From Flavobacterium sp. SUN052 (lineage in GTDB: Bacteria > Bacteroidota > Bacteroidia > Flavobacteriales > Flavobacteriaceae), in assembly GCF_028867935.1 (NCBI RefSeq), contig NZ_JAPQNS010000022.1:1-64000 (forward strand): a DNA stretch of 64,000 nt, written 5' to 3'. The notes beneath the pieces were generated by a model. The model saw only the letters and a list, made by a program, of their open reading frames with translations, had not been told where the DNA came from and did not search any database. Every line of letters begins with the position of its first letter. Position 1 is the first letter of the stretch. Shown here piece after piece: positions 1 to 64,000 of this stretch. A program made the position numbers and the translations under genes.

Positions 1-372
<372 letters not shown>

Positions 373-382
373 AAATAATTGC

Positions 383-402
383 GTGACTAATAAATTAGTC
401 AC
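383..402 (-). other. Leader hairpin just upstream of 16S
   Basis: GTGACTAA (383-390) and TTAGTCAC (395-402) form a perfect 8-bp stem with a 4-nt loop, only about 10 nt before the mature 16S end. It could be part of the rRNA processing structure. That role is inferred from position only. Confidence 0.45.
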
Positions 403-468
403 TGTTTGTTTAACTGATCCACTAGGGGACCCAGTTAAGTGCTCATTGTCTTCTTGCTAATCGATTTG

Positions 469-477
469 TCAAAGAAC
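469..477 (-). promoter_or_regulatory. boxA-like antitermination element in rRNA leader
   Basis: The minus strand reads GTTCTTTGA about 100 nt upstream of 16S and downstream of both predicted promoters. This resembles the boxA element bound by NusB/NusE in rRNA leaders, and GTTCTTTGACA is commonly seen in this position in Bacteroidota. The assignment is by motif and position. Confidence 0.5.
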
Positions 478-562
478 TGGGCGCTGGTTCCGGTGAGGGT
501 TCCAGCGTGGTTGAAAAAGCTCGTCTGCTTGTTTCAGATTGTGTTCCCGTTGAATTGGAGTG

Positions 563-594
563 CAAAAGTAGTACTTTTAAAAGTTGTTGTCAAG
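563..594 (-). promoter_or_regulatory. rRNA operon promoter P1
   Basis: On the minus strand CTTGACAA (594-587) is followed after 16 nt by TACTTTTG (570-563), which fits the Bacteroidota primary sigma consensus (TTG near -33, TAnnTTTG near -7). The predicted start is about 556, giving a leader of about 180 nt. The same CTTGACAA plus TAnnTTTG pair recurs at the upstream promoter and at the tRNA-Gly/Leu promoter. Confidence 0.75.
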
Positions 595-703
595 CGAAAA
601 GCGAAATATTTTTTATTTTCTTTCGATCTCCATTCGGTCAACTCGACAAGCTAAAAGTGGTGCTGCTGAGCATCTTCTAACTTGTTCCCCTCATTTGGGA
701 CTG

Positions 704-736
704 CAAAGGTAGGGCTTTTTTAAACCCCTTGTCAAG
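704..736 (-). promoter_or_regulatory. rRNA operon promoter P2 (upstream)
   Basis: CTTGACAA (736-729) and TACCTTTG (711-704) are separated by 17 nt on the minus strand, with an A/T-rich spacer and upstream flank. This makes a tandem promoter pair with the one at 563-594. Between this promoter and sbcD (983) I see no gene; the A+T-rich stretch 737-980 probably also holds the sbcD promoter, but no convincing -7 element was found there. Confidence 0.7.
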
Positions 737-982
737 CATTATTTGAAAGTTTTTTGTGTGGTCTTATTCAAAAAAAGCTAACTCATTACTAGTCTGAGAC
801 TTTATATCTCATTGTAACAAAAATTAATTTGCCCTTGTCGCACACCTCAGCTTAAAGCACATTAAAAATAGTATTATTCCTATATTTACTTCTACCACTA
901 GTTATCGCTTTTTTAGGCATTTGTGTGGATTACGGCTAACTTGCAGGATAGAAGATCGATCGAGGAGTACGAAAAAATAGTC

Positions 983-2242
983 ATGAAGATATTACATACG
1001 GGAGATTGGCATTTGGGGAAGCGACTCTATAAACATGATCTCCGAGATGATCATGAGCTTTTCCTGAACTGGCTAGCTGACCTTGTTGACGAGCGTAACA
1101 TTGATGTACTGCTTATTGCTGGGGACATATTTGATACAGCGAACCCTAACGACGGCTCGATGTCCTTATATTATAAGTTTCTGACCCGTATGTTGCCTTT
1201 AGGTCGCAAGATTATCATTACTGGAGGAAACCACGATTCGGCGACGAAGCTAAATGCACCACGCGAGTTGCTACGCCACCTTGATATACATGTAGTTGGT
1301 TGCACCACGCAGGATTGCGCCGACGAGGTGATTCGACTGACGCAGGGGTCAACCGATTTGGTTATAGCAGCGGTTCCTTATTTACGGGATGCCGATTTGC
1401 GACAGTCGATTTCGGGGCAAACGTATGAAGAACGGATTACGGCACTACGTATAGGCATTCGGAATCACTACGAGCGATTAGCTGATTATTGTAAGCAGAA
1501 CTACACAGATGTACCGGTCTTGGCAATGGGGCACCTATATGTAAACGGGGCTTCTGTGTCGGAAAGCGAGCGTGAGATACATTCTGTGGGCGGACAGGCC
1601 GCTTTTTCGACGGAACATTTTCCGGGCGGATTCAACTATGTGGCCTTGGGCCATATTCACATGCCTCAGGCGCTGGGCCCTGATAATTTGGTTCGGTATA
1701 GTGGATCACCAGTTCCGCTTAGCTTCAGCGAACGTGACAATGCCCATCAAATTCTGGAACTAACACTTGACAACGGACAAATAACGAATGTTTCTACGGT
1801 GCGGGTGCCCCAGTTTAGGCGGTTACAGCACATAGGGGGCACGCTTGATGAGGTACGGGAAATTCTGGAACAAATCAGCGTGGACGATGATCGACTTGCA
1901 ACGCTTGTTGAAATTCTGGTCGAAGAATCTCAGGAAAGCCACGCTACCCGAATGCATTTTGAACAGCTTTATCGCGATTATAGTGACGCTCCGTTTTCAA
2001 TTGCCAAAGCTCGGTTAGTATTTCAAAATAAGCGGCAGGGATTGGCGTCGCTGCTGGTGGCCGATACCCATTTACAGGATTTATCGTACCTCGACGTCTT
2101 CGACCGTCGGTTAGAGTCTTCACTTGTTGAGACTGAAAACCGTGCCGTACTGACCGAAACGTACAAACAACTTTACCGAATGGTGACCGAACAGGCGTCG
2201 CCGACGCTCCTGCATGAAGATTCGTCAAATTCGATTTCGTAA
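983..2242 (+). CDS. sbcD: Exonuclease SbcCD subunit D (Mre11-like nuclease)
   Basis: Nuclease subunit of the SbcCD complex, which opens and trims DNA hairpins and protein-blocked ends during repair. The metallophosphoesterase motifs are in order: TGDWHLGK (D8, H10), AGDIFD, GGNHD, then GHLYV and the GHIH motif. The product is 419 residues, a usual SbcD length. I chose ATG 983 because the protein then begins MKILHTGDWH as in the family; an in-frame GTG at 923 would add 20 unrelated residues. The gene overlaps sbcC by 29 bp, so the two are one transcription unit and probably translationally coupled. Confidence 0.95.
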   Translation: MKILHTGDWHLGKRLYKHDLRDDHELFLNWLADLVDERNIDVLLIAGDIFDTANPNDGSMSLYYKFLTRMLPLGRKIIITGGNHDSATKLNAPRELLRHLDIHVVGCTTQDCADEVIRLTQGSTDLVIAAVPYLRDADLRQSISGQTYEERITALRIGIRNHYERLADYCKQNYTDVPVLAMGHLYVNGASVSESEREIHSVGGQAAFSTEHFPGGFNYVALGHIHMPQALGPDNLVRYSGSPVPLSFSERDNAHQILELTLDNGQITNVSTVRVPQFRRLQHIGGTLDEVREILEQISVDDDRLATLVEILVEESQESHATRMHFEQLYRDYSDAPFSIAKARLVFQNKRQGLASLLVADTHLQDLSYLDVFDRRLESSLVETENRAVLTETYKQLYRMVTEQASPTLLHEDSSNSIS

Positions 2243-5200
2243 TATCAACTCATTTTACGGTGAACATCCCCCTATTCAGTTTACGAATGGGGCGTTGGCC
2301 ACTACAGGTCTATTTGTAATCTCGGGCCCAACCGGCGCGGGTAAATCAACTTTACTCGATGTTATTACGCTTGCTTTATTCAACCGAGTACCCCGCATAT
2401 CAGGTCTGGTATCGAATACCATGATCCTGGGCGAAGGCTTGATTGTGAATCAGCAGGCCATGCAGGAGCCAAATACAGCGGCCTATGCTGAAGTCGAGTA
2501 CCAGGTCACTGACAAAGTGTACCGAGCGCGGTGGTCCATCAAGAAGAACCGCAACGGTAACTGGAACAACTACGAGATGGAAGTGGCCCATCTCCCGGAG
2601 GGCCAAACCGAAGGCACCTTGTTTCCGATCAAGAACTTAGCCGACTTCCCGAAAAAGAACGAAGAACTGATTGGCCTGACCTACGAGCAGTTTATCCGTT
2701 CAATTGTGCTGGCTCAGGGAGCGTTCGACCATTTCCTGAAAGCACGAGCAGCGGAGCGGAGCAAAATGCTCGAAAAAATAACGGGTACGGAGATTTACCG
2801 GCAACTAAGTCAGCGGGCCTTCACCGAATCAAAGCAATTCGACACTCAGCTTGAGACGATCCGGCAGGCCGTTTCACTCATTAATGTATTGAATGAGGAG
2901 GAGGTTAGCGAATTAAAGGTTCAGCAGAAAGGTATTGATGCTGAACTGAAAACCCTCGATAAGACTATTGATCGATTTACAACAGAGCAGCAGTTACTCA
3001 AGCAAATATACGAAGCCGAACGAAATCTGGCCACATTGACTACTCGCCAGCAACGATTAGCGGAACAAGTAGGCCATTTTGCCCCCGATGCGGCCCGGCT
3101 GGAACGGCACGCAACCGTTGCTGACCTAACTGCCGACCTGACAAACCTTCGCCTTCTGGAAAACCAGCAAGCAGATTTAGTAAATCAGCAAGACATCGCC
3201 ACAGAAACCATTCAGGGGTTGAGTGGTGAGTTGAGCGACGTACTGACTTCGGCAAACTTGTTGACCAAACAGAATGGGCTGACCAATGACTCGTTAGAAC
3301 GGGCGGTTAATGCGTTTCGGGAGCAGGTTTTGTCGTTGGAGCGCGAAGAGCATGTGGAGCGTGACAACGCCCGACGACCCTTAACCAGCGTACAACAAAC
3401 TGTTCGCGCATCAAACGATACTGTCTTGCGTAACCTTGACTTCCTTGATGTTAGCGAAACCCTGAAGCAGGTTCGGCAATACAAGCAGACGGTAGCGGGG
3501 GACTTGGCGGTCTTATCGGAGAATTATCCGAGCATTACGCCAGACACCCTTCAGAGTGAACTCAATCGATTGGTAGAACGCACGACGGAATACGGGCAGC
3601 TTGTGACCCTGCTGGAAGATCAGCAAATACGGTTGAGTGAAGGCATGGACTTAAAAGCCAAAGCCGAAATTATTGAAACCGCCGTTACAACAAAAGCTCA
3701 GGAAGAAAACCGATTAGCTGCGGAGTTGAGCCAGTTAGAAGCGGTAAAAGCAGATCTGGAGCAGAAACAACGCCGGCTGGAGACCGAAGCTAACCTGGAT
3801 GAGTTGCGCAAGGGGCTAACTTCGGGGGATCCATGCCCCCTTTGCGGGTCGTTGAACCATCCCTATGCCAAACACTACGTTCAACAAACGGGTGAATTAG
3901 CGCTGAAACTCCGCCTGGCAACAGATGACTGGGATAAAAAACGAAAGGAATACGACTTAGCGCACCGGGCATTCATCCAGGCTCAATCGGATCAGATGGC
4001 GTTCACTACGCACCGCAATCAGTTGAGGCAGGACTATAAAAATCGCAAAGCCGAACTGAATGAGAAGTTGACAGCCGTAGCTCTTGACCCGAATGTGCAA
4101 CCCACCGAATTGAGAAGTACAATCAAGCTGTTCAATTTACAACGTCAGGATCTGGGACGCTTACAACTGCTCTGGCAGCAACGCGACCTGCTACAACGAC
4201 TAGCTACCGATCTCGAACTTGCCCAAATCAGTACCAATCGGGCGAACGATTTGAGTGCAACACGTAACGCTCTATATATAGGAACAGATATTCGCGGTCA
4301 TTGCGACAAACTGATCAGCCGCTTCACGGGTATTCGGCAACGAATGGCAACTCAACAAACGTTGTTGTCGAAAGCTGCCAGTGACCAAACTGCCTGTCAG
4401 CAACAGCTTGATCAAGTAAACAGCCATCTGCTGCCCATTCTAAACGAACGTGGTTTTGCCGATGCCTCTTCGGCACGAGCCTGCTTACTCGACCCAACTG
4501 TAGTAAAGCGTTTGCAGGATACTCAATTGGGTTTGCAGAAAGAAGCCGACGATATTATTCGGAAAACTGAAGAGGAAAATACCAAACGCACCAATGCCCT
4601 GGCGAGCCGGAAAGAAACGGCACCATTGGAGGAGGTTGAAAGCCAGTTGAAGCAATTAAAGGACAAGCAACGACTAGTAATCGAGAGTGTGGGCTATGTG
4701 AAAAAACAGTTGGAACACGATCAGACTGAGCGGAAGCGGCAACAAAAAATGCGCAAAACGTTGGTCGATCTGGAGCAAAAAGCCCAACCCTGGCGTGAAC
4801 TGGCCCGACTTATTGGTAGCGCGAAAGGTGATGAGTACAGCAAGTTCGCTCAGGGATTAACACTTTCGCAGCTAATCGGCCTCTCGAACCGGCGGCTCCG
4901 CGAGCTTACTGACCGCTACCTGCTGCTAAAACCGCGCGACGGCCAAGACGAACTTTACGTGGTCGATCAGTATCAGGGCAGTTCGGAGCGATCTGTATCG
5001 AGTTTATCGGGGGGAGAAACGTTTACTCTCAGTTTGTCACTGGCCTTGGGATTGTCGGACTTGGCTTCTCAGAATGTGCAGATTAATAGCCTCTTCATCG
5101 ACGAAGGCTTTGGCACACTCGATCCCGAATCTCTGGATACCGCCATTGTTATGCTCGAAAAACTACAGCACGACAGTCAGAAAACTATCGGTATTATCTC

Positions 5201-5294
5201 ACACCGGCACGAAATTAAGGAGCGCATCAGCGTTCAGATTCAGGTAGAGAAAGGCAACGATGGGAACAGCAAACTGAAAGTAGTAGAGCTGTAA
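2214..5294 (+). CDS. sbcC: Exonuclease SbcCD subunit C (SMC-like ATPase)
   Basis: ATPase subunit partnering SbcD, an SMC/Rad50-type protein with two long coiled-coil arms. The Walker A loop GPTGAGKST is at residues 38-46. A zinc hook CPLC (C541, C544) sits almost exactly at the middle of the 1026-residue chain. The ABC signature LSGGE is near 931-935 and Walker B (LFIDEGFGTLD) near 960-970. Between them the sequence is rich in Gln, Glu and Lys heptads typical of coiled coil. All catalytic elements look intact. The start overlaps the end of sbcD, and transcription ends at a strong hairpin at 5298-5327. Confidence 0.96.
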   Translation: MKIRQIRFRNINSFYGEHPPIQFTNGALATTGLFVISGPTGAGKSTLLDVITLALFNRVPRISGLVSNTMILGEGLIVNQQAMQEPNTAAYAEVEYQVTDKVYRARWSIKKNRNGNWNNYEMEVAHLPEGQTEGTLFPIKNLADFPKKNEELIGLTYEQFIRSIVLAQGAFDHFLKARAAERSKMLEKITGTEIYRQLSQRAFTESKQFDTQLETIRQAVSLINVLNEEEVSELKVQQKGIDAELKTLDKTIDRFTTEQQLLKQIYEAERNLATLTTRQQRLAEQVGHFAPDAARLERHATVADLTADLTNLRLLENQQADLVNQQDIATETIQGLSGELSDVLTSANLLTKQNGLTNDSLERAVNAFREQVLSLEREEHVERDNARRPLTSVQQTVRASNDTVLRNLDFLDVSETLKQVRQYKQTVAGDLAVLSENYPSITPDTLQSELNRLVERTTEYGQLVTLLEDQQIRLSEGMDLKAKAEIIETAVTTKAQEENRLAAELSQLEAVKADLEQKQRRLETEANLDELRKGLTSGDPCPLCGSLNHPYAKHYVQQTGELALKLRLATDDWDKKRKEYDLAHRAFIQAQSDQMAFTTHRNQLRQDYKNRKAELNEKLTAVALDPNVQPTELRSTIKLFNLQRQDLGRLQLLWQQRDLLQRLATDLELAQISTNRANDLSATRNALYIGTDIRGHCDKLISRFTGIRQRMATQQTLLSKAASDQTACQQQLDQVNSHLLPILNERGFADASSARACLLDPTVVKRLQDTQLGLQKEADDIIRKTEEENTKRTNALASRKETAPLEEVESQLKQLKDKQRLVIESVGYVKKQLEHDQTERKRQQKMRKTLVDLEQKAQPWRELARLIGSAKGDEYSKFAQGLTLSQLIGLSNRRLRELTDRYLLLKPRDGQDELYVVDQYQGSSERSVSSLSGGETFTLSLSLALGLSDLASQNVQINSLFIDEGFGTLDPESLDTAIVMLEKLQHDSQKTIGIISHRHEIKERISVQIQVEKGNDGNSKLKVVEL

Positions 5295-5297
5295 ACA

Positions 5298-5327
5298 AAA
5301 ATGGGTCGCTGAGGAGCGACCCATTTT
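5298..5327. terminator. Bidirectional terminator between sbcC and fabI
   Basis: A perfect 13-bp stem (AAAATGGGTCGCT, loop GAGG, AGCGACCCATTTT) lies between the convergent ends of sbcC and fabI. The flanking A and T runs let it work on both strands. Confidence 0.85.
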
Positions 5328-5345
5328 CAGGCATAACTCATGTTG

Positions 5346-6161
5346 TTACTTCACATTCACCAAATCCATTACCTCCGCCGATACGCCCGTCATGCTGAAG
5401 CCGCCGTCGTGGAAGAGGTTTTGCATGGTCACCATGCGGGTGAAATCGGAGAAGAGCGAAATACAATAGTCGGCACACTGATCGGCAGTAGCGTTGCCAA
5501 GAGGGGCAATCGCGTCAGCATAGCCAAAAAACTTGTCGAAACCACCAATGCCCGACCCAGCCGTAGTTGGCGTGGGTGATTGCGACACCGTGTTGACCCG
5601 CACCTTCCGGTACTTGCCATAATGATAACCAAAGCTCCGGGCAATCGACTCCAGCATCGCTTTAGCTTCAGCCATATCGGTATAGAATGGGAATGTCCGT
5701 TGAGCCGCCATGTAGGTCAGGGCTACCACAGAACCCCATTCGCTGATGGCATCCATTTTATAAGCCGTTTGCAGCATCTTGTGAAGCGACAAAGCTGAAA
5801 TATCGACGCTTTGCTTGTACCACTCGTAGTTGAGATCGGTGTAAGCACGTCCTTTACGGATGTTCGGACTCATTCCAATGCTGTGCAACACAAAATCGAT
5901 TTTGCCGCCCAAAATTTCCTGCGATTGGGTAAAGAGTTTTTCGAGGTCTTCGGTTGAGGTGGCATCGGCCGGAATAATTTCGGCATTGCACTGCTCGGCC
6001 AACTGCTTAATTTCTCCCAGTCGCATGGCGATTGGGGCGTTGGTAAGCGTAAAGGTGGCACCTTCTTCTTTTGCCCGTTGTGCAATTTTCCAGGCAATTG
6101 AGCTTTCATTGAGGGCACCCGAAATGATGCCGCGTTTTCCTTGTAAGAGTCCGTAAGCCAT
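5346..6161 (-). CDS. fabI: Enoyl-[acyl-carrier-protein] reductase (NADH)
   Basis: Reduces the trans-2-enoyl-ACP double bond in the last step of each fatty-acid elongation cycle. It is a short-chain dehydrogenase of 271 residues. The N-terminal nucleotide-binding segment is GALNESSIAWKIA (residues 15-27), the FabI variant of the Rossmann glycine motif. The catalytic pair is Y160 and K167 (Y-x6-K), preceded by the FabI-like RTFPFY. The C-terminal substrate-loop region carries the FabI-type Gly-rich segment. A likely promoter lies about 25 nt upstream, within the tail of the neighbouring hydrolase gene. Confidence 0.95.
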   Translation of the reverse strand: MAYGLLQGKRGIISGALNESSIAWKIAQRAKEEGATFTLTNAPIAMRLGEIKQLAEQCNAEIIPADATSTEDLEKLFTQSQEILGGKIDFVLHSIGMSPNIRKGRAYTDLNYEWYKQSVDISALSLHKMLQTAYKMDAISEWGSVVALTYMAAQRTFPFYTDMAEAKAMLESIARSFGYHYGKYRKVRVNTVSQSPTPTTAGSGIGGFDKFFGYADAIAPLGNATADQCADYCISLFSDFTRMVTMQNLFHDGGFSMTGVSAEVMDLVNVK

Positions 6162-6183
6162 ATTTTGAAATACATTTTCTGCT

Positions 6184-6191
6184 CAAAGGTA
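6184..6191 (-). promoter_or_regulatory. Likely fabI promoter -7 element
   Basis: The minus strand reads TACCTTTG, matching TAnnTTTG, 23 nt upstream of the fabI ATG. No clear TTG is found at -33, so support rests on the -7 match and position. Confidence 0.4.
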
Positions 6192-6193
6192 AG

Positions 6194-7228
6194 TCATTTT
6201 TCGGGGATGGTAGCCAGCGTATTAGTCGTAGTAACGGGCGATAGTTTTAACACATCCATCATGAACTGCCGGGTTTCGCGTTCCACACCAGCCAAATCAC
6301 CCGAAGTAAAATGCGAGGCAATCACGTGTTCGCCCGCATTGGGGAAGGCAACTTTACGCTTCTTACTATCAGGGGTCCCCAGTTCGGCATACATATCGAG
6401 CATAGCCGGTACCGACACCACTTTGTCCTGATTTTCTTCGTCTTTGAAATAATAACCCATAAACAGTGGCTGTTTCACTTTGGCAAACTGCTCCCGTGTC
6501 ATGTACGTATCCATCATGGTTTGAAGCGTAATTAGCCCATTGGTATGGTAACGCGTGAGCCAGTACTGAGCCCGGTCGGGCTTATAGTGGGTAATATTCA
6601 CGTGTTCACCACCCATAATTTTGTCCAACAACTGCTTGCCCCAGGGTCGCGTAGCCAGTTTAAGACCGGGATTAGCCGTAGCGATGCAGGGCGAATACAG
6701 TATAAGGCTATGAATTTCGGGGTGATTTGCGGCCAAATATAACGTCAGCATACCTCCAGCTGAGGTTCCCATCACAATTACACTATCGCCAATGGCTTTT
6801 CCGATGGCTAGTGCCCGTTCAGCAGAAGCGGCATAGTTGGCAGGAGTCAGGTTTTTGAACGCATCAGGCGATTTCAGTCCATGTTCGGCAGTGCGAGCCA
6901 GGTATAGGTTACAGCCAAATGTGCGAGCAATATTTTTGTTAACGGGGTCACCCTCAGCCCAGGTGGCTCCAAAGCCAGGAATGTAGACGATACTGTATCT
7001 GGTTTTTGCCTTCCGGGTACTATCAGCCCAAACGATCCGAGCCTGATTGTCGGGTTTGAGCTGTGCGGCTGCCTCATCGCGGGCAATCGTTTGGTCAAGA
7101 TCAGCAAGAGACGAAGTGAAAGCCACAGGTTTGTCGGATACGGGGTCGAAACTGGGGCGCGGACCTGATAAATAAGCCGCACCAATAGCCGCAATGCCAA
7201 CAAGCGTGAATTTGAGGTATTTGTTCAT
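6194..7228 (-). CDS. Alpha/beta hydrolase, exported or membrane-anchored
   Basis: The protein has 344 residues from ATG 7228 and begins with a Lys-containing N terminus followed by a hydrophobic stretch (FTLVGIAAIGAAYL), a signal peptide or anchor. The nucleophile elbow GTSAGG, preceded by a strand (DSVIVM), marks a serine alpha/beta hydrolase; an oxyanion segment IPGFGATW lies earlier and a C-terminal GEHVIAS supplies the histidine. The substrate cannot be read; a carboxylesterase or lipase-like role is likely. I used the ATG at 7228 rather than the longer frame to 7381, because the extra residues are Arg/Trp-rich and unlike a leader. It is divergent from the uxuA operon. Confidence 0.8.
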   Translation of the reverse strand: MNKYLKFTLVGIAAIGAAYLSGPRPSFDPVSDKPVAFTSSLADLDQTIARDEAAAQLKPDNQARIVWADSTRKAKTRYSIVYIPGFGATWAEGDPVNKNIARTFGCNLYLARTAEHGLKSPDAFKNLTPANYAASAERALAIGKAIGDSVIVMGTSAGGMLTLYLAANHPEIHSLILYSPCIATANPGLKLATRPWGKQLLDKIMGGEHVNITHYKPDRAQYWLTRYHTNGLITLQTMMDTYMTREQFAKVKQPLFMGYYFKDEENQDKVVSVPAMLDMYAELGTPDSKKRKVAFPNAGEHVIASHFTSGDLAGVERETRQFMMDVLKLSPVTTTNTLATIPEK

Positions 7229-7388
7229 GACAGAAGCAAAAGGATGCAATCCAATCCCAAAGAAACACAAAAGCCTCTGATTTCTCAGCGGTCTTCCAAC
7301 AAACCATTTCCACCATCTTTTCCAAAACTTACCGCGTCCAACGGTAAACCTCCTCCCCCATGCTCTTATATAGAAAAACATGGCTTAA

Positions 7389-8591
7389 ATGGCTTTAGAA
7401 CAAACCTGGCGCTGGTTTGGCCCCAATGATCCCGTAACGCTGGCGCACGTCAGGCAGGCGGGTGCAACCGGAGTCGTATCTGCGCTACATCAACTTCCGA
7501 ACGGGCAAGTCTGGCCCGTCGACCAAATCCAGGAACGCATCCGTATTATCGAAACCGCCGGGCTAACCTGGTCCGTTGTTGAAAGCATTCCGGTACACGA
7601 GGAGATCAAAACCCGAACGGGTAATTTCCAGCAACACATCGAGAATTATAAGGAGTCGATTGTGAATCTGGCCCAATGCGGCATCGACACGGTCTGTTAT
7701 AATTTCATGCCCGTACTCGACTGGACCCGCACCAACCTCGATTACCCCATGCCCGACGGCTCAACGGCACTCCGCTTTGATGCGATCGAGTTTGCGGCTT
7801 TCGAGTTGTTTATTCTGAAACGTCCCGGTGCTGAGTATCATTACAATGAGGCCCGGAAGCAACAGGCTAAAAGCTGGCTCGATGGTGCTTCGGACGCTGA
7901 TATAAAACGATTAACCCGTACCATCATTGCGGGCTTGCCTGGTTCGGAAGAGAGCTACACCATCGAGCAATTTCAGGGTGCGCTCGATATGTACAACGAT
8001 ACCGGTGATCACGAACTTCGGCAAAATCTCTACGCTTTTTTGCGCGAAATCGCCCCCGTTGCTGAATCAGTAGGCGTGCGGTTGTCGATTCACCCCGATG
8101 ATCCACCGTATCCGATTCTGGGTTTACCCCGCGTAGTCAGCACGGAGGCCGATGCCCGGCAGTTGCTCCGCGAAGTAAACACACCCGCCAACGGAATCTG
8201 TTTTTGTACAGGCAGCTACGGCGTTCGGCCCGACAATGACTTAGCAGGCATGGTTGAGCGACTAGGACCACGCATTCATTTTATTCACCTCCGAAGCACC
8301 CAGCGCGATGCCAACGACCCATCAATGATGCGAAGCTTCCACGAAGCTGACCACCTGGCGGGTGATGTCGATATGTTTGGCGTGATGAAAGCGCTGCTGA
8401 ACGAGCAAAAAAGGAGAGTAAACGAAGGCAGAACTGACACCAGGATGCCATTCCGGCCCGACCACGGTCACAGAATGCTCGACGATCTTGCCTTGAGCAA
8501 AAAAATAAATCCCGGCTATACAGCTATCGGTCGTTTACGCGGCCTGGCTGAATTGAGAGGATTAGAAATGGGCATCGAAAAAAGTCAATAG
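7389..8591 (+). CDS. uxuA: Mannonate dehydratase
   Basis: Dehydrates D-mannonate to 2-keto-3-deoxy-D-gluconate (KDG) in hexuronate breakdown. The 400-residue length, the opening [19 protein letters not shown], the segments [13 protein letters not shown] and CTGSYGVR, and the terminal FRPDHGHRM are characteristic of UxuA, a metal-dependent TIM-barrel enzyme. It starts a tightly packed operon: uxaC follows 8 bp later, then kdgK and kdgA. The region 7229-7388 between it and the divergent hydrolase gene should hold the operon promoter. No operator could be identified there. Confidence 0.95.
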
Positions 8592-8599
8592 ACTCTATA

Positions 8600-10000
8600 A
8601 TGAAAACATTCATAACCGACGATTTCCTTTTACAGACCGATGCGGCACGGCAACTTTACCATGACTATGCCAAGTCGATGCCGATCATTGACTTCCACTG
8701 TCACCTGCCCCCCGATCAGATTGCGGCAGACCGACAGTTTGAAAATATAACCCAACCCTGGCTTTACGGCGATCATTATAAGTGGCGGGCCATGCGCACC
8801 AATAGTGTACACGAGCGGTTTTGCACGGGCGATGCCAGCGATTGGGAGAAATTTGAGCAGTGGGCAGCTACCGTTCCCTATACAATGCGTAACCCATTGT
8901 ACCACTGGACACACCTTGAACTACTCCGGTATTTTGATGTGGACGAGGTGTTAGGCCCAGACAATGCCCGCGAAATATTCGACCATTGTTCGGCTCGACT
9001 GAAAACGCCCGAATACAGCGTTCGTGGATTACTGCGCAAAATGAATGTGGAAGTGGTGGGCACAACCGATGATCCAACTGACACCCTCGAACACCACCGG
9101 GCCTTTGGGCAACAGGGAGCCGATCTCAAAATGGTTCCTACCTTCCGTCCTGACAAGGCGATGATGCCCACCGACCCTATTGTGTTTATTAAGTACGTGA
9201 GCCGGTTGGCTGACATATCAGGACAGGAAATAACAGATTTAGATTCGTTTCTGGCTGCTTTGACCCAACGCTATGATACGTTTGCCGAACTGGGTTGCCG
9301 GGCATCTGATCACGGTTTAGAGCAAATCCTGGCCGAACCAACCTCCGCTGAAGAAGCCGCCGACCTGTTTTCTAAAGTGATGGGTGGCCACACGTTGAGC
9401 GTTGACGAAGTGCGTCAGTTTGGGTCGTACATGCTGATGTGGTGTGGCAAGCAATACCATAGTCGTGGTTGGGTGCAGCAGTTCCATTTGGGCGCACAAC
9501 GCAACAACAACCGCCGAATGCTCAATCAACTAGGGCCCGATACTGGCTGGGATAGTATTGGCGATTTTAGTCAGGCCCGCTCACTGTCGACGTTTCTGGA
9601 TCAATTGGACAGCACTGATCAACTAGCCCGCACGATTCTGTACAACCTGAATCCCAACGATAATGAGCTGATGGCTACTATGATCGGTAACTTTCAGGAC
9701 GGCAGCATTCCTGGCAAAATGCAGTTTGGCTCGGGTTGGTGGTTCCTGGATCAGAAAGACGGTATGGAAAAGCAGATCAACGCCCTTTCGAACATGGGCC
9801 TTCTGAGCCGGTTTGTAGGCATGCTGACTGATTCACGAAGTTTTCTGAGCTTTCCCCGACACGAATATTTCCGGCGTATTTTGTGCAACCTGATTGGCAA
9901 CGACGTAGCCAATGGCGAGCTCCCCAACGACATTCAATGGTTGGGTAAACTCGTTCAGGATGTGTGCTATACCAATGCAAAAAACTATTTCAAGTTTTAG
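8600..10000 (+). CDS. uxaC: Glucuronate (uronate) isomerase
   Basis: Converts D-glucuronate to D-fructuronate, or D-galacturonate to D-tagaturonate, the entry reaction of the pathway. The 466-residue length fits UxaC. The amidohydrolase-like metal motif DFHCHL appears near residue 31, followed by the family segments VVGTTDDPTD and GSGWWFLDQKDGM. Only 8 bp separates it from uxuA and 1 bp separates it from kdgK. It makes fructuronate, yet the enzyme that would reduce this to mannonate for UxuA is not encoded in this operon. Confidence 0.95.
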   Translation: MKTFITDDFLLQTDAARQLYHDYAKSMPIIDFHCHLPPDQIAADRQFENITQPWLYGDHYKWRAMRTNSVHERFCTGDASDWEKFEQWAATVPYTMRNPLYHWTHLELLRYFDVDEVLGPDNAREIFDHCSARLKTPEYSVRGLLRKMNVEVVGTTDDPTDTLEHHRAFGQQGADLKMVPTFRPDKAMMPTDPIVFIKYVSRLADISGQEITDLDSFLAALTQRYDTFAELGCRASDHGLEQILAEPTSAEEAADLFSKVMGGHTLSVDEVRQFGSYMLMWCGKQYHSRGWVQQFHLGAQRNNNRRMLNQLGPDTGWDSIGDFSQARSLSTFLDQLDSTDQLARTILYNLNPNDNELMATMIGNFQDGSIPGKMQFGSGWWFLDQKDGMEKQINALSNMGLLSRFVGMLTDSRSFLSFPRHEYFRRILCNLIGNDVANGELPNDIQWLGKLVQDVCYTNAKNYFKF

Positions 10001-10001
10001 G

Positions 10002-10997
10002 ATGCCCAAGATAGTTACCTTCGGCGAGGTCATGATGCGGCTCACCCCCCCAAACCTCGCCCGCCTGAGCCAAACGTCGTCGTTCGATATTACGTTTGGC
10101 GGTGGAGAAGCGAATGTGGCCATGTCGCTGGCCGATTTTGGTTTTGAAGCAGCTCACGTGGCCCGCTTCCCCGACCATGCACTGGGGCACCGGGCCGCTC
10201 GTTTCCTGCGTGAACGGGGATTAGATATTTCGACCATTCTGTATGGTGGCAACCGAATCGGAACGTATTACCTCGAAGAGGGTGCTTCGCTGCGAGCCAG
10301 CCAGATTGTGTACGACCGGCAGTTTTCGGCCTTTTCGGAGATTCAGGCGGGGATGATCGATTGGGACCAGGTCTTGCATGGAGCTAGTTGGTTTCACTGG
10401 GCGGGGATTACACCTGCGCTTTCTCAGGGCTGCGCCGATGCTTGCCTCGAAGCCGTACAAGCCGCCCAACGTCTGGGCGTTCGAGTGTCGGGCGATATTT
10501 TTTACCGGGCCAATCTCTGGAAGTACGGCAAAACACCCCAGGAAATCATCCCTGAATTAACTCGTCATACTAATCTGGTTAATTCGAGCAAAGGGGTGCT
10601 GGATTTGTTATTTGGCTTTACGTCAACCGACTTCACCGATGCCTGTCGCCAATTACAAGCCACTTTTCCAGCCGTTCAGTGGGTAGCTGATACTGACCGT
10701 ACTCAGCACAGCGCCACACACAACGACCTCAGCGCGACGCTATGGAACGGTCAATCGCTACTACAGACACCTACCTTTACTATCGACCCTATTATTGACC
10801 GGATTGGGGGGGGTGATGCATTCGTAGCGGGACTAATTTATGGATTGACACAGTTCAACGACGAGCAGCAGGCCCTTACCTTTGCCGTGGCGGCCTCGGC
10901 TCTCAAACACACTATTTCTGGCGATGCCAACGACTGTAGCGTAGCCGAAGTGGAAGCTATTGCCGCTGGCCAAACCAGTGGACGAATCAAACGATGA
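10002..10997 (+). CDS. kdgK: 2-dehydro-3-deoxygluconokinase (PfkB family)
   Basis: Phosphorylates KDG to KDPG. The 331-residue protein has PfkB-family marks: FGEVMMRLTPP and FGGGEANVAM at the N terminus and the C-terminal signature DRIGGGDAFVAGLIYG containing the catalytic Asp in the GGGDAF loop. I chose ATG 10002 because it gives the family start MPKIVTFGEV; the open frame upstream overlaps uxaC. It overlaps kdgA by four bases (ATGA), so the two are probably translationally coupled. Confidence 0.94.
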   Translation: MPKIVTFGEVMMRLTPPNLARLSQTSSFDITFGGGEANVAMSLADFGFEAAHVARFPDHALGHRAARFLRERGLDISTILYGGNRIGTYYLEEGASLRASQIVYDRQFSAFSEIQAGMIDWDQVLHGASWFHWAGITPALSQGCADACLEAVQAAQRLGVRVSGDIFYRANLWKYGKTPQEIIPELTRHTNLVNSSKGVLDLLFGFTSTDFTDACRQLQATFPAVQWVADTDRTQHSATHNDLSATLWNGQSLLQTPTFTIDPIIDRIGGGDAFVAGLIYGLTQFNDEQQALTFAVAASALKHTISGDANDCSVAEVEAIAAGQTSGRIKR

Positions 10998-11641
10998 ACA
11001 CACTCCAGACAAAATTGACCCAATCGGGCATTATCCCGGTTTTTTCGCACCTCGACGTTGAAGTTAGCCTTGCCATTGTGCGAGCTTGCTACGACGGCGG
11101 CCTGCGAGCTTTTGAATACACCAACCGAAATGCCCAAGCTCTGGATAACTTCCGGCAAGTCGCCGAAGTTGCCAAGCGTGATATGCCCGATATGCTATTG
11201 GGGGCCGGAACAATTTGGGACGTTCCAATGGCCGAAACATTTGCCGCTGCCGGTGCCGATTTTATTGTTAGCCCGATTATGAACCCTGCCGTGGGTGCCT
11301 GGTGTCGGGAAAATAATCTGCTATGGTCACCCGGCTGCATGACCGTGACGGAAGTGTTCCAAGCGCGGCAACAGGGAGCCGAACTGGTTAAAGTATTTCC
11401 GGGGGAAGTTGTCGGACCGGCCTTTGTGCGTTCAGTCAAAAGCGTGATGCCCGACGTTCAGTTGATGGTCACGGGGGGCGTTGAACCTACCGTCGAAAGT
11501 TTGAAAGCGTGGTTCGGCGCGGGCGTTTCCTGCGTAGGTATGGGCTCGCAACTATTCAACAAACAAGCCATCGCTGAAAAAAACTGGGCCACCATCCAAC
11601 AGACAGTGGCCCAAGCAATTGCTTTATTCAAAAGCTTATAG
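10994..11641 (+). CDS. kdgA: KDPG/KHG aldolase
   Basis: Class I aldolase that splits 2-keto-3-deoxy-6-phosphogluconate into pyruvate and glyceraldehyde 3-phosphate, ending the pathway. In 215 residues it shows the catalytic Glu (E41 in FEYTNR), the glycine-rich GAGTI, and the Schiff-base Lys133 in ELVKVFPGE. VTGGV then marks the C-terminal phosphate-binding part. It overlaps kdgK by ATGA and is followed 7 bp later by a 15-bp terminator hairpin, so it is the last gene of the operon. Eda-type names would also fit. Confidence 0.93.
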   Translation: MNTLQTKLTQSGIIPVFSHLDVEVSLAIVRACYDGGLRAFEYTNRNAQALDNFRQVAEVAKRDMPDMLLGAGTIWDVPMAETFAAAGADFIVSPIMNPAVGAWCRENNLLWSPGCMTVTEVFQARQQGAELVKVFPGEVVGPAFVRSVKSVMPDVQLMVTGGVEPTVESLKAWFGAGVSCVGMGSQLFNKQAIAEKNWATIQQTVAQAIALFKSL

Positions 11642-11647
11642 TTTCAG

Positions 11648-11683
11648 GTTTCAAGGCCTTTGGTGTTTCAAAGGCCTTGAAAC
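11648..11683. terminator. Bidirectional terminator, kdgA / RluB gene
   Basis: A perfect 15-bp inverted repeat (GTTTCAAGGCCTTTG with CAAAGGCCTTGAAAC) and a 6-nt loop lie between the converging genes, with T-rich and A-rich flanks. Confidence 0.82.
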
Positions 11684-11684
11684 T

Positions 11685-13805
11685 TTAATTCAAATACTTC
11701 AACTTGATGACCTCCTTCGGTTCCAGAAAACGCCATTTGCCACGGGGTAACTCTTTCTTGGTCAACCCGGCGTAAATAGTACGGTCTAGTTTGGTAACCT
11801 CGTAACCGAAGTTTTCGAAAATTCGGCGTACAATGCGGTTACGGCCACTGTGAATTTCGATACCTACTACGTGCGCGTCAGGCGTTACAAGGGCCAGTTC
11901 ATCAGGCTTGATCAGACCATCTTCCAATTCAACGCCCGCCTTGATAGCCTCAAAATGCTCTTCGGTGATGGGTTTGTCAAGTTCAGCTTGGTAAATTTTC
12001 CGAACGTTGTTTGACGGATGCGTCAATTTATCGGCTAACTCACCATCGTTGGTCATCAGCAATAATCCGGTCGTATTCCGGTCGAGCCGACCAACGGGAT
12101 AGATGCGGTAGTTGCCTGCATCAGCAACTAACTCCATAACGGTACGGCGTTCTTCCGGGTCTTCAGTGGTCGTGAGGTAATCTTTTGGCTTATTCAGCAG
12201 CACATACACCAGTTTTTCGGGGTTCAGGGTTGTCTTGCCGTATTTTACAATATCGTTTTCCTGCACCTTGTAGCCCATTTCGGTCACCACTTTGCCATTC
12301 ACCATAATATCACCCCGACTGATGAGTTCATCAGCTTCACGACGCGAACAAACACCCGCGTTGGCAATATAACGGTTCAAGCGCATGAGTCCCGATGGAT
12401 CACGATCATCGGCCTCACGTGGCTCAGTAGGCCGTGGTCCGGCATTCCGTTCGCTACGGGGCTTTTCGAACCGATTTCCCGATGCTTTTTTAGTACCACC
12501 TTTTTTATCAAATGAGGGCGGTTTAGGGAAAGTTGCTCTGTTGTAATCTGGTGCCCGTTTGAATTTTCCTACCTGACGACCTCGGCTATCTTCGCGCTGG
12601 TCATCAGTAAAACGCTTATCAAATTCATTATCGAGTGGTTTCTTCGAGCCGGACTCACTTGACCGCTCATCGCGGGGGGTGGTGTTCCGTTCTTCTCGTT
12701 TGAAACCGCCTTCGCGGGGGCGATCATCACGTGGTGCGCTATCCCGACGGCCAAAGGCAGGTTTATCGCCGTAGCGGTTTTCTCGTGGTGCAGAATCTCT
12801 CCGGTCATTATCCCGAGGTCCACCATAGCGAGGCTTGTCATCGCGATCGGAAGGCCGCATCCCCCGATTAAAACCGCCTTCACGAGGGGCTGAACCTCGG
12901 CGGTCATCACGCTCAAAACGAGGTTTATCGTCACGATCGCGATTGTAACCGCCTTCGCGGGGTGCAGAGTCGCGCCCTGGTCTGCGATCATCGCCCCGAC
13001 GATCGTCAAAACGACGTTCGTTACCAAAACGATTCGCACCGCCTTCACTAGATTCACCTTCGCGCTTCACATACGGTTTGCGCGGGCTGTCCGATCCGTC
13101 TGTACGGTTACTGTCGCGACCGAAGCCTCCTTCGCGGGGTTTCGAATCGCGTTCATCAAAACGACGTTCACTACCAAAACGGTCTGAATTTGTCCGAGGG
13201 CCATCATTCCGACGGTCGCGATCAAACGACGGCCGATCATTGCTACGTCCTCCTTCGTTCCGGCGGTCACTACCACGACCAAATCCACCTTCGCGCGAAT
13301 CGCCATCACGCTTCACATAAGGTTTGCGCGTGCCATTATCCCGATCACCAGCAGGGCGTGGGTAACTATCCCGTTGACCACCTTCCTTACGATCACCATA
13401 ACGAGGTTTGTCGTCCCGGTTGAAACCGCCCGGCCGTGGACCGCCTTCTTTACGATCACCGTAACGAGGTTTATCATCGCGATTATAACCGCCTTCACGG
13501 GGGCCATCTGCTCCTGGTCCGCTGTTACGGTCAGAAGGCCGCCCCCCCTTATTAAAACCACCATCGCGGGGTCCATCGTTGCGGTCGCGATTGAAACCGC
13601 CCGGCCGTGGGCCACCTTCTTTACGATCGCCATAACGGGGCTTATCGTCCCGGTCCCGATTAAAACCACCTTCCCGTGGTCCTGCGTTGCGCGGCCCATC
13701 AATACGTGGGCGGTCAGTTGCGCGTGGTCCGTCATCCCGACGACTTACTGAACGACGTTCACCCTCCCGGCGATCGCCCTTGTTAAAATCCTGATCCTGA
13801 TTCAT
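11685..13805 (-). CDS. rluB: RluB/RsuA-family pseudouridine synthase with long R/G/D-rich N-terminal extension
   Basis: Converts a uridine of ribosomal RNA to pseudouridine. The C-terminal ~235 residues are a complete enzyme: an S4 RNA-binding domain from about residue 474 (MRLNRYIANAGVCSRREAD) and the catalytic domain with GRLD (D575), NTTGLLLMTNDG and GRNRIVRRIF. The first ~470 residues are a low-complexity, strongly charged repeat of units like GGFNRD, DDKPRYGDRKEG and RRDSAPREG. This tail should be disordered and RNA-binding. Its coding DNA is a set of imperfect tandem repeats (12440-13790). I started at ATG 13805 (MNQDQDFNKG); five further codons upstream are open. Tails of this kind occur in other Bacteroidota RluB proteins, but this one makes up two thirds of the chain. 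Confidence 0.9.
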   Translation of the reverse strand: MNQDQDFNKGDRREGERRSVSRRDDGPRATDRPRIDGPRNAGPREGGFNRDRDDKPRYGDRKEGGPRPGGFNRDRNDGPRDGGFNKGGRPSDRNSGPGADGPREGGYNRDDKPRYGDRKEGGPRPGGFNRDDKPRYGDRKEGGQRDSYPRPAGDRDNGTRKPYVKRDGDSREGGFGRGSDRRNEGGRSNDRPSFDRDRRNDGPRTNSDRFGSERRFDERDSKPREGGFGRDSNRTDGSDSPRKPYVKREGESSEGGANRFGNERRFDDRRGDDRRPGRDSAPREGGYNRDRDDKPRFERDDRRGSAPREGGFNRGMRPSDRDDKPRYGGPRDNDRRDSAPRENRYGDKPAFGRRDSAPRDDRPREGGFKREERNTTPRDERSSESGSKKPLDNEFDKRFTDDQREDSRGRQVGKFKRAPDYNRATFPKPPSFDKKGGTKKASGNRFEKPRSERNAGPRPTEPREADDRDPSGLMRLNRYIANAGVCSRREADELISRGDIMVNGKVVTEMGYKVQENDIVKYGKTTLNPEKLVYVLLNKPKDYLTTTEDPEERRTVMELVADAGNYRIYPVGRLDRNTTGLLLMTNDGELADKLTHPSNNVRKIYQAELDKPITEEHFEAIKAGVELEDGLIKPDELALVTPDAHVVGIEIHSGRNRIVRRIFENFGYEVTKLDRTIYAGLTKKELPRGKWRFLEPKEVIKLKYLN

Positions 13806-14123
13806 GGAAAAGTACAGCAATCACTGCTGTGTTAGACAATATAGTTGCTGATTATCAGCGACATTAGTTTTATGCAGTACAAAAATTGGACGCAAAGGTA
13901 CAGCTTTTTCGATCACGACGATAAGCCGTCTTGATTATAAAGAGCTTATAACTAAACGCTTGCTCGCCGATACCAAATCTTTTAAAGCGAGATAGAATAT
14001 CGTTGGCCTCGCTCCGCTTAACGTTATCTAAACAAAAAACAATCCCAGACGCATTGAAACGTTAAGGGTGCGGGTGGCTTCCGGGCAACCCGCTCTTTTT
14101 GTCCAACAAGTTTATTTGCGCGT
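13806..14123. other. Intergenic region between RluB gene and acetoacetyl-CoA synthetase gene
   Basis: This 318-bp divergent region has no plausible gene. On the minus strand TACCTTTG (13900-13893) fits a -7 element for the RluB gene. On the plus strand an imperfect hairpin (GCGGGT 14070-14075 with ACCCGC 14088-14093) is followed by a T run (14095-14100) just 24 nt before the next start codon. That looks like a terminator or attenuator, but the stem is short. Confidence 0.45.
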
Positions 14124-16136
14124 ATGACTTCTCCGCTCTGGAAACCCAGCCGTTACTTCACTGAACAGTCGTTACTTAAAAAATACATGGAATGGCTTTT
14201 TGTAAAAAAGGGCCTGTATTTTCGTGATTACGATGACCTCTGGGACTGGTCTATCACCGACCTTGACAATTTCTGGGAAAGCATTTACCAGTTTTTCGAT
14301 GTACAAAGCGACACACTTTACCGCGAAGTACTGGATCGCCCGGCTCCTGGTGCGCCAAACTGGGGAATGATTGGCGCACGCTGGTTTGAGGGAGCAACCG
14401 TAAATTATGCCGGACATATTTTTCGGCATAAAACAACACAAAATCCAGCCCTGATTTTTCAGGCCGAGGGGCGAGAACCCCTTCAGATGTCGTGGGCGGT
14501 ACTGGAAAGTCAGGTGGCGGCTATGGCGGCTTATTTATACGAGGCAGGTGTTGAGAAAGGAGACCGTGTAGCCTCTGTGCTTCCTAATATTCCCGAAGCC
14601 GTAGTCGCTTTTCTGGCCACCGCTTCGATCGGAGCCGTCTGGTCGAGTTGCTCACCCGATTTTGGTACGGCGAGTATAGTAGACCGGTTTCAGCAAATAG
14701 AACCGAAAGTACTCCTTGCTATAGACGGTTATTTTTACAACGGCAAGCTGATCCGAAAAAGCGACACCATGCGCGAACTTCGGCAGCAATTGCCCTCGGT
14801 AAAGAATGTTGTATGGGTTCCCTACGCCGACCTGCCCACGAGCGAACGGCTCGAAGGGTCTGATTTATGGATTGATGTTATTCAAACGCCAAATTACGGG
14901 CTGGTATTCGAGCCAATTCCGTTCAACGACCCTATCTGGATTCTGTATTCTTCTGGCACCACGGGTAAGCCTAAAGCCATTACTCACAGTGTAGGCGGTT
15001 GCCTGCTTGAACACCTCAAAGCGCTGGGGCTTCATCAGGATGTGCGGGCTGGCGAGCGGTATTTCTGGTACTCGACAACAGGCTGGATGATGTGGAATTT
15101 TTCCCTGGCTTCTATGTTGCTCGGCGCTACGCTGGTGCTGTATGAAGGTTCACCCGCCTACCCGAGCATGAATGCGTTGTGGGATTTAGCCGAACGTGCT
15201 CAGATTCAACATTTTGGTGGAGGAGCTGCTTATTATGTCGCCTGTATGCGCGGTGGCACTAATAGCGAACCTTTGCAACCTATCAAAACACACAGTTTGC
15301 CAGCCCTCCGAACTATTGGATCAACGGGTTCGCCTTTGCCTCCAGAAGGATTCCGGTGGATATACGAGTCTGTAAAAAAAGATGTGTGGCTGATTTCATT
15401 CAGTGGTGGCACCGACATTTGCAGTGGATTTGTAGGGGGCTGTCCGTTAGTGCCGGTTTATGAGGGCGAAATTCAACGGCGGTTACTGGGCTGCAAACTC
15501 GATGCATTCAATGAAAAGGGCAAACCTGTAAAAGGTGAGTTGGGCGAAATGGTGATTCGGGAGCCAATGCCCTCAATGCCCATTTACTTCTGGAATGATC
15601 CTGATCACGATCGGTACCGAAACAGCTATTTTGAATCATTTCCCAATGTATGGCGGCACGGCGATTTTATCGAAATCACTAAGCACAATGGCGTTATTAT
15701 TTATGGCCGCTCTGATGCAACACTGAACAGAGATGGCGTCCGGATTGGAACCGCCGAAATCTATAGCGCCGTAGAAAGCATTCCCGAAGTAGCCGATAGT
15801 CTGATTGTGGGCCTCGAACTGCCGGGTGGGCGCTACTTTATGCCCTTATTTGTGACGCTGAGCGATGGTCAGACACTCACTGACGAACTCGTGAACCGAA
15901 TCCGCCAAACAATACGAGCAAAATATAGCCCCCGGCACGTTCCTGATGCTATATTTCAGGTGGCGGAGATTCCTTATACGATCAGTGGCAAAAAAATGGA
16001 AATGCCCGTCAAGAAAATTCTGGCTGGCAACGATCCCAATACAGTGGCTAGTCGCGACACCATGCGCAACCCAGACGCTTTAGAAGGATTCGTGGCCGTA
16101 ATTCACTCAGAGATGTTTACAGAGGTGATTGGGTAA
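14124..16136 (+). CDS. Acetoacetyl-CoA synthetase (acetoacetate-CoA ligase)
   Basis: Activates acetoacetate to acetoacetyl-CoA with ATP, through an acyl-adenylate, allowing use of ketone bodies or recycling of polymer breakdown products. The 670-residue protein has an acetyl-CoA-synthetase-like N-terminal region, the AMP-binding P-loop YSSGTTGKPKAITH near residue 275, the segment STTGWMMWNF and the C-terminal SGKKMEMPVKK with the catalytic lysine. The N-terminal WKPSRYF opening and overall length point to acetoacetyl-CoA rather than acetyl-CoA synthetase. It is transcribed in the same direction as the next gene, 38 bp downstream, with no obvious shared function. Confidence 0.88.
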   Translation: MTSPLWKPSRYFTEQSLLKKYMEWLFVKKGLYFRDYDDLWDWSITDLDNFWESIYQFFDVQSDTLYREVLDRPAPGAPNWGMIGARWFEGATVNYAGHIFRHKTTQNPALIFQAEGREPLQMSWAVLESQVAAMAAYLYEAGVEKGDRVASVLPNIPEAVVAFLATASIGAVWSSCSPDFGTASIVDRFQQIEPKVLLAIDGYFYNGKLIRKSDTMRELRQQLPSVKNVVWVPYADLPTSERLEGSDLWIDVIQTPNYGLVFEPIPFNDPIWILYSSGTTGKPKAITHSVGGCLLEHLKALGLHQDVRAGERYFWYSTTGWMMWNFSLASMLLGATLVLYEGSPAYPSMNALWDLAERAQIQHFGGGAAYYVACMRGGTNSEPLQPIKTHSLPALRTIGSTGSPLPPEGFRWIYESVKKDVWLISFSGGTDICSGFVGGCPLVPVYEGEIQRRLLGCKLDAFNEKGKPVKGELGEMVIREPMPSMPIYFWNDPDHDRYRNSYFESFPNVWRHGDFIEITKHNGVIIYGRSDATLNRDGVRIGTAEIYSAVESIPEVADSLIVGLELPGGRYFMPLFVTLSDGQTLTDELVNRIRQTIRAKYSPRHVPDAIFQVAEIPYTISGKKMEMPVKKILAGNDPNTVASRDTMRNPDALEGFVAVIHSEMFTEVIG

Positions 16137-16174
16137 TTTTAGTATATTGGGCTGACAATCTGATAATCAGTCCC

Positions 16175-17845
16175 ATGAAAAAACTAGTACTACTTTTCGT
16201 CTTATTGACGCCTTTGCTTTCTCTAGCACAAGCCCGAAAGAAGCAAGCCCCCGTATCGCCCCTCGACAAACTCAAAAACGAGGCTGTTGCTGCTGTAGAA
16301 TCCCGTAGTACACAGGCACAACAGATCAACGACATGTTGTTTAGTTTCTCGGAATTAGGCTTTCAGGAGCAGGAAACATTTACTTATCTGACTACACTTC
16401 TTGAAAAAGAAGGCTTCAAAATTCAGAAAAACATTTCGGGGATGCCCACCGCCTGGATTGCTACCTGGGGTAGCGGCAAACCCATTATCGCTATTGGTTC
16501 CGATGTAGACTGTATTCCGAAAGCAAGCCAGAAACCCGGTGTGGCTTACAAAGCTCCAATAGTAGAAGGAGCTCCGGGACACGGCGAAGGCCACAACTCC
16601 GGACAAGCGCTGAATATTGTAGCTGCTCTGGCTGTAAAGCAACTCATGGAACGCGACAAGATTCAGGGTACGCTGATGCTTTGGCCGGGCGTTGCCGAAG
16701 AGCTTGTTGGAGCCAAAGCCTTTTATGTTCGTGATGGGTATTTCAAAAATGTAGATGCCTGCATTTTCACGCACGTGGGCAACAACCTGGGAGTATCTTG
16801 GGGCGATGCGGGCAATAATGGACTGGTATCGGTACGGTTCAATTTTGAAGGGCAGGCGGCTCACGCAGCCGGAGCGCCCTGGCGGGGAAAAAGTGCTCTG
16901 GATGCCGTTGAGCTGATGAACGTCGGTTGGAATTTCCGGCGCGAACACCTCGAAACTACACAACGCTCCCACTATGTTATTCCCGATGGGGGAGACCAAC
17001 CTAACGTAGTGCCTTCGAAAGCCGCAGTTTGGTATTATTTCCGGGAGCGGAGTTATACCAAAATAAAGAAACTGTTTGATACGGGGCTCAAAATAGCTGA
17101 AGGTGCGGCCATGATGACCGATACCAAGTTTACGTATGACATTCTAGGGTCAGCCTGGCCAGGCCATTTCAATCGGCCTATTGCTGAGGCCATGTACGAG
17201 AATATTCGGAAAGTGGGCTTGCCAACCTGGTCAGAAGAAGATCAACTACTTGCCAAAGCCAGCCAAATGGAACTTCAGGCGCTTAATGTGAAAGGGTTGG
17301 CCACCAAACTCGACACCATTGGGTTACCAGCCGAATTTGCACCACCAACGCGCATGATGGGGGGAGCCACCCTAAACTCTGGTGCTGGCTCTGATGATAT
17401 TGCGGATATTTCGTGGTCGCTCCCGACCGTTGTGCTACGTTATCCGAGCAATATTCCCGATTTGCCGGGTCACCACTGGGCCAACGCTATTTCGATGGCA
17501 ACGCCCATTGCGCACAAAGGAATTGTAGCCGGGGCCAAAGCCGAAGCAATGACTATTCTCGACATGCTCATGAAGCCTGAGATCATCAAAAATGCGTGGG
17601 ATTATTACACCAATGAGCAAACAAAAGAGCAGAAATACACGCCCCTGATCTCGCCCAAAGAATTCCCAGCCGTTTATCTCAACCAAAAGATCATGACGGA
17701 GTTTAAGCCTAAACTGACGCCCTTTTACTACGACCCATCGAAATACAAAACATATCTGGAGCAGTTAGGCATTCAATACCCAACTCTACGCGACGACCAA
17801 CGCGCTGCGTTGAAGGATAAAGACAAAGAAAGCAAAGGGAAATAG
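16175..17845 (+). CDS. Secreted M20-family amidohydrolase (AbgB-like)
   Basis: The N terminus (MKKLVLLFVLLTPLLSLAQ) is a typical signal peptide. The mature protein has M20 metallohydrolase features: GSDVDCIP (metal Asp), EGHNSGQALN (the GHxxG-type metal His), GVAEELVGA (catalytic Glu pair) and the dimerisation-domain segment QAAHAAGAPWRGKSALDA. Length (556) and motif order resemble the aminobenzoyl-glutamate hydrolase subunit B group. These cleave amide-linked acyl or aminobenzoyl amino acids, but the real substrate here is unknown. Export suggests a periplasmic or outer-membrane location. A terminator-like hairpin follows at 17937. Confidence 0.85.
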   Translation: MKKLVLLFVLLTPLLSLAQARKKQAPVSPLDKLKNEAVAAVESRSTQAQQINDMLFSFSELGFQEQETFTYLTTLLEKEGFKIQKNISGMPTAWIATWGSGKPIIAIGSDVDCIPKASQKPGVAYKAPIVEGAPGHGEGHNSGQALNIVAALAVKQLMERDKIQGTLMLWPGVAEELVGAKAFYVRDGYFKNVDACIFTHVGNNLGVSWGDAGNNGLVSVRFNFEGQAAHAAGAPWRGKSALDAVELMNVGWNFRREHLETTQRSHYVIPDGGDQPNVVPSKAAVWYYFRERSYTKIKKLFDTGLKIAEGAAMMTDTKFTYDILGSAWPGHFNRPIAEAMYENIRKVGLPTWSEEDQLLAKASQMELQALNVKGLATKLDTIGLPAEFAPPTRMMGGATLNSGAGSDDIADISWSLPTVVLRYPSNIPDLPGHHWANAISMATPIAHKGIVAGAKAEAMTILDMLMKPEIIKNAWDYYTNEQTKEQKYTPLISPKEFPAVYLNQKIMTEFKPKLTPFYYDPSKYKTYLEQLGIQYPTLRDDQRAALKDKDKESKGK

Positions 17846-17936
17846 CCTTATCGAACGCAACCCGTTTATCATAGCACCCGTATTAGGTCTATGCGTTTGG
17901 TGGCGAATTCACTTCATCTTCAGTAGCATGCAGCTA

Positions 17937-17971
17937 AGAGCCAGCAGATTTTTCTGTTGGCTCTGCTGTTT
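17937..17971 (+). terminator. Terminator after M20 gene, facing nuoC
   Basis: AGAGCCAGCAGA (17937-17948) pairs with TCTGTTGGCTCT (17953-17964) with a single G-U pair and a TTTT loop, followed by GCTGTTTTT. It lies between converging genes. Confidence 0.7.
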
Positions 17972-17991
17972 TTAGAAGGCACACGTGCCGC

Positions 17992-18477
17992 TTACTTATT
18001 TCTAATGCCGTGGTAATACGCTGGCTCTACGTAGTCTGTGCGTAGTGGATGCCCTTCCCAGTCGCTGGGGAGCAAAATACGCCGTAAGTCAGGATGATTT
18101 TCGAAGTGAATCCCAACCAAATCAAAGGCTTCGCGTTCGTGCCAGTCGACAGTGCGCCAAAGGTGATTCAGCGTTGGCAAAGTAGGGAGTTCGCCCGATG
18201 CAGTTTGGCGCGGAATCGTAACCCGCAACATCAGGTCGTGTTCGTAAGGAATAGACGTAAGGTTGTAAAAAACGTCCATAGTATCCACGACCGGGCCATT
18301 ATCGATAGCTGTCAGACAGGCTAAATGGTCAAAAAAGAGCCGATCGTCGTCACGAAGAAACTGGCAGATCGACACCAGATCAGTAGGCTGCACCGTCACA
18401 TAAGGCTGCACATTTGCTGTATTTATGGCAACAGCAAAACGGTCTTGCAGGAGGGCGGCAATCTCAGCAAAGATCAT
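17992..18477 (-). CDS. nuoC: NADH-quinone oxidoreductase subunit C (complex I, 30 kDa subunit)
   Basis: Peripheral-arm subunit of respiratory complex I. In 161 residues the family signature appears at the C terminus: [30 protein letters not shown] sequence followed by [11 protein letters not shown], which is the complex I 30 kDa motif. The start overlaps the nuoB stop by four bases, giving translational coupling. No nuoD follows: the gene is succeeded by a terminator and a convergent gene, so the nuo genes are split in this genome. It ends soon after [13 protein letters not shown], so it is not a C-D fusion. Confidence 0.93.
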
Positions 18478-19010
18478 ACTTTAGTCATGGTTTTATCAGA
18501 CTCGTCTTTTAAAGGCTCGGTTCCTGTCAGCGGCTTTTCAGCCCTGATTTTCTCCTGAAGTTTCAGAAACCCATCGATTAGAGCCTCCGGGCGGGGGGGG
18601 CATCCGGGCACATATACATCAACCGGAATAATCTTGTCAACGCCTTTAACCACATGATAACCGTGCTGCCAGTAGGGGCCACCACAATTGCTGCATGACC
18701 CCATCGAGATCACGTAGCGCGGTTCGGCCATCTGCTCATAAAGCCGCTTTATCCGGTCAGCCATCTTGTAGGTTACCGTACCCGAAATAATCATAATATC
18801 GGCTTGCCGGGGCGAAGGCCGGGGAAAGATCCCAAATCGCTCCAAATCATAACTCGATGCCATCGACTGCATCATCTCGATGGCACAGCAAGCTAGCCCG
18901 AATGTCAACGGCCACAACGATGAGGCCCTTGACCAGTTGAGCAGGTCTTCGGAGTGCATCAGCATAAGGCCGTGGTCGGCGGTTTTATTGGTTGGCGGAG
19001 CGGGAGTCAT
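18474..19010 (-). CDS. nuoB: NADH-quinone oxidoreductase subunit B (20 kDa, N2 cluster)
   Basis: Carries the terminal iron-sulfur cluster N2, which passes electrons to quinone. The ligands are visible: the adjacent pair in [10 protein letters not shown], the Cys in MGSCSNCGG and the Cys in VPGCPPRPE. From ATG 19010 the protein is 178 residues; an upstream in-frame start at 19070 would overlap the preceding gene and adds non-conserved residues. It overlaps nuoC by ATGA. An unusual unknown gene separates it from nuoA. Confidence 0.94.
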
Positions 19011-19059
19011 AGCACAGTATTTTTGAAAATTAACGCCTAGAAGCAAGCAAACGTTCTGC

Positions 19060-19620
19060 TTATTGAACAACAGGAACCAGTAGCTTTTCCTGATAAGCTT
19101 GCGTAAAGGGCTGTAGTTGCCGCTCTAAGCTTTCAACCGGATTATTACGGTCAATTGGACGAATAGCTCGCCGGGTAGATCCACCGTAAACCGAGCCAAG
19201 CAGCCCCCCAACAGTTCCTAAACTCGCGGCAGATAGTGCAATAGAAACAACCTCCAGGATGGGCGACCGGAATCTATTTTGCCGACTGCTCCTGTACCCC
19301 AGATAACCACCCAGCAAAGCTCCCGCAGCGATACCGGTTCGAATTGATTGGCGATTGCCGGTGCGCTTAATCAATACCCAATCAACTTCTTTAAGCGGCA
19401 CAGAAGCCGACCGGATGTCGACACCTCGAAAATAAATCTGTTCTGCGGGAGAAAAATAGAGAACGCCTTTTTCAACATCATCGAGTGTGCCTTTTACGCG
19501 CCCTCCTGCTTTGAGATGAACAATTGCTTTGAATTGAGGGCGTTCGATAGACTGTCCTACTGCAGGAGAGAACAGGGCCAGCAACAGAAAAATAAGCAAC
19601 TGACCCGTGACAAAATTCAT
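19060..19620 (-). CDS. Unknown exported protein between nuoA and nuoB
   Basis: Not recognised. The 186-residue protein opens with a signal peptide (hydrophobic core [16 protein letters not shown]). A beta-rich segment with a Gly-rich turn follows ([17 protein letters not shown]), then two glycine-zipper-like hydrophobic stretches ([14 protein letters not shown] near 98 and [15 protein letters not shown] near 133). The C terminus is polar. It overlaps the end of nuoA by four bases (ATGA), so it is co-transcribed and probably coupled. The start of the AKAGG-like region resembles small secreted proteins that sense or bind substrates in other Bacteroidota, but I would not assign a function. A complex I assembly or lipid-associated role is only a guess from context. 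Confidence 0.75.
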
Positions 19621-20096
19621 GGCTTTGCTGATTGGCGGTACTTTTCGTTGACCCGGTCATACAGAGCCGGGGGCACTTTCGAATCGGAAGTCGGTTTCTG
19701 GGGTTGAGGTTTCACCCAATCCAGATAGCCCTTACCCCAAGCATAGGCGAGGCCCACCGCCAACAGCACCACAAAGAGGGTAGCTTCGGTAAGCGCAAAC
19801 CAGCCCCAACGACCATTCGTTTCAGCCAGCAATGCGCGCTGTCCAAACACGGTAGCCCAAGGGAACAGAAACACCAATTCGACGTCGAATAATACGAAAA
19901 TTAAAGCCACAACATAAAATCGGGCATTGAATTGTACGCTGGCGTTGCCAACTGGCTCCTCTCCCGACTCGTAAGTACTCAACTTATCTGCATTGGGTCG
20001 ACTTGGGCGCAATAAGCTGGCCACGAACAGCACTCCGCCAATGAAGGCAAAGGCCGCCACGATGAACAGAAAGATGATACCGAAGTCGGAGAGCAT
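19617..20096 (-). CDS. nuoA: NADH-quinone oxidoreductase subunit A
   Basis: Small membrane subunit of complex I at the junction of the arms. The 159-residue protein has three predicted transmembrane helices. The conserved loop between helices 1 and 2 ([11 protein letters not shown], then [26 protein letters not shown]) holds the NuoA signature with its acidic FDVE. The C-terminal extension after helix 3 (about 35 polar residues) is longer than in E. coli. First gene of nuoA-unknown-nuoB-nuoC. A porin-like gene ends 4 bp upstream, so the transcript may start further up. Confidence 0.93.
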
Positions 20097-20100
20097 GAGG

Positions 20101-20709
20101 CTATTTCTTCTTTTTGTAGAAATTGTATACCATCGATAGTTGCAACACCTGGTTGCGGTAGTTAACCGCTAACGCTGGATCAGAAGGTGGAGCTACATTG
20201 TTGAGGCCGTGAATGTAGCGAAGGTGCAAACTAAATTTGTCAAGCATATCCAGAAAATCGTAGTGCGCACCAAATACGATTCCAACATCATTACGCTTCC
20301 CCGGACCCGTTGCGGTGCCACTGTTGAGCGCGTAGCTGAATTCGGGCCCGACCTGAAGCGTAATACCTTCCGTCGGAATGTAACCTAGCAAAAGTGGGAC
20401 GCTGATGTATGCGTAGTTGTTTTTGGTAGTCACTTTACCACCAACCCGCACAGCCTGAAACGTGCCCCCTTTAGCGCTGTAAAGCAATTCGGGCTGCACC
20501 ACAAACCGGTTGTATCGAAACCGGTACATACCCCCTAGATGGTAGTCGATTTTCTGTTTCGGAATATTAGGTGTAATGCCTGATACCGTTAAACGGGTAA
20601 GTGATGGCCCAATTTTAATACCAAAATGGCTGGAAATTTTTGCCTCCTGGGCAACCGACAGGAATGGGCAGGCAAGCAAAAAGAAGACGAAAAGTCGAGA
20701 TATGCGCAT
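20101..20709 (-). CDS. Outer-membrane beta-barrel protein (porin-family / PorT-like)
   Basis: The 202-residue protein has a signal peptide ([18 protein letters not shown]). Alternating hydrophobic and polar strands follow, such as [36 protein letters not shown] and VGPEFSYAL. It ends in an aromatic-containing strand ([12 protein letters not shown]). This is the outer membrane beta-barrel domain pattern frequent in Bacteroidota. The specific role is unknown. It lies 4 bp upstream of nuoA on the same strand. Confidence 0.78.
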
Positions 20710-20792
20710 GAAAACAGGATTTGTCCGCTTAGCGGGAAAGGCAACGTACCTTTCTGTAACGTGAAGTCGAGCGCAAAATTGGTTAAAAAAAC

Positions 20793-21350
20793 TTAATTCA
20801 AACGAGGATCGACTGGGTAGTTGGCCATTGCCTTAAACTCGCCCCCCATGCTTTTAAGCACACCACGCCAAAATTGGTCGGCGGGCGTCTCGAAAAGAAA
20901 TTCCGCTTCGCTCTTGGCAATGATCCAGGCTTTCTCGGCTAACTCGCTATCCAGCTGACCCTCGTTCCAGCCCGAATAACCCACAAAAAAACGAATGTCA
21001 GCCTCAGGTAGGGTGCCAATATTGACGGCTTGTTTTACCTGTTCAAAATTGCCACTCCAGTATAACCCTTCTCCTACTCGGATTGACCCGTCGATCAAAT
21101 CGGGACGGCGGTGCAGATAATGAAGCGTATTTTGCTGAACAGGGCCACCCAAAAACAGTGGATAATCAGCATATACATCCTCAATAACGTCGCTCAGATG
21201 CAGGTTAGTTGTTTGATTCAGAACCAAGCCAAAAGTTCCCTCGCTACTATGCTCGCACACCAAGACTACACTCCGCTCAAAATTAGTGTCGCTGAGATAG
21301 GGTTCGGCAATCAATAGACTTCCGTTAGTTACAGTTGATGTCTTTTTCAT
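20793..21350 (-). CDS. YqgE/AlgH family protein
   Basis: Member of the UPF0301 (YqgE/AlgH) family, a cytosolic fold of unclear biochemical role. The 185-residue protein shows the family opening NGSLLIAEPYLSDTNFERSVVLVCEH, then GTFGLVLNQTT, FLGGPVQQNTLHYLH, and FVGYSGWNEGQLDSELAEKAW. Length is normal. It stands alone on the minus strand, with FolK and a TspO-like gene upstream. Confidence 0.92.
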   Translation of the reverse strand: MKKTSTVTNGSLLIAEPYLSDTNFERSVVLVCEHSSEGTFGLVLNQTTNLHLSDVIEDVYADYPLFLGGPVQQNTLHYLHRRPDLIDGSIRVGEGLYWSGNFEQVKQAVNIGTLPEADIRFFVGYSGWNEGQLDSELAEKAWIIAKSEAEFLFETPADQFWRGVLKSMGGEFKAMANYPVDPRLN

Positions 21351-21417
21351 GGTTCGAGCGGTCTAATGCGTAAACTACGAAAAACCCCGATATTGGGTTT
21401 TTGAAAAAAACGAAAAT

Positions 21418-21909
21418 TTAGCCAACGCTCGTATCAAATGGCTTTACAAGGCCTAAATCTCTACAATCCCGTAGCATTTTGGCATTAGTCTTTCCAAGTA
21501 CTGGGTGCACAAAATCCGGCGCAATCTCACACAAAGGCACCAGCACAAACCGCCGTTCGTACAGGAGTGGGTGGGGCAGCGTCAGTCGTTCCGTTTGCAG
21601 AATAAGATCGTCGTAATAAAGTAAATCAATATCGATCAAACGTGCCCCCCAACGATCGAGCCGAACCCGGCCAAGGCTCTGTTCAATTGACTGGGTGTGG
21701 GTTAGAACATCCTCAGGGGAGAAAGTTGTCTGAAGTTCCAGAACTTGATTCAGATAGGGCGGTTGGTCGGTGACTCCCCAGGGAGATGTTTCGTACAGCA
21801 TCGACTCATTCACTAATGCACCCACCGACGCGATCAACTGCTTTTTAGCTTGTTCCAGCGTCTGGAAACGATCGCCGAGGTTAGCGCCGAGCAGGAGGAA
21901 CAGCCGCAT
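21418..21909 (-). CDS. folK: 2-amino-4-hydroxy-6-hydroxymethyldihydropteridine pyrophosphokinase
   Basis: Transfers pyrophosphate from ATP to the pterin in folate biosynthesis. HPPK marks are present in 163 residues: LLLGANLGDRFQTLEQA at the N terminus, YETSPWGVTDQPPYLNQV, LGRVRLDRWGARLIDIDLLYYDD (the metal-binding DxD) and LPHPLLYERRFVLVPL. The start overlaps the end of the TspO-like gene by 29 bp, so the two are co-transcribed. Confidence 0.94.
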   Translation of the reverse strand: MRLFLLLGANLGDRFQTLEQAKKQLIASVGALVNESMLYETSPWGVTDQPPYLNQVLELQTTFSPEDVLTHTQSIEQSLGRVRLDRWGARLIDIDLLYYDDLILQTERLTLPHPLLYERRFVLVPLCEIAPDFVHPVLGKTNAKMLRDCRDLGLVKPFDTSVG

Positions 21910-22660
21910 AATTCGTATTTTGAGTCAACAGAGCAAAACCGGCCAGTATAACAGCGATTGCGACGCCCGCCCAGGCAAACGAGGGTACATACGCAACATC
22001 TTTCTGAGCCACGGCAATGGCAGCATACGCCCAGGCAAATACTAATATATACCCTGCACTACGATACCGATTAAACAGAAACACGCCTACCAGAAAAGCG
22101 ATCACCAGTACAGCGGCTCCCCAACCATATTCGGGCAACATACTCAGGTCAAATTCAGTCGCTTTCAAAAAAACTGCCACGTTCAGAATTGTTGCTACTG
22201 TAAGCCAGCCGAAGTAGATAGAAAAAGGGAGTCGTGCCAGCCAGATTTCGCGCCGACGTACAAATTCTCGCCCAATTCGAAGCCGATCCATCACCAACAA
22301 CAGGCTTATGAACATCACCAAAATGACCACCAGCGCCAGTCCAATTCGATCATTATTGAAGATTGGACTCCAGATGGCGTTGCAAAAGGCATTTAGAATT
22401 ACCCACGGCCCAGCTGCCCGGAAACGTGGATTTTCACGCTGAGAGGGTAAGGCTTGAAAAACGGCGAAGGCAAGAAGGCCCAGAAAAATAACACCCCAAA
22501 TAGCAAACGCGTAACCAGCGGGCGTAATTAGCGTCTGGTACTTTCGTGAAATGTCAGCGTTGGTTGTTTCTGCAAATACGCGGACATTGGAAAGGTAGTT
22601 CATCACGATCAGACTGATGATCGAGAACACAATAAGAAATTGGCGAAGGCGGTCTGACAT
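21881..22660 (-). CDS. TspO/MBR-like tryptophan-rich membrane protein
   Basis: A polytopic inner-membrane protein of 259 residues with seven or so hydrophobic segments. Within it are family hallmarks such as ITPAGYAFAIWGVIFLGLLAFAVFQA, the FNNDRIGLALVVILVMF segment and PFSIYFGWLTVATILNVAVFL. The TspO family binds tetrapyrroles or cholesterol-like ligands, and this larger version is annotated in many genomes as tryptophan-rich sensory protein. Any link with the bacteriophytochrome operon further right is unproven. It overlaps folK. Confidence 0.75.
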   Translation of the reverse strand: MSDRLRQFLIVFSIISLIVMNYLSNVRVFAETTNADISRKYQTLITPAGYAFAIWGVIFLGLLAFAVFQALPSQRENPRFRAAGPWVILNAFCNAIWSPIFNNDRIGLALVVILVMFISLLLVMDRLRIGREFVRRREIWLARLPFSIYFGWLTVATILNVAVFLKATEFDLSMLPEYGWGAAVLVIAFLVGVFLFNRYRSAGYILVFAWAYAAIAVAQKDVAYVPSFAWAGVAIAVILAGFALLTQNTNYAAVPPARR

Positions 22661-22695
22661 GGTGAATAAGGGCGGCTTTGTTACGATAATTCGTT

Positions 22696-22810
22696 GCTGA
22701 CATAAAAGGCTTCGACTCCGCTCAGCCTGACAGCCAACTTGATTCTGATTACTTAACCAGTACCAAGGCGAATTGTCAGGCTGAGCGGAGTCGAAGCCCT
22801 TCGCGTCAGC
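22696..22810. repeat. REP-like intergenic inverted repeat
   Basis: A 25-bp perfect inverted repeat has arms at 22708-22732 and 22774-22798, beginning GGCTTCGACTCCGCTCAGCC on the left arm. The 41-nt spacer is A/T-rich. Outer arms GCTGAC (22696) and GTCAGC (22805) add a weaker symmetry. Sequences of this type (CTTCGACTCCGCTCAGCCTGAC) are frequent as dispersed short repeats in bacterial genomes. It sits between two minus-strand genes and may act as a terminator of the OmpA gene's neighbour or as a mobile REP element. Confidence 0.8.
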
Positions 22811-22827
22811 TAATATACACCTAACTC

Positions 22828-24828
22828 TTAATACTCTAGAATCTTGAATTCGGTTCGGCGATTGCGCTGATGTTCTTCCTCCGTTTTGGCATTTTTCACA
22901 ATCAGCACCGTTTCACCATATCCCTTAGCGGTCATCCGGCTGGCATCAATGCCCTTTGAGACGATGTACTCAACGGCAGACCGGGCGCGGTTTTGCGACA
23001 GTTTAAGGTTGTATGAATCCGTGTCACGCACGTCGGTGTGCGACCCAAGTTCGATACGGAGCGTTGGGTTATCTTTCAGAACAGTTACCAATTTATCCAG
23101 TTCCTGAGCCGCATCGGGGCGGATATCAAACTTGTTCAAATCGTAATAAATATTGTCGAGCACGAACGTCTTGTTAAGCTCAACCTTATCTAACAGCAAG
23201 GCTACGTTGAATGTAGTATCAGTTTCAGCTTTTTTCAGGAATACCTGCGGAATGCTGCGTCCCTGCATCGTAAATGGCTCACGACGGGTTAAATAACCCT
23301 TCCGTTCAGCTACAATTGAGTATTCTTTACCCTCTTGTAGTGGATATTTTCCAAATGTACCAGGCCGACCAGTTGTTACTTCAGCCACAGTTTCACCACT
23401 GCCTTCCTCAACTATGCGCACCTTTGCCGAATCCAGAGCTGCGGGGGTTGGTTCGTTGGCCGAAACGGTTCCAGCCAGAAAATAGCGGACAATTTTGGGT
23501 GCGTTCGGATTGTTGGGGTTGTTCGGATCATTAGGGTCCTTCTGAGCGATTGGGGTATCCGTTGGGTTCGTCGAACCGAAGTAATATAGATCGTCGTCAC
23601 CTTTACCCCCTGCTCGGTTTGAGGCCAGAAAACCTTTGTCGGTATCCAGCAGCACATAGCCAAAATCATCAGCGGGTGAGTTGATTGGTTGACCCATATT
23701 TTCAACCCGAATCACGCCCTGCGAACGCGTTGCCACAAACACATCCAGTTTACCTAAACCGGGGTGTCCATCAGACGAAAAATACAGCTTGCCATCGGGA
23801 GCTACAAAAGGGAACATCTCGTTACCCGGTGTGTTGATGTCGCGGCCCATGTTTACAGGACGAGAGAACCGCCCCGATGCATCCATGTTGGTGCGATACA
23901 GGTCGATACCACCAACACTATTGGCCCGGTTAGATGCAAAATAAAGCGTTTTGCCATCAGCCGAGAATGCTGGTGAACCATCCCAGGCGGTTGAATCGCT
24001 GATAGGTAAGCGTTGCGGCTCACTCCACGTATCGCCAGTCAACCGACTGATATACAAATCAACATCAAGACCACCTTTGCGTTTTCCGTTGTTACCACGC
24101 GCAAAGATCATAGCCTTTCCATCTTTCGTAAACGCAGGCGTTCCTTCGTTCACATCAACCTGAAATACATTATTGCTGAAGGTTTGAGCAGCGTTGCCCG
24201 TTTCATCAGGATTCTGATTGAGCTTCACTCTGTAAAGCCCCAGCATGGGCAAACCGTTGTTTTTATACACAACATCTTTACGCGATGCAGTAAAAATCAA
24301 CTCCTCACCTCGGATAACCGGCGCGAACTCCGAACCGGGCGAATTCACGTTCGCCATGTTTTTCAGTACGATGTCGGTTTTTTTTGCCGCAATAGCATCC
24401 ACCGCCCGGAGCGTTCCGAGCTCCCGTTGTGCCTTATCGAGGTTTACCTTGTTGGTTGGCTTACTATCCAGATACTGTTGTAGCTGGGTCAGGGCCTCCG
24501 CATATTTGCCTTCGGCTTTCAGTGCGTAGGCATAGTTCAGACGAACATCCGGCTCTATCGTTCCAGCATCGATGGATTTTTGATAAAACGGAGCGGCTTC
24601 GGCAAAGCGATTAGAAAGCCGATACGCTTCAGCCGTATAATAGTTGAGTCGTTTCGGGTCAATATCGCCCTTGGCTGCTTTATCAAACTGAGTCAGGGCC
24701 AGATTATATTCCCCTACGTCGTAATGACGAACTCCTTTTTTGTACGCCACCATTGCCGAGTTACAGCCCGAAAGTCCGACTGCCAACCCAAGCATCACAA
24801 GCAGTGAAGAGGAAGTACTAATTTTCAT
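22828..24828 (-). CDS. OmpA-family lipoprotein with TPR, PD40 propeller and carboxypeptidase-regulatory-like domains
   Basis: The 666-residue protein starts with a lipobox (VGLSGCNS, lipidated C22). It continues with TPR repeats (about 25-130) and WD40-like PD40 repeats (about 155-405; several units of the type SADGKTLYFASNRANS). After a low-complexity Pro/Asn linker comes a regulatory-like beta domain (about 445-535), then a C-terminal OmpA domain (about 555-666; IELGSHTDVRDTDSYNLKLS). The OmpA domain binds peptidoglycan. The same architecture is found in PorE of the type IX secretion system. Whether this is PorE or a paralogue cannot be told, because no other por genes are nearby. Confidence 0.88.
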   Translation of the reverse strand: MKISTSSSLLVMLGLAVGLSGCNSAMVAYKKGVRHYDVGEYNLALTQFDKAAKGDIDPKRLNYYTAEAYRLSNRFAEAAPFYQKSIDAGTIEPDVRLNYAYALKAEGKYAEALTQLQQYLDSKPTNKVNLDKAQRELGTLRAVDAIAAKKTDIVLKNMANVNSPGSEFAPVIRGEELIFTASRKDVVYKNNGLPMLGLYRVKLNQNPDETGNAAQTFSNNVFQVDVNEGTPAFTKDGKAMIFARGNNGKRKGGLDVDLYISRLTGDTWSEPQRLPISDSTAWDGSPAFSADGKTLYFASNRANSVGGIDLYRTNMDASGRFSRPVNMGRDINTPGNEMFPFVAPDGKLYFSSDGHPGLGKLDVFVATRSQGVIRVENMGQPINSPADDFGYVLLDTDKGFLASNRAGGKGDDDLYYFGSTNPTDTPIAQKDPNDPNNPNNPNAPKIVRYFLAGTVSANEPTPAALDSAKVRIVEEGSGETVAEVTTGRPGTFGKYPLQEGKEYSIVAERKGYLTRREPFTMQGRSIPQVFLKKAETDTTFNVALLLDKVELNKTFVLDNIYYDLNKFDIRPDAAQELDKLVTVLKDNPTLRIELGSHTDVRDTDSYNLKLSQNRARSAVEYIVSKGIDASRMTAKGYGETVLIVKNAKTEEEHQRNRRTEFKILEY

Positions 24829-24986
24829 GTCGTTTAGAGAAAAAAGCTACCTTTTGCCCAAGGTAAACAAAATTGGACAGATGCGCGGTTCGCCGTCGCG
24901 ATTTCAGCGCCTTATTTTAAACGAGAAATAGACGTAGGATATTGGACGCAGGACACTGGATTTTAGCCGTTAATGCATCGAGAAGC

Positions 24987-25526
24987 TTACACCTCTATCA
25001 TCCGGTCCAACGCTTCCTCAACCGTATCGGCCACAATCAGTATATCCCGATTTTCCTGTTTCAAAAACCCGTCTTCAACCATCCGGTCGAGTTGCTTGAG
25101 CATTAGATCGTAGTAGCCGTTTGTGTTGATTACAGCCACAGGGCCGTCGTACAACTTAAGTTGCCGCCAGGCCAGAATCTCGAACAATTCATCGAGCGTG
25201 CCGTAACCACCCGCCAAAGCAATGACGCCTTTGGCCAGCGTCACCATTTTGAACTTACGCTCATGCATGGTCTCTACAAAATGCAGTTCAGTGAGCGTTT
25301 GGTGAGCCACTTCCAGCTCGGCCAGAAAGTTAGGAATTACCCCGGTCACCTCACCTCCGTTCAGGAGAACAGTACTGGCAACAGTGCCCATCAAGCCAAA
25401 ACCACCCCCACCGTAAATCAGGCGGATGTTACGTTCAGCTAATGCCCGGCCTAGCTCTTCGGCTACTTCTGTATAAATTGGATTGGTTCCGGGACTGGAA
25501 CCGCAGTAAACAACAAGGCTTTGCAT
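24987..25526 (-). CDS. LOG family protein (cytokinin riboside monophosphate phosphoribohydrolase-like)
   Basis: A 179-residue Rossmann-fold protein of the LOG group. These enzymes cleave the N-glycosidic bond of nucleoside 5'-monophosphates (AMP and cytokinin nucleotides). Motifs seen are VYCGSSPGTNP near the start, IYGGGGFGLMG, and ALAGGYGTLDELFE. The last is the catalytic PGGxGTxxE motif with Ala in place of the first Pro. It follows mpl by four bases on the same strand, so the two form an operon. Confidence 0.9.
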   Translation of the reverse strand: MQSLVVYCGSSPGTNPIYTEVAEELGRALAERNIRLIYGGGGFGLMGTVASTVLLNGGEVTGVIPNFLAELEVAHQTLTELHFVETMHERKFKMVTLAKGVIALAGGYGTLDELFEILAWRQLKLYDGPVAVINTNGYYDLMLKQLDRMVEDGFLKQENRDILIVADTVEEALDRMIEV

Positions 25527-25529
25527 AAT

Positions 25530-26894
25530 TTAAACAAGAAATGAATAGTGGCCATTAAGTAATCCTCCAAACGTTCCCGAACTCATTAACAGCATGACAC
25601 CTACCTGTTCACGTTGAGCATCCAGAAATGCCTTTAGCTCATCTGTTTCCGTGAAAACATAGAGATTCGGTTGGTCAAAAGCCCCTTTTACATCCTCAAT
25701 GGAAATGGGTTCAAGGCGTTTGATGGCTAACGTATGGGTATTGAAATATACCACAGCTACATCGGCGGCTGCCAGTTTGTTTTTGTATTGACTTATAAAC
25801 TCTTTGTTCAAACTACTAAAAGTGTGTAGCTCAACAGCTGCCAATAATTTCCGATCGGGAAACTGAGCTTTTACGGCCTCGGTTGTTGCTTCGACCTTGG
25901 AGGGTGCGTGAGCAAAATCCCGATAAACGATCAACTCCGGCGTTTCTGACAATTTTTCGAGCCGCTTCGACGCGCCTTTAAAGCTGCTGATGGCTTCGTA
26001 GAACATCGCTTCTGTAATGCCAAGTCGGTCGCAAACGGCCATGGCACCAGCAATGTTTTTCATATTGTGCTCCCCAAATACCAGCACCGGTATTTCGCTG
26101 CCATCTTTGGCAATCAACACGGTTTTACCATCACGAATCTGGTGCGGATGGATCCCGTAGGGCACTTTCGCCACGTCGGGACGATCTTTTTGACCCACCA
26201 CATCGAGCATATCGTCAGTTTCGTCGAAGACCAGTATTCCTCCTCGGGGCATGGCATCAGCCAGCATCTCAAACTGATCAACATACAAATCCCAGGTTGG
26301 GTAAATGTTGACGTGATCCCAGGCTATACCGCTGATAAGGGCGATATGGGGTTGATAATGAATGAACTTAGGCTTCGAGTCAATGGGTGAAGTTGCGTAT
26401 TCATCGCCCTCAATCACGACTACTGGAGCTTCGGACGTTAATTTCACCATCGTCTCGAATCCTTCTACCTGTGCCCCCACCAGATAGTCGAACAGGCGAT
26501 TGTGAAACTGCAACACATGCATAATCATCGAGGTGATAGTCGTTTTGCCGTGACTACCGGCAATCACCACTCGCTGTTTCTGCTGACTTTGCTGGAAAAC
26601 ATATTCAGGGTACGAATAAATGGGAAGGCCCAGCTCCTGCGCCCGCGCCAACTCAGGGTTGTCTTTGCGGGCGTGCATACCCAGAATCACACACGACAGC
26701 CCGCTATGTATTCGATCTGGAAACCAGCCCATTTCGGTGGGCAATAACCCTTGCTGTTCCAGCCGGGTATACGATGGTTCATAGATTTCGTCGTCGGAAC
26801 CCGAAATGGTGTGGCCTTGCTTATGAAGGGCAATGGCCAAATTGTGCATGGCGCTGCCGCCAATAGAAATAAAGTGAATAGCCTGGAGCGTCAT
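25530..26894 (-). CDS. mpl: UDP-N-acetylmuramate--tripeptide ligase (Mpl-type murein recycling ligase)
   Basis: Joins recycled L-Ala-gamma-D-Glu-meso-DAP tripeptide to UDP-N-acetylmuramic acid, saving cell-wall material. The protein of 454 residues from ATG 26894 has the Mur ligase layout: a Rossmann N-terminal domain (HFISIGGSAMHNLA), the ATP-binding loop VIAGSHGKTTITSM, the central VVIEGDEYATSPIDSKPKF and AWDHVNIYPTWDLY, and a C-terminal domain with DFAHAPSKVEATTEA. The IGGSAMHNLA opening is the Mpl form. I did not use the longer frame to 26975. Transcription is probably from a divergent promoter at 26924-26956. Confidence 0.91.
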   Translation of the reverse strand: MTLQAIHFISIGGSAMHNLAIALHKQGHTISGSDDEIYEPSYTRLEQQGLLPTEMGWFPDRIHSGLSCVILGMHARKDNPELARAQELGLPIYSYPEYVFQQSQQKQRVVIAGSHGKTTITSMIMHVLQFHNRLFDYLVGAQVEGFETMVKLTSEAPVVVIEGDEYATSPIDSKPKFIHYQPHIALISGIAWDHVNIYPTWDLYVDQFEMLADAMPRGGILVFDETDDMLDVVGQKDRPDVAKVPYGIHPHQIRDGKTVLIAKDGSEIPVLVFGEHNMKNIAGAMAVCDRLGITEAMFYEAISSFKGASKRLEKLSETPELIVYRDFAHAPSKVEATTEAVKAQFPDRKLLAAVELHTFSSLNKEFISQYKNKLAAADVAVVYFNTHTLAIKRLEPISIEDVKGAFDQPNLYVFTETDELKAFLDAQREQVGVMLLMSSGTFGGLLNGHYSFLV

Positions 26895-26923
26895 GCGCTG
26901 GTAATTACATCTGAAAAGTTGGG

Positions 26924-26956
26924 CAAAAGTAGGTGTTGTTTTTTGTTTGTGGGCAA
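26924..26956 (-). promoter_or_regulatory. Likely mpl promoter
   Basis: The minus strand has TTG (26956-26954) and TACTTTTG (26931-26924) separated by 22 nt, matching the Bacteroidota -33/-7 pattern. This is 30 nt upstream of the mpl start. The divergent deaminase gene begins at 26978, so the two promoters share this region. Confidence 0.5.
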
Positions 26957-26977
26957 AAGGGTAGTTTGCGGCCAATT

Positions 26978-27409
26978 ATGATTTCCGATAACCACAATTT
27001 TTTTCTGGATCGCTGCCGGCAGTTAGCTCTCCAAGCGGCTCAGGCAGGCAACCCGCCCGTCGGTGCCCTAATGGTCCGTCAGGGGCAGATCATCAGCGAA
27101 GCGGCTGAAACTGCCCGAACCGAGAACGACATCACGGGCCACGCTGAGCTACTTGTTCTTCGTGATGCCGCCCGCCAACTCAACAAAACCGATTTGTCGG
27201 ATTGTGTACTTTACTCAACGCACGAACCGTGTGTGATGTGTGCCTATGCCATTCGGTTTCATCGCATTCCCGAAGTAGTGTTTCAGCATACTGTTACCTG
27301 GCTAGGCGGTTACTCGTCGGCCTTTCCCATTCTGACCACTACCGATGTTCCAGCCCACTGGTCGGAGCCGCCCATAGTTCGTGTTATAGCCGATCCGATT
27401 TCCAGCTGA
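26978..27409 (+). CDS. Nucleoside/cytosine-type deaminase (zinc-dependent, TadA-like)
   Basis: A cytidine-deaminase-fold zinc enzyme of 143 residues. The active-site HAE (in TGHAELLVLRDA) and PCVMC (HEPCVMCAYAIRF) motifs are intact: one His and two Cys bind zinc, and Glu acts as the proton shuttle. Substrate could be a free base or nucleoside, guanine, or tRNA adenosine; sequence alone does not decide, and the tRNA adenosine deaminase usually carries further basic motifs not obvious here. I chose ATG 26978, because the longer frame reads into promoter DNA. It is divergent from mpl. Confidence 0.85.
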   Translation: MISDNHNFFLDRCRQLALQAAQAGNPPVGALMVRQGQIISEAAETARTENDITGHAELLVLRDAARQLNKTDLSDCVLYSTHEPCVMCAYAIRFHRIPEVVFQHTVTWLGGYSSAFPILTTTDVPAHWSEPPIVRVIADPISS

Positions 27410-27530
27410 AAGTGATTCATTTCGTTGGTTTCTTGGTACTTCGAATCAAGAAATGGTTTTAAATGTTACTACATAACAACTGTCTATGTAAAATAGCTTA
27501 TTTTTAGCATGATCAAAGTTTGTGTACACC

Positions 27531-27749
27531 ATGCAATCACTCCTAATTACCCCAAAAGACCAGGCCGAGTTGGATTTGCTCTCTGACTTATTGACGCGAC
27601 TCAATATTGCTACAACCGTTGTGGAGAACGACAAGGCTACAGGCTCAGAAAAGAAACCTAACCGGATTCGAGCTTTACGTGGAAGCATCAAAGGTCCGGC
27701 AGCTGATAACCTGAACGAACATCTAAAGAAAATTAGAAACGAGTGGTAA
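27531..27749 (+). CDS. Antitoxin of VapBC-like toxin-antitoxin pair
   Basis: A 72-residue protein. Its C-terminal half has the pattern RALRGSIKGPAADNLNEHLKKIRNEW, which resembles the toxin-binding tail of small Bacteroidota antitoxins (G-S-x-K-G followed by a Leu/Lys helix ending in EW). The N terminus (MQSLLITPKDQAELDLLSDLL) is likely the dimerisation or DNA-binding part. It ends overlapping the toxin start by 7 bp, the usual order antitoxin first. I chose ATG 27531; a GTG at 27522 adds three codons. Confidence 0.75.
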   Translation: MQSLLITPKDQAELDLLSDLLTRLNIATTVVENDKATGSEKKPNRIRALRGSIKGPAADNLNEHLKKIRNEW

Positions 27750-28132
27750 AACGGTATTTAATCGACAGTTCGGCAGTCAGTAAATACTTGGAAGAGGTCT
27801 TCCCCGAGGCTGGTTTGCGATTTATGGATACCCTATTCGACAAGGAAAGCCTTATTTCCGTCATTACTCAAATTGAATTGCTGAGCTGGAATCCTGCTGA
27901 CGCAGATTTGGAAAGTAAGGTCGCTGTTTTTATTGAGGATTCAGTTGTCCTTAGTTTATCTGATGCAATTGTGTTAGAAACAATCCGTTTGCGACGGAAG
28001 CATAAAATCAAAACACCCGATGCTATTATCGCTGCAACTGCGCTCGTAAACAATTTGGTTGTTGTTACCGACAACGAGCGAGATTTTGATAATATCAAAG
28101 CTCTAAAATGGGTCAACCCAAACCGTCTATAA
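27743..28132 (+). CDS. PIN-domain toxin (VapC-like RNase)
   Basis: A PIN-domain ribonuclease of 129 residues. The acidic active-site residues occur in the usual order: Asp in YLIDSSAVSKY, Glu in ISVITQIELLSW, Asp in IKTPDAIIAATA and Asp in VVVTDNERDFD. The gene starts with GTG 27743 inside the end of the antitoxin gene, so translation is coupled. As in this family, RNA cleavage is expected when antitoxin is lost; the target RNA is unknown. Confidence 0.87.
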   Translation: MVKRYLIDSSAVSKYLEEVFPEAGLRFMDTLFDKESLISVITQIELLSWNPADADLESKVAVFIEDSVVLSLSDAIVLETIRLRRKHKIKTPDAIIAATALVNNLVVVTDNERDFDNIKALKWVNPNRL

Positions 28133-28373
28133 TTGAGTTGTTTTCAAACTAATAGAGAACACCTCCACCTCTCTTCTACACTTTCCCCGATTTTCCAGTT
28201 TTGGTGAGGACAAGTCGACATAAATTTTCTGTTAACACCGAATCAAACCCCCGGTCTTTACGTTCTCTACTTTGCGAATGGGTTATACTTGCAAATGAGT
28301 GATTTTTGCGCCATTTTCGCCATCTTTTTTCTAAATCAACCAACTTCACAAAACCTATGCGCCGGACGAAGGG

Positions 28374-29855
28374 ATGAAAACCTACTATGACCTAATCGAC
28401 CAGACGTTTGAATTCCCCACGCTGGAATTTAAAACGGAGAACGACAATTTGTTGTTCAACAATGTGCCTCTCATGGACATTGTGAAGCAGTACGGAACTC
28501 CCCTGAAACTGACTTACTTACCGAAAATCACGGAACATATTGATCAGGCAAAGTCGCTGTTCAAAAATGCCATGAAGCGGTATAATTACAAAGGGACCTA
28601 CACGTATTGCTACTGTACGAAGTCATCCCACTTCCGGTTTGTACTCGAAGAAGCCCTCAAAAACGGCGTTCACCTCGAAACTTCGTCTGCCTACGATATT
28701 CCCATTATCCGGGAATTACATCGGCTGGGCAAAGTAAATAAGAGTACGTACATCATCGCTAACGGATACAAACGCCCCTTGTACACACAATCGTTGCGGG
28801 AGCTTATTAACGATGGTTTCAATGTAATGCCCATTCTGGACAATCTTAAAGAGATTGAGGCTTATGAAGACGGTATTACTGCCGAAACCGTAAACTTTGG
28901 CATTCGGATTGCTACAGATGAAGAACCAAACTTCGAGTTTTATACCTCGCGGCTTGGTATTCGCTACAGCGACATTAATGAGTTGTACCGGAGCAAAATT
29001 CAGCATAGCAGTAAGTTTAAGCTGAAAATGCTGCACTTCTTCATTAATACGGGCATCAAAGACAGCGCGTATTACTGGAGTGAGTTGAGCCGGTTTATGT
29101 ACAAATATTGTGAACTTCGGAAAATTTGCCCCGATCTCGATTCCATTGATATTGGTGGTGGGTTACCGATTCAGACCTCGTTCCAGTTCACGTATGACTA
29201 CCAGGCCATGATCGATCAGATCGTGGAAAGTATCCAGTGGATCTGTAACAAAAGCAACGTTCCGGTACCGCACATCTTCACAGAGTTTGGCAGTTATACT
29301 GTGGGGGAGAGTGGCGCCGTTATATATGAAGTTATTGACCAGAAGCTCCAAAATGACAAGGAGTTATGGTACATGATTGACGGTTCATTTATTACGCAAT
29401 TGCCCGATTCGTGGGGTTTAGGACAGAAGTATATCATGCTGGCCGTTAACAACTGGGACAATCCGTATCAGAAAGTTAACCTTGGTGGGCTGACGTGCGA
29501 TTCTCACGATTTTTATAATACCGAGGCCCACAGTGCCGACTTGTATCTGCCCATTTTTGAGCAGGAAGCCGAGCGGCAGTATGTTGGTTTCTTCCACACG
29601 GGGGCGTATCAGGAATCGTTGGGTGGTTACGGCGGAATTCAGCATTGTCTGATTCCAGCACCGCAGCACGTAATTGTAGATAAAGACGAAGAAGGCAATC
29701 TGCGTACACGTTTATTTGCACCGGAGCAGAATAGCGAGGTAATGCTCAAAATTTTGGGTTACACCTCCGCAGAACCGGGTCCTACTGAGCTTGACGCTAC
29801 CGAAGAAAGTGAGAAACTTGAGGAACAGGAACCAGAATTAGTAGATAAAGACTAA
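28374..29855 (+). CDS. speA: Arginine decarboxylase-type PLP enzyme (fold III)
   Basis: Decarboxylates arginine to agmatine for polyamine synthesis, judging by its similarity to the Bacteroidota SpeA-like group. It belongs to the alanine-racemase-fold (type III) decarboxylases. The PLP lysine is K83 in YCTKSSHF, followed by VHLETSSAYDIP. IDIGGGLPI supplies the phosphate loop. The C-terminal domain has LGGLTCDSHD with the cross-subunit catalytic Cys. The 493-residue protein is shorter than E. coli SpeA (about 650), as usual in this phylum. Diaminopimelate or ornithine decarboxylation is less likely. It is followed by a tiny lipoprotein gene. Confidence 0.85.
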   Translation: MKTYYDLIDQTFEFPTLEFKTENDNLLFNNVPLMDIVKQYGTPLKLTYLPKITEHIDQAKSLFKNAMKRYNYKGTYTYCYCTKSSHFRFVLEEALKNGVHLETSSAYDIPIIRELHRLGKVNKSTYIIANGYKRPLYTQSLRELINDGFNVMPILDNLKEIEAYEDGITAETVNFGIRIATDEEPNFEFYTSRLGIRYSDINELYRSKIQHSSKFKLKMLHFFINTGIKDSAYYWSELSRFMYKYCELRKICPDLDSIDIGGGLPIQTSFQFTYDYQAMIDQIVESIQWICNKSNVPVPHIFTEFGSYTVGESGAVIYEVIDQKLQNDKELWYMIDGSFITQLPDSWGLGQKYIMLAVNNWDNPYQKVNLGGLTCDSHDFYNTEAHSADLYLPIFEQEAERQYVGFFHTGAYQESLGGYGGIQHCLIPAPQHVIVDKDEEGNLRTRLFAPEQNSEVMLKILGYTSAEPGPTELDATEESEKLEEQEPELVDKD

Positions 29856-29865
29856 CTGCAATACG

Positions 29866-29997
29866 ATGAAAAAGGTATTCACCATTGTTGGCTTACTGGC
29901 CATTTTGACGATGAGTTCTTGTGCCCGCAGAGGAGCTTGTCCGGCTTACGGCAGCGTACAAAAAGCTACTGCTCCAACTACACAGGTCCGGGCGTAG
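29866..29997 (+). CDS. Small lipoprotein, 43 residues
   Basis: ATG 29866 opens a 43-residue frame that begins MKKVFTIVGLLAILTMSSCA, a full signal peptide with a lipobox (SSCA). The rest (RRGACPAYGSVQKATAPTTQ) contains one further Cys. It lies 10 bp after the speA stop on the same strand and just before a terminator at 30015. Short lipoproteins with a C-P motif after the lipid Cys are common in Bacteroidota. Function is unknown, and the co-transcription with speA is an inference from spacing. Confidence 0.7.
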   Translation: MKKVFTIVGLLAILTMSSCARRGACPAYGSVQKATAPTTQVRA

Positions 29998-30014
29998 CAT
30001 TTCGGAATTAAGCA

Positions 30015-30072
30015 AAAACGAGTGAGGGGAAGGTCTTTTCTATTAAAGAAAGATCTTCCCCTCACTCGTTTT
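30015..30072. terminator. Terminator between small lipoprotein gene and gmhB-like gene
   Basis: AAAACGAGTGAGGGGAAGGT (from 30015) pairs with the inverted copy ending at 30072, giving a stem of about 24 bp with one G-U pair. Flanking A and T runs make it bidirectional between converging genes. Confidence 0.85.
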
Positions 30073-30086
30073 GCCTTCAACTGAGC

Positions 30087-30605
30087 TTATGCGTTATCTA
30101 CGATCAAGCGGCTTGCTTCAAGCAGGTCTGCTGCGTACCGGTCATTTTCGTGCGTTTGCGCACTATTCGGCATGATACGCATGGTGCGCACCCCTACCCG
30201 CCGACCGGCTTGCATATCACGTAAGGTATCACCAAACATCCACGAGTTTTCGGGATCGATGTTGTATTTGGCAATTGCCTTTTCAAGCATAAGCGAATCA
30301 GGCTTACGCAAAAGTGATCGTGTATCGTAGTCGGGGTGGTGCGGGCAATAATATATATCGTCGATGATATTACCACAGTGGTTTTGTAGATGATCAAAGC
30401 ACCGCATCACATCGTCGCGGGTATAAAGCCCCTTGGCGATGCCTGCCTGATTCGTAATTACAATCAGCATATAACCAGCCTGTTTGAGCATCTGGAGTCC
30501 CTCAGCTACACCCTGAGGTATAACCATATCTTCGACCCGATAGACATAGTCTGAACGGTCTTCGTTTAGCACCCCATCACGATCAAGAAAAATGCATTTA
30601 TTCAT
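30087..30605 (-). CDS. gmhB: D-glycero-D-manno-heptose 1,7-bisphosphate phosphatase-like HAD protein
   Basis: A HAD-IIIA phosphatase of 172 residues, matching GmhB of the ADP-heptose pathway for lipopolysaccharide core. HAD motif I is FLDRDGVLNED, motif II is IVITNQAGIAKG and motifs III/IV include SLMLEKAIAKY and MFGDTLRDMQAG. GmhB proteins usually hold zinc in a loop of four ligands: here CPHH is present (YYCPHHPDYD), but the following C-x-C pair is missing (TRSLLRKP). The zinc site is therefore incomplete, and the exact substrate is less certain. It may instead act on another bisphosphate. Confidence 0.8.
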   Translation of the reverse strand: MNKCIFLDRDGVLNEDRSDYVYRVEDMVIPQGVAEGLQMLKQAGYMLIVITNQAGIAKGLYTRDDVMRCFDHLQNHCGNIIDDIYYCPHHPDYDTRSLLRKPDSLMLEKAIAKYNIDPENSWMFGDTLRDMQAGRRVGVRTMRIMPNSAQTHENDRYAADLLEASRLIVDNA

Positions 30606-30719
30606 ATGAAAAGAAAGGGATCAACCTGTACTGCAAAATAAGCAATTCTCAGAACAATCATTGCGGTTAAAATGCAATTTTTTATTGAAAGGGTTTTACA
30701 TATGAGCTTTCCGAGAGTA

Positions 30720-32066
30720 CTAAACCATCTCATTCTTAACCATGTATTCTTCAGTAAGCTTGTCATCTTTCCGGATAAAGGGCCGGATAATAAGCCGAGT
30801 ACCTCGCTGATACGTAAAGAATCGATAAATCCAGTTGCTCAATACCACCAATTTGCTGCGGAAGCCAATCAGGTAAAAAATGTGGACGAAAAGCCACGTT
30901 GCCCAAGCCATAAAACCGCCAAGGTGAACACCACCCGGTAAATCAGCCACGGCACGGTTACGGCCAACAATAGCCAAATTACCCTTATTAAAATAGCGAA
31001 ATGGCTCTAGTTCTCGGTTGCGCACCAGTTGCCCAAGGTTCTTGGCCAGGCGTTCACCCTGCTGTATTGCTGGTTGGGCTACTCCAGGGTGCCCGTTCGG
31101 AAAGTCGGGATCTCCCCCTTTCATATAAGCAATGTCGCCGATAGCATAAATATCCGACATGCCCTGCACTTGGTTGAATTCATTAACCAGTATCCGACCT
31201 TTTTCGATGCTTTCTTTGGGTACGCCGTCAATCATTGCACCCATCACACCTGCCGCCCAAATTAGTGTTTGGGTTTTGATCTGCTCACCGTTTTTCAGCA
31301 CCACAGTCTGGCCATCATACGAATCAACCAGAGTCTTCAGTTTAATCTCGATACCCAGTTCTTCTAGATAACCGTGGGTCGTTTTGCTCGATTCAACATC
31401 CATTGGCGGCAACACCCGGTCAAGGCCTTCGACAAGGTAAATGTTCATTTTAGAGAAATCGAGCCCCGGATAGTCATTGGGCAGTACGTGCTTGCGCATC
31501 TCGGCAATAGAGCCTGCCATTTCGACGCCTGTTGGCCCACCACCAACAATCACAAAATTCAACAGCGACTGCTGCATCTCTGGGTCGCGCGTAATGCTGG
31601 CTTGCTCGAAACACTGCAACAACTGGCTACGAAGATTGAGCGCGTCGGTCATTTGTTTCAGCGGAAAAGCATATTGTTGAATTTGCTTGTTACCGAAAAA
31701 ATTACTCTTCGATCCGGCAGCAATCACCAGATAATCATAATGAAGATCGCCAATGAGCGTTTTCACCGATTTCTCAACCGGGTCGACACCCGTAACCCGC
31801 ACAAGCCGAAAATGAAAATCGTCTTTATCGTCGAATAGCTTGCGGAGGGGTTCGGCAATAGAATCAGGTTCCAGGCCCGCCGTGGCTACTTGATACAATA
31901 GAGGCCAGAAAGCATGGTAATTCTGTTTGTCGAACAGAACAACCTGAAAATCGCGACTATCTAAGTTTTTGGCAACATTGATTCCGCCAAAACCACCGCC
32001 GATAATAACGACACGTTTTTTAGTGGTTGTGGGGACATTGAGGGAAAGTTTATCAAATTCTAACAT
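30720..32066 (-). CDS. ndh: Type II NADH dehydrogenase (NDH-2)
   Basis: A single-subunit, non-proton-pumping NADH:quinone oxidoreductase, bound to the inner face of the membrane. The FAD-binding loop is VVIIGGGFGGINVAKNL near residue 19, with a second dinucleotide loop (VIVGGGPTGVEMAG near 160) for NADH and GDIAYM near the C-terminal FAD site. AWATWLFVHIFYLIGF and the following helix provide the membrane-associating C terminus. The 448-residue length is usual. The organism thus has both complex I genes and NDH-2 in this window. Confidence 0.93.
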   Translation of the reverse strand: MLEFDKLSLNVPTTTKKRVVIIGGGFGGINVAKNLDSRDFQVVLFDKQNYHAFWPLLYQVATAGLEPDSIAEPLRKLFDDKDDFHFRLVRVTGVDPVEKSVKTLIGDLHYDYLVIAAGSKSNFFGNKQIQQYAFPLKQMTDALNLRSQLLQCFEQASITRDPEMQQSLLNFVIVGGGPTGVEMAGSIAEMRKHVLPNDYPGLDFSKMNIYLVEGLDRVLPPMDVESSKTTHGYLEELGIEIKLKTLVDSYDGQTVVLKNGEQIKTQTLIWAAGVMGAMIDGVPKESIEKGRILVNEFNQVQGMSDIYAIGDIAYMKGGDPDFPNGHPGVAQPAIQQGERLAKNLGQLVRNRELEPFRYFNKGNLAIVGRNRAVADLPGGVHLGGFMAWATWLFVHIFYLIGFRSKLVVLSNWIYRFFTYQRGTRLIIRPFIRKDDKLTEEYMVKNEMV

Positions 32067-32285
32067 GACCTTGCGCTGTTTATCAAACCGTTGAGTTTCG
32101 TATATTCCTTACCCACATCAAGCAGTATTGTTTATAATACAACAAAAAATGGCGGTGAAGTGTGCAAAAACACTATCTTATACTGTACTAGCGTTTTTGT
32201 TAAAGCGAGTTAATTTTTGGTCTTTCCTATCGTTTCGTTCCAACCAAACTCTCGCTTTTATACTCCTTCCGTAAACACTCGTCTA

Positions 32286-34805
32286 ATGAGATTACGCTAC
32301 CCCTTTTTTTTAGTCTTATCCTGTATCACCCATATTACTCTTGCACAGACGCCTACTCCCGTTGGCAGAACTTCAGGAACACAGTCTCAACCCGGCGTAT
32401 CAGTCACGACACGGCCAGTTAATACGAAAGCTATTGCCACGCGGTCGGTCGCAACCGTTAGCGGTTATGTACGGGAAGCGGGCAGCCAGGAAGCCCTGAT
32501 TGGTGTAAACGTTTTTTTACCGGGGACCTCTACCGGCACCACAACAAATACGTATGGTTTTTATTCCCTTACATTACCGGTTCAGGATAGTGTTCGACTA
32601 GCCTATTCATTTGTAGGCTACGATGCCGTTCTACGGACTCTTCCGTTCCAAAAAGATCAACAAGTAAGTGTGACTCTCAAGCCCGGTAAAGAGCTGACCG
32701 AGGTAACGGTTACGTCGAGCCGGATTGAGGAAAAAGTGAGCGACTCTCCCCAGATGAGTCAGATCGATATTCCTGTTTCACAGATTAAAAAAATTCCGGC
32801 TTTTCTGGGCGAAAAAGACGTGCTGAAAGTCCTGCAACTAATGCCGGGGGTGCAGAAAGGCTCTGAAGGCAGCACAGGAATATATGTGCGGGGCGGTGGT
32901 CCCGACCAGAACCTGATTATTCTGGACGACGCCATCGTGTACAATGCCAATCACCTGTTCGGATTCTTTTCGGTATTCAATGGCGACGCCCTCAAAAGTG
33001 TAGAGCTGACCAAAGGTGGTTTTCCCGCCCGTTTCGGCGGGCGATTATCATCGGTAATCGATCTGAATATGAAAGATGGAAACCGCGAAAAACTGCATGG
33101 CGAGGGCGGAATTGGCCTGATTTCGTCGCGACTCACCTTGGAAGGGCCATTGACAAAGAACCGAAAAGGGTCATTCTTAGTGTCGGCCCGTAGAACCTAC
33201 CTCGACGTGGTGGCGGCTCCCCTGATTCGGGCTCAGAGCGACGGCCAGACCAGCGCGGGTTATTATTTCTACGACCTCAACGCAAAAGCTAACTACGACC
33301 TCGGCCAGAAAGATAAAGTTTATTTGAGTGGATATTTTGGGCGCGACCGATTTTATGCCAAAGACACCGGAACCAACACCGACGGTACCGACGTGGGCTT
33401 AGGCTGGGGTAACGCTACGGGAACGCTTCGTTGGAACCACCTTTTTTCGCAACAGCTGTTCTCTAATCTCTCCCTGATCTACAGCGATTATAAATTCCAG
33501 ATTTCGTCGGATGAACGCAGCCGGACTAGCACCGACCAGTTTTCGTTGCGTTACAATTCGGGAATTCGAGATTTCTCACTGAAGTACGACTTCGATTTTT
33601 ATCCTAATCCGCAGCACTCGCTCCGGTTTGGCGCTCAAACGATTCAGCACCGGTTTACGCCCAGCGCCATTGTTCTGAAAAACGTGGGAGACGCCCAGTT
33701 TTCTCGGAACATCGACAATATCGATGTGCTCGAATCAGGTGTTTATGTCGAAGATACGTGGCGGCCTAACGCTCTATGGCGGCTCAATGGTGGCCTTCGC
33801 CTAAGTCACTTTATCCAAAAACAAACCAGTTACGTGCGACCCGAACCGCGTTTATCGGTGGCCTATATGCTCAAGCCGGACCTTTCGCTGAAGGGCTCGT
33901 ATGCGCTTATGAACCAATATGTACACCTGCTCTCTAACACGGGCATTGGTCTCCCTACCGATCTATGGGTGCCAACCACGGCCCGAATCAAACCCCAGCA
34001 ATCGGAGCAGGTTGCAGCCGGTATAGCTAAAGACTTCAACAAGTCAGGTTTATCGTTGACGGTTGAAGGGTATTACAAGACCATGAAAAATATCATCAAC
34101 TACAGCGAGGGAGCCAGTTTTTTGTTGATTGGCGATCCTACTTCTGCCGAACAGGTCAGTTGGGAAGATAACGTGACCTCTGGAAAAGGTTGGTCATACG
34201 GTACGGAGGTATTGCTTCAAAAAAAGGCGGGTCGCTTTTCAGGCTGGGCAGGATACACGCTCTCCTGGACTCAGTGGCAATTCCCCGAACTCAACGGAGG
34301 CCGCAAATTTTATCCCCGCTATGATCGGCGGCACGACGTTTCGCTGGTTGGCATCTACGAACTGAGCAAACGTATTACACTGTCTGCCACGTGGATTTAC
34401 GGCACTGGCAACGCGCTCACTGTTCCCCAGGCAGAGTACCGGGCGTATAGGCATCAGCCGGGCATTCGTGGCACCGGGGTCAGCCCTACCGGCACGAAGG
34501 CCATCATCGCCGGTTTGTTCGATTTTGGGCCACGAGTAAGCGACTACGGCACCGAAAAAAACTCATTTCGAGCTGAGGCTTACCACCGCATGGATTTTGG
34601 TATCCAGTTTCACAAGCAGAAAAAGCGGCATGAGCGGACCTGGGAGTTCAGTTTTTATAATCTCTACAACCGACGTAATCCGTTCTTCTATCAGATCGAA
34701 ACCGTCACCGAAGGAACAGCGCCTAACCAAACGTCGCGAACGGGTTTATTTCGATATTCGGTATTCCCAATCGTACCAGCGTTTAGCTATAATTTCAAAT
34801 TTTAA
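32286..34805 (+). CDS. TonB-dependent outer-membrane receptor
   Basis: The protein (839 residues from ATG 32286) has a signal peptide ending near THITLAQTP and then a carboxypeptidase-regulatory-like domain (VSGYVREAGSQEALIGVNV). A TonB plug follows (LMPGVQKGSEGSTGIYVRGG, LIILDDAIVYNANHLFG) and a 22-stranded-type barrel ending in FSYNFKF. It lacks the extra SusC signatures and its partner is a DUF4249 lipoprotein, not SusD, so it belongs to the receptor/DUF4249 pairs whose ligand is unknown. I used ATG 32286; the earlier in-frame codon at 32217 gives a non-signal N terminus. Confidence 0.92.
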   Translation: MRLRYPFFLVLSCITHITLAQTPTPVGRTSGTQSQPGVSVTTRPVNTKAIATRSVATVSGYVREAGSQEALIGVNVFLPGTSTGTTTNTYGFYSLTLPVQDSVRLAYSFVGYDAVLRTLPFQKDQQVSVTLKPGKELTEVTVTSSRIEEKVSDSPQMSQIDIPVSQIKKIPAFLGEKDVLKVLQLMPGVQKGSEGSTGIYVRGGGPDQNLIILDDAIVYNANHLFGFFSVFNGDALKSVELTKGGFPARFGGRLSSVIDLNMKDGNREKLHGEGGIGLISSRLTLEGPLTKNRKGSFLVSARRTYLDVVAAPLIRAQSDGQTSAGYYFYDLNAKANYDLGQKDKVYLSGYFGRDRFYAKDTGTNTDGTDVGLGWGNATGTLRWNHLFSQQLFSNLSLIYSDYKFQISSDERSRTSTDQFSLRYNSGIRDFSLKYDFDFYPNPQHSLRFGAQTIQHRFTPSAIVLKNVGDAQFSRNIDNIDVLESGVYVEDTWRPNALWRLNGGLRLSHFIQKQTSYVRPEPRLSVAYMLKPDLSLKGSYALMNQYVHLLSNTGIGLPTDLWVPTTARIKPQQSEQVAAGIAKDFNKSGLSLTVEGYYKTMKNIINYSEGASFLLIGDPTSAEQVSWEDNVTSGKGWSYGTEVLLQKKAGRFSGWAGYTLSWTQWQFPELNGGRKFYPRYDRRHDVSLVGIYELSKRITLSATWIYGTGNALTVPQAEYRAYRHQPGIRGTGVSPTGTKAIIAGLFDFGPRVSDYGTEKNSFRAEAYHRMDFGIQFHKQKKRHERTWEFSFYNLYNRRNPFFYQIETVTEGTAPNQTSRTGLFRYSVFPIVPAFSYNFKF

Positions 34806-34817
34806 TTCATTCACGCC

Positions 34818-35852
34818 ATGAAATTAATAGCCAGTTTTCTCCTGTTCGCCTGTCTCTCATTCTTACTATTTTCCTGCGACAGTCTTCGCAACGAGGTCGA
34901 CCCAGACCGGATTAACAAAGGAGCAGAAAAGTTAGTGGTTGTCGGGTTTATATCTCCTCAAGATTCTGTTTTGGCCGTGCAGGTAAGTTTATCGGTGCCC
35001 GTTTTAGGGCAGGCCAACACGATTCGCGATGTCTCTGATGCCACTGTCACCATCAGCAACGGGACGCGGTTTGTAGCTTTGCGCTATGCCGCCAATTTCA
35101 ACAAGCAGGGGGTCAATTTGTACTGGGCCGCCACTCGCGACTTTCCCGTTGTAGTCGGGCAAACCTATATCTTGACCGTCGAAACGTCGAATGGGCAGAA
35201 AGCCACTAGTCAATGTACGGTTCCTGCTCGTGCTCCTATGCCTGAGTTGCTGCTCGATTCAGCCGTGGTAAGCAGAGGTTATACAGTTGGGGCAAACGGC
35301 CGACAGGATAATTACACGAAGGAATATACAGTGCGTGTGCGGTGGTTCGATCTGGGTGGTCAGCGCAATTTTTACCGGGTGGCAGGCTTGTTTCAATACC
35401 AGGCAACACCCCCAGCCAACTCGACAGCCGTGAACACAGTTATTACCCAGACCGTATCGTTTAACGACGATTTTTCCAACAGCGGAACTAAGGCCGACTC
35501 CCCCAGCACAGACGGGGGTTTACTTTCGTCCCGAGAAAGTGTCTTCTATCAGCCTACTCAGAATACCATTATCTCCGGTCCAACTGGAACGACTATAGCG
35601 AATCAACCTGGTTTCAGTCAGGCCGACGCCAGTCAACTACAATTAGGTAAGCTCCTTCGTTTTGGCGAACTCACTATTTCGCTGCTTCATACCGACGAAA
35701 CGTATTATCGGTATCACGACGCCATCTCCAGACAACAAGATGCAGGAGACAATCCTTTTGCAGAGCCCGTTCAAATTCCAACCAACATCACAGGTGGTCT
35801 CGGCTGCTTCGCGGGCTACAATCGAAGTGTTGTTGTGTTAAGGGTAAAATAA
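34818..35852 (+). CDS. DUF4249 lipoprotein (receptor partner)
   Basis: The 344-residue protein has a signal peptide with lipobox LLFSCDSL (lipidated C20), followed by VVVGFISPQDSVLAVQVSLS, DATVTISNG and TYILTVETSNGQKA, all typical of DUF4249. These lipoproteins sit on the outer membrane and are nearly always encoded next to a TonB receptor, as here 12 bp downstream. A role as surface lid or ligand-binding partner is inferred by analogy with SusD. A long terminator hairpin closes the operon. Confidence 0.88.
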   Translation: MKLIASFLLFACLSFLLFSCDSLRNEVDPDRINKGAEKLVVVGFISPQDSVLAVQVSLSVPVLGQANTIRDVSDATVTISNGTRFVALRYAANFNKQGVNLYWAATRDFPVVVGQTYILTVETSNGQKATSQCTVPARAPMPELLLDSAVVSRGYTVGANGRQDNYTKEYTVRVRWFDLGGQRNFYRVAGLFQYQATPPANSTAVNTVITQTVSFNDDFSNSGTKADSPSTDGGLLSSRESVFYQPTQNTIISGPTGTTIANQPGFSQADASQLQLGKLLRFGELTISLLHTDETYYRYHDAISRQQDAGDNPFAEPVQIPTNITGGLGCFAGYNRSVVVLRVK

Positions 35853-35920
35853 AAGAAAAACGGCGAGTGGAGACAGAAGCGACTATAGTTGCTTTTCTGT
35901 CTCCACTCGCCGTTTTTCTT
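35853..35920. terminator. Long bidirectional terminator hairpin
   Basis: AAGAAAAACGGCGAGTGGAG (from 35853) pairs with the inverted copy ending at 35920, a stem of about 30 bp with one or two mismatches. It lies between the DUF4249 gene and the converging aroA-type gene. Confidence 0.88.
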
Positions 35921-35930
35921 TACTCCTAAT

Positions 35931-37028
35931 TTATACCGCTTGACTGTTCATAATCTCCGTCTGCTTCCGAATCGATTCCATGTGGATGATTTTGTAAATC
36001 TCTTCCACGAGTTCGGGGTACAGATTGAGTTTTTTACCCAGTTCAGTACGAGTTTTCAGAATTTCTTTCCAACGTTCAGGCTGGAATAGTGTCACGTTAT
36101 TGTCGCGTTTGTACTCGGCCAGCCGCTCAACAAGGGCCATCCGTGCTCCCAACATCTCTACAATCTGCCGATCAACATTGTCGATGTTCCGGCGTGATTG
36201 CTCAACAAAACTCTGGAACTCAATATTTGCTGACTCAACCTGCCGAATTTGAAGGTGCTCCAGCATTTCGCCAAAAGCGGCTGGCGTTAACTGCTGAGCC
36301 GCATCACTCCACGCTTTGTCAGGGTCGATGTGCGATTCAACAATCAGACCATCGTAGTTGAGGTCCATCGCCATTTGAGCCAGTTCGTTCAGGTAAGCGC
36401 GCTTACCTGCCATGTGGCTTGGATCACCAATAAGTGGCAATTCCGGGAAAATAGACTTCAATTCAATAGCCATTTGCCACATCGGAACGTTCCGATATTT
36501 GCTGGCTTCGCCAGTAGCAAAGCCCCGGTGAATGGCTCCCAACTTAGTGATACCCGCTCCGGCAATCCGCTCAAACGCACCTACCCAAAGAGCCAGGTCG
36601 GGGTTTACTGGGTTTTTTACCAGCACAGGAACGTCAACACCCCGTAAAGCATCAGCAATTTCCTGCACGTTGAACGGGTTAACGGTTGTACGAGCACCTA
36701 CCCACAGAATATCGACACCATATTTCAGGGCCAATTCAATGTGCTCAGGTGTAGCTACTTCCACCGCAAACGGCAAACCCGTCTCGGCTTTGGCCCGTTG
36801 AATCCAGGGCAGGGCCTTTTCGCCCATTCCTTCAAAACTACCCGGACGAGTGCGGGGCTTCCAAACACCCGCACGAATCACGTGGACGGCGTTCAGTTCT
36901 TTCAACTGGCGAGCGGTCTCCACAAGTTGATCTTCGGTTTCCGCACTACACGGTCCAGCAATAATCAACGGCTTCCCATCGGTCTGTATCCACGACGACA
37001 GCGGCTCAACAACTAATTCAGGCTTCAT
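35931..37028 (-). CDS. aroF: Bifunctional DAHP synthase / chorismate mutase
   Basis: Fuses two steps of aromatic amino-acid synthesis. Residues ~1-260 are a type I-beta DAHP synthase with IAGPCSAE, VIRAGVWKPRTRPGSFEG, LWVGARTTVNPF and GDPSHMAGKR, which condenses PEP and erythrose 4-phosphate. Residues ~265-360 are an AroQ-type chorismate mutase (RRNIDNVDRQIVEMLGARM, then YKRDNNVTLFQPERWKEIL). In related fusions the mutase domain also acts as the feedback-regulatory part. The order synthase-then-mutase is the Bacteroidota form. Gene name is tentative. Confidence 0.9.
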   Translation of the reverse strand: MKPELVVEPLSSWIQTDGKPLIIAGPCSAETEDQLVETARQLKELNAVHVIRAGVWKPRTRPGSFEGMGEKALPWIQRAKAETGLPFAVEVATPEHIELALKYGVDILWVGARTTVNPFNVQEIADALRGVDVPVLVKNPVNPDLALWVGAFERIAGAGITKLGAIHRGFATGEASKYRNVPMWQMAIELKSIFPELPLIGDPSHMAGKRAYLNELAQMAMDLNYDGLIVESHIDPDKAWSDAAQQLTPAAFGEMLEHLQIRQVESANIEFQSFVEQSRRNIDNVDRQIVEMLGARMALVERLAEYKRDNNVTLFQPERWKEILKTRTELGKKLNLYPELVEEIYKIIHMESIRKQTEIMNSQAV

Positions 37029-37288
37029 AACAGGCTTTATTCACTGGTTAGTACAATACTCTATCGGGAACTTTTGATTTAAAAATGTGGTATATTTGCA
37101 ACCGAACTCCTCTAAAAAGGGAGGACAAAGATACTGGTCAAAAGCTGATTTTTAATTTGTTGACGAAGATTTTGGCCTTATTCCTAACCAACCGTGCTTG
37201 ACTTTGTTGTTTTATCTAACACAACGTTCTGGATTGGTGCCGGAGCGTTTAACTTTCGCGTTTGTGCCCAGCAAAATGGGCTTACACT

Positions 37289-38536
37289 ATGTCGAATAGA
37301 AGTAATCTAATGCCGACAGCCCTGCAACGACCCAGTGAGGTGAAGCAGACTACTGCTCCGGCAGTCTCTTTTGAAGACACTTCGATTGCCTTCTCCTGTC
37401 AGTCCGATTTCAAATTACGAAAAACGTACTGGCTTTTTGCGCTGATGAATAAAGGATGGCTGGTAAATTTAGGGACATTTTTCATAAAAATTGCCCTAAA
37501 ACTTAAGCTTCCGATTAAAAACCTCATCAAGAGCACAATTTTCGAACAATTCTGCGGGGGCGAAAGCATCCGCGATTGTGAGAAAACGATAGGCAAACTA
37601 CACAACGGTCACATCGGCACAATTCTCGATTATTCTATTGAGGGTGAGGACAGTGAACGGAGCTTCGAGGAAACTACCCTTGAAGTACTACGCACCATTG
37701 AGCGGGCCAGCGAATCAGCGGATATTCCATTCTCTGTATTTAAAGTAACCGGTGTTGCCAGCTCCGACCTGCTCGAAGCAGTACAGAAAGGCGATCAACT
37801 TTCCGATGAACAGAAAGTTGCCTATGAGCGTGTTCGCAACCGGGTAGATCGTTTGTGTGCCCGTGCTCACGAACGTAATGTAAGGTTGTTTGTCGACGCC
37901 GAAGAAAGCTGGTTGCAAGGCACAATCGATGCACTGGCGTATGAAATGATGGCTCGTTACAACCGTGAACGGCCGGTGATATTTAACACCTACCAGATGT
38001 ACCGCTGGGAGATGTACGAAAATTTTGTTCGTGCTACAGAAACGGCCCGTGAGCAAGGGTACTTGCTGGGAGCCAAGCTTGTGCGGGGTGCATATCTGGA
38101 AAAAGAACGGATTCGTTCTCATGAAGAAGAGTATCAGGACCCAATTCAGGCCACGAAAGAAGACACCGATCGGGATTTTAACCGTGCAATCGATTTTGCG
38201 CTGAATAATCGTGATACCGTTTCGATCTGTTTGGGAACGCACAACGAGTACAGCTGTCAGTATTGTTTCCAGCGGATGAAGCAATTGGGGCTTGCGCCCA
38301 ATGATGAGCATATCTGGTTCGCTCAGTTGCTTGGTATGAGCGACAATATATCTTATAACCTAGCAAATGCAGGCTACAATGTGGCCAAATATGTGCCTTA
38401 TGGACCTGTAGATGCCGTTATGCCGTATCTGTTCCGCCGGGCCGAAGAAAACAAATCCATTGCTGGCCAAAGCAGTCGCGAGTTTAAGTTGGTAGCCAAA
38501 GAAATTGATCGGCGCCGGGCAGCTAAGTGTGCATAA
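37289..38536 (+). CDS. putA: Proline dehydrogenase
   Basis: FAD enzyme oxidising proline to pyrroline-5-carboxylate. It is a single-domain ProDH (about 415 residues), not the large PutA fusion. The TIM-barrel core contains FNTYQMYRWEMYENF, GAKLVRGAYLEKERIRS and NVAKYVPYGPVDAVMPYLFRRAEEN, with the FAD and proline-binding Arg pair (RRAEEN) at the C-terminal end. ATG 37289 gives MSNRSNLMP; ATG 37310 is an alternative. TATATTTG at 37091-37098 fits a -7 element but would give a 5' leader of about 180 nt. Symbol is by homology to the PRODH domain. Confidence 0.9.
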   Translation: MSNRSNLMPTALQRPSEVKQTTAPAVSFEDTSIAFSCQSDFKLRKTYWLFALMNKGWLVNLGTFFIKIALKLKLPIKNLIKSTIFEQFCGGESIRDCEKTIGKLHNGHIGTILDYSIEGEDSERSFEETTLEVLRTIERASESADIPFSVFKVTGVASSDLLEAVQKGDQLSDEQKVAYERVRNRVDRLCARAHERNVRLFVDAEESWLQGTIDALAYEMMARYNRERPVIFNTYQMYRWEMYENFVRATETAREQGYLLGAKLVRGAYLEKERIRSHEEEYQDPIQATKEDTDRDFNRAIDFALNNRDTVSICLGTHNEYSCQYCFQRMKQLGLAPNDEHIWFAQLLGMSDNISYNLANAGYNVAKYVPYGPVDAVMPYLFRRAEENKSIAGQSSREFKLVAKEIDRRRAAKCA

Positions 38537-38543
38537 AAAAATA

Positions 38544-38606
38544 ATTGGCAGTTGGCAGTAGCGGTTGGCAGTGTAGCAACTGACACCTGTTATTGCCAAC
38601 TGCTAC
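38544..38606. repeat. Short repeats with inverted copy (AGTTGGCAGT family)
   Basis: Between the proline dehydrogenase and lspA genes, GTTGGCAGT occurs twice (about 38551 and 38563) and its complement TTGCCAACTGC follows at about 38593. The arrangement can fold as a hairpin and may serve as a terminator. Such low-copy intergenic repeats look dispersed rather than gene-specific. Confidence 0.5.
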
Positions 38607-38615
38607 TTCTTTACG

Positions 38616-39467
38616 ATGATCCAGAAAAACCCGCTTAAATATTTTCTTTTCGCCTTCTTGTTGATTGGGATCGACCAGGCATCTAAAATGGCCGTTCACC
38701 ACTACATGCAGCCGGGTTTTGCCGGGCAATTAAGCCTGATTGGGGATTGGTTTAAGCTACACTATGTGCTGAATCCGGGGATGGCGTTTGGCATGCAGTT
38801 GACCCACGATTACGGCAAGCTAATCCTAAGTTTGTTTCGGTTAGTGGCGATGGCGGGTATTGGCTGGTATCTGGTTCATTTGGCTCGGCAAGGAGCTCCC
38901 AACGGCTTACTTTGGGCAATGGCCATGATTCTGGCCGGAGCGGTTGGTAACGTAATCGATAGTACTTTCTACGGCGTTTTGTTGGGCAACGCACCCTATG
39001 GTTCGCCAACGCCCTGGTTTCATGGGCAGGTGATTGATATGATTTTCGTGGATGTCTGGGAGGGTTTCATTCCTGACTGGGTGCCGCTCTGGGGTGGTCA
39101 ATACTATTCAACGCCCATTTTTAACATTGCCGACTCCTGTATTTTTATCGGCGTTTGTTTGATCCTGTTTTTTCAGCGCCGTTTCTTTCGCGACCACAGT
39201 TTCGATCCTGATGCTCAACTTCCCGACGATGCTGTTACAGCAGGTTCAGCCACAGTTTATCCGGCTGCTGACGCGATCGAAGAAATTGCAGCTGAACACA
39301 ATCAAACCCCCGTTGCAGCTGTGGAGGGACAACCTGCACCAGATTTAGACGAACAGGACACCAGTGAAACCGATAAAGACCAACCTGTTTCCAGCGAAGA
39401 ACACATAACCAGTCAAGCAGAAGAGGAGCCACGCCCAACAACCCCGAGTGGAGCCTCACCTGTGTAG
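38616..39467 (+). CDS. lspA: Lipoprotein signal peptidase with acidic C-terminal tail
   Basis: Aspartic peptidase of the inner membrane that removes signal peptides from prolipoproteins. Four transmembrane helices are evident; the catalytic Asp pair lies in AVGNVIDSTFYG and IFNIADSCIF, and FKLHYVLNPGMAFGM is the conserved N-terminal loop. The last ~85 residues, after the fourth helix, are an acidic, Glu/Pro/Ala-rich tail that normal LspA lacks. This window encodes several lipoproteins that would depend on it. Many Bacteroidota LspA proteins show extra loops, but I did not recognise this tail. Confidence 0.92.
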   Translation: MIQKNPLKYFLFAFLLIGIDQASKMAVHHYMQPGFAGQLSLIGDWFKLHYVLNPGMAFGMQLTHDYGKLILSLFRLVAMAGIGWYLVHLARQGAPNGLLWAMAMILAGAVGNVIDSTFYGVLLGNAPYGSPTPWFHGQVIDMIFVDVWEGFIPDWVPLWGGQYYSTPIFNIADSCIFIGVCLILFFQRRFFRDHSFDPDAQLPDDAVTAGSATVYPAADAIEEIAAEHNQTPVAAVEGQPAPDLDEQDTSETDKDQPVSSEEHITSQAEEEPRPTTPSGASPV

Positions 39468-39489
39468 AGACTAAATCTTTCTGCTTTCA

Positions 39490-39560
39490 AACAAGCTCGA
39501 CAGGGTGTAAGCCTAAGCCGTTTGGCCTAAGGTCTACACCTCGCCGGGCTTGTTCTTTTT
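39490..39560 (+). terminator. Terminator after lspA
   Basis: AACAAGC (39490-39496) and GCTTGTT (39548-39554) enclose nested inverted segments (GGTGTA with TACACC). A TTCTTTTT run ends at 39560. Confidence 0.65.
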
Positions 39561-39620
39561 GAGACACAACAGTAGAAGACACTCGTCAAATCGATTCTGG
39601 TACTATCAGAACTGACTACT

Positions 39621-41384
39621 ATGAAGCCACTATTCTACCTTGCCGTCTTCCAGCTTGCTTGTTTAGGCAGTTTAGCCCAAACTCCGTCTTCACCTAGCCT
39701 CCCGCCTGTTTTCAGCAGTGAGCAGGTACGCAAATCTCAGTCCGATCCTACTGTTCGGCGGTATTTATCGCCGGTGAAAATTCTCTGGCAAACCAAAGCT
39801 ATCACTAACTCCGAACGACTTCTGAAGCCGGGTAATGGGCAAGCCGATCTGTCGGGAAAGGACCTGTGTTCTCTGAAAAGTACGGGCTCAATGAAGCCCG
39901 GTATCCTGCTCGATTTTGGCAAGGAACTACACGGTGGGTTGCAGTTGGTTACGGGTCAGTGGAAGGTAAGCAAGCCCATTACCGTGCGTATTCGATTTGG
40001 GGAATCGGCCAGCGAGGCAATGGCTGATATTGAACCAAAACAGAACGCCACCAACGATCACGCCATTCGTGACCTAACCATACAAGTGCCGTGGTTGGGC
40101 AAACTAGAACTTGGTAACACGGGCTTCCGTTTTGTCCGAATCGATTTGGTTGATCCCGACACTGAATTGCTGCTGAAGGAAGCGCGCGCCATTTTCACGT
40201 ATCGCGACATTCCGTATCTAGGCTCATTTCGGTGTAATGACGAACTCCTCAATAAAATCTGGGAAACGGGTGCCTATACGGTTCACCTGAATATGCAGGA
40301 CTACCTCTGGGATGGCATCAAGCGCGACCGACTGGTGTGGGTGGGTGATATGCACCCAGAGGTATCAACGATCAACGCTGTTTTCGGCTATAACGAAGTA
40401 GTTCCTAAAAGCCTTGACTTGGCGCGGGATATAACTCCATTACCCGGCTGGATGAACGGCATCAGTACGTATTCGATGTGGTGGATTCTTATTCAGCGCG
40501 ACTGGTATCAGCATCATGGCAACTTGGATTATCTGAAGCATCAAAAAACCTATCTGGTTTCGCTGCTGAACCTGCTTACCCAAAAAATTGACGCCCAAAA
40601 CAGCGAAACGCTGGACGGGACACGGTTTTTAGACTGGCCGTCCAGCGAAAACAAGCCGGGTATCCACGCCGGTTTACAGGCGATGATGGTGTTATCGCTC
40701 CAGGCCGGTACCGACCTCTGCCGCATCCTCGGAGACCCTGCAACCGCTACCCAGTGCGAGGCCGCCGTGGCCCGACTAAAAAAGAATGTACCTGCCCCCA
40801 ACGATTCTAAACAGGGTGCGGCATTGCTGGCCTTATCGGGGCTGGTTCCTGCGCAACAGGCGAATCAAGATGTATTGGCCGTGAATGGTGCCGGTAATTT
40901 TTCTACATTCTACGGCTACTATATGCTTCAGGCCAAGGCCAAAGCGGGTGATTACAAAGGCGCACTGGCCAATATCCGTGAGTTCTGGGGCGGCATGCTC
41001 AAATTAGGTGCGACTACCTTTTGGGAAGACTTTAATCTGGACTGGACAACCAACGCGGCCCGCATCGACGAGCTAGTTCCCGCAGGCAAAAAAGATATTC
41101 ATGGTGAGTACGGCGCTTATTGCTACGTTGGCTTCCGGCACAGCCTAGCTCATGGCTGGGCATCTGGCCCAACGCCCTGGTTAACCGAACACGTACTGGG
41201 AATAAGTGTAGTAGAACCGGGCTGCCGGACTATTCGGGTACAGCCACACCTTGAAGACCTGACCTTTGCTGAAGGTACGTTTCCCACCCCCTTTGGACTG
41301 GTTAATGTGAAGCACACCAAGTTGGCCAATGGTACTGTTCAGTCAGACATTACAGGGCCGAAAGAAGTCCGAATTATCCGGTAG
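39621..41384 (+). CDS. Alpha-L-rhamnosidase-like glycoside hydrolase (GH78-type)
   Basis: A secreted (signal peptide FYLAVFQLACLGSLAQ), 587-residue protein with an N-terminal beta-sandwich (GILLDFGKELHGGLQLVTG) followed by an (alpha/alpha)6 catalytic domain. The segment WDGIKRDRLVWVGDMHPE is the GH78 active-site region with the acidic Asp/Glu cluster; GATTFWEDFNLDW supplies another acidic pair. GH78 enzymes remove alpha-L-rhamnose from plant glycosides and polysaccharides. Substrate is unproven, but the finding fits the hexuronate operon and the GH43 enzyme in this window. Confidence 0.82.
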   Translation: MKPLFYLAVFQLACLGSLAQTPSSPSLPPVFSSEQVRKSQSDPTVRRYLSPVKILWQTKAITNSERLLKPGNGQADLSGKDLCSLKSTGSMKPGILLDFGKELHGGLQLVTGQWKVSKPITVRIRFGESASEAMADIEPKQNATNDHAIRDLTIQVPWLGKLELGNTGFRFVRIDLVDPDTELLLKEARAIFTYRDIPYLGSFRCNDELLNKIWETGAYTVHLNMQDYLWDGIKRDRLVWVGDMHPEVSTINAVFGYNEVVPKSLDLARDITPLPGWMNGISTYSMWWILIQRDWYQHHGNLDYLKHQKTYLVSLLNLLTQKIDAQNSETLDGTRFLDWPSSENKPGIHAGLQAMMVLSLQAGTDLCRILGDPATATQCEAAVARLKKNVPAPNDSKQGAALLALSGLVPAQQANQDVLAVNGAGNFSTFYGYYMLQAKAKAGDYKGALANIREFWGGMLKLGATTFWEDFNLDWTTNAARIDELVPAGKKDIHGEYGAYCYVGFRHSLAHGWASGPTPWLTEHVLGISVVEPGCRTIRVQPHLEDLTFAEGTFPTPFGLVNVKHTKLANGTVQSDITGPKEVRIIR

Positions 41385-41471
41385 TAGTCGCTTCTGCGCT
41401 AAACCTCTCCAAAAAATCAATTTTCTAAACAGTATGCTCGCTTTTTGGTAAATAGAAGCGTGCAGTAATTA

Positions 41472-41915
41472 ATGGTTACGATCATGTTAGAGAAATTAGA
41501 AGAAGTACGGGAAAATATATTTCGGTATCTGGAGGCCAGAATCGAATTGTTCACACTAGAAACGCGTGGGAAAGTGGAGGAAGGTGTGGTTCGTGCCGTT
41601 CATGGAGTCATACTTGGCTTTTTGGCCACCATCACCCTAATCTTTTTATTAAGTCTGCTGGCAGCTTTCTTGAACGAAGTACTCGATAGCCGGTATCTTG
41701 GTTTTCTGATTGTAGCTGCTTTCTTCCTCGTTTTGACCATCGTTTGGGTCGTTGCTAAGGAATCGATTTTGGGCATGATCCGCGAAATGGCCTATAAAAG
41801 CATCAAGGCATCACAGGAAAAAAAGGCCGAAGAGAAGTCGGAAGCGGTGCAAGATTTAATGAACCAGACACGAGATACGCTTAATCAATCGGGCCCATAT
41901 ATCGCTCGTGAATAA
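41472..41915 (+). CDS. Phage-holin-like DUF1469 membrane protein
   Basis: A 147-residue protein with an amphipathic N-terminal helix (LEEVRENIFRYLEARIELF) and two transmembrane helices (VILGFLATITLIFLLSLLAAFL and YLGFLIVAAFFLVLTIVWVV). It ends in a charged Lys/Glu tail. This is the layout of the phage holin 3/6 superfamily (DUF1469) found in many non-phage chromosomes, where no lytic function is established. ATG 41472 and ATG 41484 are both possible starts. Cotranscribed with the next gene. Confidence 0.78.
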   Translation: MVTIMLEKLEEVRENIFRYLEARIELFTLETRGKVEEGVVRAVHGVILGFLATITLIFLLSLLAAFLNEVLDSRYLGFLIVAAFFLVLTIVWVVAKESILGMIREMAYKSIKASQEKKAEEKSEAVQDLMNQTRDTLNQSGPYIARE

Positions 41916-42013
41916 CTAAATACGGAGTATAGTAAGACTGTGTTGGCGAACCGCCAAAGCGGTTTATCGCGGCTCCGAACTGATTTTTTACTAATTTAGA
42001 CCTGACAAAACCA

Positions 42014-42562
42014 ATGGAAGATCCAAAAGTGCTGTTTGCTGACACAACTGCCCGCCGAGCCGAGCTGCTGAAAGCAACAGAGCGATTTAAGTCATCGATT
42101 CAGAATAGCGTTGAGTCCATAAAAGATGATGCTGCCGAAACGGGCAAAACAGTCGCTTTCGTAGCGGCAGTTGCGCTTGGTGTGTTCATCGTTGCCAATG
42201 CCATTTTACCAAAGTCAGACGAATACCGCTACGCTGAGAAATACGGCGAGCGCGATGACAATGACGAGTACGCATCATACGAGGATTACGACGACGAAGA
42301 CTATGAGGCAGCAAAACCTGCGCATGCCAAGTCGAAGCAGCAGTTGGTTAAAGAAAATAAAGAAACGACCAGAAAGTCGGCAATTGGCGGATTGGTTGGG
42401 GGTTTAGTAACGTCGGTACTGACGAATATTGCCCGCGAACAACTGTCGAACGTATTAGCCCGCATCCGTAGCAATAATGCAATCAACCAAGGAGCAGAGC
42501 CTTACACAACGGAGCAGTATCATCAGCAAGCACCCACGCAGCCTGTTAACTACTCTTCGTAA
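42014..42562 (+). CDS. Small membrane protein with acidic and Lys-rich tails
   Basis: Not recognised as a family. It has 182 residues with one transmembrane helix (TVAFVAAVALGVFIVANAIL) near 45-65. The middle is strongly acidic (EDYDDEDYEAAK and similar), then comes a Lys-rich stretch and a second, glycine-containing hydrophobic stretch (SAIGGLVGGLVTSVLTNIA). It lies 98 bp after the DUF1469 gene and on the same strand. In many Bacteroidota a small membrane protein follows the DUF1469 gene, so a joint cell-envelope stress role is possible. Confidence 0.7.
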   Translation: MEDPKVLFADTTARRAELLKATERFKSSIQNSVESIKDDAAETGKTVAFVAAVALGVFIVANAILPKSDEYRYAEKYGERDDNDEYASYEDYDDEDYEAAKPAHAKSKQQLVKENKETTRKSAIGGLVGGLVTSVLTNIAREQLSNVLARIRSNNAINQGAEPYTTEQYHQQAPTQPVNYSS

Positions 42563-43277
42563 GTACAAACATACTGGCCAGAAAGGCATTGCTGTCTTGC
42601 TCGACCCCGATAAGGTCGAGCAAGACGCATTTTCGGCCCTACTGATTCAAGCAAACCATTTCCCCGTTGATTTTTTCTTTGTCGGAGGTAGTTTAGTTAC
42701 TGAGTATACACATCGTGAACTGATTGCAGCTGTACGCGGAAACACAGATACCCCCGTTATTCTGTTTCCCGGCAACAGTCTTCATATCGAACCATCGGCC
42801 GATGGCATTCTGTTGCTCTCGCTTATTTCGGGCCGCAATCCAGAGTTTTTGATCGGTCAGCACATTATTGCCGCTCCTCTTCTCCGAAAAAGCGGTCTGG
42901 AGATCCTACCAACGGGCTATATGGTTGTGGACAGTGGTACTCAAACCACCGTTTCGTACATCAGCGGCACCATGCCCCTACCCCACGACAAGCCTAGCGT
43001 TGCCGCCTGCACCGCGATGGCAGGAGAGATGCTTGGTCTCCAGATTATTTATATGGATGCCGGTAGTGGAGCCCGTTGGCCCGTTTCGGCCGCAATGATC
43101 CGTGCCGTTCGCGAAGCCGTTGACCTACCCATTGTAGTCGGTGGAGGCATTAACACCCCCGAACGTGCTGCCGCTGCCCTCGAAGCGGGTGCTGACCTGA
43201 TTGTAGTTGGAAACAGTTTAGAAGCTAATCCCGCCCTGTTACCCGAGTTGGTAGCTGTGGTTGAAGCATATCGGTGA
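42477..43277 (+). CDS. Geranylgeranylglyceryl/heptaprenylglyceryl phosphate synthase
   Basis: Prenyltransferase that attaches a polyprenyl chain to sn-glycerol 1-phosphate through an ether bond, the first step of archaeal-type ether lipids. The TIM-barrel marks are GIAVLLDPDKVEQD (Asp for phosphate and metal), FFFVGGSLVTE, VILFPGNSLHIEP, PTGYMVVDSGTQTTV and IVVGGGINTPERA (phosphate-binding). The 266-residue ATG start at 42477 overlaps the preceding gene by 86 bp. About 20 residues of the N terminus are probably not needed, and a non-ATG start near 42543 is possible. The chain length specificity cannot be read. Confidence 0.88.
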   Translation: MQSTKEQSLTQRSSIISKHPRSLLTTLRKYKHTGQKGIAVLLDPDKVEQDAFSALLIQANHFPVDFFFVGGSLVTEYTHRELIAAVRGNTDTPVILFPGNSLHIEPSADGILLLSLISGRNPEFLIGQHIIAAPLLRKSGLEILPTGYMVVDSGTQTTVSYISGTMPLPHDKPSVAACTAMAGEMLGLQIIYMDAGSGARWPVSAAMIRAVREAVDLPIVVGGGINTPERAAAALEAGADLIVVGNSLEANPALLPELVAVVEAYR

Positions 43278-43327
43278 AACTGCCTACCTTCGTGTCAACG
43301 AGATTCACTCACTCATCTTCTAATACG

Positions 43328-44848
43328 ATGAAATCGCTTTTATATACATTCCTAGCGGGTGTACTAGTTACTAACGTTGCTTTTGCGCAACCCAGAAAAT
43401 CGGCGGCTAAATCCACTGCTGGCACTGCCTTGCCAGAGCAACGAATTACTCTATCGGAGACCGAAGCTCACATGCGGTTCCTAGCTTCCGACGAATTACA
43501 GGGCCGCCGGACGGGGTCTATGGGAAATATGATTGCCGCCCGCTACATTGCCGAGCAATACCGAATGCTGGGTTTAAAACCTGTTCAGGGGCAAACTGAT
43601 TTTTACCAAAACATAGCCTTAGAACGTGTTACAGCCGCGAGCTCGGGGGTGTTGATCACGGGTAAAGATTCGTTGAAACTCGGTAAAGATCTGGTCGTAA
43701 TGGCGGGCGGCCCGTTCGATAAAACGGCAGAGGTTGTCTACGCTGGTTATGGCTTAACCGAAAGTGAAGACGGCTACAACGGACACGATGTAAAAGGCAG
43801 GATTGTAGTCGTGCAGGGCGGGTCACCTGAAGCAAAGGGAGCACAAGAAATTTTCCGGGCCTCAAACCAGAAGCGCAAACTGGCTTCCGACAAAGGCGCC
43901 ATCGCCTTGATTGAACTCTACAGCGAATCGATTCCCTGGGGTATGGTGGGGCAATATTTCAACCGGGAGCAGATTTCTCTACCCGTTGCCGGGGCTGGTA
44001 CCAGCACACTAGCTCATGCCTGGATCAATAATAAGGACAATCAGTTTAAGCGCTTAAAAGAAGCGGGGCAAACCATCACGCTGCGCACATCGGGCAGACC
44101 AAAAGTGGCCGCCCCATCGATGAACGTTGCCGGGGTGATCGAAGGAACGGACCCAAAACTCAAAGACGAATACGTTATTCTCTCTGCCCACTTCGACCAC
44201 GTAGGTGTAGGCAAACAGGGCGGTCCCAACTATCCGGCTACGGATAGTATTTTCAATGGGGCGCGTGATAACGCGTTTGGAACCGTAGGCTTGCTTACAG
44301 CGGCAAAAGCCCTGAGCCAGCAACGACCAAAACGCTCGGTACTGGTATTGGCCCTGACGGGCGAAGAAGTAGGACTATTAGGTAGCCGCTATTACGCCGA
44401 AAACCCACTTATTCCCCTTAAGCAAACCATTTTCGATCTAAACATCGATGGTGCAGGCTACAACGATACCACCATTGTATCGGTAATTGGTCTGGAGCGC
44501 ACCGGGGCCAAAGCCGAAATCGAAGCGGGCGCAAAAGCATTTGGCTTGAGCGTTTTTGCTGAACCAGCCCCCGAGCAAGGCCTGTTCGACCGCTCCGACA
44601 ATGTGAGTTTTGCGGCCAAAGGAGTGCCAGCGCCTACGTTTTCAGCAGGTTTCAAAGCCTTCGACGAAGCTATCGGTAAATACTATCACCAAGCCATTGA
44701 TAACCCGGAATCAATCGATTTTAGTTATCTGACTAAGTTCTGCCAGGCGTTTGCCCACACCGCTCGTCTGATTGCCGACAGACCAACCCGCCCCATGTGG
44801 AGCGCGGGCGACAAGTACGAAGCAGCAGCAAAAGAACTTTATAAATAG
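43328..44848 (+). CDS. Secreted M28-family zinc aminopeptidase
   Basis: The 506-residue protein has a signal peptide (LLYTFLAGVLVTNVAFAQ). A PA-like inserted domain (about residues 110-260) is followed by the M28 catalytic domain. Zinc ligands and catalytic Glu are visible: SAHFDHVGVG (His and Asp), GARDNAFGTVGLL (bridging Asp), ALTGEEVGLLGSRYY (the Glu pair), LNIDGAGYN (Asp), and KYYHQAID (His). Such enzymes trim peptides outside the cell. I used ATG 43328, where the signal peptide begins, rather than the longer frame from 43274, which overlaps the end of the GGGP synthase gene. Confidence 0.9.
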   Translation: MKSLLYTFLAGVLVTNVAFAQPRKSAAKSTAGTALPEQRITLSETEAHMRFLASDELQGRRTGSMGNMIAARYIAEQYRMLGLKPVQGQTDFYQNIALERVTAASSGVLITGKDSLKLGKDLVVMAGGPFDKTAEVVYAGYGLTESEDGYNGHDVKGRIVVVQGGSPEAKGAQEIFRASNQKRKLASDKGAIALIELYSESIPWGMVGQYFNREQISLPVAGAGTSTLAHAWINNKDNQFKRLKEAGQTITLRTSGRPKVAAPSMNVAGVIEGTDPKLKDEYVILSAHFDHVGVGKQGGPNYPATDSIFNGARDNAFGTVGLLTAAKALSQQRPKRSVLVLALTGEEVGLLGSRYYAENPLIPLKQTIFDLNIDGAGYNDTTIVSVIGLERTGAKAEIEAGAKAFGLSVFAEPAPEQGLFDRSDNVSFAAKGVPAPTFSAGFKAFDEAIGKYYHQAIDNPESIDFSYLTKFCQAFAHTARLIADRPTRPMWSAGDKYEAAAKELYK

Positions 44849-44867
44849 ACATTAATGCATAAATGAG

Positions 44868-44910
44868 AAAAGGGTGGCTAACGCATTGGTTTTGCGTTAG
44901 CCACCCTTTT
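44868..44910. terminator. Bidirectional terminator, M28 gene / der
   Basis: A perfect 18-bp stem: AAAAGGGTGGCTAACGCA (44868-44885) with TGCGTTAGCCACCCTTTT (44893-44910), 7-nt loop, between converging genes. Confidence 0.88.
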
Positions 44911-44927
44911 CCTATTTTGTCTTTCTT

Positions 44928-46235
44928 CTATTTCTGGCGGAAGAAAACCGTAATGGGTACCCCGTCGAATCCAAAGTGCTCACGTAATCTGTTCTCCAGA
45001 AAACGCTCGTATGGTTCGCGAATGTACTGCGGCAAGTTGCAGAAGAAAATGAACGTTGGCGACGGCGTAGGCACTTGAAGCATATACTTGATCTTGATAT
45101 GCTTGCCCTTCATGGCTGGTGGTGGATGCCGCTCGATTTCCGGTTGCATCACTTCGTTCAGCTTTGAAGTCGTGATTTTCTTGTGTTTATTCTCGTAGAC
45201 CTCGGTCGCTTTTTCCATCACCTGGAAAATACGCTGCTTCTCGTGAACAGAGGCAAAAATAATCGGTAGATAATCGATAGGAGCCATTCGTCGGTTGATC
45301 TCTTTTTTCCAGATATCAGCAGTCTTCTGATCTTTCTCGATGGCATCCCACTTATTCACCATCAGCACCACGCCTTTCTTGGCTTTCACGGCTTGCCCAA
45401 TAATGTTCATGTCCTGCGACTCAAGGCCACGGGTGGCATCGAGCATCACAATACAAACATCCGAGTCTTCCATTGCTTTCAACGTACGCACAATCGAATA
45501 GAACTCGATGTTGTCGTTAACTTTGGCTTTCCGGCGTAAACCAGCCGTGTCAGTCAGGATAAAGTCTTTACCGTAGGCCTTGTAGCGCGTATCGATAGAG
45601 TCACGCGTTGTACCGGCGATGTCTGTTACGATAGTTCGGTCTTTACCCAAAAGCACGTTCAGGAACGACGATTTTCCCACATTGGGCCGGCCGATAATGG
45701 CAATCCGGGGAATCCCCGCATTGGGATCTTCCATGTCATCCGTCTGGAAATGCTTGATCACATCGTCCAGCAAATCACCCGTACCACTACCTGTCTGCGA
45801 AGAAATGGGATAGGGTTCACCCAAACCAAGTGCGTAAAACTCAGCGGCAGCCTGATGGCGTTCGCCCGTTTCGGCTTTGTTGGCTACCACCATAACGGGC
45901 TTTTTGGACCGCCGGAGGATATTGGCAAAATCCTGATCCATCCCCGTTAAACCTACCATCGTGTCGACCATGAACAACACCACACTAGCTTCTTCAATGG
46001 CAATTTCGACCTGGTCACGAATGGCACCTTCAAATGTATCTTCGGAACCTACCACGTAGCCCCCCGTATCGATAACCGTAAACCGCTTATCGGTCCACTC
46101 GGCATAACCATAGTGCCGGTCGCGGGTAACCCCCGCCTGATTATCCATAATAGCCTGTCGCTGTTCGATCAGGCGGTTAAAAAACGTCGATTTGCCAACA
46201 TTGGGCCGACCGACTATTGCAACTATGTTTGACAT
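44928..46235 (-). CDS. der: Ribosome-associated GTPase Der (EngA)
   Basis: Double-GTPase-domain protein needed for 50S subunit maturation. Both G domains are complete: VAIVGRPNVGKSTFF at the N terminus and IAIIGRPNVGKSSFL near residue 180, each with DTGGY/DTAGL and NKxD (NKAE in the first domain, NKWD in the second). The KH-like C-terminal domain is present. ATG 46235 gives 435 residues, the usual size; the longer frame extends past the intergenic inverted repeat. The start of the Era gene lies upstream on the same strand, so era and der form an operon. Confidence 0.95.
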   Translation of the reverse strand: MSNIVAIVGRPNVGKSTFFNRLIEQRQAIMDNQAGVTRDRHYGYAEWTDKRFTVIDTGGYVVGSEDTFEGAIRDQVEIAIEEASVVLFMVDTMVGLTGMDQDFANILRRSKKPVMVVANKAETGERHQAAAEFYALGLGEPYPISSQTGSGTGDLLDDVIKHFQTDDMEDPNAGIPRIAIIGRPNVGKSSFLNVLLGKDRTIVTDIAGTTRDSIDTRYKAYGKDFILTDTAGLRRKAKVNDNIEFYSIVRTLKAMEDSDVCIVMLDATRGLESQDMNIIGQAVKAKKGVVLMVNKWDAIEKDQKTADIWKKEINRRMAPIDYLPIIFASVHEKQRIFQVMEKATEVYENKHKKITTSKLNEVMQPEIERHPPPAMKGKHIKIKYMLQVPTPSPTFIFFCNLPQYIREPYERFLENRLREHFGFDGVPITVFFRQK

Positions 46236-46278
46236 GAATTCAGTGATCAGTGAACAACCAACAACCATCAGTAAGCTC

Positions 46279-46308
46279 ATCAGCCAATACTGTTAACTGT
46301 TGGCTGAT
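46279..46308. repeat. Inverted repeat between era and der
   Basis: ATCAGCCAA (46279-46287) and TTGGCTGAT (46300-46308) form a 9-bp stem with A/T-rich loop; flanking ACAACCAACAACC and TTGTTGTTCGTTG segments extend it imperfectly. In an operon gap it may limit readthrough or stabilise RNA. Confidence 0.5.
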
Positions 46309-46320
46309 TGTTGTTCGTTG

Positions 46321-47364
46321 TTATTCGTCATATCCAAACCGCTTCAGGGCGCGCTCTTTGTTGCGCCAATCGGGTTCTACTTTGACAAATGTTTCGAGGA
46401 ATACTTTTTTGTTGAAGAATCGTTCCAGCTCTTCGCGAGCCATAATGCCCGTTTTTTTAATCATTTTGCCCCCTTCTCCGAGCAGAATAGCCCGTTGAGT
46501 AGGTCGTTCTACCAGAATTTCTGACGAAATAATAATCATGTCGTCGCGCTCTTTGAAACCCGTAACAATCACCTCCGAACTGTAAGGAACCTCCTTTTTG
46601 TAATTCAGAAAGATCTTTTCACGGATGATCTCTGAAGCAAAGAACCGCTCTGGCTTGTCGGTTAGTTCATCTTTCGGAAAGAACGGCGGATGATGAGGCA
46701 GTCGCGTAATGATTCCGTCGAACAGTTTGTTGATGTTGAACGCGTTCAGGGCCGAGATGGGTATGATCTGGGCGGCCTGAAAGTGTTCCTGCCAATGCGC
46801 TATTTTGGCCTCGACTTCCTCGTGTGTGGCCAAGTCGATTTTGTTGATCAGCAGAATAACCGGAACGTCGGTCTTTTGTAATCGCTGAAGAACGTCGTCT
46901 TCGTCGTGTTGCTCGTAAATATCCGTTACGAACAAAATCACATCCGCATCTTCGAGCGAGCCCCGCACAAAACTCATCATCGACTCATGCAGCTTGTACA
47001 TGGGTTTGATAATGCCCGGCGTATCTGAGTAAATCAGCTGAAACTCTTCGCCCTCATGCGTTCCGTTCAGGATACCCATGATGCGATGCCGCGTTGTTTG
47101 CGCCTTCGAGGTGATAATAGACAATCGCTCCCCAACCAATTGATTCATCAAGGTTGATTTGCCCACATTAGGTTTGCCCACTATACTGACAAACCCCGCC
47201 CGACCGGGATACTGAGCCGCAGCAATGGCGGCCAAATCGGGTGCCAGCTCATCGTCTGACAGGTCATTCTCTGTCGAATCGTTACCCGGAAGGTTAGTTT
47301 CGGGTAAATCGACACCGGGCGACGTATCGTCCGGAAAATTATTTTCGTTTTTAGATGATCCCAT
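46321..47364 (-). CDS. era: GTPase Era with acidic N-terminal extension
   Basis: Binds 16S rRNA near its 3' end and couples ribosome assembly to growth. The GTPase domain has SIVGKPNVGKSTLM (P-loop), DTPGI (G3) and NKID (G4), followed by a KH domain with LGEGGKMIKKTGIMARE. The first ~50 residues are an acidic, Pro/Asp-rich extension (for example DLPETNLPGNDSTENDLSDD) absent from E. coli Era. The gene leader on the minus strand contains a hairpin with a U run (see the attenuator-like entry). der follows 86 bp downstream. Confidence 0.93.
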   Translation of the reverse strand: MGSSKNENNFPDDTSPGVDLPETNLPGNDSTENDLSDDELAPDLAAIAAAQYPGRAGFVSIVGKPNVGKSTLMNQLVGERLSIITSKAQTTRHRIMGILNGTHEGEEFQLIYSDTPGIIKPMYKLHESMMSFVRGSLEDADVILFVTDIYEQHDEDDVLQRLQKTDVPVILLINKIDLATHEEVEAKIAHWQEHFQAAQIIPISALNAFNINKLFDGIITRLPHHPPFFPKDELTDKPERFFASEIIREKIFLNYKKEVPYSSEVIVTGFKERDDMIIISSEILVERPTQRAILLGEGGKMIKKTGIMAREELERFFNKKVFLETFVKVEPDWRNKERALKRFGYDE

Positions 47365-47390
47365 ATGGCGTTGATAACCAGTGGCTACAG

Positions 47391-47430
47391 AAAAAAATGC
47401 CCCTCCGACAGAACATTTTTCGGAGGGGGC
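47391..47430 (-). promoter_or_regulatory. Terminator-like hairpin in the era leader
   Basis: On the minus strand CCCCTCCGA (47428-47420) pairs with TCGGAGGGG (47408-47400), and the T run at 47397-47391 follows. It lies 27 nt upstream of the era start codon and just downstream of a TACCTTTG (47452-47445) that could be the -7 of an era promoter. It could be an attenuator for era, or a terminator for antisense transcription entering from the tRNA side. The sequence alone does not decide. Confidence 0.5.
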
Positions 47431-47444
47431 TGTTAATTATTTTA

Positions 47445-47452
47445 CAAAGGTA
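47445..47452 (-). promoter_or_regulatory. Possible era promoter -7 element
   Basis: TACCTTTG on the minus strand matches TAnnTTTG, but no TTG is seen at -33, so this is weak. It overlaps the 5' flank of the divergent tRNA promoter. Confidence 0.35.
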
Positions 47453-47453
47453 G

Positions 47454-47484
47454 TTTGATTTTCCGGAAAACCCTACTACTTTTG
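47454..47484 (+). promoter_or_regulatory. Promoter of the tRNA-fMet gene
   Basis: TTTG (47454-47457) and TACTTTTG (47477-47484) are separated by 19 nt, a canonical Bacteroidota primary-sigma promoter. The predicted start is near 47491, only a few nucleotides before the mature tRNA 5' end at 47497. Confidence 0.75.
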
Positions 47485-47496
47485 CACTCCCAACAA

Positions 47497-47862
47497 CGCG
47501 GGATGGAGCAGTTGGTAGCTCGTTGGGCTCAGCAATGCCACATCAGTTGAAGATTCAGAAAACGCACTGTTTCTGAGTTGCGAGTCGAAAGATTCAGACG
47601 CTATGTGACGGGCAGCGTAGTCAGGAATGATTACGTGTATCTTGCCAAATTCGGGGAAGCTGGTTGTGCGGTAATCCCGAGCCAAGCCAAAGCGTAAGCT
47701 GCGGAAGGTGTAGAGACTGAATGGTAAGCACCCTAAGTTCGGGTAACTGAAACGGGTGAAGAGACAGTCCAGACTACAAATTACTGCAATCGGCAGTAAG
47801 CAACGAAAGTTGTAGTAGTAAGCATAACCCAAAGGTCGCTGGTTCGAGTCCAGCTCCCGCTA
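47497..47862 (+). tRNA. Initiator tRNA-fMet (CAU), split by a group I intron
   Basis: Two exons, 47497-47529 and 47823-47862, join to a complete 73-nt initiator tRNA. The 5' exon gives positions 1-33 and the 3' exon 34-73, with anticodon CAU in loop CUCAUAA. Initiator marks are present: mismatched C1-U72, three G-C pairs (G29-G31 with C39-C41) closing the anticodon stem, and A11-U24 in the D stem. The T arm is GCTGG-TTCGAGT-CCAGC. CCA is not encoded, as is common in this phylum. A canonical promoter precedes it. The intervening 293 nt is a group I intron; the splice points could slide by up to two bases (a CA repeat at the junction), and U33/C34 is the choice that fits group I rules. Confidence 0.95.
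47530..47822 (+). ncRNA. Group I self-splicing intron in the tRNA-fMet anticodon loop
   Basis: A 293-nt intron between U33 and C34 that ends in G, as group I introns do. Core helices can be assigned directly: P3 CTTGCC (47641) with GGTAAG (47723); P4 TCGGG (47651) with CCCGA (47676); P7 GACTG (47715) with CAGTC (47765); P8 CACCC (47729) with GGGTG (47754); P9 ACTAC (47773) with GTAGT (47815). A stem TTACTGC/GCAGTAA and a GAAA-capped CAAC/GTTG stem lie inside P9. The core reads closely like the Anabaena tRNA-Leu intron (AAUUCGGGGAA, CCCGAGCCAAGCC, GGUGUAGAGACUG, AGAGACAGUCC), so subgroup IC3 is likely. A P2-like stem CGTAGTC/GATTACG precedes P3. I could not place P1 with the usual U-G pair at the 5' splice site. 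It has no internal reading frame. Confidence 0.9.
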
Positions 47863-47869
47863 CTAAGCG

Positions 47870-47900
47870 AAAGGTCACTGAGAAATCGGTGACCTTTTTT
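47870..47900 (+). terminator. Terminator after the split tRNA
   Basis: AAAGGTCAC (47870-47878) pairs with GTGACCTTT (47889-47897) with a GA-rich loop, followed by TTTTTT. It separates the tRNA from the endonuclease gene. Confidence 0.82.
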
Positions 47901-47934
47901 GTTTATTTGGGCTTTTAAACCCCATCCCATCCCT

Positions 47935-48399
47935 GTGTTAACAAAACAGAAAGGTGATATTGCCGAACAGGCTGTTATACTAAAAGCACTCCAACTAGGT
48001 TTAGGTGTTTGTAAGCCAATTGGCGACCGAATGCCTTATGATTTAGTTTTTGACGTTGACGGACGACTACTAAAAATCCAAGTCAAAAGTGCCTGGTTTG
48101 ATGAGAACCGAAGTAATTACGTGATCGACACGCGCCGAACAAAAACGAATCGACGGCAAATGCTCCGTTCAACGTATTCTTCAGATGATTTCGATTTTGC
48201 CGTTGCTTATATTGAAGCATTGGGAGTCTTTTATGTAATTCCTGTCGACTGTTTTATCAGTTATGGCTCCGAAATCCATTTGGTGGAAGCAGAAAAGCGG
48301 CAACGACTGCCAAAGTCATCCGCTTATCGAGAAGCCTGGCATTTGGTTACAAATACTGTTATGTCGCCTGTTTCTCCAGTTGTTTTAGAGCAATTTTAG
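47935..48399 (+). CDS. PD-(D/E)XK homing endonuclease, I-Ssp6803I-like
   Basis: A 154-residue protein of the group I intron-associated PD-(D/E)XK endonuclease family, whose known member is I-Ssp6803I (150 residues), encoded inside the tRNA-fMet intron of Synechocystis. The motif is visible: TKQKGDIAEQAVILKA with the first Glu, then MPYDLVFDVDG with the metal Asp, then LKIQVKSAW giving the Q-x-K variant of (D/E)xK. YGSEIHLVEAEKRQR follows as in the family. Such enzymes cut the intronless tRNA-fMet gene to start homing. I chose GTG 47935 (MLTKQKGD); an in-frame TTG at 47899 would add 12 residues. Here the gene lies 72 bp downstream of the tRNA, outside the intron. Confidence 0.85.
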   Translation: MLTKQKGDIAEQAVILKALQLGLGVCKPIGDRMPYDLVFDVDGRLLKIQVKSAWFDENRSNYVIDTRRTKTNRRQMLRSTYSSDDFDFAVAYIEALGVFYVIPVDCFISYGSEIHLVEAEKRQRLPKSSAYREAWHLVTNTVMSPVSPVVLEQF

Positions 48400-48482
48400 G
48401 CAAACTACTTATGTTGATCTGTCTAAAACTGACCATTGTTGGGAAAGCCTCATAGCGGTCAACAACAGTATTGAAACAGAAA

Positions 48483-50087
48483 TTAGTTATACTTCATGGA
48501 CACCGAGTGGATCATACTGCCTTTGTTGGGCTGACCAGACACACTGATACCAATGCGGGGTGCCCGGTCCCAGCGGGGCAAAAATGACCCATCAACGGGC
48601 GTGTCTACTAAGCGCTGAAACACTCCAGCTTTCGTTAACACACCGAATTCATAAAACCGTCCGACGTAACTTCGGACCTGAAGGGTTACGTCTGACGGCT
48701 CATTATTCCGTAACTGCTTTTTGATTACTTGACGTGCCCCATCTTTTACATGCCAGAGCTCAAGTGAGTCACCACGAATACCCAAGCCTAACGCATTGTT
48801 GGCATCCCCGTAAAGGCAGATGCTTTGCAATAGTTTGTCTTGCGGACTAACACCTACTGAAAAGGTATACGTGCCTTTTTTCAATACCAATCCCAAAAAA
48901 CTGCCCACCTGATTGGCGGTTGTAGGCATGAGTTGTAACTGTCCTTTCGGCGTGGTAAAAACAGGGGTCGGCAAACTTACGTCCCATACCCAGGGTAGCT
49001 GCTCGGCTGTTCCCGCCAAATCAGTGGATACGCCTGTAATTGGTCTTTGCGGGGTTTTCACGGGTGATTCAGCCTGGGCTGGGGTCGATGCCCCGTACCG
49101 AAACGTTGGCCACTGCGTCTGCTCATTCCACACCAGTTCGCTGAGCACACCCTGTCGGCCGGTAAACGTAAAGTCGGTACCATTGTAGGCATGGTGCAAA
49201 TAAAAATAACGGTTGTCGGGCGTGGTAACGACCGTACCATGACCAGGGCATTTCCAGGCATCATCGCCGATCAGGACTGGATTACCCGCCAGCTTTTCCC
49301 AAGGACCCTGTAATCTCTCCGCTCGCGCCAGTCCGACCTGATAATTGCACTGGGGTCCACAACAGGTATTGCCCGAGTAAAGCATATAAAAATAGCGACC
49401 TCGTTTGAACAGGGCCTGGCCTTCTGCGCCACCAGCTTCCCAACCTGTCGACTCTGCTTTTATCAGTGTAAACGCCTTCCCCGTTACCTTCAACCCATCT
49501 GGGGCTAACTCCGCGCCCAAAATTTCGATAGCTTTCCCTTTATCGAGACCATAAGCTTTCCAGGTGATATATCGTTTTTGGTTATCCTCGATAATAAACG
49601 GGTCGATGGCTTCGGAGGTCCACTCCAGCAAAAGACCATGATCGGTGAATCCCTGCCGGAGATCTCGGGTGGTTGCAACGCCAATGAAAGAATGCTTGTC
49701 AGCTTTGCGACGAGCGGTGTAATAGAGGTAAAAAATACCATCTCGGTGGTAAAGCTCCGGTGCCCAAAAACTGCCCACGGTCCAGGCGGGAATTTTTGCA
49801 AAAACCGGTCCGATGTATGTCCAGTTGATTAGGTCCTTAGACGAATAAATTGGAAACGCAGGTCCCCACTCCGATGAGGTTCCCACAGCATAATAGGTGT
49901 CTCCTACCCGAATAACCGATGGGTCGGCGAAATCACCGGCAATAACTGGGTTGCGATATGTAGTGACAGTGGATGAAGGACGAATTGATTGGGCTGAGCA
50001 GGGCGCGAGTAGGATCAGGCTTATCAGAACCACCAAAACTCCGATAGACTTCCTTAAAATCTGTGGAGATGAAAAAGTAAAACTCAT
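48483..50087 (-). CDS. Secreted GH43-family glycosidase (arabinosidase/xylosidase type)
   Basis: Exported by a signal peptide (GVLVVLISLILLAPCSAQ). The five-bladed propeller of GH43 is evident: catalytic base D55 in GDFADPSVIR, the pKa-tuning Asp in EAIDPFII and the general acid Glu in GGAEGQALF. The first ~330 residues are the catalytic domain; the remaining ~200 form a beta-sandwich (IGISVSGQPNKGSMIHSV) that probably binds carbohydrate. GH43 enzymes remove arabinose or xylose from plant polysaccharides; the exact linkage is unknown. Length is 534. Confidence 0.86.
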   Translation of the reverse strand: MSFTFSSPQILRKSIGVLVVLISLILLAPCSAQSIRPSSTVTTYRNPVIAGDFADPSVIRVGDTYYAVGTSSEWGPAFPIYSSKDLINWTYIGPVFAKIPAWTVGSFWAPELYHRDGIFYLYYTARRKADKHSFIGVATTRDLRQGFTDHGLLLEWTSEAIDPFIIEDNQKRYITWKAYGLDKGKAIEILGAELAPDGLKVTGKAFTLIKAESTGWEAGGAEGQALFKRGRYFYMLYSGNTCCGPQCNYQVGLARAERLQGPWEKLAGNPVLIGDDAWKCPGHGTVVTTPDNRYFYLHHAYNGTDFTFTGRQGVLSELVWNEQTQWPTFRYGASTPAQAESPVKTPQRPITGVSTDLAGTAEQLPWVWDVSLPTPVFTTPKGQLQLMPTTANQVGSFLGLVLKKGTYTFSVGVSPQDKLLQSICLYGDANNALGLGIRGDSLELWHVKDGARQVIKKQLRNNEPSDVTLQVRSYVGRFYEFGVLTKAGVFQRLVDTPVDGSFLPRWDRAPRIGISVSGQPNKGSMIHSVSMKYN

Positions 50088-50366
50088 GTTTCAGCCTGCT
50101 ATAATTTATCAGGAAACAACCTGTGAGAAGAAATAGGATTAGTTAACCAACGTATATAAAGCAAAGTAAGCTGGTTAATTGCTGAAAACCTTCACAACAA
50201 ATAGGCTTGTTTTTGATGCCCGGTCATTGCCTAAGTTTTTAGAAAATCGACACCATCTCCTTTTTTATCCGTATGCTAAACGTTGTATCTTGTCGTTTTA
50301 GATGACTTCCCTATTGTCCAATATTGGCCTGGAATGCTTTCAAGGCCCGCAAATGCTTGTTTTTAG

Positions 50367-52607
50367 ATGACTCCGACCCATGTCGATCTGAGTACCTGTG
50401 AGCAGGAACCCATACACATCCTTGGAACTATTCAGTCGCATGGGTACTTAGTAGCTCTCCTTCCCCAAACCTATATTATTCTCCACGCCAGCGAAAATGT
50501 GGCTGAGCTTGTGGGCCAACCGGTCGCCAATTTGCTTGGGCAACCCCTCGACAAGCTACTGACCGATACTGATTTGCCCCTGCCAACGCTGGTCGAATTG
50601 CTGAATGTTGGTCGACGTAATAACTCGTGGGAAACTATTAACCCGCAACTCCTCCGGCTCAACGGGCGTGACTGGAATCTAATTGTTCACGAACACAACG
50701 GACTGTTGCTGCTTGAGTGGGAACCGGTTGTGGAATCGAACCAATTGTCGCTCAACCAGCGACTAATTGCTGAAACCCTCAACGAGGTGCAGGCTAGCCG
50801 TCAGCTTCTTGATCTGTTGCAAAATACAGCCCGACGCATTAAAGCCATCACGGGATTCGACCGGGTTATGGTGTATCGTTTTGCAGACGACTGGCATGGT
50901 CAAGTCGTCGCTGAAGAAAAAGAAGACCATCTGGAATCGTTTCTGGGATTACACTATCCGGCCTCCGATATTCCCAAGCAAGCACGGGAGCTCTACAAGA
51001 AAAACCGAATTCGATTAATCGCTGATGTAGACAGTACGCCTTCTCCTATACTGTCTAGACCAGACTGGCCAACTGACCAGCCAGTAGACTTGACTTATTC
51101 AAGTTTACGATCCGTTTCGCCAGTCCACATTGAATACCTCAAAAACATGGGCGTTGGGGCATCTATGAGCATCTCTCTGCTCTATCGGGGTGAGCTTTGG
51201 GGACTCATATCGTGTCATCACCAGTCGCCCCGCTTCGTTGACTACAGTGCCAGGCAGGCAGCTACGTTTGTCAGCCAGTTGTTGTCAGCAGCTCTGGAGT
51301 TTCGCAAGGATGAAGACGATCAAGTTGGACTACGCCTTAGTCTCGAAAACGCAAAACGACTGCATAACCAGCTTACGGGTGACCAAGACATTGTGCAGGC
51401 TCTAACCCGGCACGCGGTAACGGTGCTGGACCTGGTAAAAGCAACGGGGGCCGTCCTGATTTTCAATAACCAGCAATACCGCCTTGGTCAGACCCCTGAC
51501 GAAGCCGACATTAACGCTTTGACAGATTGGCTCAAAATAACTGACGTGGATACATTTCTGGAAACCAACCAGTTGTCACAAATGTATCCTCCTGCTGCGT
51601 CCTATTGTAGGATAGGATCGGGCCTGCTGGCCATCACGATTTCTCGGGAGATGAACGAGTATCTACTTTGGTTTAAGCCCGAACGGATTCAGCAAGTAAC
51701 CTGGGCTGGTAACCCCGACAAGCCTGTGACGCTCAGCGATAATGGCCAGTTTCGCATTAGCCCACGCCAGAGCTTTGCCGCCTGGACTGAAGAAGTACGC
51801 GGCACCTCTGATTCCTGGGCCGAGACCGACCTGGCAGCAGCCGTCAAACTCAGGGAAGATATTTTACAGGTTGTATCCCGACAAGCCAACGAAATTCGGC
51901 TACTCAACCAACGGCTCCAGGCAGCCTATGAAGAACTGGATGCCTTTAGCTTTACCGTTTCGCATGACTTGCGTACTCCCTTGTCCTCCATTCGGTGCTA
52001 TGCGGAGATATTGATTGAGGAGCACGGCCAGGCACTAGACCCTGAAGCAACTGCCATTGTGCAGAAAATTATCGATTCGACCGAACGAATGCGGGCTCTG
52101 ATTCGGCACATTCTCTATTATTCGCGCATGGGTCGAACGGCGATCAACATCCAGACCGTTGATATGGAAAAACTGCTGGGGGCGATTCGGGAAGAACTTG
52201 TTGTGAGTGAAAAAGACCGTCCACTAAGTCTATCCATTGGTTCTACTCCACCCCTTGAGGCCGATCCCGTTATGCTTCAGCAGTTGTTCACCAATCTGCT
52301 GTCGAATGCTGTCAAGTACACCCGTTTAACCCCCGAAGCCCGTATCGACGTGAGTGGCCGAAAAACGGAACAGGAAATTATTTACACTGTAACAGACAAT
52401 GGAATTGGTTTCGATATGAAAGAAGCCGGGAAGATGTTCGAGCTGTTCAAGCGCCTGGAGAATGCGCGATCATTCAACGGGTCGGGTGTTGGACTGGCTA
52501 TTGTTAAACGGATTATTAACCGGCACGGCGGCAAGATCTGGTATCAAAGCGAACCGAACCGGGGGGCTACGTTTTCTGTTTCCTTTCCAATTGTTTCTGA
52601 AGACTAA
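50367..52607 (+). CDS. bphP: Bacteriophytochrome histidine kinase
   Basis: Red/far-red photoreceptor with a biliverdin chromophore. The N-terminal chromophore-binding Cys is C11 (STCEQEPIHILGTIQSHG), followed by PAS, GAF and PHY domains. The PASDIP motif is at residues 198-203 (with D201) in LGLHYPASDIPKQAREL. The kinase core begins with the H-box FTVSHDLRTPLSSIRC (phosphoacceptor H533), then NAVKY (N box), DNGIGFD (G1) and GSGVGLAIVKRI (G2). The 746-residue length is that of a full PAS-GAF-PHY-HK protein. The next gene codes for a response regulator and the one after for heme oxygenase, so sensor, output and pigment supply are in one operon. Confidence 0.95.
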   Translation: MTPTHVDLSTCEQEPIHILGTIQSHGYLVALLPQTYIILHASENVAELVGQPVANLLGQPLDKLLTDTDLPLPTLVELLNVGRRNNSWETINPQLLRLNGRDWNLIVHEHNGLLLLEWEPVVESNQLSLNQRLIAETLNEVQASRQLLDLLQNTARRIKAITGFDRVMVYRFADDWHGQVVAEEKEDHLESFLGLHYPASDIPKQARELYKKNRIRLIADVDSTPSPILSRPDWPTDQPVDLTYSSLRSVSPVHIEYLKNMGVGASMSISLLYRGELWGLISCHHQSPRFVDYSARQAATFVSQLLSAALEFRKDEDDQVGLRLSLENAKRLHNQLTGDQDIVQALTRHAVTVLDLVKATGAVLIFNNQQYRLGQTPDEADINALTDWLKITDVDTFLETNQLSQMYPPAASYCRIGSGLLAITISREMNEYLLWFKPERIQQVTWAGNPDKPVTLSDNGQFRISPRQSFAAWTEEVRGTSDSWAETDLAAAVKLREDILQVVSRQANEIRLLNQRLQAAYEELDAFSFTVSHDLRTPLSSIRCYAEILIEEHGQALDPEATAIVQKIIDSTERMRALIRHILYYSRMGRTAINIQTVDMEKLLGAIREELVVSEKDRPLSLSIGSTPPLEADPVMLQQLFTNLLSNAVKYTRLTPEARIDVSGRKTEQEIIYTVTDNGIGFDMKEAGKMFELFKRLENARSFNGSGVGLAIVKRIINRHGGKIWYQSEPNRGATFSVSFPIVSED

Positions 52608-52613
52608 ACCAAA

Positions 52614-53042
52614 ATGGATATTTTATATATCGAAGACAACTCAGACGATGCCGATATATTCAGTCGACTGATGAAAAAACTTGATCAGCCTGTTCGGTAT
52701 ACTATTATGCGGAGTGGTTCAGAAGCCATCGACTATTTGTCAGGGAATGATTCTGATTCAACTCCGCCGATCTCGCTGCCCAAGCTCATGCTGCTAGACC
52801 TGAATCTGGTAGGCATGAGCGGATTTGAAGTGTTGCAGTGGGCCCGTTCGCTGGAGCGCACCCGTTGTTTGCCCATCGTTGCTTTTAGTACCTCCGACAA
52901 TCCGCGCGATATTGAACAGGCATACGCAGCAGGTATCAATGCTTACATTGTGAAACCAGGTACTTATAAGGATACGGGTTCGTTGCTTCAGCGGCTTTGC
53001 CAATTCTGGCTAAACGATAACACGCGCATTGATCACGCATGA
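52614..53042 (+). CDS. Response regulator, phytochrome-associated (Rcp1-like)
   Basis: A single CheY-like receiver domain of 142 residues without output domain, the type that often pairs with phytochromes. The acidic pocket (E7, D8), phosphoacceptor D62 (LMLLDLNLVGMSG), the Ser/Thr in VAFSTSDN and K114 in YIVKPGT are all intact. It starts 6 bp after bphP and ends overlapping the heme oxygenase start by four bases, so the three genes are one operon. Since it carries no DNA-binding domain, output must be by protein interaction. Confidence 0.92.
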   Translation: MDILYIEDNSDDADIFSRLMKKLDQPVRYTIMRSGSEAIDYLSGNDSDSTPPISLPKLMLLDLNLVGMSGFEVLQWARSLERTRCLPIVAFSTSDNPRDIEQAYAAGINAYIVKPGTYKDTGSLLQRLCQFWLNDNTRIDHA

Positions 53043-53620
53043 CACCACTGCTTAACCAACTGCGCGAGACAACTCGCCCTTACCATGAGCAGACTGAGCA
53101 ACTTCTCTATTCGGACGACTTGCGAGCCGGTATGCTCTCGGCGAATCAGTACACTCATCTATTACTGATTCATGGGGCGTTTCATCAGGCGCTGGAACAG
53201 GCCATTGACCAACACGCTGCCTTTTTCCGGGATTACGAGCCCGACCTACGTCGGAAAACTCTCTGGTTGCAGGCTGATCTCGCATCTATTCACCAGCCAA
53301 TGCCTCCGCTGGTGGATCTGTTTGCAGACTGGTCGCCCGCAAGCCTGATCGGTGCGGCATACGTAGGAGAAGGGTCGATGTTGGGAGGAAAGACGGTTTT
53401 TCACTTGCTTCAGCAAAGCCCTTCCTTGCAGCCTTTACTGGAAAACGCCCGTTTTTACCGTGGATACGGCTCTGAAACGGGAGCGCGGTGGCGTGATTTT
53501 GGGCTTTTTGTAGCCAATAAACAATCGTCAGTCGATCCCTCTGAAGTTATAGAAGGTGCTTGTAAGGCGTTTCAGCTCTATCAGTATCTGTTTGAAAAGA
53601 CCCAACCGCTTGCTGTGTAA
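53039..53620 (+). CDS. bphO: Heme oxygenase (biliverdin-producing)
   Basis: Opens heme to biliverdin, CO and iron, and so supplies the chromophore of the phytochrome encoded two genes upstream. The 193-residue protein has the heme-ligand His16 in TTRPYHEQTEQL and the helix YVGEGSMLGGKTVFHLL that contacts the distal side of the heme. Its start (ATGA) overlaps the response regulator stop. It is convergent with the PAS kinase gene, whose stop is 7 bp away. Confidence 0.92.
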   Translation: MTPLLNQLRETTRPYHEQTEQLLYSDDLRAGMLSANQYTHLLLIHGAFHQALEQAIDQHAAFFRDYEPDLRRKTLWLQADLASIHQPMPPLVDLFADWSPASLIGAAYVGEGSMLGGKTVFHLLQQSPSLQPLLENARFYRGYGSETGARWRDFGLFVANKQSSVDPSEVIEGACKAFQLYQYLFEKTQPLAV

Positions 53621-53626
53621 ATCTGA

Positions 53627-55591
53627 TTAGTCAGCGGATTTGTACACGGGCAGAACAATTATGAACGTCGTTCCCTCTCCGGGTCGACTCCGTACATCAA
53701 TAACGCCGTCGTGGCTTTCGACAACGCGCTGAGAAATGGCCAGACCAATTCCCGTGCCGCTATACTGGGTTGCGTCGTGTAAGCGTTGGAAGGGCTGAAA
53801 AATTCGATCTTTATATTTCTCATCGAAGCCGACTCCATTGTCGGCAACCGAGATAACGCAGTAAGTGGCTCCCGATGAAACACCCGTCGGAAGCTCGTCG
53901 GGCGTTGCTGAACGCGCCGTAATATGCAGCGTCAGCGGCCTGCCAGCCTGCCGAAATTTCAGCGCGTTTGTAATCAGATTCTGAAATAACTGGCCTAATC
54001 GGGTGGCACTGCCCAGCACAACGGGCAAGGGAGACACCTGAACAGTAGTTGATGTCTCCGCAATGGCCATTTCCAAATCACTCATTACGCCGTCAATAAC
54101 CTGATTGAGGGCAACGGGGGTGTGTAGATCACGCGGCACAGCTGCCTGCGAATAGGTCAGCAAATCTTTGATCAACTGCCGCATCCGGCTGGCAGCCTTG
54201 CTAATACGACGGGTCATATCCCGTTCACCATCCGACAAATTATCCTGAAACTGATTCAGCAGCAGATCGCTGAATGTCTGAATCTTACGTAAGGGCTCCT
54301 GCAAATCGTGGCTGGCCACATATGCGAAGGAATGTAGGCCCTCATTTGATTGCTGAAGATTTCGATTCAGAGCCTCTAATTCGCGCCGATACTGCCGGTC
54401 TTTCGTTACATCTACTGCCGACATTACAACCCGCCCATCGGCCTCGGCCAGGGTAACAGCATACTGTCGCTCGGCGTACGTCAACTCGAAAGCCTCGGGC
54501 TGTTTGGTTTCAATCACCCGCACGTACCGGGTAAGCTCGTCATTGCCACTAGCGTCGGGGCGCAGCGTCAGAAACGATTCCTTTAGCCTGGTACCCGATA
54601 AAGAATCCCAGTTAACAAGGGCTTGGCGATTTGCTCTGACGACCTGGAAGTCAACAATTTGTCCGCTCGGATTACGAATCGGTTCATGTAGCGAAATGGC
54701 AGTTTGCGAGTGATCGAGAATCACTTGCAACAGCTGCGCTTGCCCCTGTTGAGCCAGTTGGGCTTCTCGCTGGGTTGTCACGTTGTTGAATGTAAGCACA
54801 ATCAGGTCTGTCTCCTGCCGCACCACCGATACTTCAAACCAGCCCTTAAATCCGTTTTCGTCCTGGTAATAATACTCGGCCCGTTCCGACTGACCAGTGT
54901 CGGCAACTCGGGCATAGAGCGCAAAAAAGCCGGATTCAACATTACCCGGAAATACGTCGAGCAGTGTGCGCCCAACCAGTTCTTCAGGTTGCTTGAACAG
55001 ACTATAGATCACAGCGTGATTGGCGGTTTCCATCCGAAAATCAACAATCTGCCCCTCCTGATTACGGATACTCCGCATTAACAGAATACTATTAAGTGAA
55101 GCATCTAGCGTTGCCCGAATTTCCTCCGCCTGCTTAAAAGCTTTTAACTCCGCCTGCTTTCGGTCCGTGATGTCTATCAACGCAATAACTACACCTGTTA
55201 GCAATGGCTCAACCGTCACAGCATACCAGCGTCCCGACCTGTCTACAGTATCTGGGCATTCAAACGTGGTGGCGTTATTCGTTTTGAGGGCTGTCCGACA
55301 CGGTTCGAGCAATTGTTGAGCGATCACTGTCTCTGGAAACTCCGTGATCAGCTGACCAATCAGCGAATTGCTTTGTTTGCCAACGAATTGGCTCATTCGT
55401 GCATTGACAACCCGGAAGACAAAATCAACAGGAGCAACCGATGAACCGTCTGCGGGATCAAACACGGGCTCACAGTAGGCGATATAACCGGGCGATACGT
55501 CGAGAATGCCCTGTAGTAGGGTTACAGCTTTGGCCGATTCGGTGGTCAACTCCTGATCCTCTTCTTTTTGGTATTTAGAAGCGTGATTCAA
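53627..55591 (-). CDS. Multi-PAS sensor histidine kinase
   Basis: Has two to three PAS-like sensor segments (about residues 20-400: SPGYIAYCEPVF, DVFPGNVESGFFALYA, ILDHSQTAISLHEPIRNPSG). The histidine kinase core then carries the H-box FAYVASHDLQEPLRKIQTF, an N box (NLITNALKF), DNGVGFDEKYKDRIFQ and GTGIGLAISQRV. It has no transmembrane helix and so is probably cytoplasmic. The start codon is TTG 55591, since no ATG is available upstream that would keep the PAS reading frame. It converges with the phytochrome operon; a functional link to light is suggested only by position. Confidence 0.86.
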   Translation of the reverse strand: MNHASKYQKEEDQELTTESAKAVTLLQGILDVSPGYIAYCEPVFDPADGSSVAPVDFVFRVVNARMSQFVGKQSNSLIGQLITEFPETVIAQQLLEPCRTALKTNNATTFECPDTVDRSGRWYAVTVEPLLTGVVIALIDITDRKQAELKAFKQAEEIRATLDASLNSILLMRSIRNQEGQIVDFRMETANHAVIYSLFKQPEELVGRTLLDVFPGNVESGFFALYARVADTGQSERAEYYYQDENGFKGWFEVSVVRQETDLIVLTFNNVTTQREAQLAQQGQAQLLQVILDHSQTAISLHEPIRNPSGQIVDFQVVRANRQALVNWDSLSGTRLKESFLTLRPDASGNDELTRYVRVIETKQPEAFELTYAERQYAVTLAEADGRVVMSAVDVTKDRQYRRELEALNRNLQQSNEGLHSFAYVASHDLQEPLRKIQTFSDLLLNQFQDNLSDGERDMTRRISKAASRMRQLIKDLLTYSQAAVPRDLHTPVALNQVIDGVMSDLEMAIAETSTTVQVSPLPVVLGSATRLGQLFQNLITNALKFRQAGRPLTLHITARSATPDELPTGVSSGATYCVISVADNGVGFDEKYKDRIFQPFQRLHDATQYSGTGIGLAISQRVVESHDGVIDVRSRPGEGTTFIIVLPVYKSAD

Positions 55592-55840
55592 TGACGAATA
55601 AGTTGCTACTACACAAATATAAGGTCTATCTACAAAAAGGTATAAAAAACGTTACGACTTTGATAACTTCCATTGGTAAGGTCGGTCGGCCGGATTAAAT
55701 GCTATCGGCGATTCGTCAACAATCGCCATAAATTCAACAGAAAAACCATGAATCACACAACTGATTGCTGAAAAGGGCCGCGTGTAGCGTTACTTAACCA
55801 GACACTAGTTTCCTCCCGAATCAACTGCTTTTAAACGACA

Positions 55841-56359
55841 ATGATGCTAACAAGAATTGGCCTCGTAATCTGTGTGCTATCCACCCTAGCCTTTAGGCTT
55901 AAGCCAGACTCATCCTTTAACCGATCGTCTATTTCACGGTCTAGCCAACAGTCTCCGGTAATGAAACAGGAAGTTGATCAGCTCCTGGCGGCCACGAATC
56001 AGGCGCGGGCGGCCAAACGGATGACTCAATTACAACAGGATTCTAAACTAATGACGGCAGCTCAGCAATATGCCGAGCGGATGGCGGCCGAAGATGAATT
56101 ATCTCACACGCTCGGTGGTCTTCGTCTACCGGATAAAGCCCGACAGGTAGGCTATGCTTTCCGAAAACTCAGCGAGAATATTGCTTATAACACCGAGTTG
56201 AATAGTCGGTTTGTAGTTAATGAGCAATGGATGAAGTCGAAAGGTCATCGACAAAACCTAATGGCGAGTGATATTAGCCAGATCGGTATTGGGATCGCCG
56301 GACCCAGCAAGCGGACTCAGCGGTATTATTATTGTCAGATCTTTGGTCAGCCTTTGTAG
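55841..56359 (+). CDS. CAP-domain (SCP/PR-1-like) exported protein
   Basis: A 172-residue protein with a short hydrophobic N terminus (RIGLVICVLSTLAFRL) that can act as signal peptide or anchor. A CAP domain follows: LLAATNQARAAKRMTQLQQDSKLMTAAQQYAERM, then HTLGG, SENIAYN, WMKSKGHRQNLM and GIGIAG. The family includes extracellular proteins of poorly defined function in bacteria. Two ATG codons at 55841 and 55844 start it. No operon partner. Confidence 0.85.
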   Translation: MMLTRIGLVICVLSTLAFRLKPDSSFNRSSISRSSQQSPVMKQEVDQLLAATNQARAAKRMTQLQQDSKLMTAAQQYAERMAAEDELSHTLGGLRLPDKARQVGYAFRKLSENIAYNTELNSRFVVNEQWMKSKGHRQNLMASDISQIGIGIAGPSKRTQRYYYCQIFGQPL

Positions 56360-56446
56360 GAGAGGGGTGCTAGTCGAAAGACCTCAATGAATATTTCTGA
56401 TTCAGCCACCGAACTAACTGAACGGTGGCTGAACCAGACGGTAACC

Positions 56447-56944
56447 TTAGGAGCGATCCCAGAAAGCAGGAGGCTCAATACCTAACGTGCGTAGATAAAC
56501 ATACGCCTGAGCACGGTGGTGAATCTCATTATCTATAACGTACAGAATGAACCAATAGATGGTGCCTTCGTACTGACCAAAAGCCACATCGACTTCCTGA
56601 AAACGAGACGGCTGAATTTGGGGCCACAGTTCATCAATCTGCTGAGTCACCTGATCCCACTGGTCCAGCACCTGCTCTTTGGAACTAGCCTGTAGGGTTT
56701 GAAACGAATCCCACTGGCCCGTAGCAACGCCCTGAACACCCGCCCCGGCCATGCCTAGTATCTCAGCGATCAATTCTGAGCAAGGCCGCATGCCACCCAG
56801 CGTGTAGGTGAAAAACTGATCGGCGGGAAAGGCTTCGATCAGTTTGCGGGTAAGTCGGCGGTGACCTTGCCAATGTTCAAGGAGTTGCTGAGACGAGAGA
56901 AACATCTGGTCCAACGCTGGTTCAAGTTGCTTTGTGTTATCCAT
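56447..56944 (-). CDS. DinB-family four-helix protein
   Basis: A 165-residue DinB-like protein with the pattern of four helices and a metal-binding His triad. His in LEHWQGHRR, and the C-terminal DNEIHHRAQAYVYLRTLG segment supply likely ligands. DinB proteins are thiol-transfer or metal-dependent enzymes of mostly unknown substrate. I chose ATG 56944 (MDNTKQLEPAL); the upstream in-frame codon at 56986 adds residues that are unlikely to be part of the fold. Confidence 0.82.
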   Translation of the reverse strand: MDNTKQLEPALDQMFLSSQQLLEHWQGHRRLTRKLIEAFPADQFFTYTLGGMRPCSELIAEILGMAGAGVQGVATGQWDSFQTLQASSKEQVLDQWDQVTQQIDELWPQIQPSRFQEVDVAFGQYEGTIYWFILYVIDNEIHHRAQAYVYLRTLGIEPPAFWDRS

Positions 56945-57477
56945 GATTTGACAGTTTTGAGGGGTGACCCTGTATTGACAATACAAAGAAAAAGAGGGGT
57001 AGTGACAGCCCTATGTCAGTAGTGAATTCGGCTCATTGAATTCAGGTCTGTTTGATGATCTTAACCGGTTGAGATCCTCCCGAAAGATGAGTACATAACT
57101 GAGCCCAGTCATACAGATCACTGCTCGATTGCATCTGCGCTATTAACATGCGAATTGCCGCTCAGCGGAAAGATCTGGTCAAACGGCTCTTTCTCCTCGG
57201 TAGCATTTGAATCTTTCCTAATGAAACGCGAGCCGTCACCTCTTTCAATGGCGCAGGTCACCCCTCATTTTATATTCGATAGCCTAAACTCGTTGTCAGC
57301 GCTTATTGACGACGATCCCGAAAAATAGCTGTGAGCAATTCATGCTGCGCTACTGCCAATTGACGAGCCTACTACACCAGTTGGCGCAGAAGAGCGTTGA
57401 GTTGCCCCGGCTCACCCGCCAATTTTATCCCGGCAGTGATTACTAATGCTGCTACTGAACAGACAAAAACAACACTC
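56945..57477. other. Long intergenic region between DinB gene and lipoprotein gene
   Basis: Over 530 bp without a recognisable gene. A 34-codon open frame (57342-57446; LLHQLAQKSVELPRL) is present but too short to support as a gene. It should hold promoters for both divergent genes; no clear TTG/TAnnTTTG pair was found. It could be the remains of a lost gene. Confidence 0.4.
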
Positions 57478-58296
57478 ATGAACTTCTTTCAATCTTTCCG
57501 CGCCATTGCTGGCACTGGACTCCTGCTGCTGGGTACTTTTGTTACCCTTACCGCCTGTGAAACTAACTCTGCCGATTCAGATAACGTGGTTCCCGACCCC
57601 GGTAACGGTTCTGGTGCTGCTGGAAAAGCGGGCTACTTGATTGGTAAAGTAACCGACCCACAAGGCCGACCGCTATCCCGCGCTACCGTCTTTACTGACA
57701 ATACCGTGTTCAAAGGCCGGGGCGATGAAGTCAACACAGCCTCAGACGGTACGTATAGTGTGCAACTAGTAAAGGATTTAGGTCAGTGGATCGCCAAAGG
57801 ATACATTCTGAAGCAGTATAACGACCGAGTTTATAAGATCAATCTCGACCCCGAAAACCCTGATTCGTTTACCGATGCCGAAAAGCCCGTCCGTAATTTC
57901 CAATGGAAGCTCACCGGCCACATCCCCGACCTTAGCCTGGACCTTTATTATGGTGGCACGATGGAAATGTCGCGTGACCTGAATGCAAATGACCTGCGCG
58001 ATAATGAAAACATCGAGTTTACTTTCACCCCAGTTGGCCCACTGATCGACGGCTCTACAGGTAAAACGCTGACCCTGCGGGCTAAGAAGCGTTACGACAC
58101 CTTCCTGAAAGATATCCCTATAGGTCGTTATAAAGTGACGGCAGTGTACAAACCCACTGGTGAAGCGTTACGGGTATGTGATTACTACAATGATTTCGAC
58201 TATAACTACGCCCCTGCGGTAACCGTTGACTTTACTGGTCGCGAATCGGCTACCCGCACCAACATGATGGGCATCAGCTACACCAACCGGAAATAA
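57478..58296 (+). CDS. Carboxypeptidase-regulatory-like lipoprotein
   Basis: The 272-residue protein has a signal peptide and lipobox (TLTACETN). A spacer rich in Asp, Pro and Gly precedes the regulatory-like beta domain (GYLIGKVTDPQGRPLSRATVF, then NTASDGTYSVQL). A C-terminal beta-rich part is shared with few relatives. Domains of this type usually modulate secreted or TonB-linked proteins, but no partner gene is adjacent. I used ATG 57478, which starts the signal peptide; the in-frame codon at 57397 does not. A perfect hairpin follows at 58355. Confidence 0.75.
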   Translation: MNFFQSFRAIAGTGLLLLGTFVTLTACETNSADSDNVVPDPGNGSGAAGKAGYLIGKVTDPQGRPLSRATVFTDNTVFKGRGDEVNTASDGTYSVQLVKDLGQWIAKGYILKQYNDRVYKINLDPENPDSFTDAEKPVRNFQWKLTGHIPDLSLDLYYGGTMEMSRDLNANDLRDNENIEFTFTPVGPLIDGSTGKTLTLRAKKRYDTFLKDIPIGRYKVTAVYKPTGEALRVCDYYNDFDYNYAPAVTVDFTGRESATRTNMMGISYTNRK

Positions 58297-58354
58297 CATA
58301 CAACCATTGTGAATTGGGGACGTCCATCTCATTAACAGGCAAGCGAATAGAGAA

Positions 58355-58383
58355 AAAGCGGGCCAATATCATCGGCCCGCTTT
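58355..58383 (+). terminator. Terminator after the lipoprotein gene
   Basis: AAAGCGGGCC (58355-58364) and GGCCCGCTTT (58374-58383) form a perfect 10-bp stem with an A/T-rich 9-nt loop. Confidence 0.78.
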
Positions 58384-58628
58384 AAAGTACATCAATTTGA
58401 AAAAAACCTCTAAAAGAGGACACAAGTATACACTTGTCAATTATATTGCTTCCAACAAGTTATCATATGATCTAATAAAGGAATATAAACAATAAATAAA
58501 CCCCCATTACCCTGTGATGATGCTTTATTCAGTTTACACTTGTCAGTGCGTTTTGTTTACCCAACTTTTGGGATTCATCCATTGATACTCCTTTGTCTTC
58601 TTATATCATTGCATACATAGGCAATAAA
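58384..58628. other. A/T-rich intergenic region with repeated TACACTTGTCA
   Basis: No gene. The 11-mer TACACTTGTCA occurs at 58429-58439 and 58535-58545. The first copy overlaps a palindrome ACAAGT-ATAC-ACTTGT (58422-58437). This may be an operator, or leftover repeat. On the minus strand it lies downstream of the tRNA-Leu terminator. Confidence 0.45.
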
Positions 58629-58666
58629 AAACGCCTAACCAGCTGTTGTCAGCTAATTAGGCGTTT
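58629..58666 (-). terminator. Terminator after tRNA-Leu
   Basis: AAACGCCTAA (58629-58638) and TTAGGCGTTT (58657-58666) form a 10-bp stem; on the minus strand a T run follows. Confidence 0.75.
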
Positions 58667-58672
58667 AGGTGG

Positions 58673-58757
58673 TACCAGGAGCGGGAGTCGAACCCGCACG
58701 GGCTTTAGGCCCACAGGATTTTAAGTCCGGCGTGTCTACCAATTCCACCATCCCGGC
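58673..58757 (-). tRNA. tRNA-Leu (UAA)
   Basis: An 85-nt type II tRNA on the minus strand. The acceptor stem is GCCGGGA/TCCTGGT with discriminator A73. The anticodon loop is CTTAAAA, with anticodon TAA in its middle. A long variable arm (TGTGGGCCTAAAGCCCGTG) and the TTCGACT T-loop complete it. No intron is present, although this tRNA is the classic group I intron host in cyanobacteria. Confidence 0.95.
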
Positions 58758-58792
58758 ATTTACTCACTTACCCGACAAGCGGGTCACTTACA

Positions 58793-58835
58793 AAAAAAGC
58801 ACCGTTGGTCGCGATAGCCGGCCCGGTGCTTTTTT
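58793..58835 (-). terminator. Hairpin between tRNA-Gly and tRNA-Leu
   Basis: AAAAAAGCACCG (58793-58804) and CGGTGCTTTTTT (58824-58835) form a 12-bp stem with T runs in both directions. On the minus strand it lies after tRNA-Gly and before tRNA-Leu. It may be partial, since no separate tRNA-Leu promoter was found. Confidence 0.7.
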
Positions 58836-58839
58836 GTGG

Positions 58840-58912
58840 AGCGAAAGACGGGGTTCGAACCCGCGACCTCGACCTTGGCAAGGTCGCGCTCTACCAGCTG
58901 AGCTACTTTCGC
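58840..58912 (-). tRNA. tRNA-Gly (GCC)
   Basis: 73 nt on the minus strand. The acceptor is GCGAAAG/CTTTCGC with discriminator T73, the D arm is GTAGCTCAGCTGGTAGAGC, and the anticodon loop TTGCCAA holds GCC. The T arm is CGCGGGTTCGAACCCCG. CCA is not encoded. Confidence 0.96.
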
Positions 58913-58949
58913 GTTGACAATCCGGCGTTGTTCTGCTGAATTGTGGGTA

Positions 58950-58981
58950 CAAAAGTAAGGGTCTTTCTAGTGTTTGTCAAG
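58950..58981 (-). promoter_or_regulatory. Promoter of tRNA-Gly/tRNA-Leu
   Basis: On the minus strand CTTGACAA (58981-58974) and TACTTTTG (58957-58950) are separated by 16 nt, the same pair of elements and spacing as the two rRNA promoters. It lies 38 nt upstream of tRNA-Gly. Confidence 0.75.
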
Positions 58982-59075
58982 TATGAAGATTAAAAAAATT
59001 TGCAGCTTGTACCTTACAGTTTGTGGATCAGGAGCTTGAGCAGGCAATATTTTTTTAAATTCACCGCTCTCATCG

Positions 59076-59933
59076 TCATTTCATCAGCAGCAATGTCAAG
59101 AAAAAGCCATTTAGGCCGATACAGGCCAGAATTGTCATGCGCATTGCCGAGCGAAAATCAGCTCGGGTAGCATCCTGGCGGACGCGTAGGTACCACAGGC
59201 AGAAAAATACCATAGCGGGTAGAATAAACGCCAACAGCAGGTAGAATGGAGAGCGGCCCTCAAAATAAACATAGAATCCCGTCATAGAACAGGCAAAAAC
59301 CAGAAAGGCACATAAAAACGTACCTTGTATACCAAGCAGACGGCTTAGGGTAAGATCACCCCGGCGAGCGTCTTCGGCATGCTGGTAAATTTGAGTGAGC
59401 GGATACATGGCCATCACGTTGAACGTACAGAGTAAGCTAGCTAGCGTCGTTCGGGCAGTGAACAATTGATCGAGGGGGATGTTATTAATGGCTTGGAGCG
59501 TCATGAGATACGTAAAACCTCCCTGGAAATAGCTAACAATGAGCCAACTCCAGACGGGGTATTTTTTCAGACGAATTCGGTCGTGGCTGTAGGCTTTAGA
59601 GATAAGGCCGTAAATGAGCAGGTAAAGCATAAATGGCCAGCCAATAAACGCCCCTAGTAACAACGCTGCAATGTCGAGGCCCCAGGCCACATAATGAAGT
59701 GTTTGATCGACGGGAGGTGGGTTCTCTAATATCCCGATACTTTCCTCATCTTTATCAAAAAAACTGTTGTAGGCATTGCTGGCGGGGTACAACAGAAAAT
59801 GCAGGATGAAAGCAACCAATACCGAATGGGTTACGTCGGGTGTTTCTGACTGACTCAGCGCGAACCAGAATACCGGCAGCAAAAACAGGGAAAAAGGAAG
59901 CCGGAGATGAAGTAAAATGGACCGCAGCGTCAT
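59076..59933 (-). CDS. UbiA-family prenyltransferase
   Basis: Membrane prenyltransferase of 285 residues (from ATG 59933) with about eight hydrophobic segments. The two Asp-rich motifs of the UbiA family are present: NAYNSFFDKDEESIG (residues 53-66) and YQHAEDARRGDLTL. They bind the prenyl diphosphate through magnesium. The aromatic acceptor is not known. It is divergent from a type III polyketide synthase gene whose product would be a phenolic acceptor, so the pair may make a prenylated polyketide. The longer frame to 60056 overlaps that gene and is unlikely. Confidence 0.84.
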   Translation of the reverse strand: MTLRSILLHLRLPFSLFLLPVFWFALSQSETPDVTHSVLVAFILHFLLYPASNAYNSFFDKDEESIGILENPPPVDQTLHYVAWGLDIAALLLGAFIGWPFMLYLLIYGLISKAYSHDRIRLKKYPVWSWLIVSYFQGGFTYLMTLQAINNIPLDQLFTARTTLASLLCTFNVMAMYPLTQIYQHAEDARRGDLTLSRLLGIQGTFLCAFLVFACSMTGFYVYFEGRSPFYLLLAFILPAMVFFCLWYLRVRQDATRADFRSAMRMTILACIGLNGFFLTLLLMK

Positions 59934-60025
59934 GAATGTATAAAGAGAATACGAAGTGCCAGATAAAAGTATAACATTAACAAAATACGGTCGGTTATAC
60001 GGTACACAACCTTTGTTGTTGAATT

Positions 60026-61312
60026 TTGGAGACTCACACACACGAATATAGCGCATATATAACAGCCATTGGCACGGCTGTACCGCAGTATGCGGTTCCC
60101 CAGATGCAGATTGCCGAGTTTATGGCTGATGCAATGGATTTTGATGAACGCGACCGTAGGCGATTAAACGCCCTGTACCGACAAACCCGAATCGAAAAGC
60201 GACATTCTGTTTTACCAGATTACAACCTCAAAAACGGCGACTATTCGTTTTATCCTAACGCACCAGGTTTGGAGCCTTTTCCGACGGTGAGCCAGCGAAT
60301 GGCTATCTACCGGCAGGAGGCTGTTCCCCTAGCGCAACGAGCCATTGAAAATTGCCTAGCTGAGCAACCCGATTTCGACCGGCAAACCATCACGCACTTG
60401 ATTGTAGTGAGTTGTACAGGCTTGTATGCTCCCGGTCCCGATATTGAGTTAATCGAGGTGTTGGGCTTACCAACGACAACCCAGCGGTTAGCGATCAACT
60501 TTATGGGTTGCTACGGAGCCTTCAACGGCCTTAAAACGGCCGACGCTATTGTTCGGGCCGATGTCGACGCCAAAGTGCTGGTGGTGTGCGTAGAACTGTG
60601 TACGCTCCACTTTCAGAAAAAGCCCGAAACCGATCACCTACTTTCCAATGCGCTTTTTGCCGATGGTGCAGCGGCTGTGCTGGTCGAAGGAGAATCACAA
60701 CTAGGCTCAATGCTCCCAGGGTCAACACTCCGTGGTCCGGCGTTCCGTGGTCCGGCACTCCGCGGTCCGGCACTCCGGCTTCGGTCATTTTACAGTGATT
60801 TATTTCTGGAAGGAAAAGCCGAAATGGCCTGGCACGTGAGTGATTTTGGCTTCGAAATGACGCTGACCTCAGAGGTGCCGCGCTACATTCAACAGGGTAT
60901 TGGCGAACTGCTGTCACGACTGCTGCGAAAAAGCGGATTGACTATCGGCGACATCGACCTGTATGCTATTCACCCCGGCGGCCGAAAAATATTAGAGGTC
61001 ATTGAAAAGCAGCTGGGCATCGACGCAACCGACGATCGCTTTGCCTACGAGGTATTGCGGGACTTCGGCAATATGTCGTCAGCAACCGTGCTGTTTGTTC
61101 TCAAAAATATATGGCGGAGCCTGCTGACCGCTCAAGGCACGGATCAACTGCTCGGTTCAGAGCCCGATACAACCAACGGTCAGCATATTCTGAGTTGTGC
61201 ATTTGGCCCCGGATTGACTCTCGAATCCATGATTCTGGAAGTCATCAGTCGCCCTGCCGAGCCCTTCACTACTTTGTCAGCACTTTCCACGGAAGCAGTC
61301 CCCATCGACTGA
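60026..61312 (+). CDS. Type III polyketide synthase with internal tandem repeat
   Basis: A chalcone/stilbene-synthase-like homodimeric enzyme of 428 residues that condenses malonyl-CoA units on a starter. The catalytic triad is intact: C162 (INFMGCYGAF), H316 (AIHPGGRK) and N349 (DFGNMSS). The start is TTG 60026, which restores the conserved ITAIGTAVP opening; no ATG is available before it. Residues 231-252 carry an in-frame repeat (LRGPAFRGPALRGPAL), encoded by a 15-bp tandem repeat at 60726-60778. This looks like a slippage insertion between core strands, on the surface. The end overlaps the convergent glycosyltransferase gene by 44 bp. Confidence 0.9.
   Translation: METHTHEYSAYITAIGTAVPQYAVPQMQIAEFMADAMDFDERDRRRLNALYRQTRIEKRHSVLPDYNLKNGDYSFYPNAPGLEPFPTVSQRMAIYRQEAVPLAQRAIENCLAEQPDFDRQTITHLIVVSCTGLYAPGPDIELIEVLGLPTTTQRLAINFMGCYGAFNGLKTADAIVRADVDAKVLVVCVELCTLHFQKKPETDHLLSNALFADGAAAVLVEGESQLGSMLPGSTLRGPAFRGPALRGPALRLRSFYSDLFLEGKAEMAWHVSDFGFEMTLTSEVPRYIQQGIGELLSRLLRKSGLTIGDIDLYAIHPGGRKILEVIEKQLGIDATDDRFAYEVLRDFGNMSSATVLFVLKNIWRSLLTAQGTDQLLGSEPDTTNGQHILSCAFGPGLTLESMILEVISRPAEPFTTLSALSTEAVPID
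60726..60778 (+). repeat. 15-bp tandem repeat inside the polyketide synthase gene
   Basis: Three and a half copies of a 15-mer of type CACTCCGTGGTCCGG at 60726, 60741, 60756 and 60771, with two or three point differences among them. The reading frame is kept (five residues per copy). Confidence 0.85.
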
Positions 61313-62012
61313 GCCGGTAGCGTAGCGAAACCCCCAACACGCCCAAACCGTAGATTGAACTGCGCCGGAAGTTGATCGACGAAGCTTCTTTGAAGTATTT
61401 GGTTGGACAGGTCACCTCGGCAATTTCAAAGCCCTTGAAAAAAATCTGGGCAATCATTTCATTGTCAAAAATGAAGTCGTCGGAGTTGTGCGTGAAGTCT
61501 AAAGCACGAAGTACCTCTGCTGAAAACGCCCGGTAGCCGGTGTGATATTCCGACAGTTTCTGATTCATCAGAATATTTTGGGTAAGCGTCAGAAACCGGT
61601 TGGCAATGTATTTATACATAGGCATCCCGCCTTTCAACGCCCCTTTACCCAGAATCCGCGAAGCAAAAACAACTGGGTATAAGTCATTACCAATAATCGA
61701 AATCATAGCGGTCAGTAGCAGGGGCGTATATTGATAATCGGGGTGAAGCATCACCACAATATCTCCGCCTAATTCGAGCGCTTTGCTGTAGCAGGTTTTT
61801 TGATTACCGCCGTACCCTTTATTACGGTCGTGCCTGATTACGTGGGTGATACCCAGCCGTTGAGCTTCTTCAACCGTATTATCCGGACTAAAGTCGTCGA
61901 CCAGGATAACTTCATCAACAATATCAAATGGAATTTCGCGGTAGGTACGTTCCAGAGTAAGGGCAGCCCGGTAGGCAGGCATGACCACAATTACTTTCTT
62001 GCCATTAAACAT
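61269..62012 (-). CDS. Family 2 glycosyltransferase
   Basis: A 247-residue GT-A fold enzyme that uses a nucleotide-sugar, or dolichyl/undecaprenyl type acceptor. KKVIVVMPAYRAALTLERTY opens the fold; VILVDDFSPDNT has the metal-binding Asp, followed by NKGYGGNQKTCY, MLHPDYQY and YHTGYRAFS. No transmembrane segments are apparent, so it is likely cytosolic or membrane-associated. It resembles polyprenol-phosphate sugar transferases of this size. It overlaps the polyketide synthase end tail-to-tail, so the two are not co-transcribed. Confidence 0.87.
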   Translation of the reverse strand: MFNGKKVIVVMPAYRAALTLERTYREIPFDIVDEVILVDDFSPDNTVEEAQRLGITHVIRHDRNKGYGGNQKTCYSKALELGGDIVVMLHPDYQYTPLLLTAMISIIGNDLYPVVFASRILGKGALKGGMPMYKYIANRFLTLTQNILMNQKLSEYHTGYRAFSAEVLRALDFTHNSDDFIFDNEMIAQIFFKGFEIAEVTCPTKYFKEASSINFRRSSIYGLGVLGVSLRYRLSRWGLLPWKVLTK

Positions 62013-62158
62013 GTCCCAAAACTAAGCACACTAAAGGTTTATATCAACACTGAGTATGGTGCGGGGCGTTTCTTTGCCCATATTGCGCCGTTTTTCCACC
62101 AGCTGACCAACTTTTATGGAGGTAAGCCAGTTGTTTAGTTGATTGACCTGCAAAAACT

Positions 62159-63241
62159 ATGCTAACGAGTGAAACAATTTTTTTCTTAGGCTTCGCGGCT
62201 TTCGTGATGTTGGTAATGGCCTTTGACCTTGGGGCGTTTACAAAGCAAAAAAGTCACGTTGTCAGTTTTAAAGAAGCGGCTACATGGAGCGCTATTTGGG
62301 TAGCTCTGTCGATTGCTTTCTACTTTTTTATCAAAAATTACGGTTATCTCGTCCACGGTATCACCGATTTTGCCCGCCTACAGGAAGTTCGTAATACTTA
62401 CGCCGACCATGTTGAACTGATTCCCGGCAACTTTGAGCGCAGTCTTCAATTATTCCAGAACAACATGGCGCTGGAATATATCACTGGCTATCTTGTTGAA
62501 TACTCGCTATCGGCCGACAACATCTTTGTCTTTATCCTGATTTTTGCCTCGTTCGGCGTTCGGGAGCGATTCTACAAGAAAATCCTTGTATGGGGTATTC
62601 TGGGGGCTATCATCCTCCGGTTTGTCTTCATTTTCGTTGGGTCAGCGCTTTTGCAACGGTTCGACTGGATCATCTATATTTTTGGTGCGTTTCTGGTGTA
62701 TACGGGCATTCAACTGTTTTTCCAGAAGGAGGAAGACGAGCAGATTGATACCAAGAATCACCCGGTGGTTAAACTCGTATCGAAGTACTTCAATGTATAT
62801 CGCCGGAATGTAGTCGATCACTTTTTTATCCGCCGTCGGCCCGACAACAAACTCTTTGTAACGCCCCTATTCATTGTAGTGGTAGTGATCGCTTTCACCG
62901 ACTTAGTGTTCGCGGTAGACTCTATTCCAGCTATTTTCTCGATCACGAAAGACCCGTATATCGTATTCTTCTCCAACGTGTTTGCCATTATGGGGTTACG
63001 GTCAATGTTCTTTTTCCTGTCGAGTATCATGAGCCAGTTCCGCTTCCTAAAAGTGGGCTTAGCCGTGTTGCTGACGTTTATTGGCGTTAAAATGCTTACT
63101 GAACACTGGCTCGAAGAATGGGGATTCAAGCCCGTTTACTCGCTATATATCATCGTTGGCATTCTGGGCGTAAGTGTATTGGCTTCGTGGCTGATTCCAG
63201 AGAAGAAGGAAATAAAGGAGTCTGTTGACCAGGATGCCTAA
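62159..63241 (+). CDS. TerC/Alx-family integral membrane protein
   Basis: A 360-residue polytopic protein with nine or so helices. TerC marks are the acidic pairs in YSLSADNIFVFILIFASFGV and AFTDLVFAVDSIPAIFSIT, which are membrane-embedded Asp residues, plus the GLRSMFFFLSSIM segment. TerC/Alx proteins act in manganese or other metal-ion export and in loading exported metalloenzymes. Length is normal. It has no obvious operon partner. Confidence 0.9.
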   Translation: MLTSETIFFLGFAAFVMLVMAFDLGAFTKQKSHVVSFKEAATWSAIWVALSIAFYFFIKNYGYLVHGITDFARLQEVRNTYADHVELIPGNFERSLQLFQNNMALEYITGYLVEYSLSADNIFVFILIFASFGVRERFYKKILVWGILGAIILRFVFIFVGSALLQRFDWIIYIFGAFLVYTGIQLFFQKEEDEQIDTKNHPVVKLVSKYFNVYRRNVVDHFFIRRRPDNKLFVTPLFIVVVVIAFTDLVFAVDSIPAIFSITKDPYIVFFSNVFAIMGLRSMFFFLSSIMSQFRFLKVGLAVLLTFIGVKMLTEHWLEEWGFKPVYSLYIIVGILGVSVLASWLIPEKKEIKESVDQDA

Positions 63242-63300
63242 GCTGTAAGGTGGCCGTAGAGATGTTTGAACCGGGCCTATGGCCATGCCAGAATTCGTAT

Positions 63301-63353
63301 GATTTCAATGATTTACTTCCTGTTGTCGTTTAATCCTGTAAATCATTGAAATC
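63301..63353. repeat. 16-bp inverted repeat upstream of the helicase gene
   Basis: GATTTCAATGATTTAC (63301-63316) and GTAAATCATTGAAATC (63338-63353) are perfectly complementary with a 21-nt loop. The right arm ends 2 nt before the GTG start of the next gene. Likely a dispersed repeat that may also serve as terminator for the TerC gene. Confidence 0.75.
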
Positions 63354-63355
63354 TT

Positions 63356-64000
63356 GTGAAAATACCGGTTCAACTTTCCACCCTTCGCTCCTACCGCCGT
63401 CGCTTAACCAACCTGAGCAGTCGAAATCAGTCGCTTTTACTGTCGAGCCTGCCTGTTGACCAGTTTCTGGATTTGCACGATACGGACTATGTACTGAATA
63501 AACCATCGTTCTGGATTATTCAGCAGTTGGTAGCCCGTAAGTCCAGTATTCCATTGTGCGACGTGCTGGACCCGCGCCATGAACGAGCTAATCAGGCAAG
63601 CAAAAAACTCCGACGCATTGCCCGCACTGCTGCATTCATTGAAGAAGAACGCGGTACTGAAGATCTGTACGTCGGCTGGCCGTTTGTACGGGGCCAGTTT
63701 TTAGACGGAACATCGGTTCATGGACCGCTTCTCTTTTTCCCAGTTCGGATCGAGCAAAAGGGTGACCAGTGGCACCTTGTACGCCGTGGCGATGAGGAAG
63801 CGTTTGTAAATCCTACCTTCACGCTGGCTTACGCGCATTTTAACGCGGTCAAACTCCCCCCTGAATACGTCGAAAAGGAGTTCGACGACTTTGACAAAGA
63901 TGCCCTGGCATTTCGAACGCAACTTTACGAATGGCTCAAAGCCAGTCCGTTCAAGATTAATTTTAATCAGGATCTATTCATTGACCTGCTCAAGCCATTC
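63356..64000 (+). CDS. DUF4011-like DNA helicase, N-terminal part (runs off window)
   Basis: From GTG 63356, 215 codons remain open to the window edge. The segment YRRRLTNLSSRNQSLLLSSL near the start and LYVGWPFVRGQFLDG, GPLLFFPVRIEQKG and PSFTLAY-like text resemble the N-terminal DUF4011 domain that precedes superfamily I helicase domains in large proteins. The motor motifs would lie outside the window. It may belong to a large DNA-repair or defence helicase. GTG is the only good start; the upstream frame runs into the inverted repeat. Confidence 0.6.
   Translation, partial: MKIPVQLSTLRSYRRRLTNLSSRNQSLLLSSLPVDQFLDLHDTDYVLNKPSFWIIQQLVARKSSIPLCDVLDPRHERANQASKKLRRIARTAAFIEEERGTEDLYVGWPFVRGQFLDGTSVHGPLLFFPVRIEQKGDQWHLVRRGDEEAFVNPTFTLAYAHFNAVKLPPEYVEKEFDDFDKDALAFRTQLYEWLKASPFKINFNQDLFIDLLKPF

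Follow-up and report, generated by a model that had tools for sequence, protein, structure and literature searches.

The window examined here is a 64,000-nucleotide stretch of the Flavobacterium sp. SUN052 genome (contig NZ_JAPQNS010000022.1, positions 1 to 64,000). It contains an initiator tRNA gene (tRNA-fMet) that is interrupted in its anticodon loop. The locus raises the question of what the interrupting sequence is, whether the genome holds another initiator tRNA, and whether the endonuclease gene beside it belongs to the same unit.

The Split Initiator tRNA Gene

The split tRNA gene sits between era on the minus strand and an endonuclease ORF on the plus strand. The features of the locus are as follows.

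46321..47364, minus strand: era (GTPase Era), divergent neighbor, used as the synteny marker for empty-site alleles (NF000908, 356.8 bits)
47454..47484, plus strand: promoter-like TTTG-N19-TAnnTTTG, 12 nucleotides upstream of the tRNA (2 matches in 64 kb, 1.11 expected)
47497..47529, plus strand: 5' exon of tRNA-fMet, positions 1-33, ending in GGGCU (sequence; ARAGORN read of the joined exons)
47530..47822, plus strand: group I intron, 293 nucleotides, inserted between U33 and C34, last base G47822 (sequence; RF00028)
47823..47862, plus strand: 3' exon of tRNA-fMet, C34 to A73, CCA not encoded (sequence; ARAGORN read of the joined exons)
47869..47904, plus strand: intrinsic terminator 3' of the tRNA, ahead of the endonuclease gene (hairpin check and terminator scan)
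47935..48399, plus strand: putative free-standing PD-(D/E)XK homing endonuclease gene, 154 amino acids, GTG start chosen (PF11645, PDB 2OST)

The 5' exon (47497-47529) reads CGCGGGATGGAGCAGTTGGTAGCTCGTTGGGCT and the 3' exon (47823-47862) reads CATAACCCAAAGGTCGCTGGTTCGAGTCCAGCTCCCGCTA. When joined, they form a 73-nucleotide tRNA that ARAGORN identifies as tRNA-Met(cat). In the joined molecule C1 and U72 are mismatched, and three G-C pairs close the anticodon stem next to its loop. An unpaired C1/U72 and three such pairs are marks of the bacterial initiator tRNA. The coordinates given in the original prediction, and its exact exon joint to a 73-nucleotide initiator with C1-U72, hold by sequence and by ARAGORN. 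The promoter-like sequence upstream is of a form that we take to be the Bacteroidota -33/-7 type.

Two annotation tools at default settings report no initiator tRNA here, though translation would rest on one ribozyme. ARAGORN missed the unspliced gene and listed only a tRNA-Leu and a tRNA-Gly in the window, and Rfam at gathering thresholds gave no match at the unspliced tRNA-fMet locus.

The Intron

The Rfam model RF00028 (Intron_gpI) matches positions 47595-47790 with 46.9 bits and an E value of 9.3e-11 at a permissive threshold (the curated cut-off is 50). This is the best match of the genome, and the next has 22.2 bits. Control genomes gave RF00028 matches at E<=1 in 8 of 14 cases, above the curated cut-off in 2, so a weak match by itself would prove little. 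The window intron also matches 73 of the 74 introns of the set, itself included (blastn, E<=1e-3). In the covariance-model check proposed with the original prediction, the score lies slightly under 50; it is not taken as refuting the intron because the E value is 9e-11 and 73 of 74 introns match.

Covariation was measured in an alignment of 37 same-site introns, the window's included, drawn from 72 references; 20 loci, 12 of them verified introns, were left out by a core pattern before alignment. In the structure with P2 to P8 and the P9 region, 96.7% of cells are paired, versus 30.9-42.9% with partners slid by one to three columns, a control that somewhat favors the helices other than P7 because these were drawn by RNAalifold on the same alignment. 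Both sides change in 33 of the 51 pairs (shuffled mean 22.3), and none of 500 shuffles was as high on any of five covariation measures. The P2-P8 helices are at least 91% paired. P7, which RNAalifold cannot draw and which was placed by group I convention after the alignment had been seen, is 100% paired, with a double change in one row. The helices, named by group I convention, and the other intron features are as follows.

47539..47607, plus strand: P1 extension and loop, CACAU (47539-47543) with AUGUG (47603-47607), read from sequence
47608..47613, plus strand: guide sequence ACGGGC, read from sequence
47615-23/47628-36, plus strand: P2 (covarying core, 47615..47769)
47641-46/47723-28, plus strand: P3 (covarying core)
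47651-56/47675-80, plus strand: P4 (covarying core)
47660-61/47670-71, plus strand: P5 (covarying core)
47681-83/47707-09, plus strand: P6 (covarying core)
47687-91/47700-04, plus strand: P6a (covarying core)
47715-18/47766-69, plus strand: P7 (covarying core)
47731-33/47754-56, plus strand: P8 (covarying core)
47773..47819, plus strand: P9 region, 47773-77/47815-19, 47781-83/47797-99 and 47800-04/47809-13 (covariation alignment)

In P1, the GGC at 47611-47613 can pair with the exon end GCU (47527-47529). This places U33 opposite G47611 as a G-U pair, and the intron ends in G, as is characteristic of group I. The guide GGGC is invariant in all 37 rows. P10 is imperfect: ACG pairs only partly with the 3' exon CAU, with A35 opposite C, and many homologues have an AUGGGC guide with full pairing to CAU. 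The 366-nucleotide fold has a z score of -3.43 versus shuffles, and its minimum-energy fold differs from the group I core.

The 293-nucleotide insert is a group I intron, predicted to self-splice. It has the conserved P3-P8 core with the P7 pseudoknot, and the helices P3, P4, P7, P8 and P9 that had been paired by eye are present in the covarying structure. The group I reading is supported by the RF00028 score, the covariation in 37 introns and the exact exon joint.

In other copies of the intron, an endonuclease ORF is located in the 5' region that matches 47539..47607. A tblastn search with the neighboring endonuclease (E<=10) found no trace of it inside the window intron. An opposite-strand ORF of 118 codons over the intron (47476-47832) has no Pfam match and was rejected. 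Weak Rfam matches to MicX, STnc390 and CsrC fall on the terminator hairpin or the intron and were regarded as chance.

Copy Number of the Initiator tRNA

The assembly is 8.1 Mb in 38 contigs and is 99.99% complete. The original prediction held this to be possibly the sole copy and called for a search for a second. With the initiator 3' half and up to 3 mismatches, only the split locus was found in the organism's own assembly. In the assembly, 37 tRNAs were found (150 of 342 first-look candidates were scored), 34 of which were typed through 30 loci. Two typed tRNAs carry CAT. Both start with a paired G1, so they are of the elongator/Ile2 types and are not initiators. The three untyped tRNAs, at 82-87 nucleotides, fall in the length range of Leu, Ser and Tyr tRNAs. 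Neither tRNA-Ile(GAT) nor tRNA-Ala(TGC) is among the 34 typed, which suggests that the assembly may lack part of an rRNA operon. The contig starts within a 16S rRNA gene (window positions 1-372), so rRNA operons are probably collapsed.

Among the matches listed in the scan described below, no intact exact-pattern copy accompanies the verified split gene in 67 of 70 genomes, in a test that is blind to an intact copy that has diverged or that a bin lacks. The exceptions are G075, G100 and G106.

The Flanking Endonuclease Gene

The endonuclease ORF starts 72 nucleotides 3' of the tRNA, beyond its terminator. PF11645 (PDDEXK_5) matches with 161.9 bits over profile positions 3-137 of 138, which is nearly full length, and PDB 2OST matches with 209 bits over 137 amino acids at 67% identity. 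2OST, listed in the PDB as 'Putative endonuclease', is taken here to be I-Ssp6803I. The YDLVFD and QVK segments (motif YD...QVK) are unchanged relative to I-Ssp6803I and are presumably the catalytic residues of this type. NCBIfam models do not match the 154-amino-acid protein. At E<=1e-20, 1086 proteins match it, and in four listed Spirosoma species the NCBI name is 'group I intron-associated PD-(D/E)XK endonuclease'. The original prediction was right about the intron and overlooked this adjoining gene (47935-48399).

In three of five endonuclease pairs, dN/dS is 0.134, 0.038 and 0.053; dS is saturated in two pairs (window versus L143, pS 0.905 and pN 0.103). Given the low dN/dS, the flanking endonuclease is probably made and used. 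The stretch from the tRNA to the endonuclease gene gave no promoter match, a point weighed against the homing model. The predicted target site differs from the common cyanobacterial one (TTGGG/CCCAA versus TCGGG/CCCGA) by a compensatory stem change, which was counted against homing.

Carriage of the endonuclease as plasmid or phage cargo was considered and rejected. The endonuclease has no plasmid match. Phage matches comprise 26 records, none covering 80% of the query, with a best identity of 41%, and two distant viral contigs matched. No viral contig with the exact split junction was found.

Distribution of the Split Gene

A total of 84,980 species genomes was scanned for GCATAACCC plus the 3' half of the initiator tRNA. 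The base before C34 is U33 in an intact gene and the last G of the intron in a split one. At least 115 split-junction matches were obtained, many of them in metagenome bins, and 80 loci were listed. Verified split genes, with a 5' exon ending in GGGCT 193-695 nucleotides upstream, make up 70 of the 80 and fall under at least 17 phylum labels (NCBI ranks taken from record titles, with Melainabacteria apart from Cyanobacteriota). Among the matches listed, the 70 belong to Cyanobacteriota (16), Bacteroidota (13), Chloroflexota (9), Nitrospirota (8), Omnitrophota (7), Rhodothermota (4) and eleven more labels with 1-2 each. The same U33/C34 site, which is fixed by the scan design, and the homologous intron fit the cyanobacterial-type tRNA-fMet intron family. 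The original prediction knew of no published case in Bacteroidota, and no paper on a tRNA-fMet intron in Bacteroidota was found in the open-access literature; the 13 verified genes show that such an intron is no exception in that phylum.

Ten listed loci have no verified 5' exon (L066, L073, L077, L085, L089, L103, L105, L117, L134 and L135). They are contig ends, integration-type fragments and acidobacterial copies without a 5' half. In the acidobacterial metagenome-assembled genomes (MAGs) with L103, L105 and L117, a group I-like core is joined to the tRNA-fMet 3' half and the 5' half is absent in the stretch shown. These genomes also have 2-6 exact-pattern intact copies, and two of them have two such junctions each. 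The junctions may be a dispersed orphan of the intron. A further acidobacterial locus, L081, has a 5' exon, and its intron is the one of 74 unmatched by the window's. L073 and L135 (Bifidobacterium) have a tRNA-fMet 3' half without a 5' half, with an intact-type copy elsewhere in the genome, and look like integration-site fragments.

Two further observations concern the arrangement of initiator tRNA sequences. The Omnitrophica bin GWA2_52_8 (G062) has two split-junction initiator tRNA genes with different T arms, L066 and L098, the former ending before any 5' exon is seen. Tandem repeats occur 3' of tRNA-fMet in two different genomes, at L230 (98, 194, 290) and L200 (1643, 1799). They hold a 25-26-nucleotide tRNA piece that starts at C34, the intron site; the repeat pattern required CAT, and no 5' exon letters precede the CAT.

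Locations of the Endonuclease

Among the matches listed, the 70 verified loci can be sorted by the location of the endonuclease. A full-length match lies inside the intron in 15 (introns of 624-695 nucleotides) and pieces lie inside in 4. The endonuclease is downstream of the tRNA in 12, in one of which (L087) it is in two frames. L111 alone shows a third arrangement, with the gene on the other strand, upstream of the split tRNA. The remaining 38 have no endonuclease in view, and several of these end soon after the tRNA. Downstream copies among the matches listed are from Bacteroidota, Cyanobacteriota and Omnitrophota. The intron and endonuclease occur as a pair under at least 11 phylum labels.

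A protein search of cyanobacteria placed 5 of 15 endonucleases inside the intron and 10 downstream, four of the latter 784-1195 nucleotides away. The flank form is also present in Nostocales. Conversely, a locus from the Bacteroidota sample (L253) has the ORF inside the intron. All 24 downstream loci checked have a candidate hairpin of -14.5 to -24.6 kcal/mol and a T run 3' of the tRNA, the T run being 8 nucleotides off the stem at L104; the check left out L240, L241, L243, L248 and L251, among them the four at 784-1195 nucleotides.

A tree was constructed from 49 endonuclease sequences. The broken copies L064, L087 and L192 were left out, as were L220-L222 and L253. Flank and in-intron forms are interleaved in the tree, in which three rows have long branches. 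The downstream label, which was fixed by position though after an earlier tree had been seen, needs 4 changes, at least 3 of them forced, and a constraint uniting all flank forms in one clade is rejected (delta lnL 98.6, p-AU 1e-111). The flank position has been reached or left more than once in this tree, which is unrooted and so cannot give the direction of the moves.

One locus separates the two parts directly. Compared with the intron-less L190 and L189, L183 has two clean inserts, one of 262 nucleotides at U33/C34 and one of about 450 nucleotides behind the terminator. Between them, the 3' exon and terminator are conserved at 85-87%. On this comparison, the intron and the endonuclease in L183 are separate insertions.

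Linkage and Empty Sites

Linkage was measured in 222 genomes of the Spirosoma sordidisoli family, a set that does not include the genome of the window. The split junction is present in 15 genomes and the endonuclease in 13. Both occur in 12, the intron only in 3 (G097, G236 and G262), the endonuclease only in 1 (G138) and neither in 206, the last group including many genomes without an exact-pattern initiator tRNA (39 of 200 drawn had no match). Fisher's test, which ignores kinship, gives p 2.6e-16. G138 has an intact tRNA with era upstream as in the window, and its endonuclease frame is interrupted by a stop codon at residue 74 of the 166-residue query. In G173, which has a split gene, the endonuclease match is spread over two frames.

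None of the 15 intron-bearing family genomes has an intact copy by the exact pattern, which would not fit the T arm of G173. In three of the 15, the match lies 4.9-6.4 Mb into contig 1. In G172 (L219), the endonuclease is on another contig and is preceded by the last 17 bases of the tRNA, as read by eye. L185 similarly has its endonuclease apart from the split tRNA and preceded by apparent tRNA 3' end bases. Both arrangements would fit the insertion of an integrative element between the tRNA and the endonuclease gene.

In the cyanobacterial phylum, the endonuclease is present in 15 of 386 genomes; a split junction is in view in all 15, with a matched 5' exon in 14. The Bacteroidota-wide sample has it in 2 of 395 genomes (one being G096 again), so the pair is rare there. 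The family, cyanobacterial and Bacteroidota searches, which were centered on genomes known to carry the pair (G096 and G108), found 29 genomes by the endonuclease protein alone. A split junction is present in 28 of them, one of which (G100) also has a second match without an intron. The exception is G138, with its broken endonuclease.

In an Era tree of 27 loci, restricted to those with era in view and with L229 and L236 dropped as duplicates, the intron label takes 4 changes, of which no fewer than 3 are forced, versus 9.3 in shuffles. The intron persists without the endonuclease, because 38 of the 70 listed and 3 of the 15 family split genes show none.

Listed same-genus relatives match the exons only, more weakly than Spirosoma does, and played no part in the evolutionary comparisons. 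Their genomes are 1.8-5.7 Mb versus 8.1 Mb here. The window locus is closest to a Cytophagales MAG and to Spirosoma, and the same-genus label of the relatives may be wrong.

Comparison with Known Systems

The nearest known system is the tRNA-fMet intron of Synechocystis PCC 6803, in the same tRNA and with a homologous PD-(D/E)XK endonuclease at 67% identity. The available text of PMC1995217 describes I-Ssp6803I as 150 amino acids encoded in a 655-nucleotide intron. ORF-containing introns of this type, about 650 nucleotides long, were found repeatedly at this site, and their core is homologous to that of the window intron. The Synechocystis ORF is inside the intron, whereas the window has an ORF-less intron, with no endonuclease ORF inside it, a separate endonuclease behind a terminator, and a Bacteroidota host.

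Other cyanobacterial tRNA-fMet group I introns are described, in the portions of the sources at hand, from Gloeobacter (PMC8450103) and from Dermocarpa and Scytonema (PMC5733544); the same portions do not mention a flanking endonuclease. The tRNAscan-SE 2.0 paper, in its accessible part, reports fMet or Ile2 hidden by group I introns in 36 genomes and names Gloeobacter and Synechocystis (PMC8450103).

Collaborative homing in phages resembles the window in combining an ORF-less group I intron with a free-standing endonuclease, same-site cutting being inferred here from homology. It differs in concerning phage genes, whereas the locus here is a chromosomal initiator tRNA gene, the sole copy found. 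As reviewed in the available sections of PMC3984707, collaborative homing rests on two phages, and co-conversion of flanks is described. F-CphI of cyanophage S-PM2 is reportedly a free-standing endonuclease with an Endo VII motif (PMC6083498), in contrast to the PD-(D/E)XK enzyme of the window, which elsewhere lies inside the same intron. Bacterial group I introns are also described, in the text available, from tRNA-Leu(UAA), tRNA-Ile2 and tRNA-Arg (PMC3984707, PMC8450103, PMC4853749). Those are likewise group I introns in tRNA genes, but in other tRNAs. To our knowledge, they have no linked endonuclease of the I-Ssp6803I type.

Discussion

The sole initiator tRNA gene found in this assembly is interrupted after U33 by a group I intron that is predicted to self-splice, with a probable homing endonuclease encoded outside the intron, behind a terminator. 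On the sequence evidence, a two-part homing unit of intron and flanking endonuclease on a sole essential gene is the best reading, and a likely one. The ribozyme, the site and the enzyme are of already known kinds; what is new is the separate endonuclease behind the terminator of the tRNA whose intron it probably serves, on chromosomes of several phyla and in a gene of which usually only one copy was found. In the mostly open-access literature searched, no paper describing the flank arrangement was found.

Other explanations were weighed against this one. It is very improbable that the split gene is a dead relic whose intron no longer splices, while the unassembled portion of the genome holds an intact initiator. 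The assembly is in 38 contigs, the window starts inside a 16S gene, and an rRNA operon is probably at least partly missing, tRNA-Ile(GAT) and tRNA-Ala(TGC) not being among the typed tRNAs; yet the exons show no erosion and together make a canonical initiator tRNA, the ribozyme core is conserved in comparison with its covarying relatives, and 0 of 15 intron-bearing family genomes have an intact exact-pattern copy. The intron could instead be an old vertical passenger, with the endonuclease a bystander or recruited to another role (e.g., DNA repair or defence) and no longer homing. Three of 15 intron-bearing family genomes and 38 of 70 verified split genes among the matches listed lack an endonuclease (in the latter case, one in view), and intron-bearing loci cluster in the Era tree (4 changes versus 9.3 in shuffles), all of which favors it. 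The same tree nonetheless needs those 4 intron-state changes, at least 3 forced; in the family, genomes with both intron and endonuclease far outnumber those with just one of them; and the endonuclease is 67% identical to I-Ssp6803I with YD...QVK unchanged, its relatives having low dN/dS. We consider this explanation improbable.

If the flank endonuclease is ancestral, free-standing genes would have met an ORF-less intron by collaborative homing and later entered it, giving the Synechocystis type. Such a route is described from two phages in the available text of PMC3984707, and flank and in-intron forms are interleaved in the endonuclease tree. That tree is unrooted and gives no direction, however, and endonuclease pieces in the shorter introns L072, L093 and L118 suggest loss from inside, at least there. 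The flank-ancestral order is rather unlikely, though the least so of the three.

For the two-part homing unit, the following course may be envisaged. The primary transcript would start just upstream of the tRNA and end at the hairpin at 47869-47904. The guide sequence would hold the 5' exon, an external guanosine would cut, and U33 would be joined to C34. Because the ribozyme would splice itself out of the pre-tRNA, the insertion would be harmless, while every initiation event would depend on it. The endonuclease would be made from its own or from read-through transcription. On entry of donor DNA into another cell, the enzyme would cleave initiator tRNA genes that lack the insert, in their anticodon region. 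Repair templated by the donor copy would then introduce the intron along with the endonuclease gene, which at a distance of about 110 nucleotides can travel in the same conversion tract.

The intron destroys the target and would thus protect the host's only copy. As a tentative proposal, somewhat less likely than not, the intron may act as the protection and the endonuclease as the threat, in a chromosomal addiction-like pair on a sole essential gene. Such a pair would explain the split junctions in 28 of 29 genomes and the broken endonuclease beside the one intact tRNA. If this is true, a cell losing the intron would leave its single initiator tRNA gene open to cutting unless its endonuclease had already been inactivated, and recurrent shifts of the endonuclease between intron and flank would hold the two parts together through conversion tracts. 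The locus offers a chromosomal, recurring case in which an intron and its likely endonuclease stand apart beside one essential gene. In-intron, flank, empty with a broken endonuclease, and empty without one, its alleles provide natural pairs for the study of endonuclease gain, loss and regain.
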